Source: Elusimicrobiota bacterium (GTDB lineage: Bacteria > Elusimicrobiota > Elusimicrobia > FEN-1173). Taken from it: a stretch of DNA of 39,470 bases. This document shows, in pieces, positions 1-39,470 of the stretch (position 1 is its first letter; the number at the start of each line of letters is the position of its first letter). The stretch lies in NCBI GenBank assembly GCA_016788905.1, contig JAEURZ010000025.1, forward strand, positions 1 to 39,470, in the 5' to 3' direction. The position numbers were made by a program, and so were the translations under genes. The notes under the pieces were generated by a model. It was not told the DNA's origin, did not search any database, and was given only the letters and a program-made list of their open reading frames with translations.

Positions 1-322
1 ATTGAGAGAGAAAACACCCACCGTTTTGTCACCCGAGAAGTCCGCCTTAACGCGAAATTTCGGAGCCGAATCCATTGGCCCCGCGATGTGGCTGGTTATC
101 CCTCATCCGCCCCTCCGGGGCACCTTCTCCCAAGAGGAGAAGGAATTACTTTTCGGTTTATCGAATATTTTGGAGGCCTAACGAGGCTCTCCGCGATCGG
201 CCGTCCTCCCAGGGACGGCCTCTTCCTTATACAGCGGGAACGTCAATAATTCAAGGGTATAGTGTCATAGGTGTTTTCTCTTGGTACAAAAGGACTGGAA
301 AAATTTATGAACTGGAGCTATA
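1..322. other. Left-edge region without a secure gene
   Basis: No convincing complete gene lies here. Two forward frames are open from the left edge: one to a TAA at 179-181, the other to about 249. Either could be the tail of a gene that starts outside the window, but both run through the hairpin repeat at 100-144, and their residues look like translated repeat. A perfect 8-base inverted repeat (199-206 with 213-220, six-base loop) follows the first stop. It could be a terminator, but only a weak T-tract follows. A TATAGT hexamer at 258-263 is a possible -10 for the gene at 323, without a good -35. Confidence 0.5.
100..144. repeat. Double-hairpin intergenic repeat, copy 1
   Basis: Two adjacent perfect inverted repeats: five-base arms at 109-113 and 117-121 with a three-base loop, then eight-base arms at 123-130 and 136-143 with a five-base loop. 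The CCCTCATCC opening and the CTTCTCC/GGAGAAG arms resemble short palindromic repeats scattered between genes in many bacteria. A related single hairpin lies at 3086-3127. Function is unknown. The hairpins lack a terminator-like T-tract. Confidence 0.55.
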
Positions 323-1159
323 GTGGGTCAAATGCGAAATGGGGCGTGGTTTGTTTTATTACTGGCTGTGTTTCCTTTTAATGTGGCGGCGCGTTTTCCC
401 CTTACGAATAGTGCGGGGGTGGTTGACGCCGCAAACGGCACCCATTCGGTTCGATTCTTTGGGACTCACATGGCCGGCCCGGTTGTTAACGGTAATGGCC
501 AGGCGTCCATTGGATTTTTTGATGCCGACTATTACACGTTTGTGGATTTTCAATCATCAGGGTTGCCGCTGAAAGTTACGCCGGATCCGAACGTGATTTG
601 TACGGGGACCTTATTGCCCTCTCCGGATCGATCGTTTCGTGTGGCGTGGACCGATGGGGCCAATGGTGTTCCCGTTCGCTATGAATTTTATTCGGGGACG
701 TCCGTTAACGATTTGGTTTTGGTGAGTGACCAGGCAGGGTTGGAAATCACTCTTACCCAACTGGACTATTTGAAGGGTTACGTTTGGCGGGTCACGGCGT
801 ACGACGTTTACGGTCGTCGAACAGAGAGTGACCTTTACCCCTTTTCCCTTTCCCCTCCTGTTGGAGATAAAATTTATTGCGCACCCAACCCGTTCCGGGC
901 GGGAGTGGAGACCACGACGTTCTTCTTCTTTTTGGCCGGGTCCGGTGGCGCACGTATTGATATTTATTCCATGCCTCACCAGGATCTGGTGTACAGCACG
1001 CGGCTGGATGGTTTGTCCCCCGGGATCCATGTTTTTACCTATGACGGCCGCGATGCCGAGAGGCGCATTTTGCACAGTGGTCTCTATGTGGCTCACATTA
1101 AACTGACGTCTGACAACCACGAATCCCAACAACGTGTTAAATTTATCGTCGCCCGTTAA
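323..1159 (+). CDS. Secreted protein with FlgD-like C-terminal domain
   Basis: 278 residues. A GTG start at 323 is preceded by GGAG with a five-base spacer. The ATG nine bases later would leave a spacer near 14, so GTG is preferred. The N-terminus is a signal peptide: a short polar stretch, the hydrophobic core FVLLLAVFPFNVA, then AR. The C-terminal ~90 residues begin CAPNPF and end in a YVAHIKL-type strand, the pattern of FlgD-Ig-like or type IX-sorting-like domains at the C-termini of exported proteins. The middle (about residues 90-170) looks like an Ig or fibronectin-like fold. No catalytic motif was recognised. Its end overlaps the next gene by 26 bases, so the two are probably co-translated and may be an exported protein and its outer-membrane partner. 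The exact role is unknown. Confidence 0.75.
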   Translation: MGQMRNGAWFVLLLAVFPFNVAARFPLTNSAGVVDAANGTHSVRFFGTHMAGPVVNGNGQASIGFFDADYYTFVDFQSSGLPLKVTPDPNVICTGTLLPSPDRSFRVAWTDGANGVPVRYEFYSGTSVNDLVLVSDQAGLEITLTQLDYLKGYVWRVTAYDVYGRRTESDLYPFSLSPPVGDKIYCAPNPFRAGVETTTFFFFLAGSGGARIDIYSMPHQDLVYSTRLDGLSPGIHVFTYDGRDAERRILHSGLYVAHIKLTSDNHESQQRVKFIVAR

Positions 1160-2201
1160 AATTTTCATATCGTTTCTTGTCCTCTTTTCGGGAGTCGAGG
1201 CGACCGCCGATACAGCCAATTTTCTCTCCCATGGGCCCGGGGCGAAGGCCCAGTCTTTGGGGGAATCCTTTGTGGCGATTGCGGACGATCCGTCTGCCGC
1301 GTATTGGAACCCGGCCGGGATTCGACACCAAAACTCTTCTGTGATGATGGAACACACGCCGATTGAGGACGGGGGGCGCCTGAATTTTGCGGGTGGATCT
1401 CTTCCGATCGATAACGTGGCGTTTGGGTTCGGGGTGTATCAATTCTTTACCGGAGGCGTGGAGGGCCGTGCGTCCATCGGCGCGGCGCCAACAACCCTGA
1501 GCGTTTCCCAGACCGTCTATTTCCTCCCTATCGCCGCCTCAACGCGCTTGGGGGACATCGGGATAGGTTTTAAACGGTTGGAAAACCATTTTGGAACTTA
1601 CAACAAGGCCGCCCAGGGCATCGATGTCGGGATCCTCAGAGAATTTGATTGTGCAACGGCTTCTTGGATGGGGTGTCCCAAATTGTCTTTTGGTGCTGTG
1701 GCGCGGAACCTCATTGAGCCAAAATTTAATACGAGTGGGGGGGACGAAATCTATCCTCGAGAGTACAGTCTTGGGGCCAGTTTGCATGGGCGACTTCGCC
1801 AGAAATATGATCCCGCTCTAAACGCTACGGTTTACGACACGGCTCGGTTTACGCTGGACGACGTTATTTCTTCGGACGGATCCCAATCGATTCGTGTGGG
1901 GGGGGAATATGTTTATCGGAAAGTTTTGGCCATGCGATTCGGTTGGAACGATGGGGTTTCCGCGGGACTGGGGATACAACCGTTCGGCAACGCATTTCTG
2001 TTGGATTACGCCATGTCCTTCTACGATCTGGATCTGCAACACAAAGTATCGATGACTTATCGATTTCAAAGTAAGAAACGGAAAGGGGAGGGTACCGCGG
2101 CTGACGCCATGTGCCCTGACATTCTTAAAGAGCAGTATGAAAGGCGTCGGGACGGAAACCTTATCTTACGTGACTGGAAAACCCCATTGTTTAGAAAATG
2201 A
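1134..2201 (+). CDS. PorV/PorQ-family outer-membrane beta-barrel protein
   Basis: 355 residues. It starts at a GTG inside the previous gene (26-base overlap). The N-terminus is a signal peptide (IFISFLVLFSGVEATA). The mature start carries the family pattern NFLSHGPGAKAQSLGESFVAIADDPSAAYWNPAGI, described here in pieces: an aromatic-leucine opening, GxGAKAxSLGxxFVA, then DDPSAAYWNPAG. Amphipathic strands rich in Gly and aromatics follow, as in a FadL-like barrel of 14 or so strands. PorV in Bacteroidetes is a type IX secretion shuttle. In other phyla the family is common and mostly uncharacterised, so a full type IX system cannot be claimed. The last ~35 residues are charged and probably periplasmic. 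The end lies 7 bases from the convergent SDR gene with no visible terminator. Confidence 0.85.
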   Translation: MLNLSSPVKIFISFLVLFSGVEATADTANFLSHGPGAKAQSLGESFVAIADDPSAAYWNPAGIRHQNSSVMMEHTPIEDGGRLNFAGGSLPIDNVAFGFGVYQFFTGGVEGRASIGAAPTTLSVSQTVYFLPIAASTRLGDIGIGFKRLENHFGTYNKAAQGIDVGILREFDCATASWMGCPKLSFGAVARNLIEPKFNTSGGDEIYPREYSLGASLHGRLRQKYDPALNATVYDTARFTLDDVISSDGSQSIRVGGEYVYRKVLAMRFGWNDGVSAGLGIQPFGNAFLLDYAMSFYDLDLQHKVSMTYRFQSKKRKGEGTAADAMCPDILKEQYERRRDGNLILRDWKTPLFRK

Positions 2202-2208
2202 ATTTTGT

Positions 2209-3012
2209 TTATTGTAGCGTTTTGCCGTAGCTTCGGCGGATGAGCCGATCGGCGAGGGAGGGAAAAATGGCACTGATCCATGTGCCGGGTCGGATCCACC
2301 AGGGGACATAGATTTCAATTGATTTCTTTTCCACTGCCTTGACGACCGCTCGGGCGGCGCGATGGGCTGAAACGCGGGAGGACTCCCTCTGAGGATAGCC
2401 GGGCGGTAATCGACTTCTGTCAAGAGTGTTGGGCATTTCGGTGTCTGTCCCACCCGGGAGGACGAGACTGAGCGAAATCCCTTTCGGTTTTAGTTCCAAC
2501 CGTAAACTTTCTGTAAATCCCAAAAGCGCAAACTTACTGGCGGCATAGGCCCCCATAAAAGGCAGTCCTCGTCGACTGACGCCGGACCCCACCTGAACAA
2601 TGTGTCCGGCACCCTGTTTTTCCATGATCGGGACGGCGGCCCGCACGGTTTCAATCGTGGCCCAAAAATTGGTTTCAAAAATCTCCCGCATTTCATTCAC
2701 GGGCATGGCCATGAACAGCGCCATCCGCAAAATACCCGCGTTATTGACCAAAACGTCCAGACGCCCGAAATAGGACGCCGCGCTTAAAACCAGGGCGCGG
2801 GCTTCGTCCGGTTTGGAAATGTCCGCGGGCAAGATCAGGGGGGAATGTCCACCGGCTTTTGCGATCTCTTCGGCGAGAGAGTCCAAGCGGTCTTTGCGCC
2901 GGGCTGTTAAAGCAAGTCGCCATCCCCGCGAAGACAAGATCTTTGCTGCTTCCCGTCCGATGCCAGAGGAGGCCCCGGTGACAAGAGCGACTTTTGACGT
3001 GCTGTTATTCAT
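2209..3012 (-). CDS. Short-chain dehydrogenase/reductase (SDR)
   Basis: 267 residues, the normal length for classical SDR enzymes, which oxidise or reduce alcohols and carbonyls with NAD(P). The Rossmann motif TGASSGIG sits at residues 12-19, followed by the basic run ARRKDR that favours NADPH. NNAG is at 90-93, and the catalytic set is Ser143, Tyr156 and Lys160 (YAASK). The C-terminus has a hydrophobic WWIRPGTWISAIFPSLADRLI stretch, seen in SDRs that dock to membranes or act on lipid-like substrates. The substrate cannot be told from sequence. It is transcribed towards the porin gene. The ribosome-binding site is weak. A hairpin repeat separates it from the upstream nadE, so it may have its own promoter. 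Confidence 0.88.
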   Translation of the reverse strand: MNNSTSKVALVTGASSGIGREAAKILSSRGWRLALTARRKDRLDSLAEEIAKAGGHSPLILPADISKPDEARALVLSAASYFGRLDVLVNNAGILRMALFMAMPVNEMREIFETNFWATIETVRAAVPIMEKQGAGHIVQVGSGVSRRGLPFMGAYAASKFALLGFTESLRLELKPKGISLSLVLPGGTDTEMPNTLDRSRLPPGYPQRESSRVSAHRAARAVVKAVEKKSIEIYVPWWIRPGTWISAIFPSLADRLIRRSYGKTLQ

Positions 3013-3085
3013 TAACGGTTATTCCCGCTGTGAGATGAGGTGGCCCAACGAGATGGATGAACGGAAGTCTTCCATCGACAACATT

Positions 3086-3127
3086 CCCTCACCCTCCCCT
3101 CTCCCTCCAGAGGGAGAGGGACTCCCT
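3086..3127. repeat. Hairpin intergenic repeat, copy 2
   Basis: A perfect 10-base inverted repeat (3097-3106 with 3111-3120, loop CCAG) lies between the SDR gene and nadE and starts with CCCTCACCC. It is related to the double hairpin at 100-144 by its opening motif and the CTCCC/GGGAG-type arms. Six T residues follow on the plus strand near 3127, but no plus-strand gene ends here. On the minus strand the stem follows nadE without a T-tract. It could slow nadE-SDR read-through, but is best treated as a dispersed repeat. Confidence 0.6.
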
Positions 3128-3175
3128 TTTTTAGAACCGTCTTTATGTCCATTTTATCATTCCTCTCCAAAATAG

Positions 3176-4852
3176 TTACACATCATAGGGGCGGAATTTG
3201 TTGGTGATGGGCATACGACGGTCACGGCCGAAGGCCCGGGGCGTAATTTTAATTCCGGGGGGTGCTTGCCGGCGCTTGTATTCCATGGCGTCAATGGTGC
3301 GAAGTGTTTTAGCCGCGACGCCGGGCTCAATACCCTTTTTAACGATCTCGGCCAACCCCTTGTTCTCCTCTACATGCTGGGAAATGATGGTGTCCAAGAT
3401 ATCGTAGGGCGGAAGGGTATCTTGATCTTTTTGATGGGGCCGAAGTTCGGCTGTGGGCGCTCGAGTGATCGTGGTCGGCGGAATCACGGGTTTCTTGGTT
3501 TGAGCGTTTCGCCAGTGGGCGAGCTCATACACAGTGGTTTTGGGAATGTCTTTAATAACCGCAAACCCGCCCACGGAATCCCCATAAAGTGTGAAATAAC
3601 CTGCGGAGATCTCGGATTTGTTCCCCGTGGTCAAGACCAGCCACCCGAACTTATTGGATAGGGCCATGAGAAATGTTCCCCGCACGCGGGATTGGAGGTT
3701 TTCTTCCGTGACGTCGATGGGTCGGCCAGTGAACAGGGAATTGAGGGCCTTTAAAAAGGATTGGACCGTGTCTTCGATCCCCACCGTAAGGAAATCAATG
3801 TCCAGGTTTTCCGCCAACTGTTCCGCGTCACCCCGTGTTTCGACCGAATTGAATCGGGAAGGTAACGACACGCCGACCACATTTTCTTTTCCCAGGGCGT
3901 CCACAGCAATGGTGGCCACGAGAGCGGAATCGATTCCGCCGGAAAGGCCGATGACAACCTTACTGAAACCGTTCTTTTTTACGTAGTCTTGGATCCCGAG
4001 CGTTAGCGCGGTATAAATTTCCTCTACTTTTCCAAGAGAGCGGGTGGGCTCGGATGGGAGGGGCGGATGGTCCCGTTCAGGGAGGGAAATGGAGATGTCG
4101 GCCGATCGGCCGCGAACGCGGGGAAGGGAGAGGTCCGTGAGGAGCAGATGTTCCTTGAACAGGGGTGCCTGGGCCACCAGGTTTCCCCGCCGGTCCATGA
4201 CCCCGCTTCCCCCATCGTAAACCAATTCGTCCTGTCCCCCGACCATATTGCAATAGGCGAGGGCCGTCCCGCATTCACGACTTTTTTTCTGCAAGACGGT
4301 GAGACGTAGTTTCGTTTTCCCCGCGTGATAGGGGCTCGCGGATAAATTAAGGATCAGGGAAGCCCCTTTTTCCGCCGCGGCCAGCGCCGGGCCTTTCGGA
4401 CGCCAAATATCTTCGCAGATGGTGAGGCCCAGCCTTACCTCTCCCAGGTCGAGGATCGTGGGTTGGATCCCCTCACGAAAATAGCGTTCTTCGTCAAAGA
4501 CCCCGTAATTGGGCAAAAACCATTTGTGGTAACGGGCCCGGATTTTCCCTCCGAACAGGGCAAAGGCCGCGTTGTAAAGAGCCCCGACTTTTCCTTCCGG
4601 TGCGCCAACCACGACCAGAAGGTCCCGGGGAACGGCTTTCATAAGGGAATGGAGGGCCTTCTCCGTTTTCGTGAGGAAAAGCGGTTCAAATAAGAGGTCT
4701 TCGGGGGGGTACCCCGTGAGGGCCATTTCAGGGAAGAGGACAAGGTCGGCCCCTTCTTTCTGGGCCGTTTGACTGAAGGATAGGATCTTGGCAATATTTC
4801 CCGCCAGGTCCCCCACCGTGGGGTTGATTTGGGCGAGGCCGAGGCGAATCAT
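3176..4852 (-). CDS. nadE: Glutamine-dependent NAD+ synthetase
   Basis: 558 residues. It catalyses the last step of NAD synthesis: deamido-NAD+ plus ATP and glutamine-derived ammonia. The N-terminal nitrilase-fold glutaminase domain (about 1-260) has its Glu-Lys-Cys triad at Glu42 (FPEMALTGY), Lys110 (YHKWFLPNYG) and Cys146 (LTICEDIW). The C-terminal synthetase domain (about 275-558) has the ATP-pyrophosphatase loop SGGIDS at 304-309 and the TGNKSE motif. Length and order match bacterial two-domain NadE (EC 6.3.5.1). Its ATG overlaps the TGA of the upstream GAF-ANTAR gene by four bases, so the two are translationally coupled. That is an unusual partner for a housekeeping enzyme. Confidence 0.96.
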   Translation of the reverse strand: MIRLGLAQINPTVGDLAGNIAKILSFSQTAQKEGADLVLFPEMALTGYPPEDLLFEPLFLTKTEKALHSLMKAVPRDLLVVVGAPEGKVGALYNAAFALFGGKIRARYHKWFLPNYGVFDEERYFREGIQPTILDLGEVRLGLTICEDIWRPKGPALAAAEKGASLILNLSASPYHAGKTKLRLTVLQKKSRECGTALAYCNMVGGQDELVYDGGSGVMDRRGNLVAQAPLFKEHLLLTDLSLPRVRGRSADISISLPERDHPPLPSEPTRSLGKVEEIYTALTLGIQDYVKKNGFSKVVIGLSGGIDSALVATIAVDALGKENVVGVSLPSRFNSVETRGDAEQLAENLDIDFLTVGIEDTVQSFLKALNSLFTGRPIDVTEENLQSRVRGTFLMALSNKFGWLVLTTGNKSEISAGYFTLYGDSVGGFAVIKDIPKTTVYELAHWRNAQTKKPVIPPTTITRAPTAELRPHQKDQDTLPPYDILDTIISQHVEENKGLAEIVKKGIEPGVAAKTLRTIDAMEYKRRQAPPGIKITPRAFGRDRRMPITNKFRPYDV

Positions 4853-6081
4853 CGCGTTTGCCCTAAATCTTCGGCCAATAGAATAGCTTCAGCGATGTCT
4901 TTCATGGATTTCCGTCGATCCATACTTTGTTTTTGGATTTCCCGGAAAGCTTCGGGTTCGGAGAGACCGCGCTTTTTCATGAGGGCGCCTTTGGCCCGTT
5001 CCACCACTTTTCGGGTTTCCAGGGCCTCTTGGGCGGACAGCTTTTCTTGGAGAAGGCGGGTTTGCATGATGGCCGCCGCGCACTGGTTGGCCACGGATTG
5101 CATGACCGAAACATCTTCCTTAGAGAATTCATATTCTTGGGCGGTATAGGTATTGATCACGCCCAAAACCTTCTCTTTGAACATCATGGGCAAAGACAAC
5201 AGCGAAACCAATTTTTCAGAAACGGCTATGTCGGGAAAAGAAAAACGCTTGTCTTTTTTGACATCAGCGACCGTGATGGGTTTTTTCTCCAAAACCGCCT
5301 GGCCGGACAGACTTTGGGCGACAGGCACGGGGGGCTTGTTGCGGTAGGCGTCGGAAAGCGATTGGGTGGCGACGATGCGAAGTTGTTGGGATTCTTCGTC
5401 TAAGAGCATCACGGAACAAATTTTTGATCCCAAGAGTGTGGCTGTCATGGCCACGATCAACTGCAAAATTTCTTCCATGTAACGGTCCGAAGTGAGCGTG
5501 CGGCTGACAGCGGAGAGGGTTTGGATGGCGTCGGCTTTGCGACGGGTTTCTTCATAGAGGCGGGCGTTTTCAATGGCACCGCCCACTTGACGGGCGATGG
5601 TCGTAAGCAGTTTCAGCGCGTGGTCCGTGTAGGCGTAAGGTTTTTTGTGTTGAACGTTGATCACCCCCACCAGCCCGTCTTTCACCAAAATAGGAACGGA
5701 GAGGAACGCCTCAAACTTGTCTTCGGGAAGAGTATGAAAAAACTTGAACCGATGATCTTCGTGGGCTTTCTTCGGTATGGCCAGGGGTTTCTTGTGTTCC
5801 GCCACCCAGCCGGTTAGCCCTTCCCCCATTTTCAATCTTAACTGGTCGATTTCTCCGGGGTGGGGGGGCTTGGAGGCAGAGAGAACCAGGCTCCTCTGTG
5901 AAGGTTCATGAAGGTAAATGAAACACGCGTCAGCCTTGGTGAGGCCGTACACCAAAGTGATGATTTCCTGAAGAATCGTTCGAAGGTCCAGGGTGGAACC
6001 TATAATCTGGGTGATTCGGTGGAGTAAATCCAACTCTTCCAACGTGGACAGTGAACGGGAAGATGGTTTGGTTCGGGGCAT
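4849..6081 (-). CDS. GAF-GAF-ANTAR RNA-binding regulator
   Basis: 410 residues. Two GAF sensor domains (about 25-180 and 190-345) are followed by a C-terminal ANTAR domain (about 350-405), a three-helix module that binds two-hairpin leader RNAs and prevents termination. The ANTAR pattern is visible: ALETRKVVERAKGALM, then RGLSEPEAFREIQKQS, then MKDIAEAILL. No receiver or kinase domain is present, so the GAF domains presumably take the signal (a small ligand or redox state) directly. AGGAG lies six bases before the ATG, and a promoter candidate lies at 6128-6156. It is the first gene of a unit with nadE. No dual-hexaloop target RNA was identified by eye. Assignment of the domains is firm; the ligand and targets are unknown. 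Confidence 0.9.
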   Translation of the reverse strand: MPRTKPSSRSLSTLEELDLLHRITQIIGSTLDLRTILQEIITLVYGLTKADACFIYLHEPSQRSLVLSASKPPHPGEIDQLRLKMGEGLTGWVAEHKKPLAIPKKAHEDHRFKFFHTLPEDKFEAFLSVPILVKDGLVGVINVQHKKPYAYTDHALKLLTTIARQVGGAIENARLYEETRRKADAIQTLSAVSRTLTSDRYMEEILQLIVAMTATLLGSKICSVMLLDEESQQLRIVATQSLSDAYRNKPPVPVAQSLSGQAVLEKKPITVADVKKDKRFSFPDIAVSEKLVSLLSLPMMFKEKVLGVINTYTAQEYEFSKEDVSVMQSVANQCAAAIMQTRLLQEKLSAQEALETRKVVERAKGALMKKRGLSEPEAFREIQKQSMDRRKSMKDIAEAILLAEDLGQTR

Positions 6082-6127
6082 GGAAGACTCCTGATTAAAG
6101 AAATAGAACGGGTTTTATGAGGAAGTC

Positions 6128-6156
6128 ACTTTATCAACTTTCCGCCGGAGCGTCAA
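6128..6156 (-). promoter_or_regulatory. Sigma-70-type promoter of the ANTAR-nadE unit
   Basis: Read on the minus strand, a TTGACG -35 (6156-6151) and a TAAAGT -10 (6133-6128) are separated by exactly 17 bases. Transcription would begin near 6121, giving a leader of about 40 bases before the ATG at 6081. The position between the end of pgm and the ANTAR start fits a separate transcription unit. Confidence 0.55.
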
Positions 6157-6161
6157 ATTTT

Positions 6162-7811
6162 TCAGCCCCTAAGTTGTAAGGAAGCGTCGACAATATTTTG
6201 AGCCTCTGCCAACAATCGGTTCAAGTGATCCAGGCCTTGGAAACTTTCCGCGTAGATCTTGTAGACGTTCTCGGTCCCCGACGGGCGCGCGGCGAACCAT
6301 CCGTTTTCGGTGGAGACCTTGACCCCTCCCAGGGCCGCGCCGTTGCCTGGGGCGTGGGTCAAAATCGATTTAATTTTTTCACCGGCGAGTTCTGTTCTCT
6401 TGATCTGGTCGGCGGACAGCTTGGCCAGTTGTTTCTTTTGGTCCAGGGTGGCGGGGGCATCAATGCGCGTGTAGGCTGGTTCGCCGAATTGTTGTGTGAG
6501 GTTGCGGTAGAGTTCACCCGGATCCCGGTCCTGGCGAGCGGTGATCTCCGCGGCCAGAAGAGCGGGGATGATCCCGTCTTTGTCTGTGGACCAGACGGTT
6601 CCGTCCAAACGGGAGAAGGACGCGCCCGCGCTTTCTTCGCCTCCGAACCCCAGGGAGCCATCCAACAAGCCCTCCACGAACCATTTGAAGCCCACGGGAA
6701 CCTCATACAACCGCCGGCTCCGATGGGCGGCCACGCGGTCAATCATTTGGCTGCTGACCAGGGTTTTCCCTACTGCCGCTTGAGGGCTCCAGTGGGGGCG
6801 ATGCTGAAAGAGATAATCGATCGCCACGGACAGGAAATGGTTGGGGGGCATTAACCCCACGCTTTGAGTGACGATTCCATGTCGGTCGTGGTCCGTGTCG
6901 CAAGCGAACGCCACATCGAACCGATCTTTGAGTTGAATTAAGCTTTGCATGGCGAAGGGGGAGGAAGGGTCCATGCGGATTTGGCCGTCCCAGTCCAGCG
7001 TCATGAACCGGAACGTCGGGTCCACCGTTTCATTGAGCACGCTGAGATTGAGTTTGTATCGCTCGGCAATGGGTTGCCAAAAGTGGACCCCGGCACCACC
7101 CAGCGGATCAACCCCCAGGCGGATCTTGGAGCCCCGTAACACGTCCATGTCGATCACCTGGGCAAGATCTTCCACGTAGGGATGGAGATAGTCGTGCCGG
7201 TGGGTGGTGGAGGCTCGAAGAGCTTTCTCGTAGGGGATCCGGATCACGCCTTTCAGATCCTTTTCCAGAAAGGCGTTGGCCTGTTTCTCGATCCACGAGG
7301 TCACGGCGGAATCCGCCGGTCCGCCGTTGGGGGGATTGTATTTAAATCCACCGTCCTGGGGCGGGTTGTGGGAAGGGGTGATCAGGATTCCGTCGGAAAA
7401 TCCGTTTTCCCGACCCCGGTTATGCGTCAGGATCGCGTGGGAGATCACGGGGGTGGGGGTGTACTCGTCTTGTGCCGCGATCATCACATCCACGCCATTG
7501 GCGGCCAAAACTTCAAGCGCGGTGGCCATGGCTGGAACAGATAGGGCGTGGGTATCGATTCCTAGAAAAAGAGGGCCATCGATTTTCTTCTCTTTGCGAT
7601 AGAGGCAAATGGCCTGAGTGATGGCTGAAATGTGGTGTTCGTTAAACGCGTTCTGAAAAGAGGATCCCCGGTGCCCCGACGTGCCGAACGCGACGCGTTG
7701 GGAGGGAACCGTGGGGTCCGGTGTCTCCGTGTAATAGGCCGAAATCAATCGGGGGAGATTCACCAATTTATTGGGGTCCGCAAGTTTCCCCGCGTGTGGG
7801 TTTTTGCTCAT
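6162..7811 (-). CDS. pgm: Phosphoglucomutase (alpha-D-glucose specific)
   Basis: 549 residues from the ATG at 7811, close to the usual ~546 of the family. The frame is open further to a TTG at 7829, but GAGGAG sits between the two codons at the right distance for the ATG, so the shorter start is chosen. It interconverts glucose 1-phosphate and glucose 6-phosphate. Visible motifs: GTSGHRG at 43-49 near the N-terminus, the phosphoserine loop TPSHNPP (145-151, Ser147), the metal loop CDTDHDRHG, the sugar-binding GGEESAG, and a phosphate-binding RPSGTE close to the end. It links central carbon flow to glycogen or cell-envelope sugars. It appears monocistronic, with the gap to the antitoxin gene holding no clear promoter. 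Confidence 0.95.
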   Translation of the reverse strand: MSKNPHAGKLADPNKLVNLPRLISAYYTETPDPTVPSQRVAFGTSGHRGSSFQNAFNEHHISAITQAICLYRKEKKIDGPLFLGIDTHALSVPAMATALEVLAANGVDVMIAAQDEYTPTPVISHAILTHNRGRENGFSDGILITPSHNPPQDGGFKYNPPNGGPADSAVTSWIEKQANAFLEKDLKGVIRIPYEKALRASTTHRHDYLHPYVEDLAQVIDMDVLRGSKIRLGVDPLGGAGVHFWQPIAERYKLNLSVLNETVDPTFRFMTLDWDGQIRMDPSSPFAMQSLIQLKDRFDVAFACDTDHDRHGIVTQSVGLMPPNHFLSVAIDYLFQHRPHWSPQAAVGKTLVSSQMIDRVAAHRSRRLYEVPVGFKWFVEGLLDGSLGFGGEESAGASFSRLDGTVWSTDKDGIIPALLAAEITARQDRDPGELYRNLTQQFGEPAYTRIDAPATLDQKKQLAKLSADQIKRTELAGEKIKSILTHAPGNGAALGGVKVSTENGWFAARPSGTENVYKIYAESFQGLDHLNRLLAEAQNIVDASLQLRG

Positions 7812-7922
7812 AGAATTCTCCTCGGACAATCGGATCGGTGAACCTGTGATAGACGATCACCTCACTCTTTAACTTTCATCCCAGTGTGTGGAAGGGAGGA
7901 ACCCCATACTACGGGGGGAGCG

Positions 7923-8225
7923 TTAGGCGGCTTTTTTTTGTCGGGCGAAGCCGATGCGAAGCTTGAACACACCAAGAATTTTCTCTAAGGTGGCCAGCTC
8001 TGGGTTTCCTCCCTCCGAAAGAGTCTTATAGAGGGTTGTTCGGCTTAGGCCAGTTTTTTTTCCAAGTTTTAGCAACCCACCCTGGGCATCTACGACATTG
8101 CGAATGGCTTTTAAAATTTCGTGCAAGTGACCGTCTTCAGCCACCGCGTCCAGGTAGGCCGCGGCTTCTTGGGGATGTCGAAGCGTTTTCAACAAGAAGT
8201 CATGGTGAGAAATGGACCGTTTCAT
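7923..8225 (-). CDS. Antitoxin of HigA-like (putative addiction module antidote) family
   Basis: 100 residues from the ATG at 8225. GGAGG five bases upstream selects this over the TTG at 8237. The protein has the family layout: an N-terminal segment with DFLLKTLRHPQEAAAYLDAV, then a helix-turn-helix of Xre type, LLKLGKKTGLSRTTLYKTLS, followed by NPELATLEKILGVFKL. It should bind the cognate RelE/HigB-type toxin and repress the operon. Its ATG overlaps the toxin stop by four bases (ATGA), the toxin-first order typical of this family. The toxin gene carries a one-base frameshift, so the antitoxin may now be an orphan. The HTH is intact. Confidence 0.88.
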   Translation of the reverse strand: MKRSISHHDFLLKTLRHPQEAAAYLDAVAEDGHLHEILKAIRNVVDAQGGLLKLGKKTGLSRTTLYKTLSEGGNPELATLEKILGVFKLRIGFARQKKAA

Positions 8226-8552
8226 TTGTCCCTCCAATATTCATGCCAGTAGTTTTGGGCCAGCCGGATGTCTTTCGACTGGGATTTTTTATCTCCACCA
8301 CACAGAAGAAGAACGAGATTGCCCCCCCTCCCCATAATACATACGGTATCCGGGGCCGGAATGAACGCGAAGTTCCCATGCGCCTTCTCCAACGGAACGG
8401 TGATCCCCAACGTTTCCGTTCTCAAGGCGGTCGATCCGTTTGAAAATATGGGCGCGCCCGACGCGGTCCTTTAACTTCCTCACCCGATCCCCAAAAACGT
8501 CCCGCCCGGACCTTGTGAGATAATGTCTAACTTCTCGGCGATTCGGTTCCAT
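8222..8552 (-). pseudogene. Frameshifted RelE/HigB-type toxin gene
   Basis: The reading frame opens at ATG 8552 with the toxin pattern YLTRSGRDVFGDRVRKLKDR and WELRVHSGPGYRMYYGEGG, then leaves frame at a run of seven C (8322-8328; seven G on the coding strand). The rest of the toxin continues in the next frame: NLVLLLCGGDKKSQSK, then DIRLAQNYWHEYW, to a TGA at 8222-8224 that overlaps the antitoxin ATG. Removing one G restores a continuous ~109-residue protein of the Gp49-like/RelE-ParE mRNA-interferase family. Explanations are a true inactivating mutation, phase-variable slippage, or a consensus error in a homopolymer. Without correction the product ends about 22 residues early in frame-derived nonsense and lacks the conserved C-terminus. 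Confidence 0.85.
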
Positions 8553-8589
8553 GATCCCTAGACCAATTGTATCTTATAAAAGACATTTG

Positions 8590-9765
8590 TCAATGGGGAA
8601 AATAGAGCAAGTCGTGTTTTAGGGATTGCCGGAACGATTTTAGCTGGGACTCCCAAGATCTTAACAATGGGGATAAGGATGTTCCCTGATCAATCGTTCG
8701 TCTTATCTTGTCGGTGCCGCAGAGGATGTCCATGGGTTTCTTTTTTGTTTCGTATTCGTAGGGGGGGCCTTTCCATCGGAATTTCGGGGTGAGGTGGTGG
8801 ACGGTTTGAAGGAGGACGAGACCCGTGTAAAAAGATTGGAAGGCGGAAGGGTCCGTGACGTGCAGTTGGACCCCGCCGCAGAGTGTTCCGGCCCATTTGT
8901 TGAATGTGGGGCGGAAAGAGATCGGACGGAATTTGACTCCGGGGAGTTTTTGGTCCGTCAGGTGTTGGGCCAAAAGAACACCATCCAGAAAGGGGGCTCC
9001 CACCAGTTCAAAAGGGCGTGTGGTTCCACGGCCCTCGGACAAATTTGTCGCTTCCAGAAGACACATCCCCGCGTAGACCGTGGCGGTGTCCAACGTGGGC
9101 ATGTTGGGAGAAGGGAGAACCCAAGGCAACCCCGTTTCGTTGAACCGCATGGTTCGTTTCCATCCGGACATGGGAACCACATGCACGTTGGCTTTCCATC
9201 CCTGGGTTCGATTGAAATATCGAGCCAGTTCGCCCACGGTCATCCCGTGAACGACCGGAAGGGGGTGCAAGCCCACAAAGGAAGCAAAGGCGGGGTCGGG
9301 GATGTTGCCTTCCAGGTGGATTCCCCCCAGTGGGTTGGGGCGGTCGAGGACGATGAAAGGGAGACGAGCGTTCGCGCAGGACCGGAGGGCCAACGCCATG
9401 GTCCAAATAAACGTGTAGTAGCGTACGCCGATATCTTGCAAATCAAAAAGGAGTCCATCCAGGTCCTTCAGCATGGAAAGGGTGGGCGACAGGGTGGACC
9501 CATAGAGGCTATACACAGGCCGTTTCGTGTGGGGGTCTCGTGTTCTTTTGACGGAAGCCTGGTCCTGAAGGTCCGCCGCGATCCCGTGTTCCGGGGCGAA
9601 AAGGGTTGTGATTTGAAACCCAGCCCGTTCGAGTGCTGTGGCCGCGGGCTCCAGTTCGGCCGTGACAGAGGCCCCATGGACAATGAGGCCCAGGCGTTTG
9701 TTTCGCCACGACCGTCCCGAGGATCTTACGAATTGGTCCAGTCCTGTCAATACGCGAGGTTTCAT
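8590..9765 (-). CDS. namZ: DUF1343 / NamZ-like exo-beta-N-acetylmuramidase
   Basis: 391 residues. The DUF1343 family includes NamZ (YbbC) of Bacillus, which releases MurNAc from the non-reducing end of peptidoglycan fragments. Family motifs are visible in order: a Rossmann-like opening with LGLIVHGASV, FAPEHGIAADLQ, PVYSLYG, LLFDLQDIGVRYYTFIWTM, VLDRPNP and EGRGTTRPFELVGAPFL. The usual exported members have a signal peptide. None is seen here, so a cytoplasmic or alternatively exported enzyme acting on recycled muropeptides is possible. Its ATG overlaps the stop of the SpoU-family gene by four bases, making it the last gene of the ispG run. Family assignment is strong; the exact substrate is inferred. 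Confidence 0.85.
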   Translation of the reverse strand: MKPRVLTGLDQFVRSSGRSWRNKRLGLIVHGASVTAELEPAATALERAGFQITTLFAPEHGIAADLQDQASVKRTRDPHTKRPVYSLYGSTLSPTLSMLKDLDGLLFDLQDIGVRYYTFIWTMALALRSCANARLPFIVLDRPNPLGGIHLEGNIPDPAFASFVGLHPLPVVHGMTVGELARYFNRTQGWKANVHVVPMSGWKRTMRFNETGLPWVLPSPNMPTLDTATVYAGMCLLEATNLSEGRGTTRPFELVGAPFLDGVLLAQHLTDQKLPGVKFRPISFRPTFNKWAGTLCGGVQLHVTDPSAFQSFYTGLVLLQTVHHLTPKFRWKGPPYEYETKKKPMDILCGTDKIRRTIDQGTSLSPLLRSWESQLKSFRQSLKHDLLYFPH

Positions 9766-10589
9766 GTGAGCGCGGATGACGAACTGTCTCGGGAGGTCCG
9801 TTGACGGCGTGCTTCCATCAAGAGGATTCCGGCCGCCACCGCCACATTAAGCGACTCGACCCGTCCCGCCATGGGGATCCGAACTTTTTCGACCGAAAGG
9901 GATCCCAGGGTGAGAGGTGCAACACCACGGGCTTCCCCGCCCAGGAGAAGAACCGATGGTTGGGACCAATCCACACCCTCATAAGAGCGAGGTCCGCCCG
10001 CGTCGGCGGCGAAAAAACTAAGCCGATCACCGAAGGCGGATTGGAGCGTTTGGGCCGAATCAAGGAAAAAAAGGGGAACCCGAAAAGCACCTCCCGCTGA
10101 GGCCCGGAGGGCTTTGGGAGACAAGGGATCGGCCGTATTCGGAAGGAGGCCAACGGCGGTGACCCCAGCGGCTTCGGCCGATCGGAGGATGGCCCCCACG
10201 TTGGCCGGCGACTGAAGGGCATCCAACAGCACGAAAAGGGGTGACGGGGGATTCAGCGCGCACAGAGATTTGATGTCGAAAGGTTGAGGTTTGTCCGCCC
10301 GGACGGCAAGGCCTGGGGGGCAATCCAAATCGGAAAGAAATTCCATGACGAACGGTGTGACGATGTGCACCGTGGCCCCGCGGGATTGGAGGGTTTCTAC
10401 CAAGGGTGCGTTACGGGGATCTTTGGCGGCCGCTGGGGTGACCGCTGCTTCTCGCGGGGAAACCGACGAATCCAAGAGTTCTTCCAACAGGCGGCGCCCT
10501 TCGACAAAAATCGCCTGGTCGTCCCGACCATCCCTTGTTTCCCGGAACCGGGATACGGCAGGGTGAGAACGGGACCCGATGGGTGGCAT
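9762..10589 (-). CDS. TrmH/SpoU-family RNA 2'-O-methyltransferase
   Basis: 275 residues. An N-terminal substrate-recognition part (about 1-110, with the opening FVEGRRLLEELL) is followed by a C-terminal SPOUT knot (about 115-265). The three SpoU motifs are present: motif 1 DALQSPANVGAILRSAEAAG, motif 2 VLLLGGEARGV, and motif 3 IPMAGRVESLNVAVAAGILL. These bind S-adenosylmethionine and methylate a ribose 2'-hydroxyl in rRNA or tRNA. The target base cannot be told from sequence; the two-part layout is like RlmB or TsnR-type enzymes. It begins directly after the stop of the permease gene and overlaps the namZ-like gene by four bases. The first residues are Ser/Arg rich, and the start (MPPIGSRSH) could be slightly further in. 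Confidence 0.88.
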   Translation of the reverse strand: MPPIGSRSHPAVSRFRETRDGRDDQAIFVEGRRLLEELLDSSVSPREAAVTPAAAKDPRNAPLVETLQSRGATVHIVTPFVMEFLSDLDCPPGLAVRADKPQPFDIKSLCALNPPSPLFVLLDALQSPANVGAILRSAEAAGVTAVGLLPNTADPLSPKALRASAGGAFRVPLFFLDSAQTLQSAFGDRLSFFAADAGGPRSYEGVDWSQPSVLLLGGEARGVAPLTLGSLSVEKVRIPMAGRVESLNVAVAAGILLMEARRQRTSRDSSSSALT

Positions 10590-11741
10590 TTATTTGCTGT
10601 CGGGTGGGGAGGAGGCGAGTCTTTTTTCTGTCGGCCGCGAAATCTGTTCCCCGTAAATTTTAGCGAAGGCAAGCACACTCGCCACTGTCAGGGGCCCGAC
10701 CAAGAGGCCAATCGGACCGTAGGCCTGGAGCCCTCCCAGAGTCCCAAAAAAGAGAAAGACCACAGGCAGTTTCGCTTTTTCCCCAATAATGTATGGGCGG
10801 AGGAAATTGTCGACCATGCTCACGACAAGTCCGCCCCAAAGGAGAATTCCAAGACCTTGCACGGTCCCTCCTTTGAGAAACAAAAAAATGCCCACGGGTA
10901 ACCAAATGGCGGCGGCGCCCACAAAGGGAATGAGGGCCAAAAACGCAGTGGCAAAACCCAAGACAACGGAAAATCGAACTCCCGCCACGGCGAACCCAAT
11001 TCCCGCCAACAGTCCTTGGACCGAAGCGGTGACAAACATGCCACGGACAACCGCCGTCAGCGTTTCGTTTAACCGGGCCATGATGTGGGCCTTGTAGGAG
11101 GATTCCATGGGGATGAGTGCCGTCACCCCTTGGGCCAAGTTCGCCCCATCCCGAAAGATAAAGAAAAGAGTAAAGATCATCACGACCGCTTGGAAAATAA
11201 ATACGAAGACGTTTTTGAGAACAGCGGCCCCAGCGGAGGATACTTCTTTCCCAATGCCTTCAATGGTACGGAGAAGGGTGTCCCGCGGTTTCACCCCAGC
11301 TTCTTGGAGTAAGTCCTGGGAGCGTACCCATAGGTTTTTTAAGGGGGCGGGAAGACGTTCTTGAATGGCGACGTCGGGGTTGAGGCGGACTTCCCTCACC
11401 TGTTCCTGGGCCCAGGGGTAGATGGCCGCGGCTTGTTTCCCCAGCAGACCGATAAAAAAAACAGCGGGAACGATAACGATTAAAAATAAGGTGGCGACGC
11501 TTGTTCCCGCCGCCAGGTTCGGCCGCCCACGGCTCCAACGGAGAAATCGGGAATGGATGGGATAAAACACGAGGGCCAGCGTGATGGCCACCAATATCCC
11601 CGCGAGAAAAGGAGCCAAAATACGAAGCATTTGGTAGAGGAAGAACCCGAACGCCGCGAAAAAAAAGATGCGAAAGAGAAGCGGGCGGCTTTCGCTTCGC
11701 CGCTCCGGAATTTCGGTAGACGTCACTGGGGGTCCCTCCAT
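10590..11741 (-). CDS. AI-2E family membrane transporter
   Basis: 383 residues of the PerM/YdiK/TqsA family. Hydrophobic segments lie near 23-42, 44-62, 82-102, 170-196, 240-262, 266-292, 296-315 and 340-365, the usual eight. The family signature DNFLRPYIIG is present in the C-terminal half, followed by a Gly-rich GGLQAYGPIGLLVGP stretch. Members export small molecules, including autoinducer-2 in E. coli, or exchange sodium and protons; the substrate here is unknown. GGAG lies eight bases before the ATG. The start overlaps the end of ispG by 19 bases. The association with ispG is likely simple operon packing. Confidence 0.9.
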   Translation of the reverse strand: MEGPPVTSTEIPERRSESRPLLFRIFFFAAFGFFLYQMLRILAPFLAGILVAITLALVFYPIHSRFLRWSRGRPNLAAGTSVATLFLIVIVPAVFFIGLLGKQAAAIYPWAQEQVREVRLNPDVAIQERLPAPLKNLWVRSQDLLQEAGVKPRDTLLRTIEGIGKEVSSAGAAVLKNVFVFIFQAVVMIFTLFFIFRDGANLAQGVTALIPMESSYKAHIMARLNETLTAVVRGMFVTASVQGLLAGIGFAVAGVRFSVVLGFATAFLALIPFVGAAAIWLPVGIFLFLKGGTVQGLGILLWGGLVVSMVDNFLRPYIIGEKAKLPVVFLFFGTLGGLQAYGPIGLLVGPLTVASVLAFAKIYGEQISRPTEKRLASSPPDSK

Positions 11742-13738
11742 TTGCCGTGCTCCTTAATTAATGAAACCAACCGTTCGTCGGCGGCTTTTGCCGGGAGGCC
11801 TTTCTCCACGCAATCTTTTCCCACATAGAGATTTATTTTACCCGGACCGCCGCCAACATAACCAAAATCCGCATCGGCCATTTCGCCTGGACCGTTCACA
11901 ATGCACCCCATAATGGCAATTTTTACATTAAGGAGGTGGGCCGTTCTTTTTTTTATGCGGTCGGTGGTGCTTTGCAAATCGAACAGCGTTCGCCCGCAGG
12001 AAGGGCAGGAGACAAACTCCGCTTTGGTGACTCGGGCGCCCGCGCCCTGTAAAATATTGGCGAGGAGTTCCAGGTTCCGATCCAGTCCCAGGTCCGTGGT
12101 CAGGCTAAGGCTGTCCCCGATTCCGTCAGCCAAAAGACCGCCGGCGAGTGTGGAGGCCGAGAGAAGAAACGCCTCTTCATCCGGATCGGCCGGGGCCACG
12201 ATGTGGAGGGGGAATCCCGCTTCTCTGACCCATGGTTGGGCGACAAGGAAGCGCGCGTGATGCAGAAGTCTCGACACGTGGGTGTCCTCAAGTGCCAACA
12301 CCAGGTCCAGGCCGTGAGACATGGCCGACCGGGTCGCGTTCAAGAGGGGGTCCACGTCCCGGGAAAAAAGCCACAGGGGTTTCCCAGCTCTCGCCACCAG
12401 TGGCGCGAGCTCCGCGGTTCGGTTCAGGGTGTTGGGGGGGAGAGCGATTCCGTCGGCGAGGGGCAACGCTTCTTTTAGTCCAACGCCATTTTCCAGGCGA
12501 ACCAAGAAAGCAAGCCTGGAGGTTTCAAAACGAAGCAGGCCGCGAAATTTATCCAAAAGGGAGATATCTTCCATTGTTCGAACGGGCCATTCAATAATTT
12601 CTGGGGGAACACCCTGACCCGATTTGAGGCGCTGTTCGAGAATCGCCATCAAGGCGGTGGCGTTGGCTTGGGTGGGGTCTAACCGGGTCACGGCCCTCGG
12701 GGGATGGGTTGCGCCCAAGGCAATCGGACCCACGCGAACTTCGCGGGCGGTTCGGCGGGTGTAGTGAAAGGGATTTTCCACGTGGGAGAGACCGTCTGGA
12801 GGCGGTGTTGAAAGATAGGTGGTGGGAGGGCGGTTGTTGTAGGGGGTGGCCAGGCGGCGTGCCACAGGGAGTTCTGTTTCCGGTTCTTCCGTGAGGGACA
12901 CGCGAAGGGTATCCCCGATACCGTCTTCCAACAGACTTCCGATTCCCACGGCGGACTTGATGCGGCCATCTTCGCCGTCCCCCGCTTCAGTGACGCCGAG
13001 GTGAAAGGGATAATCCATGTTTTCGCTATCCATTCGCGCGGCCAGAAGACGGTAGGCGGCGATCATGACTTTAGGATTAGAGGCTTTCATGGAGAGGATG
13101 ATGTCATGAAAATTATTCGTCCGACAGATGCGAACAAATTCAAGGGCGCTTTCCACCATCCCTTCGGGAGAATCCCCGAACCGGTTCAAGATGCGGTCGG
13201 AGAGGGACCCGTGGTTGGTGCCGATCCGAAGGGCGCGCCCCAGCCGTTTCAGTTTTACAACCAGCGGAGTAAATCGTTCTTCAATGCGGGCGATTTCTTC
13301 CTTGTATTGGGCGTCTGAATATTCGCGAATTTTAAAGGCTTTGGAATCTGAAAAGTTGCCCGGGTTAATACGAACTTTTTCCACGTGTTCAGCCGCTTCC
13401 ATGGCGGCTTCCGGTCGAAAATGGATGTCGGCCACCAGTGGGGTGCGGAACCCTTTGGATCGAAGCGCCGTGGCGATGTTTTTTAAATTCTTAGCGTCCA
13501 CTTCCGTTGGGGCGGTCATTCGGACAATTTCACACCCCGTTTGGATGAGCCGGATGGCTTGGGCCACGGTCTCTTCGGTGTCTTGGGTGCGGGTCGTGGT
13601 CATGGATTGGAGGCGAAGGGGATTCTCTCCGCCCACCCCCACGTCGCCCACCATCACCACCCGGGTCTTGCGCCTTCGATAAGCGAAGAGGTCAGGGGAA
13701 TAGGTGAGATTCTGTCTGTCGGTTGGGACGGAAGGCAT
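11723..13738 (-). CDS. ispG: 4-hydroxy-3-methylbut-2-enyl diphosphate synthase, long form
   Basis: 671 residues, nearly twice the ~370 of the E. coli enzyme. It reduces MEcPP to HMBPP in the MEP isoprenoid pathway using a [4Fe-4S] cluster. The N-terminal TIM barrel (about 20-290) has PLRLQSMTTT and LVADIHF. The C-terminal domain has the cluster ligands Cys578 and Cys581 (CPSCGR), Cys612 and Glu619 (MGCIVNGPGE). Between them sits a ~270-residue insertion as in plant, Chlamydia, Bacteroidetes and other long IspG proteins, where it is structural. No Shine-Dalgarno sequence precedes the ATG; a TATAAT ends seven bases before it, so the mRNA may be leaderless. It heads a run with the permease, SpoU and NamZ genes. 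Confidence 0.95.
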   Translation of the reverse strand: MPSVPTDRQNLTYSPDLFAYRRRKTRVVMVGDVGVGGENPLRLQSMTTTRTQDTEETVAQAIRLIQTGCEIVRMTAPTEVDAKNLKNIATALRSKGFRTPLVADIHFRPEAAMEAAEHVEKVRINPGNFSDSKAFKIREYSDAQYKEEIARIEERFTPLVVKLKRLGRALRIGTNHGSLSDRILNRFGDSPEGMVESALEFVRICRTNNFHDIILSMKASNPKVMIAAYRLLAARMDSENMDYPFHLGVTEAGDGEDGRIKSAVGIGSLLEDGIGDTLRVSLTEEPETELPVARRLATPYNNRPPTTYLSTPPPDGLSHVENPFHYTRRTAREVRVGPIALGATHPPRAVTRLDPTQANATALMAILEQRLKSGQGVPPEIIEWPVRTMEDISLLDKFRGLLRFETSRLAFLVRLENGVGLKEALPLADGIALPPNTLNRTAELAPLVARAGKPLWLFSRDVDPLLNATRSAMSHGLDLVLALEDTHVSRLLHHARFLVAQPWVREAGFPLHIVAPADPDEEAFLLSASTLAGGLLADGIGDSLSLTTDLGLDRNLELLANILQGAGARVTKAEFVSCPSCGRTLFDLQSTTDRIKKRTAHLLNVKIAIMGCIVNGPGEMADADFGYVGGGPGKINLYVGKDCVEKGLPAKAADERLVSLIKEHGKWRDPQ

Positions 13739-13745
13739 GGGGGAA

Positions 13746-13751
13746 ATTATA
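13746..13751 (-). promoter_or_regulatory. Perfect -10 hexamer close to the ispG start
   Basis: On the minus strand TATAAT (13751-13746) is followed by seven bases and then the ispG ATG. With the usual six to seven bases between a -10 and +1, transcription would start at or next to the A of the ATG. No good -35 is found 16-18 bases upstream. A second TTATAA lies further up near 13783-13788 and could instead give a ~40-base leader containing GGAGG too far from the start. Confidence 0.45.
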
Positions 13752-13835
13752 CAAAACCCTAGGGGCAGAGAAGTTTCCTCCGATTATAAAAAGGCAGGAA
13801 TGTTGCATGATTAAGCTTTGACCTCGTTTAAAGTC

Positions 13836-13865
13836 TTGACAGGTGACGATATTCAGGGTTATAGA
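13836..13865 (+). promoter_or_regulatory. Promoter of the exosortase-associated acyltransferase gene
   Basis: A perfect TTGACA (13836-13841) is followed by 18 bases and TATAGA (13860-13865), four of six matches to the -10 consensus. Transcription would start near 13872, about 19 bases before the ATG at 13891. This lies in the divergent interval with ispG. Confidence 0.6.
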
Positions 13866-13890
13866 TAAGTGAGAAAAAGGGTGACAACCT

Positions 13891-14898
13891 ATGATAACGC
13901 TTGGTGACTTCAAATTCGTGGTGGCGACCACCCCTCAGATGTTGGAAGGGGTGTACCGTCTCCGTTACCAGGTTTACGTGGACGAATTTGGGTATGAGCA
14001 TGCAGGGGATCACCCCGATGGAAAAGAGGTGGACGTATGGGATCCTTTTTCCATTCATATGGCCGCTTTAAATCCGGAGGGGGACGTGATCGGGACTATT
14101 CGGCTGGTTCTTAACTCTTTTTCCGGGTTGCCCACTTTGAACGCGGTGGCAGTCCATTATCAGGACAAAAATCCAAAATCGAGGCACATTGGGGAAGTGT
14201 CACGCTTGGCGGTGGCGCGGTCGTTCCGACGTCGGGTCGAGGATGGGTTCCAGGGAGTTCAGGAGCTTGCCTCGGGCCAGTCGAGCTATACCTTCCATCG
14301 TTCAGCAGAAGGGGAATTTCCCAGTCAGGAGCGACGGAAACGTTTTGCGGTGGTGTTGGGGCTCTTTAAAATTCTTTACCATGTCAGCAAACGGTTGGAC
14401 CTTCGGGATTGGTATATGATGGCGGAAAAACGCTTGTGGTATCTGTTGAAACGATACCACATCCTTTTTAACGCGATTGGACCAGAGATGGATTATCACG
14501 GAAAACGAATCCCTTACCTGGGCCATATCGCCGACATTGAAAGCCATATGATGAAAGTGAGCGCGAATTTGGCGGAATCGTTTCAGGAAGGATTGGCCGC
14601 CGAGAAAGCCCAAGCCACGCCCCCATCGGTCCCCGAGACTGTCATCGAACCGGAATCTACGAAAGAGGAGGTTCCCTTTTCTCCCGTGGACTCGACTCCG
14701 GAACCTCTGGCCCCCATAGAACAGGCCGTGGTCACCAGCCCCGTTCCCTACTTTACGAGCGAATCGCCAACGGATCCCCTTCCGCCATCCGTTCAAGTTC
14801 CGTTTTCAGAAGAAGAAGCTGAGCGTAAAGCTTTGGCGGCTGCCCAATCCATCTCTGAAATAGTCTGGCCCCAACGGATCCCTCGACGTCCCCATTAA
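13891..14898 (+). CDS. PEP-CTERM/exosortase system-associated acyltransferase
   Basis: 335 residues. The first ~225 look like the GNAT-fold acyltransferase family found with exosortases and related to N-acyl amino acid synthases: YRLRYQVYVDEFGYE near residues 22-36, then WDPFSIHMAA, GTIRLVLNS, GEVSRLAVARSFRRR and a C-terminal helix set around YHILFNAIGPEMDYHGKRIPY. A homoserine-lactone-synthase-like mechanism is typical for this fold. The last ~90 residues (about 240-335) are rich in Pro, Glu, Ser and Thr, probably disordered and not part of the family core. An AGGG-containing site precedes the ATG. No exosortase or PEP-CTERM substrate is in this window. Family call is good; the acyl donor and acceptor are unknown. 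Confidence 0.82.
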   Translation: MITLGDFKFVVATTPQMLEGVYRLRYQVYVDEFGYEHAGDHPDGKEVDVWDPFSIHMAALNPEGDVIGTIRLVLNSFSGLPTLNAVAVHYQDKNPKSRHIGEVSRLAVARSFRRRVEDGFQGVQELASGQSSYTFHRSAEGEFPSQERRKRFAVVLGLFKILYHVSKRLDLRDWYMMAEKRLWYLLKRYHILFNAIGPEMDYHGKRIPYLGHIADIESHMMKVSANLAESFQEGLAAEKAQATPPSVPETVIEPESTKEEVPFSPVDSTPEPLAPIEQAVVTSPVPYFTSESPTDPLPPSVQVPFSEEEAERKALAAAQSISEIVWPQRIPRRPH

Positions 14899-14916
14899 AG
14901 GGATGATTAAAAGGGG

Positions 14917-15855
14917 CTAGGGGTGCTCCGCCAGCCAGCGTTCGGCTTGAATGGCAGCCATGCACCCTTGCCCGGCCGCGGTAACGGCCTGGCGATAGGT
15001 GTGGTCCACGCAGTCCCCAGCGGCGAAAACGCCCTCAATATTGGTGCGGGTGTTTCCATCGGTTTTGACGTAGCCCACATCGTCCAAATTCAAAATTCCT
15101 TTAAAGAGGTTGGTGTTTGGTTCGTGGCCGATGGCCAGGAATAGACCGGAGGCCGGAACGGTTTCCACAGCGCCTGTCGTCGCGTGTTTCAGCTTGAGTT
15201 CGCCCAGGGTTTTATCCCCGCTGGTGTTTTCCAAGGTGTAGGGCACTTTGACAACAATTTTGGGGTGAGCTTTGACCCTGTCCAACATCACACGGGACGC
15301 GCGAAACTCTTCCCGTCGATGAATCAACGTGACTTGGGATCCGAACCGCGTCAAGTAAAGGGCTTCTTCCATAGCGGTGTCGCCCCCACCGATAACGGCG
15401 ATGGGTTTGTTGCGGAAGAGGGGGAGGGCTCCGTCGCATGTGGCACAGGCGGAAATGCCTTTGTTCCAAAATTTGGCTTCCGCCTCGTTGTTGAGACGTT
15501 TGGCGGCCGCGCCCGTGGCGATGATCACGGCCTTCGCTGAATATTCCGTTTCGTCTGTCTTCACCACAAAAGGGCGTTTCGTGAAATCAACAGACTCCAC
15601 GTCCTTGTCCAACACTTCTGTCCCAAACCGTTCGGCTTGTTTGCGAAAACGGTTCATGAGTTCCGGGCCCATCATGCCTTCCGGAAAGCCTGGGTAGTTT
15701 TCCACTTCGGTCGTGGTCATCAGCTGGCCGCCCGGCTGGCCGCCTTTCATGAAGCCCCCCAAAACCAACGGTTTCAGATCAGCGCGCGAGGCGTAGAGCG
15801 CGGCCGTAAATCCGGCGGGGCCGGAACCAATAATAATGACGTTTCGTGAGTTCAT
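14917..15855 (-). CDS. trxB: Thioredoxin-disulfide reductase
   Basis: 312 residues, the normal length. It moves electrons from NADPH through FAD to thioredoxin. The FAD site GSGPAGFTAALYASRA is at the N-terminus, the redox-active pair Cys137 and Cys140 (CATC) follows, then the NADPH-site GGGDTAMEEALYL and the HRREEFRAS patch typical for NADPH. The second FAD motif GVFAAGDCVDHTYRQAVTAAGQGCMAA lies near the end. GAGGAT stands before the ATG. It is the last gene of the CBS-korAB operon, 18 bases after the zinc-ribbon-CBS gene. An imperfect 8-of-10 inverted repeat at 14890-14916, between the convergent stops, might end both transcripts but lacks T-tracts. Confidence 0.95.
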   Translation of the reverse strand: MNSRNVIIIGSGPAGFTAALYASRADLKPLVLGGFMKGGQPGGQLMTTTEVENYPGFPEGMMGPELMNRFRKQAERFGTEVLDKDVESVDFTKRPFVVKTDETEYSAKAVIIATGAAAKRLNNEAEAKFWNKGISACATCDGALPLFRNKPIAVIGGGDTAMEEALYLTRFGSQVTLIHRREEFRASRVMLDRVKAHPKIVVKVPYTLENTSGDKTLGELKLKHATTGAVETVPASGLFLAIGHEPNTNLFKGILNLDDVGYVKTDGNTRTNIEGVFAAGDCVDHTYRQAVTAAGQGCMAAIQAERWLAEHP

Positions 15856-15873
15856 AAGATATCCTCGGTTGGG

Positions 15874-16407
15874 TTAGTAGTTTTTGTTGGACGTGGAAAG
15901 GTAACGCAAGACGTCCCGTATCAGAAGAATGCTAACGGGTGTTCCATCCGGACGGATGATGGGGACATGCCGGTATCCTCCCATGGCCATTTTGTTGATC
16001 GCGAAAGCAATGGGATCTTCGGGATGAAGGAACCCCGGGTCTCGGGTCATCACTTCTTCGACTTTGATTTTCTTAAGGTCAACATTGGTCCCTGTGGTCC
16101 GAAGGAGAAGATCGCGGTTGGAAAGGATCCCCACCATCTTTTTGTTTTTGTAGACCAGAACGCACCCCTTGTTTTCCTTCTGGAAAATCTTGACAATTTT
16201 ATCCAAGGTGTCCTCGGGGCTGCACACCAACAAATCCAGTCCCGTCATAAGTTCCGAAATCGGTTCTTTCATCAACGCGTCCTGAAAAGCGTCGGGTTTT
16301 TTTCGCGCGGTGGGGATATGTTTTTGCATCAGGGAATGCAGGCACTGGCCACAATGGTCAGCCACCGGAGGGTTTTCAAAACCGCAGTAGGGGCAGGAAT
16401 TTATCAT
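15874..16407 (-). CDS. Zinc-ribbon protein with CBS domain pair
   Basis: 177 residues from the ATG at 16407, which overlaps the korB stop (ATGA); an ATG 12 bases earlier would add four residues. An N-terminal zinc ribbon has Cys5, Cys8, Cys19 and Cys22 (CPYCG, then CGQC). Two CBS repeats follow (about 50-105 and 115-172): MTGLDLLVCSPEDTLDKI, VGILSNRDLL, MTRDPGFLHPEDPIAFAI and HVPIIRPDG. CBS pairs bind adenine nucleotides or SAM and gate the activity of a partner. The zinc ribbon suggests a docking or nucleic-acid role. It is placed directly after korB, with a second, unrelated CBS protein before korA. The ligand and partner are inferred. Confidence 0.87.
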   Translation of the reverse strand: MINSCPYCGFENPPVADHCGQCLHSLMQKHIPTARKKPDAFQDALMKEPISELMTGLDLLVCSPEDTLDKIVKIFQKENKGCVLVYKNKKMVGILSNRDLLLRTTGTNVDLKKIKVEEVMTRDPGFLHPEDPIAFAINKMAMGGYRHVPIIRPDGTPVSILLIRDVLRYLSTSNKNY

Positions 16408-17438
16408 TGGACCGTCCATGTGTTTTCGTCGTGAAGAAGGGATTTGAGATCGCCGCGGCCCTTCTTTTTAATAACGGTTTGGATCTGTTCGTTTAAAAGG
16501 TCGTCGTACGTGGGTTTTTCGACACAACGAATGACGCCAAAGGGGACCGGGAATTCCGGGTAGACCAGTTGGGTGATCAGATAGGCGTGGTTCGGCCGGG
16601 GGTCTGTTTCATCGTGGATCAGGAGACCCCGCGTGTTGGTGGGGTCGTAGTCCACTATTTCCGGATAGAGCCCGTTGAGGCGCATGGATTTCTTTTTGTC
16701 GGGCCGCCCAAAGACGAGAGGTTTGCCGTGTTCTAAGTAAATCATGCGGTCTTCCCGAGTGTCTCGACCCGTGACGGGGGCGTGGGTCTTGTCGTTAAAA
16801 ATGATGCAGTTTTGGTAGATCTCAATAAAGGAGACGCCCTTGTGCCTCATGGCCCGTTCGAACATGGACGCCATGTGGCGAGGGTCTGTGTCCAGGGTTC
16901 GGGCAATGAACGTGGCTTCGGACGCGATGGCCAGGCAGAGCGGGTTAATGGGGTGTTCGATGGACCCATAGGGGGAAGATTTCGTCACTTTCCCCGTTGG
17001 GGAGGTGGGAGAATATTGTCCCTTGGTGAGCCCATAAATTTGGTTGTTCACGAGCAGAATATTGAAGTTCAGGTTCCGGCGCATGGCATGGAGAATATGG
17101 TTGCCGCCAATGGAAAGGCCATCCCCGTCCCCCGTGATCACCCAAATGGATAGGTCTTTGTTCACGCAACGCAGGCCCGTGGCGACGGTCGGTGCACGGC
17201 CGTGGATGGTGTGAAACCCGTAGGTCTTCATGTAATAGGGAAACCGAGAGGAACATCCGATTCCCGAAACAAACACGTAGTTTTCCCGGGGGATCGAAAA
17301 CTTGGCCAGGGTTTGCTGCATGGTGCCCAAGATAGAGTAATCACCACATCCAGGGCACCACCGGACTTCCGCCCCAGAAACGAAATCGTTTTTGGTGTAA
17401 GGGGGCCGGGTTTCCGCGAGGAGAGGATTCACTTCCAT
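16404..17438 (-). CDS. korB: 2-oxoacid:ferredoxin oxidoreductase, beta subunit
   Basis: 344 residues. The subunit holds thiamine diphosphate and one [4Fe-4S] cluster. Cluster ligands are visible as Cys28 and Cys31 (WCPGCGD), Cys62 (GIGCSSR) and Cys211 (EIYQNC), spaced as in two-subunit archaeal enzymes. The thiamine-diphosphate motif TGDGDGLSIGGNH runs from 102, with NNQIYGLTKGQ after it. The enzyme joins 2-oxoglutarate or another 2-oxoacid decarboxylation to ferredoxin reduction. The substrate is not decided by sequence, though the short C-terminal domain and neighbour alpha subunit favour the Kor type. The start overlaps korA by ten bases. Confidence 0.92.
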   Translation of the reverse strand: MEVNPLLAETRPPYTKNDFVSGAEVRWCPGCGDYSILGTMQQTLAKFSIPRENYVFVSGIGCSSRFPYYMKTYGFHTIHGRAPTVATGLRCVNKDLSIWVITGDGDGLSIGGNHILHAMRRNLNFNILLVNNQIYGLTKGQYSPTSPTGKVTKSSPYGSIEHPINPLCLAIASEATFIARTLDTDPRHMASMFERAMRHKGVSFIEIYQNCIIFNDKTHAPVTGRDTREDRMIYLEHGKPLVFGRPDKKKSMRLNGLYPEIVDYDPTNTRGLLIHDETDPRPNHAYLITQLVYPEFPVPFGVIRCVEKPTYDDLLNEQIQTVIKKKGRGDLKSLLHDENTWTVQ

Positions 17439-19285
17439 TCGAGCACCTCCTCAATCCCTTGACGTATGTCCGCCACGAAAAAGGGAATCCCTTTGATCCG
17501 GTTAAATCCCATGAACCGTTCCGCAATGGCCGGGAACAAATGTCGAAGAATCATGAGGAGTTGGCCGCTGTTCAGTTCAGGCACCAAAATCTTTTCAAAA
17601 CTCATGAACACGTCTCGGGTGTTCTTCGGAAGGGGGTTCAAATAGTGGAGATGGGCCTGGGCCACGGGGCCTTTTCCACTCTTGTTGATTTCGTCCACAG
17701 CCGCGTGGATGGCGCCGTGGGTGGATCCCCACCCGAGCACCAGCACTTTTCCCCGGGCGGGCCCGCGCACATATAAAGGGGGGATATCGTCCGCGATGCG
17801 GGCCACTTTCTCCGCTCGGAGTCGAACCATTTTTTCGTGGTTGTCGGGGTCGTAGCTGACCGTTCCGGTCACGTCCTGTTTTTCCAAGCCGCCAATCCGA
17901 TGTTCCAGTCCGGCAGTCCCAGGGATCGCCCAGGGGCGGGCCAAGGTCTTCGGGTCTCGGGCGTAGGGAGAAAACTTCCCCTTTCCCTCGACGGGGTGGG
18001 TCACGACGATTTTAGGGAGATCCTTGACCTCTGGAAGTTTCCAGGGTTCGGAACTGTTGGCCAGGTAGCCGTCCGACAGTAAAACGACAGGGGTCATGTG
18101 GGTGAGCGCAATTCGACAGGCTTCCACGGCCAATGCAAAAGAATGAGCCGGGCTTTGGGGGGCGACCACACAGAGGGGGGATTCCCCGTTCCGGCCAAAG
18201 AGAACTTGCAAAAGGTCGGTTTGTTCGGTTTTTGTCGGCATCCCGGTGGAGGGGCCCGTTCTCTGGACGTTAACCACCACCAACGGAAGTTCCGTAATAA
18301 TAGCCAAATTGAGCGCTTCTGATTTTAAGCACAGTCCAGGGCCGGACGTTCCGGTCACCCCTAGGGCACCACCGAAACTGGCCCCGATGGCGGACCCGAT
18401 GGCCGCAATTTCGTCCTCCGCTTGAAAGGTTTTAACTCCAAATTCTTTATGTTTGGAAAGCCCTTCCAATATGCCGGAGGCCGGAGTGATGGGGTAGGAA
18501 CCATAAAAAAGTGTTTTCCCGGACAGTTCGGCGGCCGCGATCAGGCCCAAAGCGGTGGCTTCATTTCCCGTGATTTTTCGATAGGTGCCGGGTTCGAGTT
18601 TTGATTTACGCACCTCATAGCGCGTGGGTAACATTTCTGTGATGTCCGCGTGGTTGTACCCTGCTTTTAAAGCGGCAATGTTGGCGTTCACGAATTCCGG
18701 TTTCTTGGAAAACTTCTCGGAGATCCACGCGATCGTGTGCTCCATGTTCCGGTCGTACAGCCAAAACATGAGGCCCAGGGCAAAGAAGTTTTTGCAGCGA
18801 TCTTTTTCGGACGCGCGAAGAGGATGATCTTGGAGCGCGTTTAAGGTGAGGTCCGCCAGGGGAACCTTGAGCACCTGCCAGTCCCGCAGGCTTCCGTCCT
18901 CTAAAGGGTTGGAGGAATAGGCGGCTTTTTCCCACCCAACTTTATCAAAGGCGTTTTCGTTCAAAATGAGCAGGCCGCCTTTCTTGACCTGGTGGAGGTT
19001 CACCTTCAGAGCGGCGGGGTTCATGGCAATGAGGACGTCGGCGCGGTCCCCAGGGGTAAACACCGGGTCGTCCGAGAACTGGAGCTGAAAACTGGACACG
19101 CCGGGCAGTGTGCCCGCGGGCGCGCGGATTTCCGCGGGGAAATCGGGGATCGTGGAAAAATCATTCCCCATGGCGGCGGTGGTGTCGGTGAACTGGTCGC
19201 CGGTTAACTGCATGCCGTCCCCTGAATCGCCAGCGAAGCGGACGATGACAGTGGGAATGGTTTTTGTTGGTTTCGAAGGGGTCAT
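17429..19285 (-). CDS. korA: 2-oxoacid:ferredoxin oxidoreductase, fused gamma-alpha subunit
   Basis: 618 residues. The N-terminal gamma domain (about 1-200) has the CoA-related motif FAGDSGDGMQLTG; the alpha domain (about 225-618) has GNEATALGLIAAAE, the substrate-loop motif YPITPAS, EDEIAAIGSAIGASFGG and TGTSGPGLCLKSE. Fusion of gamma and alpha is normal for the two-subunit form. With korB it forms a low-potential, oxygen-sensitive enzyme that reduces ferredoxin. The start overlaps the stop of the CBS gene by four bases and the end overlaps korB by ten, so the three are almost certainly translated together. Confidence 0.94.
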   Translation of the reverse strand: MTPSKPTKTIPTVIVRFAGDSGDGMQLTGDQFTDTTAAMGNDFSTIPDFPAEIRAPAGTLPGVSSFQLQFSDDPVFTPGDRADVLIAMNPAALKVNLHQVKKGGLLILNENAFDKVGWEKAAYSSNPLEDGSLRDWQVLKVPLADLTLNALQDHPLRASEKDRCKNFFALGLMFWLYDRNMEHTIAWISEKFSKKPEFVNANIAALKAGYNHADITEMLPTRYEVRKSKLEPGTYRKITGNEATALGLIAAAELSGKTLFYGSYPITPASGILEGLSKHKEFGVKTFQAEDEIAAIGSAIGASFGGALGVTGTSGPGLCLKSEALNLAIITELPLVVVNVQRTGPSTGMPTKTEQTDLLQVLFGRNGESPLCVVAPQSPAHSFALAVEACRIALTHMTPVVLLSDGYLANSSEPWKLPEVKDLPKIVVTHPVEGKGKFSPYARDPKTLARPWAIPGTAGLEHRIGGLEKQDVTGTVSYDPDNHEKMVRLRAEKVARIADDIPPLYVRGPARGKVLVLGWGSTHGAIHAAVDEINKSGKGPVAQAHLHYLNPLPKNTRDVFMSFEKILVPELNSGQLLMILRHLFPAIAERFMGFNRIKGIPFFVADIRQGIEEVLEWK

Positions 19286-19755
19286 CCGCCCTCCGCCCGG
19301 GGCGCGATTTGGTGGGGGTTCGGCGGGATGTTGTACACCTCCGCCGGATAAAATTCCGCTAAAAAACGGATCAGAGTTCGAACGCTGAGCACGTTCACCA
19401 GTTCTTGTTTTTCATTGACGAGGGGAATGTGGTAGCAATCGTTTTCGGCCATCAATTCCACGGCGCGGCCCACGGGGTCGTCTTGGCGGAGCACCACGGG
19501 GTCCACCGACATGAATTCACGGATGGGCTGAGCCCAGTCCACGTCTTTGTTGAAAATCTTTTGGGAGATATCCGATTCGGTGAACATGCCCACCACGCGT
19601 TTCTTCTCGGAAACGACAATGTAGGCGGAGTTGTTTTCCCGCATGATCTCCACGGCTCGACCAATGGAAATAATGGGCGCGGCCTGGATCAATCGGGGGT
19701 TGATGATTTCACCGATTTTCTTATCTTTAAGACGTCGTTCGGGTGTGGAAGTCAT
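19282..19755 (-). CDS. CBS-domain protein leading the korAB operon
   Basis: 157 residues from the ATG at 19755, preceded by GGAG; a TTG at 19776 is open but has no ribosome-binding site. Two CBS repeats make up the protein: IIQ-like INPRLIQAAPIISIGRAV, VGMFTESDIS, then MSVDPVVLRQDDPVGRAVELM and HIPLVNEKQELVNVLSVRTLI. It has no zinc ribbon and no enzyme domain. CBS pairs usually sense AMP, ADP, ATP or SAM. Its four-base overlap with korA suggests it controls or assembles the oxidoreductase. A TATAAA on the minus strand (19819-19814) could be its -10. Function beyond the fold is inference. Confidence 0.88.
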   Translation of the reverse strand: MTSTPERRLKDKKIGEIINPRLIQAAPIISIGRAVEIMRENNSAYIVVSEKKRVVGMFTESDISQKIFNKDVDWAQPIREFMSVDPVVLRQDDPVGRAVELMAENDCYHIPLVNEKQELVNVLSVRTLIRFLAEFYPAEVYNIPPNPHQIAPRAEGG

Positions 19756-19952
19756 ATGTCTCCAGGAGACGAGCAAATGAAACCCAAAACAGATTTTCTA
19801 GGAACGGATCTATTTTATAACTTTTGAAGCAGCTAAGGCGTCCCAAGGGATGACGAGCCTGTTGGCCGCGAGGGCATAGGGTTTTTCTCCTGGGGCCCAT
19901 TTTTGGATTTCGAGGGACGGTGTCGATCGACGAATCGACCGAATGGTTCCCT

Positions 19953-20537
19953 TTAGAGTCTCATCTTCGCGAGAATTTTGTTGGTCTCTGTGAGCAAAAA
20001 TGTTTCAGGGTCAAAATCTTCGCCGAGCCAATTCTCCAATTCGCGGCGCTCCTCATTGTCGGGCCCTTTCAAGGTTTCGAGGAGCTCTTCATAACCGCCC
20101 ATTCCCCCGCAGTCTTCGGGTGGGCAAGCGCGCTCTCCGTCCAGGCACATGGGATGGTTGAGCTTTTTTACCGCAGGCGAAATGTTTTCCACCAGGACTT
20201 TGTGCTCCCATCCATCTCCAGGATCGTAATCATAGGAAAACGTCATTCCCTTTTTGGGGGCCACGTCGCTTAGCCGGTGGGTGTATTCTGAATAGACTGG
20301 GACCGAATCAAATTCAGGATCCGGGGCACTGTATCGTTTTTTCTCAATCAAGAAATCGTGCAAGTGGGAATCCGTCCAGCCCATGGTTTCCTGAAAGACG
20401 TGGTGGAGCTGGCTTAACCTAATGGATCCGGGCATAACCAACCGCCGCCATATGGGCGGATGGCTACCGGTAAGAACGATCTTAAGTTGATAAATGTCAG
20501 AAGAGTTGACTTTGTTTTTCTTGGGATGATTTTTCAT
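19953..20537 (-). CDS. Plasmid pRiA4b ORF-3-like family protein
   Basis: 194 residues. It matches the pRiA4b ORF-3 family (also called IS1096 TnpR-like): YQLKIVLTGSHPPIWRRL near 17-34, the helix LSQLHHVFQETMGWTDSHLHDF, FSYDYDPGDGWEHKV, the Cys-containing ACPPEDCGGMGGYEELL, and a C-terminal WLGEDFDPETF. The family is found on plasmids, beside mobile elements and on chromosomes; no biochemical role is established. AAGGAAG precedes the ATG. The start overlaps the upstream helical gene by 41 bases, so the two act as a pair. This is the only protein apart from the transposase with a link to mobile DNA here. Confidence 0.85.
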   Translation of the reverse strand: MKNHPKKNKVNSSDIYQLKIVLTGSHPPIWRRLVMPGSIRLSQLHHVFQETMGWTDSHLHDFLIEKKRYSAPDPEFDSVPVYSEYTHRLSDVAPKKGMTFSYDYDPGDGWEHKVLVENISPAVKKLNHPMCLDGERACPPEDCGGMGGYEELLETLKGPDNEERRELENWLGEDFDPETFLLTETNKILAKMRL

Positions 20538-21084
20538 GTATCTTCCTTTTGATAACTGAGCTTGAAAACGTATCGGCCAAAGTTTTTAAAGTTATCAATT
20601 CGTGATCTCTCGCTTTCGTGGCATAATAATAAAGAACCTTCGCTATGGCCAATCGATTTATTTTATTGAATTTCAATTCGCTCAGAATCTCCGGAACGTC
20701 GTCAAAGCGGCACGTTTCTCCCGCATCGGCGAGATACGCGTCAACAAGCGCCGCCACCGTGTGTTGAAGGGGGCGCCCGGAGACCTTCGTCAACGCGAAC
20801 GCGGACTCCGCGAGATCGTAACAAAACATTGATAATTCGCATTCGTCCTGTACGTTGTTAAACACGCGTGGGATTTCCTTAACAAAAAACAAAACGAGGT
20901 CAAGGGCCTCCTCAGGGAATACTCCTCCGTAGTTATTGATCTTTTCGAGCATGACATCTAATTTTTCCGAATAGCGGTACACCTGGTCTTCTTTGATGAA
21001 TTTGATAGTCAAAAGTTGGTCAATTTCTGCCCTGAGCGCGGTTGGCCAATTCGAACGACCATGGGATATCTGGCGGCTTCTCAT
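20497..21084 (-). CDS. Unrecognised helical protein paired with the pRiA4b-like gene
   Basis: 195 residues, almost entirely predicted helix, with no signal peptide or membrane segment. GGAAGG precedes the ATG at 21084. Repeated patterns such as EALDLVLFFVKEIPRVFNNVQDEC and PLQHTVAALVDAYLADAGETCRFDDVPEIL suggest stacked HEAT-like or DUF6880-like helices, but I do not recognise a family with confidence. The C-terminus is basic and polar (KRKIHEKSSQEKQSQLF). It overlaps the pRiA4b-like gene by 41 bases and follows recQ by 27 bases on the same strand, so it may be read with recQ. Function unknown. Confidence 0.65.
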   Translation of the reverse strand: MRSRQISHGRSNWPTALRAEIDQLLTIKFIKEDQVYRYSEKLDVMLEKINNYGGVFPEEALDLVLFFVKEIPRVFNNVQDECELSMFCYDLAESAFALTKVSGRPLQHTVAALVDAYLADAGETCRFDDVPEILSELKFNKINRLAIAKVLYYYATKARDHELITLKTLADTFSSSVIKRKIHEKSSQEKQSQLF

Positions 21085-21111
21085 CCAAACACCTTCCTTT
21101 AAGCTAAAAGA

Positions 21112-22845
21112 TTACCCCTCGCTAAGAACCTTCAGGATACGGTCCCCGTATTGGGCTAGTTTGGCGGGGCCTATACCGGAGATTCCCCCCATTTCTTCAA
21201 GGGTTTTGGGGCGCTCGGCGGCAAGGCGGGCCAGAACGGCGTCGTGGAAAATGACGAAGGCTGGGAGATTCTTTTCGTAGGCAATTTTGAGTCGAAGGGC
21301 ACGGAGTTGGTCGTACAGCCGGCCACCGCGGACGGCTTCTGGAACGGGGTTGCGAGCATTTTTAGGTCCCTTTTTCCGGGCAGTGGTTCCACGAGGGATA
21401 TGTTCCAGGGGGGCAACGGAGTGGGATGGGGGGGGGAGTTGGGTTCGGGCGCTGTCCCAGGTGTCTTGTCTGCAGATGTCGCAGGAGATTTCGCAATTCT
21501 CCATGTCTTCGTCGAAATGGGCGGCGAGGCCCCGGTGGCGGCAAAAGGGACGGTCGGCCCAGCGGAACATGTCCCGGGAGCGTTGGTTCATCTCCGCCGC
21601 AATGGTGGCGTCATTGGTTTCCGTTGGAAACCCATCGTAGGCCATGACGTCGGCCCAGGAGTAGAAGAGCAGGCAGTCAGAGGGGTTGCCGTCCCGTCCG
21701 GCCCGCCCGATTTCCTGGACGTAACTTTCGATGGACCGAGGCATTTCCCGGTGAATGACGAACCGAACGTTGGGTTTGTCGATGCCCATTCCGAAGGCGA
21801 TGGTGGCCACCGTGACGGGGGTCTTCCCCGATAAAAAATTGTCCTGCACCCGGGCGCGGGCTTTGTCGGACATCCCCGCGTGGTAGGGTTCCGCCTGAAT
21901 GCCTTTGCTTCGAAGATGTTCCGCCAGGGATTCGACGTTTTTTCGGGTCATGCAATAGATGATGCCGCTTTCGCCATTTCGCCGACGCAAGTAATCCACG
22001 ATTTCGCCCCGAAGATCCCGCCCGGCGCCTTTCTTTTGGCAAATGATCCTCAAATTTTGGCGGAAGAAGGTTCCCTTAAACCCTTCGGGTTTGGTCATCC
22101 CCAACTGACGAATAATGTCCACCGCCACTTTCCGGGTGGCGGTGGCGGTGAGCGCCAAAATGGGCACGTCACCTAACTGGGCCTTTAGGCCAGAGAGTTT
22201 TCTGTACGCTGGGCGAAAATCGTGGCCCCAGGAACTGATGCAATGGGCTTCATCCACCACCACGAGTTTGATCGGGCACCCTTGAAGAAAGTCCCGAAGG
22301 GTGCCTTCCAGGGCTTCCGGGGCCAGGTAAAGCAAATCCCATTCCCTACGGCGCAGACCGCCCAAGCGGGTTCGTCGTTCTTCAAACGATACGGTGGAAT
22401 TGATGATGGTGGCCCGAAAGCCTTTCAAGAGAAGGGCATCCACCTGGTCTTTCATGAGGGAAATGAGGGGGGAAATGACGAGTGTCGGCCCGTTCAGAAT
22501 TTTCGCCGGGAGTTGGAAGGTGAGTGATTTCCCTGCGCCGGTCGGCATCACCGCAATGCAATCTCGACCCGCCAAGACGGCGTTAATGATTTTCTCCTGT
22601 CCAGGGCGAAAACTTTCATACCCAAAGGTTTCCCGAAGGATCGTGAGGGGGGAAAGGTTTTTCTTTGAAGTCATCGGAGGGGGAGGAACCTTTGTAACCG
22701 AAGGCATTATTGGAGATATATCCTCAGGGACCGGAAGTGTGGGAACCGCCGGTAACCCCAGTCGACTCCGCAATTCCGCATTTTCCCGCCGCAGTCGGTC
22801 CAACTCCTGGGTCAGACTATCTTGAACAGCTCCCTCCATAGCCAT
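21112..22845 (-). CDS. recQ: RecQ-family ATP-dependent DNA helicase
   Basis: 577 residues. It unwinds DNA 3'-5' in recombination and fork repair. The superfamily 2 motifs are in place: motif 0 FGYESFRPGQ (74-83), Walker A PTGAGKS (101-107), DEAH (198-201), the RecQ motif SSWGHDFRPAY, and motif VI QEIGRAGRDG. A zinc-binding set CRH...CEISCDIC follows, with two more positions in the normal arrangement, and an HRDC domain occupies about 505-577. The winged-helix part is short. An unusual N-terminal extension of ~60 residues begins with a coiled-coil (DSLTQELDRLRRENAELRSRLGLP) and a Pro-rich linker, perhaps for oligomerisation or protein binding. Confidence 0.93.
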   Translation of the reverse strand: MAMEGAVQDSLTQELDRLRRENAELRSRLGLPAVPTLPVPEDISPIMPSVTKVPPPPMTSKKNLSPLTILRETFGYESFRPGQEKIINAVLAGRDCIAVMPTGAGKSLTFQLPAKILNGPTLVISPLISLMKDQVDALLLKGFRATIINSTVSFEERRTRLGGLRRREWDLLYLAPEALEGTLRDFLQGCPIKLVVVDEAHCISSWGHDFRPAYRKLSGLKAQLGDVPILALTATATRKVAVDIIRQLGMTKPEGFKGTFFRQNLRIICQKKGAGRDLRGEIVDYLRRRNGESGIIYCMTRKNVESLAEHLRSKGIQAEPYHAGMSDKARARVQDNFLSGKTPVTVATIAFGMGIDKPNVRFVIHREMPRSIESYVQEIGRAGRDGNPSDCLLFYSWADVMAYDGFPTETNDATIAAEMNQRSRDMFRWADRPFCRHRGLAAHFDEDMENCEISCDICRQDTWDSARTQLPPPSHSVAPLEHIPRGTTARKKGPKNARNPVPEAVRGGRLYDQLRALRLKIAYEKNLPAFVIFHDAVLARLAAERPKTLEEMGGISGIGPAKLAQYGDRILKVLSEG

Positions 22846-23092
22846 GTTTCAAATCCCCGTTATTAGTCAATCACTGAAATCACCCCTATTCTATAACATC
22901 ACCCGGGGTTATTGGACCGAAAACAGAACCGAGGTGATTATTGAGGGAGGATTCGAGAATAATTGCGTTGAAATACTTCCCTCTGAGGTAAACTCGAAAT
23001 CTCCCCCCAAAAAAGGTTGTCCGTAGTCCCCGCGACCGCGCGAGCGGAAGTGCCGCGTGGGAGCGGTCTACGACCTGCACTTTTTTGTTCGT
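22846..23092. other. Region upstream of recQ
   Basis: No gene is supported here. An AT-rich stretch with TATAGAAT on the minus strand near 22910 is a possible recQ -10, but no convincing -35 is seen. At about 23025-23075 a G+C-rich imperfect inverted repeat (GTAGTCCCCGCGACCGCG with CGCGTGGGAGCGGTCTAC) could fold as a long hairpin. It has no direct T-tract, so it looks more like a structured repeat than a terminator. Confidence 0.4.
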
Positions 23093-23120
23093 AAAAAAGC
23101 CCGCTAAAAAATAGAGCGGG
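23093..23120 (-). terminator. Rho-independent terminator of the PDZ lipoprotein gene
   Basis: Minus strand: CCCGCT (23120-23115), nine-base loop, AGCGGG (23105-23100), then C and six T (23098-23093). It lies 17 bases after the stop codon and fits an intrinsic terminator. Confidence 0.85.
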
Positions 23121-23136
23121 ATCTCCTTGTCTCGTT

Positions 23137-23946
23137 TTACCGGTTTAGTTTAACCCGTTTGGTTATCGTTTGCGATCCTCGAAGAACAGTCAATACCACC
23201 TCTTGCCCGGCCATGGTGTTCATATTCTCGTAGAACTTTTGCATTCCGGGAACTTGGACACCGTTGACTTCCAGGATGATGTCGTCTTTCAGGAGGTCGG
23301 CCTGGTAGGCGGGGGAATCAATCACTATATTTCGAACGATGAGCCCCCTGTTGGTCTGGAGGCTCTTTTTCATTTCGTCCGGTAACCCCGTCACAAACGC
23401 CCCGAAAATAATCGTATCGACTTTACGCCAAAAAGTGGCCACGTATTCAAAATAGTCGACCCGTTTCGGGACGTAGGTTACTTGGGGGTCGCCTCCCGTG
23501 CGAATTTCGGTCCGTCGGGACACGTCACGTTTGCCCTTGGGGCCGGAAACGGTAGTGTCATCCCGGATTTCGGTGGTGGTTCGCGGGGTCCACTGGGTCA
23601 TGGCCACGGTTTCCATCATGGTTTTAGAGAACTTTTTTTCGATGAGAACAAGGTTGGCTCCAATTGATTTGGCTTTGGTCAGGGCCAACGAATCATCCAT
23701 TCGCTTGCCATCGAATTTTGAATAGCCCACCATGAAATACCCCTGCTCAAAGAGTTTCCATTTATCGCTTAAACTGTCTTCGGAATACTGGAGGCGCGGT
23801 TGTTTGGAGGGGGGAGTGAAACGGTTTTGAATCCAAGGAGGGATCCGGTCTTCCATCGAAATAAAATTCGCCCGGTAGGGGTTTGTGCATCCCACCAGGG
23901 CTCCTAAAGTCATGAACAATAAACTAACGTGATGGGATCTAAGCAT
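23137..23946 (-). CDS. PDZ-domain lipoprotein
   Basis: 269 residues from the ATG at 23946; AGGAGG seven bases upstream rules out the longer TTG start at 23967. The N-terminus is a lipoprotein signal peptide: MLRSHHVSLLFMTLGALVGC, with Cys20 of LVGC as the likely lipidated residue. The middle (about 50-150) holds strand-rich sequence with YFMVGYSKFDGKR and a long polar TTTEIRDDTTVSGPKG part. A single PDZ domain fills the C-terminus (about 195-269): GLIVRNIVIDSPAYQADLLKDD and IILEVNGVQVPG. No protease domain is present, so it is likely a substrate-binding or scaffold protein on a membrane surface. It is a single gene with its own terminator. Confidence 0.85.
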   Translation of the reverse strand: MLRSHHVSLLFMTLGALVGCTNPYRANFISMEDRIPPWIQNRFTPPSKQPRLQYSEDSLSDKWKLFEQGYFMVGYSKFDGKRMDDSLALTKAKSIGANLVLIEKKFSKTMMETVAMTQWTPRTTTEIRDDTTVSGPKGKRDVSRRTEIRTGGDPQVTYVPKRVDYFEYVATFWRKVDTIIFGAFVTGLPDEMKKSLQTNRGLIVRNIVIDSPAYQADLLKDDIILEVNGVQVPGMQKFYENMNTMAGQEVVLTVLRGSQTITKRVKLNR

Positions 23947-24041
23947 TCGGTGTCCTCCTGGAACCAACCCTGGGGTCGCTATCCTCCAAGTATAGGATAA
24001 CCCTCAAGGCATTGGAATGCCTCGAATTGAGCGGTCTATAA

Positions 24042-24083
24042 TGTAACCCTGAAAAAGGGTGTTCTGCGGTTAAAAATGTAACC
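24042..24083 (+). repeat. Left terminal inverted repeat of the insertion sequence
   Basis: 42 bases beginning TGTAACCCTG, aligned without gaps to the right end, 28 matches. Contains GTAACC at positions 2-7 and 37-42. Confidence 0.75.
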
Positions 24084-24107
24084 CTGCCTCTGCAAAGAGG
24101 AGGGGTC

Positions 24108-25478
24108 ATGCCGAGCTTAAAATCAAAGATGGAATATCTCGAAGCTGTCTATCATCGTTACCACAAAGGCGACAAGGATGAGAAGAAAACGATCCTCAAT
24201 GAATTCTGCCAGGTCTGTAAATACAACCGCAAATACGCGATTCGAAAACTCAACGGGGATCCCCCAGCAAAAGGTCACATCCCCCGGCGACGACAGAGAG
24301 GGTTCCTTTATAGCCAGGAATGTCTCCACATGGCGGAAATCATCTGGAAAGCCTCCGGCCACTTGTGTGGACAACGATTGAAGGAAGCCTTGCCCCTGTG
24401 GCTCCCGGCACTTAAAAAACGCCTCTCGGTCTCTACTCAGGTGGAACAAGAACTTTTGGGGATCAGTGCGCGGCAACTTGATGAACGCTTGCGCGTGAAA
24501 AAGAGGACTCTCAAAAAACGGATCTACTGCACCACCCGCCCAGGCTCCCTCTTAAAAAGCATGATCCCCATACGCACCTCGAACTGGGATATCCGTCAGC
24601 CCGGGTTTATAGAAATAGATCTCGTCGCTCATTGCGGAAATTCAAATGAGGGACAATTCATATTCAGCCTTGACACCACCGACATTCAGACCGGCTGGAC
24701 CGAACGGCGCGCCGTGATGGGCAAAGGACAAACCGGCGTCTTGGACAAAATGCGTGAGATCCGCGACGCCTTGCCTTTCCGTCTACGTGGCATCGATTCA
24801 GACAATGGCGATGAATTCATCAACTGGCAACTCCTTCGCTATTGTCAGGCCCAACGCCCCGGCATCGATTTCACCCGCGGCCGTGCCTATCGGAAAAACG
24901 ACAACGCCTACATTGAACAGAAAAACTGGACCCACGTCCGGCAGATCTTTGGCTGGAACCGCTATGAAACTGAAGACGCCTTGGCACTGATGAACGACCT
25001 TTACTCCAATGAGCTCCGTACGTTTCAGAACTTTTTTCAACCGTCCATGAAGCTCAAAGAGAAAAAGCATGTGGGCTCAAAAACAGTTCGGACCTATGAC
25101 ACCCCGAAGACGCCCTTCCAACGCGTCTTGGATTCCGGAAAATATCATCGCGCCAAAATGAAGGAACTCCGGCTCCTCCAGGCCTCCCTGGATCCGTTTG
25201 AACTCTCACAATCCATTGACCGGAAAATCGCCCGTTTGATCCCTCTTGCTTCCCAACGCGTTTCGCTAAACAAAGAGGGCCTTACCGCAAGCCCCCTCAC
25301 TCGTATGGGCTCACAATCATCCCAAAACCAACCGCCAAAGACGCGGTCCCCTTGGAGAAACTTCAGCTTTAGTCGAAAGAATGCACGTCTTAGAAAAAGA
25401 CTCCGCCAGATCGAAACGAAGGCTCGAATTAAAAACCAAATCCAACCCAAAGGAGGTTCTGTCTCGGTTACCTTTTAG
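24108..25478 (+). CDS. Transposase with integrase (rve) catalytic core
   Basis: 456 residues. A strong GAGGAGGGG site precedes the ATG. The N-terminal ~150 residues are a helix-turn-helix region (CQVCKYNRKYAIRKLNG) and linker. The DDE core (about 165-300) has Asp171 (FIEIDLVAHCG), Asp232 (GIDSDNGDEF) and Glu270 (NDNAYIEQKN), all intact, with the frequent family pattern TGWTERRAVMGKGQ between. The C-terminal ~60 residues are basic and possibly not needed for catalysis. The gene is uninterrupted, so the element could still be active. The family is one of the rve-type chromosomal transposases; I cannot name the IS family with certainty. Confidence 0.92.
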   Translation: MPSLKSKMEYLEAVYHRYHKGDKDEKKTILNEFCQVCKYNRKYAIRKLNGDPPAKGHIPRRRQRGFLYSQECLHMAEIIWKASGHLCGQRLKEALPLWLPALKKRLSVSTQVEQELLGISARQLDERLRVKKRTLKKRIYCTTRPGSLLKSMIPIRTSNWDIRQPGFIEIDLVAHCGNSNEGQFIFSLDTTDIQTGWTERRAVMGKGQTGVLDKMREIRDALPFRLRGIDSDNGDEFINWQLLRYCQAQRPGIDFTRGRAYRKNDNAYIEQKNWTHVRQIFGWNRYETEDALALMNDLYSNELRTFQNFFQPSMKLKEKKHVGSKTVRTYDTPKTPFQRVLDSGKYHRAKMKELRLLQASLDPFELSQSIDRKIARLIPLASQRVSLNKEGLTASPLTRMGSQSSQNQPPKTRSPWRNFSFSRKNARLRKRLRQIETKARIKNQIQPKGGSVSVTF

Positions 25479-25507
25479 ACCGCACAACGAATCACCCCAT
25501 GGTTACA
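25466..25507 (-). repeat. Right terminal inverted repeat of the insertion sequence
   Basis: 42 bases, read on the minus strand from TGTAACCATG. Starts 13 bases before the transposase stop, so the last codons lie inside the repeat. Contains GTAACC twice with the same spacing as the left end. Confidence 0.75.
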
Positions 25508-25654
25508 TTCTTATACCGCTTGACGCGTGCCTTTTCCGAAGGGAAACCCGCGGGGGATGAGGTGAACGGATAGTCTATGGACAAAAAACCGATTTTCATA
25601 CAGAATTGTGATGGCAGGTGGCGGGACAGGAAATCAAGTTGATGGAGGGGAAGC

Positions 25655-26164
25655 ATGAAATCCCCGGTCATTTGGGCGATTGAAGATAGTTTAGAAATGC
25701 AAAAAACGTTGGTGGAAATTTTTTCGCGTTTGGGTTGCGATGTCCTTGTTTTTGGCAACGCGGAAGAGGCCTTGGGAAAGTTAACCGCGGGGGCCAGGCC
25801 AGACGTGATGATTTTAGATTTTCGGTTGCCCGGGATGAGCGGTCCCCAACTGTTTCGGAAAATGGGCATGGACGCTAAACTGAAATCGATTCCGGTTGTC
25901 CCCTTCACTTCTCAATCCGGTGAAGAGACCCCTTCTTCCCTGGCGTCTGAGTGGGAATTGGTGGAGCTCACAATAGCGAAAGAGGCTCCGGTGGAATCCA
26001 CTATCGTTAAGAAATATGACGGAGACGATTTTACAATCCCGGAACGTCTGATCCTTTCTGTCGCGAACGTCTTGAAAAGTTCTCCCAGCGGTCTTCCTAA
26101 AATTTTCGAAGACGCGGTCATGGAACTCGTCAATCGTGTGATGGCGCACCTGAAAACCAAGTAG
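25655..26164 (+). CDS. Single-domain-type response regulator
   Basis: 169 residues. A strong GGAGGGG site precedes the ATG. The receiver domain (about 4-125) has the acidic pair Glu10/Asp11, the phospho-acceptor Asp55 (ILDFRLPG), Thr85 (PFTSQSGE) and Lys109 (TIAKEAP). The usual Lys-Pro is Lys-Glu, a small departure. After it only ~45 residues remain, mostly helical (PERLILSVANVL and IFEDAVMELVNRVM), too short for a known DNA-binding domain. It may act by protein contacts. It lies 67 bases before the kinase gene and is likely its partner. The insertion sequence ends ~147 bases upstream, so the IS may have replaced or supplied its promoter. Confidence 0.85.
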   Translation: MKSPVIWAIEDSLEMQKTLVEIFSRLGCDVLVFGNAEEALGKLTAGARPDVMILDFRLPGMSGPQLFRKMGMDAKLKSIPVVPFTSQSGEETPSSLASEWELVELTIAKEAPVESTIVKKYDGDDFTIPERLILSVANVLKSSPSGLPKIFEDAVMELVNRVMAHLKTK

Positions 26165-26231
26165 AGGGACTTTGTCGCTTTTTGCTGTGACCGGACCTTA
26201 TTGATCGAATCTGTTTAGGTGGGAGACGCTT

Positions 26232-28280
26232 TTGTCCTGGCCGTTTGTCTTTCAGCATTACCCGCTTTCGTTGGCGGCGGCCGTGGTTTGCGCCGCTGTG
26301 GGGTTTTATTCCCTTCGGCGGTCCCGGGGCCGACCCGAACGAGCCAGCCTGGCTCGAATCCTTTTCCTGGCCGCGGTTTGGACCTCCTTTTCTTTTTCCA
26401 CGAGTTGGTCTGACGACAACGCCACGGGCACTCTTGTCGCTCAGATTATTTACGCTGTTGCCGCTTGGGTTCCCTTTGCGTTTTGTCGTCTTGTGTTGGA
26501 CCTTCTCCCTTCCCCCCCCCGTGCTTTTATTTGGTTTGCTCGATGGGTTGGAGTCGCTAGTGTTGTCTTTTCCATAACGTCCTTCCATCCAGAATTTATT
26601 TTAGGGGTTCAGGATGTGGGGGGAATGCATTCTGTTCTGCCAGGTCCGTTCTTCGGTTACTTTGTTGCCCATTTGTTGTTGGGGATGGGTCTCGCCTTTT
26701 TGCCTTTGGCCGCGGGACATCGGTCTCTTGAAGGGATCGAGCGAAACAAACTGAAGTATTTTACCCTCGGCTTCTTTGTGGCCTATGTTGGGGCTGGCCT
26801 TCATTTCCACTCCGCATTTACCGGGCGTGAACCTTTTCCCCATGACCTTCTCGTTCTCTTTCACGCGATCTGTATTTTTTTTGGGCTCTGGAACCCAAGC
26901 CGGGATATGAACGAACTCCTTCGCCGGTTTCTCGCCCATTCCCTTTTCGGGGCACTCCTTGGACTTCCAACGGGTTTTGTCCTTTGGAGTTTGGGGGCGG
27001 GGATTATTGTGGCTCTCTGGACCTTTACCGTTGTTGCCCTGGCGCCCCCCTTATACATGAAATGGCACACCCGTATTTTTGGCCTTGTGGACCGCTTCCC
27101 TGTTCTTCGGAATAAGTTCGTTCGCCCGGATGTCTTGGCACGGGAGGTGATCATCGTGGAGGAGGCTCGGAATGTGAACGAATGGGCTCGGCGGGTGGTG
27201 CGCGCTGGGCAAGAGATGTTTGGAGCACGTTCGGCCAGCGTCTTGCTTCGCCAAGAAGAGATGGAATCGTTTCTGATTAAGGCTGGTGTTGGGCTGACGC
27301 CGGGCGAAATGGGCCTGCTCTCTTTGCCGTTCGATAGCCCTGTGGTCAAACAATTGGAATCGACTCAGCAATGCCTTTTGATGGAGCCTCTGGAGGCACT
27401 TTCCCTACGCTCCCAGCGGGTTGAACTGGATGATTTACGCTTTATCCATGCTTGTGCCCTGGCCCCACTCTTTTGGAACGGGCAATTGTATGCCTTGGCG
27501 TGTCTGGGGCCCAAAGCGTCGGGGGAAATTTACAATCAATCGGATGTTCAAGCTTTTTCAAATCTGTCCCGGTCGGCCCAATACGCGTTGGCCGCGGTAT
27601 TGGCGGGGCAGGCCCGTGGACAGGAAAGTGCCTTTTGGGCCCACGATCTTTATAAACCCTTCGGGCCTAAGGGTGGATTACTTAATGTGGCGAAGGCCCT
27701 CCGGGGGGATTTCGGTCCCTTGGCGGGGGCCGTGCGGGACGCCTTATCCCTGGCCGCGGAAGACGCGGCCTTCGTCGCCAAAAATCTCAAAAACTTTATT
27801 GACCAAGCGGGGGGAGACCCAAACGAATTTCAGTTGTCACCTTTAACGTCGGTCTACGCTCGAAGTCAAGATCGATTTTCCCCTCTGGCGAAGGAAAAAG
27901 GGATTGATTTTAAAGTGGATAGGCCTGACAAACGACAGTTGGTAAAGTGTGATGCCACGCTCATCGAATACCGTGTGATCGCCAACCTCATGGAAAACGC
28001 CCTGCGATACACTCCTCGGGGTGGATCACTAAATCTGGGGTATCGGGTGGAGAAGAATACGTTCATTGGCTTTGTGGAGGATTCAGGCCCGGGAATCAAA
28101 GCCGAGGATTTGCCTCTTCTTTTTGAGCCGCGAACCCAACTGAACCCCGCGAAAAAAGGACTGGCTGGCTTGGGGCTCGCCAGCGTTAAAAGTGTCATGG
28201 ACGCTCACTGTGGGCGGGTGTGGGTGGAAAGCGAAGTGGGGAAAGGGACCACCTTTTTCTTTTCACTTTCCAGTAGATAA
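26232..28280 (+). CDS. PrsK-like membrane histidine kinase
   Basis: 682 residues from a TTG at 26232 with GGGAG upstream; no ATG suits the full N-terminus. About eight hydrophobic segments fill residues 8-285, a GAF-like domain lies near 300-455, a phospho-acceptor candidate is His471 (FWAHDLYKPFG), and the ATPase domain (about 575-682) has the N box NLMENALRYTPRGG, G1 VEDSGPGI and G2 GLAGLGLASVKSVMDAH. This order matches PrsK, the histidine kinase linked to exosortase/PEP-CTERM regulation. The HDLYK box is not the typical HDLKN. Paired with the preceding receiver gene rather than a NtrC-type PrsR, so the assignment to that pathway is inference. Confidence 0.85.
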   Translation: MSWPFVFQHYPLSLAAAVVCAAVGFYSLRRSRGRPERASLARILFLAAVWTSFSFSTSWSDDNATGTLVAQIIYAVAAWVPFAFCRLVLDLLPSPPRAFIWFARWVGVASVVFSITSFHPEFILGVQDVGGMHSVLPGPFFGYFVAHLLLGMGLAFLPLAAGHRSLEGIERNKLKYFTLGFFVAYVGAGLHFHSAFTGREPFPHDLLVLFHAICIFFGLWNPSRDMNELLRRFLAHSLFGALLGLPTGFVLWSLGAGIIVALWTFTVVALAPPLYMKWHTRIFGLVDRFPVLRNKFVRPDVLAREVIIVEEARNVNEWARRVVRAGQEMFGARSASVLLRQEEMESFLIKAGVGLTPGEMGLLSLPFDSPVVKQLESTQQCLLMEPLEALSLRSQRVELDDLRFIHACALAPLFWNGQLYALACLGPKASGEIYNQSDVQAFSNLSRSAQYALAAVLAGQARGQESAFWAHDLYKPFGPKGGLLNVAKALRGDFGPLAGAVRDALSLAAEDAAFVAKNLKNFIDQAGGDPNEFQLSPLTSVYARSQDRFSPLAKEKGIDFKVDRPDKRQLVKCDATLIEYRVIANLMENALRYTPRGGSLNLGYRVEKNTFIGFVEDSGPGIKAEDLPLLFEPRTQLNPAKKGLAGLGLASVKSVMDAHCGRVWVESEVGKGTTFFFSLSSR

Positions 28281-28467
28281 GAGACCTGATCATCGTCTTA
28301 AACATTAACCTGAACTTTCAGTTGGGTGTGAAGAGTATGGTCAAAAAAATGTGAATGGGGAAAGCCGGATTTTTCATTCTATTCCATGGTCTGACTAATT
28401 ATTCTGGAGTAATCCCATAGTTCCAAATTCAAGGCAAAGGAGGTCAAGATCTGATAAAATCCATCCC
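28281..28467. other. Intergenic region before the gat operon
   Basis: About 187 bases with no gene. An AAAGGAGGT at 28435-28443 is a perfect Shine-Dalgarno-like site but lies about 24 bases before the gatC ATG, too far to serve it, and no start in between fits. Confidence 0.5.
28455..28460 (+). promoter_or_regulatory. -10-like hexamer just before gatC
   Basis: TAAAAT ends seven bases before the gatC ATG (28468), the same spacing as TATAAT before ispG. No -35 of quality is found. If used, the mRNA would be leaderless. Confidence 0.35.
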
Positions 28468-28755
28468 ATGTCTCTGACTGAAAAAGAAGTGAACCATGTG
28501 GCGCGCCTGGCCCGCCTGGCTTTGACCGACGAGGAACGGGCCCGTTATTTGGGGCAATTGGGGCGGATTTTGGATCACATCCAAACCCTTTCTAAATACG
28601 AAACTCAAACGACATCGGCGACCACCCACGTGATCCCCCTCGCCAATGTTTGGCGTGAGGATGAGGCTCGGTTGTTTCCCAATCCTTCTTCCATTTTAGA
28701 CAACGCGCCGGATCGGGAAGAGTCCTACTTTAAAGTGAAGAAGGTGATCGAGTGA
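28468..28755 (+). CDS. gatC: Asp-tRNA(Asn)/Glu-tRNA(Gln) amidotransferase subunit C
   Basis: 95 residues. The family start [19 protein letters not shown] is present, with [11 protein letters not shown] and a C-terminal [14 protein letters not shown]. GatC holds GatA and GatB together in the transamidation complex that makes Gln-tRNA(Gln) and/or Asn-tRNA(Asn). No ribosome-binding site precedes the ATG. The stop overlaps the gatA GTG by four bases (GTGA). Confidence 0.94.
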
Positions 28756-30221
28756 CTCTTTCGACACTGTCCGCCACGGAGATTGCTCGTCGGGTGAAAG
28801 CGAAAGAGATCTCCGCCCGGGAGGTCACGGTTTCCTTTTTAGACCGTGCCAAGAAGTGGGATAAGTCCATCAAGGCGTTCATCAGTTTTTCAGAAGAAGC
28901 GGCCCTTCTTCAGGCGGATGCGGTGGACAAGCAGGTGCGCGCGGGGAAAAATCTTGGTCCTCTGGCAGGTGTTCCTATCGCCGTAAAAGACAATATGTTG
29001 GTTGAAGGAACCCGAACCACCTGCGCTTCGAAAATCCTTGAGAATTTCACCGCCAATTATGACGCTTCGGTGATTTCTTCCTTGCGAAAAGCTGGGGCAG
29101 TTTTCCTGGGAAAGACCAATCTGGACGAGTTTGCCATGGGGTCTTCCACCGAAAATTCAGCGTTTCATACGACGCGGAACCCTTGGGACACGGACCGTGT
29201 GCCGGGCGGGTCCTCCGGCGGAAGTGCCGCGGCGGTCGCCGCCCGGATGGCGCCCCTCGCGCTGGGATCGGACACGGGGGGATCCATTCGTCAACCGGCC
29301 GCCCTCTGTGGCGTGGTGGGGTTGAAGCCGACCTATGGGCGGGTGTCCCGTTTTGGTTTGGTGGCTTTTGCCTCGTCCTTGGATCAGATTGGCCCCTTTT
29401 CCAGCAACGTGCCTGACGCGGCTCTCCTTTTGCAGGTTCTTGCGGGCCATGACCCTAAAGATTCCACCTCCGCGAACCTGCCGGTGCCGGACTACTCTGC
29501 GGCGTTAGGGCGCGGGGTGAAAGGGTTGCGGATTGGGTTGCCGAAAGAATATTTTATTGACGGAATGGATCCGGAAGTGGAGAAGGCGGTTCGCCAGGCG
29601 GTGGCGGTCTTGGAATCCTTAGGGGCCACGGTGAAGGAAGTGTCTCTGCCCCACACGGACGCGGGGCTGTCGGTTTATTACGTTCTCGCTCCTTCCGAAG
29701 CCAGCGCGAACTTGGCTCGGTTTGATGGGGTTCGCTACGGCTATCGGTCTCCGCGAGCGGAAAACCTGCTTCAGCAATATGAATTTTCCCGGGACGAGGG
29801 GTTTGGCCCGGAAGTGAAACGTCGGATTATGTTGGGAACCTACGCGCTTTCGTCCGGATATTACGACGCCTACTACTTGAAGGCGCAGAAAGTTCGAACC
29901 TTGATCAAGCAGGATTTTGACCGGGCCTTTGAAACCGTTGATGTGGTGGCCACCCCCACAGCGCCCACCGCGGCGTTTAAGGCTGGCGAGAAGTCCGAGG
30001 ATCCGCTTCAAATGTATCTTTCGGATGTTTTTACGATTTCGTGCAATTTGGCGGGGTTGCCGGGAATGTCCATTCCCTGCGGATTGACGTCAAATAGTTT
30101 GCCTATCGGGTTACAGCTTTTGGGCAAGCCCTTCGATGAAGAAACCCTTTTTGCGGCCGCTAACGCTTTTGAAAAGGCTTCCCCATGGACCCGAACACCC
30201 CCGACACCTCCAGGCCTCTAG
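28752..30221 (+). CDS. gatA: Asp-tRNA(Asn)/Glu-tRNA(Gln) amidotransferase subunit A
   Basis: 489 residues from GTG. The amidase-signature triad is at Lys79 (IAVKDN), Ser154 (PGGSSGGS) and Ser178 ([11 protein letters not shown]), the same numbers as in the Staphylococcus GatA structure. It hydrolyses glutamine and sends ammonia to GatB. The gene overlaps gatC by four bases. Its last 37 bases overlap the start of the Nudix gene, which accounts for the Pro/Thr-rich C-terminal tail ([13 protein letters not shown]). Confidence 0.96.
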
Positions 30222-30628
30222 AGCGGGAGGTTTCCGCCGGCGGTGTTGTGATGGGGCCGGCCGGGGTGTTGTTGATTAAGGTCAAGAACAAGCAGGGGCA
30301 TGTGGTGTGGACGTTTCCAAAAGGGCACTTGGAAAAAGGAGAAACGGCGGAAACGGCCGCTCTCCGTGAGGTCCTGGAAGAAACGGGTTGGCGCTGTCGG
30401 ATCCTGGGGCCCCTGATGGATGTGGAATATCCATTTACGCGGAAGGGGAAGGTGGTGATGAAAACGGTCCATTGGTTCCGAATGGAAGCCTTGGATCGAA
30501 CGGGTGAATGGGACCCCGAAGAAGTGATCGATTGTCGGTGGAGTTCCCTGTTCGAAGCCAAAAGTTTGGTGACCTACGGGTCGGACATTAAAATTCTTGA
30601 ACGGATTGGAAAAGGGGTTCACGCGTGA
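30185..30628 (+). CDS. Nudix hydrolase inside the gat operon
   Basis: 147 residues. The Nudix box is complete at 47-69: Gly47, five residues, Glu, seven residues, REVLEETGW, giving the metal-binding helix. Members cleave nucleoside diphosphates linked to another moiety, such as Ap4A, ADP-sugars or damaged dNTPs. The opening SAGGVVM and the [12 protein letters not shown] context resemble the Ap4A hydrolase/MutT-like group, but the substrate cannot be fixed. It starts inside the end of gatA and its TGA overlaps the gatB GTG by four bases, so it is fully embedded in the amidotransferase operon. Confidence 0.9.
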
Positions 30629-32088
30629 CCACGTATGAGACGGTGATTGGGCTGGAAGTTCACGTTCAGCTTAAAACCAACAGTAAAATTTTCTGTTCCT
30701 GCCCAACCACGTTTGGGGCGGATCCCAACACGCAAATTTGTCCGGTGTGTTGTGGGTATCCCGGGGTTCTTCCTGTGCTTAACAAGCAGGCCGTTGAGGG
30801 ATTGGTGCTCGCGGCCTTGGCCTTGGGGTGTCGCATCAACGAGCGGTCGGTGTTTGCCCGGAAGCAATATTTTTATCCGGACCTTCCCAAAAACTATCAA
30901 ATTTCCCAAAGCGATCTTCCCTTGGCCCTTGAGGGGCGTTTGGCCATTGAGCCCGAGGCGGGTAAAAAGAAAACCATTCGCATTCAACGGATCCACTTGG
31001 AAGAGGACGCTGGGAAACTGTTGCATGCCGTTGGCAACCGGGCCCTCGACTATTCGTTGGTGGATTTGAACCGGACCGGTGTGCCTTTGATGGAAATCGT
31101 GTCCGAGCCCGATTTGCGTTCCCCCGAAGAAGCTAGCGACTATTTGGAACGACTGCGCACCCTCCTCCGGTATGTGGGGGTGTCCGACTGCGATATGGAA
31201 AAAGGGTCCATGCGGTGCGACGCCAACGTTTCCATCCGGCCCGTTGGGCAAGCGGTCCTTGGAACGCGGGCGGAAGTTAAAAATATGAATTCCTTACGGA
31301 GCGTGCGGGACGCCATCGCTCACGAAGTGGCCCGGCAAACCGCCTTGGTGGAGAGCGGGGGGCGGGTGGTTCAGGAAACTCGTCTTTGGAGTCAGGACTT
31401 GGCCACCACGCAGTCCATGCGTTCGAAAGAAGAGGCCCACGACTATCGTTATTTTCCGGACCCGGATCTGGTTCCCCTGGAACTTTCGAAAGAGTATTTG
31501 GAATCGTTGAGGAAATCTCTTCCTGAACTTCCCGAAGTTCGACGGGTGCGGTACGAAACAGAGTTGGGGCTTTCTCCCTATGACGCGGGTGTGTTGACGG
31601 CGGAAAAAAACTTGGCGGATTTCTTTGCTTCCGCCCTGGCGCGGTTTGACGCGGGAGACCGTGCTTCGGCGGCAAAACCTCTTTCCAATTGGCTCACGAC
31701 GGAACTTTTGGGCCGGCTGAACGCTCAGCGAAAGTCCCTAGAGGAATCCCCCATTTCTCCCGACCATTTGGCGGATCTGGTTCGGTTGATCCTCAAGGGT
31801 GTTGTCAACAGTAAGGCGGCGAAATCTGTTTTTGATCACATGTTCACGGAAGGGGGCGACCCCGAGAGCATCGTTAAAGCCAAGGGGCTTGTTCAGGTGG
31901 AAGATTTGGGTGAGATCACCCGTTGGGTGAACGATGTGGTGGCCGCCAACCCCAAAGTGGTGGCCGATATTCAAGGGGGGAAAGCGGGAGCGATCGGTTC
32001 TTTGGTGGGTCAGGTGATGAAAAAGTCAGGGGGGCGCGCCAACCCTCAGACCGTACAGAAATTACTGAAAGAAAAATTGTTTCTTTAG
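30625..32088 (+). CDS. gatB: Asp-tRNA(Asn)/Glu-tRNA(Gln) amidotransferase subunit B
   Basis: 487 residues from GTG overlapping the Nudix stop. GatB activates the misacylated tRNA and accepts ammonia from GatA. Visible motifs: VIGLEVHVQLKT, the Cys pairs in FCSCPT and CPVCCGYPGVLPVLN, EDAGKLLH, DLNRTGVPLMEIVSEPD, and KNMNSLRSVRDAI. The C-terminal helical and YqeY-like tail domain runs to about 487 (GGRANPQTVQKLLKEKL). Length is normal. No GlnRS or AsnRS gene lies in the window to show which tRNA is served. Confidence 0.96.
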   Translation: MTTYETVIGLEVHVQLKTNSKIFCSCPTTFGADPNTQICPVCCGYPGVLPVLNKQAVEGLVLAALALGCRINERSVFARKQYFYPDLPKNYQISQSDLPLALEGRLAIEPEAGKKKTIRIQRIHLEEDAGKLLHAVGNRALDYSLVDLNRTGVPLMEIVSEPDLRSPEEASDYLERLRTLLRYVGVSDCDMEKGSMRCDANVSIRPVGQAVLGTRAEVKNMNSLRSVRDAIAHEVARQTALVESGGRVVQETRLWSQDLATTQSMRSKEEAHDYRYFPDPDLVPLELSKEYLESLRKSLPELPEVRRVRYETELGLSPYDAGVLTAEKNLADFFASALARFDAGDRASAAKPLSNWLTTELLGRLNAQRKSLEESPISPDHLADLVRLILKGVVNSKAAKSVFDHMFTEGGDPESIVKAKGLVQVEDLGEITRWVNDVVAANPKVVADIQGGKAGAIGSLVGQVMKKSGGRANPQTVQKLLKEKLFL

Positions 32089-32101
32089 CGGGAGACGAAC
32101 G

Positions 32102-33355
32102 ATGTCCCAAAAAATTAAAGGTTTGAAATGCAAAGAGTGTTCACGGCTCTATCCGGCTCAGGCCATTCACGTTTGTGAATTTTGTTTTGGACCCCTGGAA
32201 GTCGATTACAATTACGATTTCATAAAACGATCTTTAACGCACGGAAAGATTGAGTCTGGCCCCCATACTCTTTGGCGGTATTGGGATCTGCTCCCCGTGG
32301 AGACCGATAACGTCATTTCCATTCACGAAGGGATGACCCCCTTGTTTCACGCCCGTCGGTTAGGGAAGGAATTGGGGTTGTCCAACCTCTTTATTAAAAA
32401 CGACGCGGTCAATCCCACCTATTCTTTCAAAGACCGGGTGGTGAGCGTGGCCCTCTCCCGGGCGCGGGAATTGGGGTTTGATACGGTGGCCTGCGCTTCC
32501 ACGGGGAATTTGGCCGGGTCCGTGGCCGCCTACGGGGCCGCCGCTGGGTTTAAAACTTTTGTGTTTATGCCCGCCGACCTGGAAACGGGAAAAGTGATCG
32601 GGGCGGGGATTTATGATCCGGTGATCGTGGGTGTCCACGGAAATTATGACGAAGTTAATCGCCTCTGTGCCGAAGTGGCCGACACCTACAAGTGGGCTTT
32701 CGTGAACGTGAACATCCGTCCTTATTATTCCGAAGGGTCCAAGACTTTGGCTTTTGAAGTGGCTGAACAGTTGGGGTGGCGTGCCCCGGACCATTGTGTG
32801 GTTCCGGCCGCAAGCGGTTCGTTGTTGACCAAAATTCACAAGGGGTTTAAAGAGTTGGAACTCATCGGCTTAATTCCCAAACATAAAACAAAAATGTCGG
32901 TGGCCCAGGCGGAGGGATGCTCCCCCGTGGTCACGGCCATTCGCGAGAAGACCGATATCGTTCGGCCGGTCCGGCCCAAAACCATTGCGAAATCGTTGGC
33001 CATCGGGAACCCGGCTGACGGGCCCTACGCCGCCCGGATTGTTCACGACACGCATGGGGGGGCGGACACCGCCACCGATGAGGAAATTATTGAAGGGATT
33101 CGTCTGCTCGCCCGGACGGAAGGAATTTTTACGGAAACGGCGGGTGGCGTGACGACGGCTGTGTTGAAAAAACTTGCGCGGACTGGTATCATTTCTGCCG
33201 ACGAGCTGGTGGTGGCCTACATCACCGGAAATGGATTGAAGACGATCGAGGCGGTGACGGGTCGGACGTCTCCCATGAACGAGATTTCGCCTCGTTTGGA
33301 GGAATTTCGACAGCTTTTTGAACGGGTGACCCAAGCGTCTCCCCTTCACCCGTAG
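32102..33355 (+). CDS. thrC: Threonine synthase-type PLP enzyme
   Basis: 417 residues. GGGAG precedes the ATG. An N-terminal zinc ribbon (Cys10, Cys13, Cys25, Cys28) is followed by a fold-type II PLP domain: Lys110 (NPTYSFKDR) binds the cofactor, and ASTGNLAGSVAAYGA holds its phosphate. Threonine synthase converts O-phosphohomoserine to threonine. The next genes encode a ubiquitin-like sulfur carrier and a NIL protein, so a sulfur-dependent reaction on O-phosphohomoserine (to homocysteine) is an alternative. Sequence favours ThrC; context keeps the other option open. Confidence 0.88.
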   Translation: MSQKIKGLKCKECSRLYPAQAIHVCEFCFGPLEVDYNYDFIKRSLTHGKIESGPHTLWRYWDLLPVETDNVISIHEGMTPLFHARRLGKELGLSNLFIKNDAVNPTYSFKDRVVSVALSRARELGFDTVACASTGNLAGSVAAYGAAAGFKTFVFMPADLETGKVIGAGIYDPVIVGVHGNYDEVNRLCAEVADTYKWAFVNVNIRPYYSEGSKTLAFEVAEQLGWRAPDHCVVPAASGSLLTKIHKGFKELELIGLIPKHKTKMSVAQAEGCSPVVTAIREKTDIVRPVRPKTIAKSLAIGNPADGPYAARIVHDTHGGADTATDEEIIEGIRLLARTEGIFTETAGGVTTAVLKKLARTGIISADELVVAYITGNGLKTIEAVTGRTSPMNEISPRLEEFRQLFERVTQASPLHP

Positions 33356-33377
33356 GTTGCACAAGGAGAATTCGCTT

Positions 33378-33656
33378 ATGGCCGCAAAAGTTCGTATCCC
33401 CGCCCCACTTCGCCGATTAACCAAAGACCAAGCTGTCGTTGAAGTTGATGGAGAGACCGTGGCGGATCTGATCGCTGGTTTGGAAAAGAACTATCCCGGT
33501 CTTAAAGAGCGTCTTTGTGATGAGACCGGTCAAATCCGACGATTCATTAATGTGTTCGTGAACGGAGAGGACATTCGTTTTAAAGAGGGTGCTAAGACGG
33601 TGGTTGAGGCGGGGGCTGAGGTGAGCATCGTTCCTGCAATCGCCGGGGGTCTTTAA
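33378..33656 (+). CDS. MoaD/ThiS-family sulfur carrier ending Gly-Gly-Leu
   Basis: 92 residues from the ATG at 33378 (AGGAG upstream; a TTG at 33357 is open but less likely). The beta-grasp fold is suggested by VRIPAPLRRLTKDQAVVEV, VADLIAGLEKNYPGL, FINVFVNGEDIR and a final VSIVPAIAGGL. Sulfur carriers of this family are activated at a C-terminal Gly-Gly. Here a Leu follows, so removal of one residue, as done by JAMM-type metalloproteases for some carriers, would be needed before thiocarboxylate formation. No such protease or E1-like enzyme is in this window. It lies between thrC and the NIL gene, one base from the latter. Confidence 0.88.
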   Translation: MAAKVRIPAPLRRLTKDQAVVEVDGETVADLIAGLEKNYPGLKERLCDETGQIRRFINVFVNGEDIRFKEGAKTVVEAGAEVSIVPAIAGGL

Positions 33657-33908
33657 GTGGGGGCGCGTTTGAAGAGGCGGGTGCATTTGGTTTTTGAAAC
33701 AGACATGGTGCAGAAGCCCATTACCTGGGAAATGTCTAAAAAGTTCGATATCGTTTTTAACGTCCGGCGGGCGAAAATAACGGAAAAAACGGGGGAGAGC
33801 GTGCTCGAGTTGGAAGGCGACGAACCCACTTTGGACGCCGCCATCGCCTGGTTGAAAAGCCAAGGGGTCCACGTGGATCCTGTTACCCACGATACCCTTG
33901 AAAGCTAA
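33657..33908 (+). CDS. NIL-domain protein
   Basis: 83 residues from GTG immediately after the carrier stop; a GGGGG-type site lies in the carrier end. The NIL domain (ferredoxin-like fold also seen at the C-terminus of MetN) fills the protein: VHLVFETDMVQKPITWEMSKKFDIVFNV, ITEKTGESVLELEG, and TLDAAIAWLKSQGVHVDPV. In methionine and sulfur-assimilation gene sets, NIL proteins accompany homocysteine-forming enzymes, and in MetN they bind methionine. Here there are no iron-sulfur motifs. It likely senses or helps the adjacent thrC/sulfur-carrier pair. Confidence 0.85.
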   Translation: MGARLKRRVHLVFETDMVQKPITWEMSKKFDIVFNVRRAKITEKTGESVLELEGDEPTLDAAIAWLKSQGVHVDPVTHDTLES

Positions 33909-33943
33909 TCCCTCTGGGAATCCCGCGAGGATTTGATCTGCCC

Positions 33944-34318
33944 ATGACGCACGCTGTCGGAGTGGTTCTTGTAGTGGAAGATGAACCAGCGATTCAGGAT
34001 GTGATGCGGGAAGAGTTGGAATCCCAAGGGCTTGAGGTCCTCGCGGTATCTTCGGGAGAAGAGTCCCTGATGCTTCTTGAAACGCGTTCGGTGGATCTTA
34101 TCATCATGGATATGCGGATGCCAGGAATGAACGGAGTGGAAACCTCCATCGCCATTAAGCACCGGTTTCCAGATCTTCCCATCATTTTGTGTACGGTGTG
34201 TGAGCAGTGGCGTGTTCGACAATTTATCGGTCGTGAGATCCAAGCCTACCTTCCCAAACCCTTCACCCTTCGCCAACTCAACGAAACCGTTCAAACCGCC
34301 CTGGCGGGATTGCGTTAA
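33944..34318 (+). CDS. Stand-alone receiver-domain response regulator
   Basis: 124 residues, receiver only. Glu12/Asp13, phospho-acceptor Asp56 (IIMDMRMPGMNG), Thr84 and Lys105 (YLPKPF) are all in place, so it should be phosphorylated. No output domain, so it may act as a CheY/Spo0F-type relay. The ATG at 33944 has only a weak ribosome-binding site. Its stop (34316-34318) touches the tandem repeats that precede the giant gene. Confidence 0.88.
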   Translation: MTHAVGVVLVVEDEPAIQDVMREELESQGLEVLAVSSGEESLMLLETRSVDLIIMDMRMPGMNGVETSIAIKHRFPDLPIILCTVCEQWRVRQFIGREIQAYLPKPFTLRQLNETVQTALAGLR

Positions 34319-34362
34319 TTTACAACTTATTTACAACTTCTTAATCTCACCTTAATCTCCGT
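34319..34362 (+). promoter_or_regulatory. Four tandem 11-base repeats, likely response-regulator operator
   Basis: Four units in exact 11-base register: TTTACAACTTA (34319), TTTACAACTTC (34330), TTAATCTCACC (34341), TTAATCTCCGT (34352). The first two match at 10 of 11 positions and the last two share their first eight bases. Direct repeats with an 11-base period are the usual site for OmpR/PhoB-family dimers. The array ends four bases before a TATACT -10. The regulator is not identified. Confidence 0.6.
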
Positions 34363-34366
34363 GCCG

Positions 34367-34372
34367 TATACT
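34367..34372 (+). promoter_or_regulatory. -10 hexamer of the giant gene
   Basis: TATACT ends nine bases before the ATG at 34382, directly after the repeat array. No -35 hexamer is visible; the array takes that place, as expected for an activator-dependent promoter. It places the GTG at 34361 upstream of the transcript. Confidence 0.45.
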
Positions 34373-34381
34373 TCTCATGGT

Positions 34382-37300
34382 ATGACGGTCCCGTTCACAC
34401 ATAAGGTTGTAAGCGTTGTCGTGGGGGCCCTGTTTTTTGGGGTCAACAGTCTTTTCGCTTATTCCTCAGAATCCAATTTCTGGGCGGAACGGGGCAAGCA
34501 GGCTCGAAGAAAATCATCGATCCCCCTGCGTTTGGCGGCTCTTCCCGTCCAAGGGGGGGGCGCCAAAATTAGTGGGACTTTCCCGCCCTTCCCTTCTTCC
34601 AATGGATCATTCGCTTTGTCCTCCCCAGTTTACAACAGCATTCCCCGTTCCTTTTTTCAGGACAGAAGGTCTCTCTTCGGTGCGCTCTCCAACGAACATG
34701 GGACCATTCGAAAAATAACTTTGGGTCGTCGCTCCGTTCACCCCCATCCCGTGGTGGTGTATTTACAGGATGTTCATCAGAATGCCGAGGCTCAAAGAAA
34801 AATCAGTTCGGTGGTGCAAAAGATTGTGTCTGAAGGAAAGGCGACTGTGGTGGGGTTGGAAGGAACGTGGGGGGAGATCCATCTCCGGCCTTTGCAAACG
34901 TTTCCCGATTCTCAGGCGGTGCACCAAGCGGCCGACGCGCTCTTAACAGCGAACCATATTTCCGGGCCCATTCACGGCCTTCTCACCGCGGAAACCCCGC
35001 TCCCCCTCGTCAAAGGGATCGATGATCCCACCCATTACGGCGCGAACGTCAAGGCCTACCGGGATTCGGCCCCGCACGCGGATCCCTACCATAAAAGAAT
35101 TCAAAAGATGGCGGACCAACTGGAAAATCAAAAACGGATTGTTTTTTCTAAAAGATTGAAGGAGTTTGATCGGGATATCGAAGATTATCGTCAAAACAAG
35201 GCTTCTCTCGGGGACTATGTTCGGACCCTCCTTTCCCACGCCCATGAAGTGCCCCCTTCACTCCGTTTGTTTTCCCAAGTGGCCGAAATCGAAAAAGCGT
35301 TGGATTTTGGTCAAGTGGAACGCGAAAGAGCAGCGCTTATCGATCAACTTGTCAAACAAATTTCCCCCCAACACGAAGAGGAGCTGATGGCCCGTACCGT
35401 GGCCTATCGGGCGGGGCAATTGCTTTACGCCGACTATTACAGCCTGCTTAAACACTTGTGCGAGGAAACCGGGGTGGATCTTTCGTCGTATCCATCCATG
35501 GACCGTTACATCCGGTACGTTCTTTTAGCGGGTCAAATTGAAGCGGAGTCCTTGTTGCACGAAACGAAACAATTGGAAGATCAAGTGTATCGGTCTTTGG
35601 CGGAAACACCGGAAGAGCGCATCATTTTGGACCGTTCTCGGCGAATTCATTTAACCCGAAAACTTGTGGAATTCAGCCTAACGCCCGAAGAATGGGCCAC
35701 CTATCAATCGTGGCCTGAAACGAAAGGCGCTTTCGATTTTGACGGAGAGGGGGCGGCCTGGGATCTCGGATCCTTCGAAAAATTTTATGAAGAGGCTCAA
35801 GTCCGTGATTCTCTCCTGGCGACCAACCTCCTTCACCAATTGAAAAACGATGCCGATGTGGGCCTGCTCGTCGCCGGAGGGTTTCACGCCGCGGGTGTGA
35901 CGGCCGCGCTAACAGCCGCGGGCGTGACAGTGATTTCCTTTGTTCCTCGAATGACATCCTTGGAGACGACTCAAGGGTCAAACGCGCTCTCTGTTTTTAC
36001 CCAAGAAAAAACGCCCCTGGACCAATTGTTCGACGGCGAAAAACTTTTTTTGGCTCCCGCTCCCGTAAGTCGACCCGTTCTTAACGGCCTTCTTCCCGCG
36101 ATGGTTGTGGTTCTATCCCTAGCGGCCTCCGGCCTTCTCACTGGACCGGAGGCGAACCTTCTCTACTCCAGCCTCAACGGAATAGGCGCACTGGTGGCGT
36201 TAAAAATGATCCAGGACCACGTGTCTTTCGACATCGCTTTTCCGACGGGATCCGCCTCTTTTTCTGTTGATTTAGGTTCGAACGAAATCTCTTCCGTGGA
36301 TTCAAGTCCAGGGGCGCGCCATGGGTTCAAGTGGTTTTACAAAAAATATGTTCCAGAAATTTTAAAAAGAGCAAAAGAAGTGAGGCAAAGTCCTTTTTGG
36401 GCAATTTTTCGTTATGGGTCCATTTCCCTATCCTCCCTTCGTCTTGCGGTGGCTTTGTATCGTATGGAAAGCTCGGGGTCGAGTGGTGAGCGTTTTGGCG
36501 TGAACTTATCCGGGGTAGGCATGCACCTTGTGGGGGTTGGGTTGAAAAAAAGTCAATTGGAATTTCTTCGAAAACGACCGAGCGAACCGGCGTCTCAAGT
36601 TCAACGGGCGGAATGGGCTCGTCAAATTAGCGAAGCGCTCCGCAATGATAAGTTAAGAGCTTCCCTTTCACGGGTGGGCCTTGTGGAACCTGTCAGAAGG
36701 TTAATCGCTCTTCTCCGAATGCCGAGGCCGGTGGTTAGGGTGTCGGGTGTTGAAATCCCCATCCAATTCAATTTGATTTCGGGTTCCCCAGAGGACTTAC
36801 CCCATGGAATGCCCAGAGCTTTTGGTTCAGGTCATGAGGGACGAGGGATCCGTCCGGCTTCTTATTCCATAGGCTTTTTTGCGAACGATCTTGCGGCGCT
36901 TCTTCATGAAGGTATGGAAATAATAGTGCGAGACGATCAATTTTCCGAGCGTTTCGAAGCGAACGCACACTCCTACGCTTTTTTAAGTGAGATCCTTGCC
37001 AACGCTGACTCCGATGGGGATATCGTTCCCAAAAGGGCTATTCAAGAATTGGGTCAAAAAAGCCTAAATGAACTGAATGAATTCCTTAATAAAAGCCTTT
37101 TTGATTTAATCGAGGTTCGGGCACGCTTTAAGGAAAATAATCCGATGCGTGCGCGACTCAGCGAAATCAACGGGTTGTTAAATAATTATGCTTTACGCCT
37201 GCGGGACGAGCGCGTCCAAAACCAGGCAACCCTTTTTTACAGTCTGTCTGCCGAAATCGAAAGGGTTTCTGCGATGGGGGCCTTAAGTGAAGTTCAACCA

Positions 37301-39211
37301 CATATTCAAAAGATGGAAAGGGCCCTGTATCATCTTCAGAGAGAGAGAGGTCCCAAGCCGTTCCTCCGATCCTATCTAAACGAGATCCTGAAACGGCAAA
37401 AACAATATGCCGAACAATACACGGACGCCCAACGGGAACACGCTCGGGTTTATTATCTGTTCCTTGAAACTCTAGACCAACTGATGACGAAAAGGGAATG
37501 GATGTCTCTTTTTCAGGGAATTAATCGTTTGAAATTGAGCCGATCTACTTTTAAGGGAGAAATTTTAATAAATGAACAAGTTCTTCTCTTTGGCCTTTGG
37601 GATCGGATGAGGGATGTCTTGGCCCCGGTATTGATGGAGGGGGATTGGGATGTGGCCGATCGCAAAGCCGCTGAACTGGAAAAATTCGGTTTGGACGTTA
37701 TTCAAAGTCATGGAATTATTAACCAATATTTTGAAACCGTTCTTTTGGATTTTTTAGCGGTTTATCGATCCCAGCGGGATTTGGCTCACCGGAATTCTCT
37801 GAGTGAGGAACAGCATAGGGAAAGCCTTATTTTCCTCCGTGAAACATCTTTTCGTTCCGGGTCGTCAGGTGAAGAAGGTCCTTCTCAAGTATTGGGTCGT
37901 TTTGCGAAGGGCATGGGGGGGTGGGTCGAATGGGAAATCAATTCGCTCTCACACAGTATCGCTTATTTAAACAAAAGACTCCCTGTCCCGATTCGATTGT
38001 TGTTCGTTCAATCCTATCGATATGAATGGAAAAAAAGGCATTCCTCTGTGCTGCAAAGAATTCTTCTCAAATATCCCCATCTCACCGCATCGGTGAACGA
38101 TGTTTCAACTGTTTTTTCTGAATATGTTTCGGAAAGGGGATCCATTGAGGAAGCGAAGAGAAGTTTAATGGCGATGGGCCTCAAGCCTTTTGAAGTGGAT
38201 TTGTATCTTTTGGATATGAGCGAGTTAATGCCTGGCTCCCTGCCAAAAATAACTAAACATAGAAATCTACAACGGGGAGAAAGTTTATTAGCACTTCTTG
38301 TTCCCCTTGCGGTTCTGTCTTTAATTGGAACCCCTTTTGTCTTTGGAATTGATGCAGGGTTTTTAATCTTTGAGCGAGCGAGTCTTTCATGGCTTCCTTT
38401 CGTTGGAGGGGGACTCTTTGGAATGGTGATAATTGTCGGTGCCGTTTTAGGGATAAAAAAATCACGAGAGAAAAATGGTTCTTTGAATTCATTGGAAATA
38501 AACACCGCAAAAGGACTTGTGGCGCTTCTTCAAGAAACACCAACGACTTTAGGCGTTGATCAAAGGAAACTTGTCGAGTCCGCAATCCGGCTCAGTTCAA
38601 AAAATCCGTTTATTGAATTCTTGAGCGACTCTTTTCAGGAAAAAAACATTCTCTTAACTGTTGAGCAGGCCAGGAGCCAGTTGCTAAGAGCTTTGGAGGG
38701 ATCACCAGTGATCAATCCAACCGATTTAAAGAATAAAGCAGAAGGAGAACGGCCCCTCACCATATTTTATTTGGATGGAGCGGGTGTTCCTCAAAACGGC
38801 AATCTTAGGTCTGTTTTGGACCCTTATCTGCTTAAAAACAGAGCCGAGATCCTTGTCGTCCCCATTGACGAGAGAGCCCAAAAAGCGGCCAAGCGGTTAC
38901 AGAGTAGTCCTGGAATCCACGTGTTCTCTGATTTAGAACGTAAGGGGGAAGGGGATAGGACGTCTGGCGATAGATATGGCCTGGCGAATATGGAAGATCA
39001 TTTGCGATCAGAGGGAATAAAAACAGAATCATTTACGGGATGTCTCCTCGTTTTCCCGAAAGGATTCATGATTAATGTCGAGGGAGTGAAAACCAATCTT
39101 TTCAAAAACGCTCTGGTGATTTTGATGGGCGCTCTCTTCTCTGTGGTTATCCCCAGATCCCATCTGGAACAGCTTGATCGCTTGGCTCGCGCTGTAGCGT
39201 CCTCTGCCTGA
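34382..39211 (+). CDS. Giant exported or membrane protein with a TIKI/ChaN-like N-terminal region
   Basis: 1,609 residues from ATG 34382; GTG 34361 is open but lies before the likely -10. A signal or anchor segment (HKVVSVVVGALFFGVNSLFA) is followed by a ~60-residue low-complexity part. Residues ~120-540 show a QDVHQN (H132), GLEGTWG (E160), and GGFHAAG (H502) pattern, like the Glu/His motifs of the EreA/ChaN/TIKI superfamily. A hydrophobic segment lies at ~565-585. The ~590-1295 region is mainly helical, with HEGME (H842, E843, E846) and ANAHSYA (E859, H863) as a possible metal site. Two hydrophobic segments lie near 1300-1360 and one at ~1573-1592. No full-length family is recognised; similar giant proteins are seen in Omnitrophota/Elusimicrobiota-type genomes, from memory. 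Confidence 0.7.
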   Translation: MTVPFTHKVVSVVVGALFFGVNSLFAYSSESNFWAERGKQARRKSSIPLRLAALPVQGGGAKISGTFPPFPSSNGSFALSSPVYNSIPRSFFQDRRSLFGALSNEHGTIRKITLGRRSVHPHPVVVYLQDVHQNAEAQRKISSVVQKIVSEGKATVVGLEGTWGEIHLRPLQTFPDSQAVHQAADALLTANHISGPIHGLLTAETPLPLVKGIDDPTHYGANVKAYRDSAPHADPYHKRIQKMADQLENQKRIVFSKRLKEFDRDIEDYRQNKASLGDYVRTLLSHAHEVPPSLRLFSQVAEIEKALDFGQVERERAALIDQLVKQISPQHEEELMARTVAYRAGQLLYADYYSLLKHLCEETGVDLSSYPSMDRYIRYVLLAGQIEAESLLHETKQLEDQVYRSLAETPEERIILDRSRRIHLTRKLVEFSLTPEEWATYQSWPETKGAFDFDGEGAAWDLGSFEKFYEEAQVRDSLLATNLLHQLKNDADVGLLVAGGFHAAGVTAALTAAGVTVISFVPRMTSLETTQGSNALSVFTQEKTPLDQLFDGEKLFLAPAPVSRPVLNGLLPAMVVVLSLAASGLLTGPEANLLYSSLNGIGALVALKMIQDHVSFDIAFPTGSASFSVDLGSNEISSVDSSPGARHGFKWFYKKYVPEILKRAKEVRQSPFWAIFRYGSISLSSLRLAVALYRMESSGSSGERFGVNLSGVGMHLVGVGLKKSQLEFLRKRPSEPASQVQRAEWARQISEALRNDKLRASLSRVGLVEPVRRLIALLRMPRPVVRVSGVEIPIQFNLISGSPEDLPHGMPRAFGSGHEGRGIRPASYSIGFFANDLAALLHEGMEIIVRDDQFSERFEANAHSYAFLSEILANADSDGDIVPKRAIQELGQKSLNELNEFLNKSLFDLIEVRARFKENNPMRARLSEINGLLNNYALRLRDERVQNQATLFYSLSAEIERVSAMGALSEVQPHIQKMERALYHLQRERGPKPFLRSYLNEILKRQKQYAEQYTDAQREHARVYYLFLETLDQLMTKREWMSLFQGINRLKLSRSTFKGEILINEQVLLFGLWDRMRDVLAPVLMEGDWDVADRKAAELEKFGLDVIQSHGIINQYFETVLLDFLAVYRSQRDLAHRNSLSEEQHRESLIFLRETSFRSGSSGEEGPSQVLGRFAKGMGGWVEWEINSLSHSIAYLNKRLPVPIRLLFVQSYRYEWKKRHSSVLQRILLKYPHLTASVNDVSTVFSEYVSERGSIEEAKRSLMAMGLKPFEVDLYLLDMSELMPGSLPKITKHRNLQRGESLLALLVPLAVLSLIGTPFVFGIDAGFLIFERASLSWLPFVGGGLFGMVIIVGAVLGIKKSREKNGSLNSLEINTAKGLVALLQETPTTLGVDQRKLVESAIRLSSKNPFIEFLSDSFQEKNILLTVEQARSQLLRALEGSPVINPTDLKNKAEGERPLTIFYLDGAGVPQNGNLRSVLDPYLLKNRAEILVVPIDERAQKAAKRLQSSPGIHVFSDLERKGEGDRTSGDRYGLANMEDHLRSEGIKTESFTGCLLVFPKGFMINVEGVKTNLFKNALVILMGALFSVVIPRSHLEQLDRLARAVASSA

Positions 39212-39368
39212 GCAGAGCGAAACCTGAGGTCGCTGGAGGAACATCGGACGATCTTATTTGTAATCGAACAACCAAACACTTTCTTGAAATCGATCTGATC
39301 CCATAGAAAAGACTGTTGGTTTATTTTTAAATAATATTTATATACAAAATGCCGAAAGAGAAAACCCT

Positions 39369-39396
39369 TTGATTTTTGAGAAGGGATTGCTAGAAT
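39369..39396 (+). promoter_or_regulatory. Promoter of the edge gene
   Basis: TTGATT (39369-39374), 16-base spacer, TAGAAT (39391-39396). Transcription would start near 39403. The hexamer overlaps an ATG at 39395, which argues for the next in-frame ATG at 39434 as start. Confidence 0.45.
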
Positions 39397-39433
39397 GGCG
39401 TCGTCGTTGAATAGCTCTTCCCGCGAGGCCCGC

Positions 39434-39470
39434 ATGCGCCGAGTTTCCTTTACCACCCCGTCCCATTTTC
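39434..39470 (+). CDS. Partial gene at right edge
   Basis: Twelve codons (MRRVSFTTPSHF) run off the window. GAGG lies five bases before the ATG. An ATG 39 bases earlier is in the same frame but overlaps the -10. Product unknown. Confidence 0.4.
   Translation, partial: MRRVSFTTPSHF

What the first reader, a model, noticed from the sequence alone, without database searches (positions are those of the whole stretch)
34382..39211. Giant unrecognised protein with several possible functional centres
Seen: a ~1,609-residue open frame with a signal-type N-terminus, an early H/E motif set (QDVHQN, GLEG, GGFH), a central HEGME...EANAH cluster that could bind metal, and terminal hydrophobic segments. 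Known: the EreA/ChaN/TIKI superfamily uses Glu and His motifs of this sort. Inference: a large envelope-associated enzyme or toxin-like factor with two catalytic-looking regions, not a fragment of a known giant adhesin.
Basis: partly seen in the sequence, partly recalled or inferred. Interest (0 to 1): 0.75.

Follow-up and report, generated by a model that had tools for sequence, protein, structure and literature searches.

The report
Giant exported proteins, one conserved head
The 1,609-residue protein is one of about 25 very large, apparently exported proteins in the same genome that share an enzyme-like head of the TIKI/ChaN kind with a never-changing active-site set, followed by a body that differs in almost every copy; this gives a first handle on the unexplained giant proteins of Elusimicrobia and Omnitrophota.

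Summary
The open frame is real (ATG 34382, stop ending 39211). It belongs to a family of about 25 giants (about 500-7,288 aa) in the same 2.5-Mb Elusimicrobia-type genome; related giants occur in 62 of 295 genomes of the phylum, and in contigs named Elusimicrobia and Omnitrophota. All share a signal-peptide-like N-terminus and a ~460-aa head. In 106-108 relatives D130, H132, Q138, E160, R475, G499, G500 and H502 never vary. The second centre (HEGME...H863) is conserved in one remote giant; its function is unknown. The bodies are almost all different: among 42 giants, 859 of 861 pairs share the head, 9 share body sequence. Bodies often contain intact-looking housekeeping-type enzymes. Nearly all end in alanine (36/37, and 36/40 in a further set). 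Best reading: exported giants with a constant hydrolase-like head, a variable payload and a fixed C-terminus, perhaps for cell-cell interaction; substrate and target unknown. Giants in these phyla were known; the papers I could search do not describe a common head.

The parts
34382..39211 (+). giant protein, 1609 aa (ATG start; GTG at 34361 also possible)
   Evidence: one of about 25 paralogues in the genome
34382..34465 (+). signal-peptide-like N-terminus (residues 1-28, ...SLFA-YSS), followed by the conserved ExxFWxxR motif (residues 30-37)
   Evidence: charge before the hydrophobic stretch exceeds charge after it in both phyla; no signal-peptide predictor was available
34694..35956 (+). head: TIKI/ChaN-superfamily domain (about residues 105-525) with a long helical insert (about 216-455)
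34769..34777 (+). D130-V-H132, candidate catalytic Asp/His (counterpart of Glu-x-His in RRSP)
   Evidence: invariant in 106 of 106 aligned relatives
34859..34861 (+). E160, candidate catalytic Glu, 28 residues after H132
   Evidence: invariant; same spacing as H85-E113 in Bcr135 and H3902-E3930 in RRSP (PMC6254334)
35804..35806 (+). R475 of the R(D/N)xxMaxNL motif
   Evidence: invariant
35876..35887 (+). G499-G-F-H502, candidate second catalytic His
   Evidence: G499, G500 and H502 invariant in 108 of 108; aligned with ChaN GxxH
36086..36142 (+). hydrophobic stretch after the head (residues 569-587)
36641..37051 (+). body domain with HEGME(842-846)...EANAH(859-863), possible metal site
   Evidence: one remote homologue at residue 3466 of a 9162-aa giant (G129:C28) that also carries the head
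38285..38455 (+). hydrophobic hairpin (residues 1302-1358), also seen before the C-terminal tail in many paralogues
38609..39208 (+). C-terminal tail (last 200 residues) ending in the conserved terminal Ala

Best explanation
The protein is one member of an expanded family of giant exported proteins with a constant head and a variable body. Shown: a common N-terminal head of the TIKI/ChaN superfamily with an invariant Asp-His / Glu / Arg / Gly-Gly-x-His set; bodies that are mostly unrelated to each other; a nearly fixed C-terminal residue. Inferred: the signal peptide takes the chain across the inner membrane; the head is an active hydrolase (peptidase or esterase, as in Tiki, RRSP and Ere) working outside the cytoplasm; the hydrophobic hairpin and the C-terminal tail hold or sort the chain in the envelope; the variable body is payload that differs between paralogues, most plausibly for contact with other cells. 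In the window's copy the payload is a helical region with an HEGxE...H domain of unknown activity.
For: Paralogues. Distribution: 18 of 41 close relatives, 62 of 295 genomes and 31 of 90 genera of the phylum, named Elusimicrobia and Omnitrophota contigs. Invariance of D130, H132, Q138, E160, R475, G499, G500, H502 in both phyla. Superfamily: with the RRSP/Ere mechanism and structure list in PMC6254334. Constant head, variable body: 859 vs 9 of 861 pairs. Export: charge pattern and AxA-like sites. Body enzymes with mostly intact motifs. C-terminus: 36/37 end in Ala, 36/40 in a further set, against 1 of 28 ordinary window genes; in five hits in other genomes the tail model lies at the end of a giant whose length matches one that carries the head.
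Against: Many bodies hold nucleotide-using, cytoplasm-type enzymes (SNF2, PGK, AAA, EI-like), which have no obvious work outside the cytoplasm. No signal-peptide predictor, expression data or known target. Foldseek E-values are weak (0.12 at best in the PDB), the N-terminal half of the profile match alone is not significant (P 0.032, controls down to 0.025), and the first catalytic Glu of RRSP is an Asp here. The head could bind a ligand (ChaN binds haem) and not catalyse. The tail is only weakly alike between paralogues and not significantly alike between lineages.
Confidence: 0.5

Rival explanations
1. The head binds a ligand (haem or another cofactor) at the cell surface, like ChaN, and does not catalyse; the giants are uptake or adhesion proteins.
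For: ChaN (Cofac_haem_bdg) is the closest Pfam family and the best profile match; the hydrophobic stretches suggest membrane attachment.
Against: The invariant set matches the catalytic residues of RRSP and Ere in order and in His-Glu spacing. Haem binding was not tested. An adhesin would not obviously carry Nudix, phosphatase or helicase domains.
Confidence: 0.2
2. The N-terminal hydrophobic segment is an anchor and the bodies face the cytoplasm, so the giants are membrane-tethered metabolic or regulatory assemblies.
For: Body enzymes are cytoplasm-type with mostly intact nucleotide sites. Elusimicrobia heads carry several Arg/Lys just after the hydrophobic stretch. The window protein has a second hydrophobic stretch at 569-587 that could turn the chain back.
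Against: Charge before the segment exceeds charge after it (+2.9 vs +1.3 in Elusimicrobia, +3.2 vs -1.1 in Omnitrophota), and AxA-like sites end it in 69 of 84 and 12 of 15. In several giants no hydrophobic stretch separates head from enzyme (L014, L016, L124).
Confidence: 0.17
3. The giants are self-processing polyproteins: the head is a peptidase that cuts the chain after export and releases the payload domains.
For: TIKI-superfamily peptidases are known, including RRSP, an endopeptidase domain carried inside a giant MARTX toxin. Head always N-terminal, body modular, fixed C-terminal residue.
Against: No shared cleavage motif was looked for or seen in the bodies; no proteome data; head-only ORFs (525 and 653 aa) occur in Omnitrophota, although a frameshift may explain at least one of them.
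Confidence: 0.13

Closest known systems
ChaN / Cofac_haem_bdg (PF04187), TIKI superfamily
   Same: order of motifs (x-[D/E]-x-H ... VGxE ... (R/W)NxxM ... GxxH); profile match P 1.9e-4
   Different: much shorter (269-381 aa ORFs), no long helical insert, stand-alone; score of the window protein is below the Pfam cut-off
Erythromycin-esterase family (Bcr135 3B55/2RAD, EreA/EreB)
   Same: top Foldseek PDB hits; His to Glu spacing of 28 residues (H85-E113 and H132-E160)
   Different: the first acidic residue is Asp here; no Pfam Erythro_esteras match; Foldseek E only 0.12
RRSP domain of MARTX toxins (TIKI-family endopeptidase)
   Same: 2His/2Glu-type set with the same spacing; an extra helical lobe; sits inside a giant exported protein
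   Different: here the domain is always N-terminal behind a signal peptide, its first Glu is Asp, and no RTX or autoprocessing parts were found
Giant ORFs of Omnitrophota, Elusimicrobiota and other PVC-group bacteria (PMC10066038, PMC11573180, PMC12057145)
   Same: same phyla, size, membrane segments, signal peptides, few annotated domains
   Different: those reports describe adhesion and carbohydrate domains and poor conservation; the passages read do not describe a common TIKI-like head, housekeeping-type bodies or a fixed C-terminal residue
Polymorphic toxins (PMC3482391)
   Same: constant trafficking part plus a very variable other part
   Different: here the head and last residue are constant and the middle varies; no immunity genes or toxin domains were identified

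Membership tests
TIKI/ChaN/Ere superfamily | core strands each followed by a motif residue: x-x-H, Glu, GxxH | tested here: met
   model strands 124-130, 156-159, 493-499 directly before H132, E160, H502
TIKI/ChaN/Ere superfamily | conserved His-Glu pair at the set spacing and a second His | tested here: met
   H132, E160, H502 invariant; spacing 28 as in Bcr135 and RRSP
TIKI/ChaN/Ere superfamily, 2His/2Glu enzymes | first acidic residue is Glu (E-x-H) | tested here: not met
   Asp in 106 of 106; a conservative change, so superfamily membership is not excluded but identity with the 2His/2Glu set is
TIKI/ChaN/Ere superfamily | significant profile similarity to a known family | tested here: met
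   hhalign P 1.9e-4 to ChaN, controls 0.13 or worse; the C-terminal half carries the signal
TIKI/ChaN/Ere superfamily | fold match | tested here: inconclusive
   right families are near the top of the lists, but best E 0.12 (PDB) and 0.025 (viral)
ChaN (PF04187) proper | score over the curated Pfam cut-off | tested here: not met
   19.7 vs 27.7 bits; 23.1 in the genome search
ChaN (PF04187) proper | haem binding | not testable with these tools
   needs protein
TIKI peptidase / Ere esterase | hydrolytic activity | not testable with these tools
   needs protein
Giant PVC-group proteins | very long ORF with signal peptide in Elusimicrobia/Omnitrophota | tested here: met
Polymorphic toxin | recognised toxin domain or immunity gene | tested here: inconclusive
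   no toxin family in the Pfam scans of the genome's paralogues; immunity genes were not systematically sought

The most novel reading that the evidence does not exclude
A previously undescribed export system of giant polyproteins: a TIKI-like peptidase head matures or releases variable payloads that include working housekeeping-type enzymes, and the fixed C-terminal residue is read by a dedicated sorting or processing machine; the payloads act in or on partner cells.
Probability: 0.13. Interest if true: 0.92.

Novelty: new variant of a known kind. Interest (0 to 1): 0.7.

Why it matters
Elusimicrobia and Omnitrophota encode more huge proteins than most bacteria, and published surveys call them poorly conserved and poorly characterised (PMC10066038, PMC11573180). 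An invariant enzyme-like head of about 460 residues, in dozens of them per genome, turns 'unknown giants' into a testable question: express the head, find what it cuts or binds, and see what happens when H132, E160 or H502 is replaced. That apparently exported giants carry intact-looking Nudix, phosphatase, helicase-like and glycolytic domains is itself unexplained.

Tried and rejected
Second catalytic centre as a common feature: a search for HExxE...H..A in 478 ORFs gave only the window protein and one doubtful other, a DNA pattern only the window, a two-sequence profile nothing further; it stays a domain with one homologue. Known families for the whole protein: nothing over cut-off in Pfam or NCBIfam and no hit in PADLOC or PHROGs; no match among plasmid records or viral contigs; no tandem repeats. 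PDB by sequence: no meaningful hit. TraB and Ere Pfam families hardly occur in the phylum, so ChaN was the reference. C-terminal tail: AlphaFold model poor (pLDDT 64) and Foldseek uninformative; tails of the three lineages are not significantly alike. A first hhalign against ChaN used wrong reading frames and was discarded. C-terminal count: I left out artefact-prone ORFs and also L028 and L063; with these two (Val and Ala) the first count is 37 of 39.

Full report
What is there. The frame 34361-39211 (+) is open for 1616 codons; from ATG 34382 the protein has 1609 residues and it ends inside the contig. A search of the same genome (2.5 Mb, 99.85% complete) gives 30 matches in about 25 long ORFs of about 500 to 7288 residues, several in tandem. 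Matches cover residues 1 to about 600 only, with a few to about 670; beyond this the paralogues are different.

Who carries it. 18 of 41 close relatives and 62 of 295 genomes, 31 of 90 genera, of the phylum carry the head. In named GTDB contigs the best 80 places are Elusimicrobia, Candidatus Obscuribacterium magneticum and Candidatus Omnitrophota. No relatives were found in the viral contigs or plasmid records.

The head. 21 paralogues were aligned. Across 106-108 sequences from both phyla, D130, H132, Q138, E160, R475, G499, G500 and H502 never change. Pfam gives a weak ChaN hit (E 9.5e-4, 19.7 bits against a cut-off of 27.7). A profile of the head against stand-alone ChaN proteins from the same phylum gives P 1.9e-4 with score 40, while ten column shuffles and the reversed profile give 0.13 or worse and scores up to 20; the aligned stretch sets R(D/N)xxM...GGFH on ChaN WNExM...GxxH. 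The N-terminal half alone is not significant (P 0.032; shuffles down to 0.025) though it falls in the expected register, QDVH on GExHD and VGLEG on VGFEM. The AlphaFold2 model is good in the core (mean pLDDT 79, most core blocks above 90) and puts strands 124-130, 156-159 and 493-499 directly before H132, E160 and H502. The two best Foldseek PDB hits are the Ere-like BcR135 entries (3b55, 2rad), with the TIKI-superfamily effector HopBA1 at rank 9; a TraB protein is second in the viral library; all E-values are weak. PMC6254334 names Bcr135, HopBA1 and ChaN as TIKI-superfamily relatives of RRSP and gives the catalytic set Glu3900, His3902, Glu3930, His4030; the His-Glu spacing of 28 is that of H85-E113 in Bcr135 and of H132-E160 here. 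The first Glu is an invariant Asp here. I conclude that the head is a divergent TIKI/ChaN-superfamily domain with an active-site-like set; catalysis itself is inferred.

Export. The N-terminus has a charged start, a hydrophobic stretch and usually an AxA-like end; the mean net charge before the stretch is +2.9 (Elusimicrobia) and +3.2 (Omnitrophota) against +1.3 and -1.1 after it. This points to export, but no signal-peptide predictor was available.

The body. Among 42 giants, 859 of 861 pairs match in the head, 9 in the body and 14 in the last 420 residues (E < 1e-5). Bodies with Pfam hits contain Nudix, calcineurin-like phosphatase, HD, PEP-utilising enzyme, ACT, AAA_5, SNF2 helicase, DUF488, CofD and glycosyltransferase domains in the window's genome and PGK, PFK, GPI, transaldolase, PGM/PMM, nucleotidyl transferase, aminotransferase, radical SAM, B12-binding and protein kinase domains elsewhere. 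The motifs I looked at are mostly intact: complete Nudix box, DxH/GD/GNHE of the phosphatase, H...HD, SNF2 Walker A and DEsQ, EI-like His and Arg; the AAA_5 Walker A deviates (GK-E for GK-T/S), and the PGK lacks one of its nucleotide-site lysines (judged from established knowledge of PGK). Why exported proteins would carry such enzymes is unexplained.

The second centre. Residues 754-890 with HEGME...EANAH have one homologue, at residue 3466 of a 9162-residue giant of a distant genus that also has the head (E 4e-7 in that genome; H842, E843, E846, H863 conserved). It is therefore a real, rare domain; metal binding or catalysis is a guess.

The C-terminus. Of 37 complete Elusimicrobia giants 36 end in Ala (Ala makes up 8.6% of their residues); two further ORFs that I had set aside end in Ala and Val. 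In 40 giants from further genomes 36 end in Ala (a few of these ends may be read in a wrong frame, and some of the genomes also gave loci to the first set), against 1 of 28 ordinary genes of the window. Six Omnitrophota giants all end in Leu. A leave-one-out profile scores the true tail above all internal windows of the same protein in most cases, for the window protein 8.1 against 0.7 bits. In three other genomes the tail profile hits five ORF ends, each with the length of a giant that carries the head. A pair of hydrophobic stretches 250-440 residues before the end recurs. Tails of the different lineages are not significantly alike, so the terminal residue, not a common tail fold, is what is shared.

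Known and new. Huge proteins in Omnitrophota and Elusimicrobiota are known and described as poorly conserved and of unknown role, with adhesion or carbohydrate domains in some (PMC10066038; PMC11573180; PMC12057145). The passages I could read do not mention a common TIKI-like head. Preprints are not held in the library, so I cannot exclude that it was noted there. I therefore call it a new variant of a known kind.

Verdict. The larger result is the family: constant enzyme-like head, variable body, nearly fixed last residue.

Noticed in passing
L010:1643-7117, L011:11592-17303, L016:1377-6740, L015:966-12944, L018:1124-15874, L124:7800-16868: Apparently exported giants carry housekeeping-type enzyme domains with mostly intact active-site motifs (Nudix, phosphatase, HD, SNF2, EI-like, PGK).
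   Followed up: partly
L009-L028, L057-L134, L197-L236: Giants with the head end almost always in Ala (Elusimicrobia and more distant classes of the phylum) or in Leu, mostly Ser-Leu (six named Omnitrophota).
   Followed up: partly
L124:1574-6058, L133:4337-7669, L118:15546-17441: Other long Omnitrophota ORFs next to the giants have a different signal-peptide N-terminus followed by a YPxx...LAxPS-like motif; perhaps a second class of giants with its own head.
   Followed up: no
G000:C1:87000-112000, G000:C3:55600-71400, G000:C17:63900-73500: Giant genes lie in tandem arrays of two or three.
   Followed up: partly
L118:7782-12890: A head-only ORF of 525 aa is followed at once by a 1177-aa ORF; either a frameshift or stop in the assembly or a split giant.
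   Followed up: no
window 11723-13738 (-): Long IspG/GcpE (671 aa) matched in two stretches, so with an insert.
   Followed up: no
window 33944-34318 (+): Single response-regulator receiver domain directly upstream of the giant gene; may be chance.
   Followed up: no
window 24108-25478 (+): 456-aa ORF without any Pfam match at E 0.001.
   Followed up: no
Stand-alone ChaN proteins are frequent in families that lack the giants and mostly absent from those that have them, some f16 genomes excepted.
   Followed up: no
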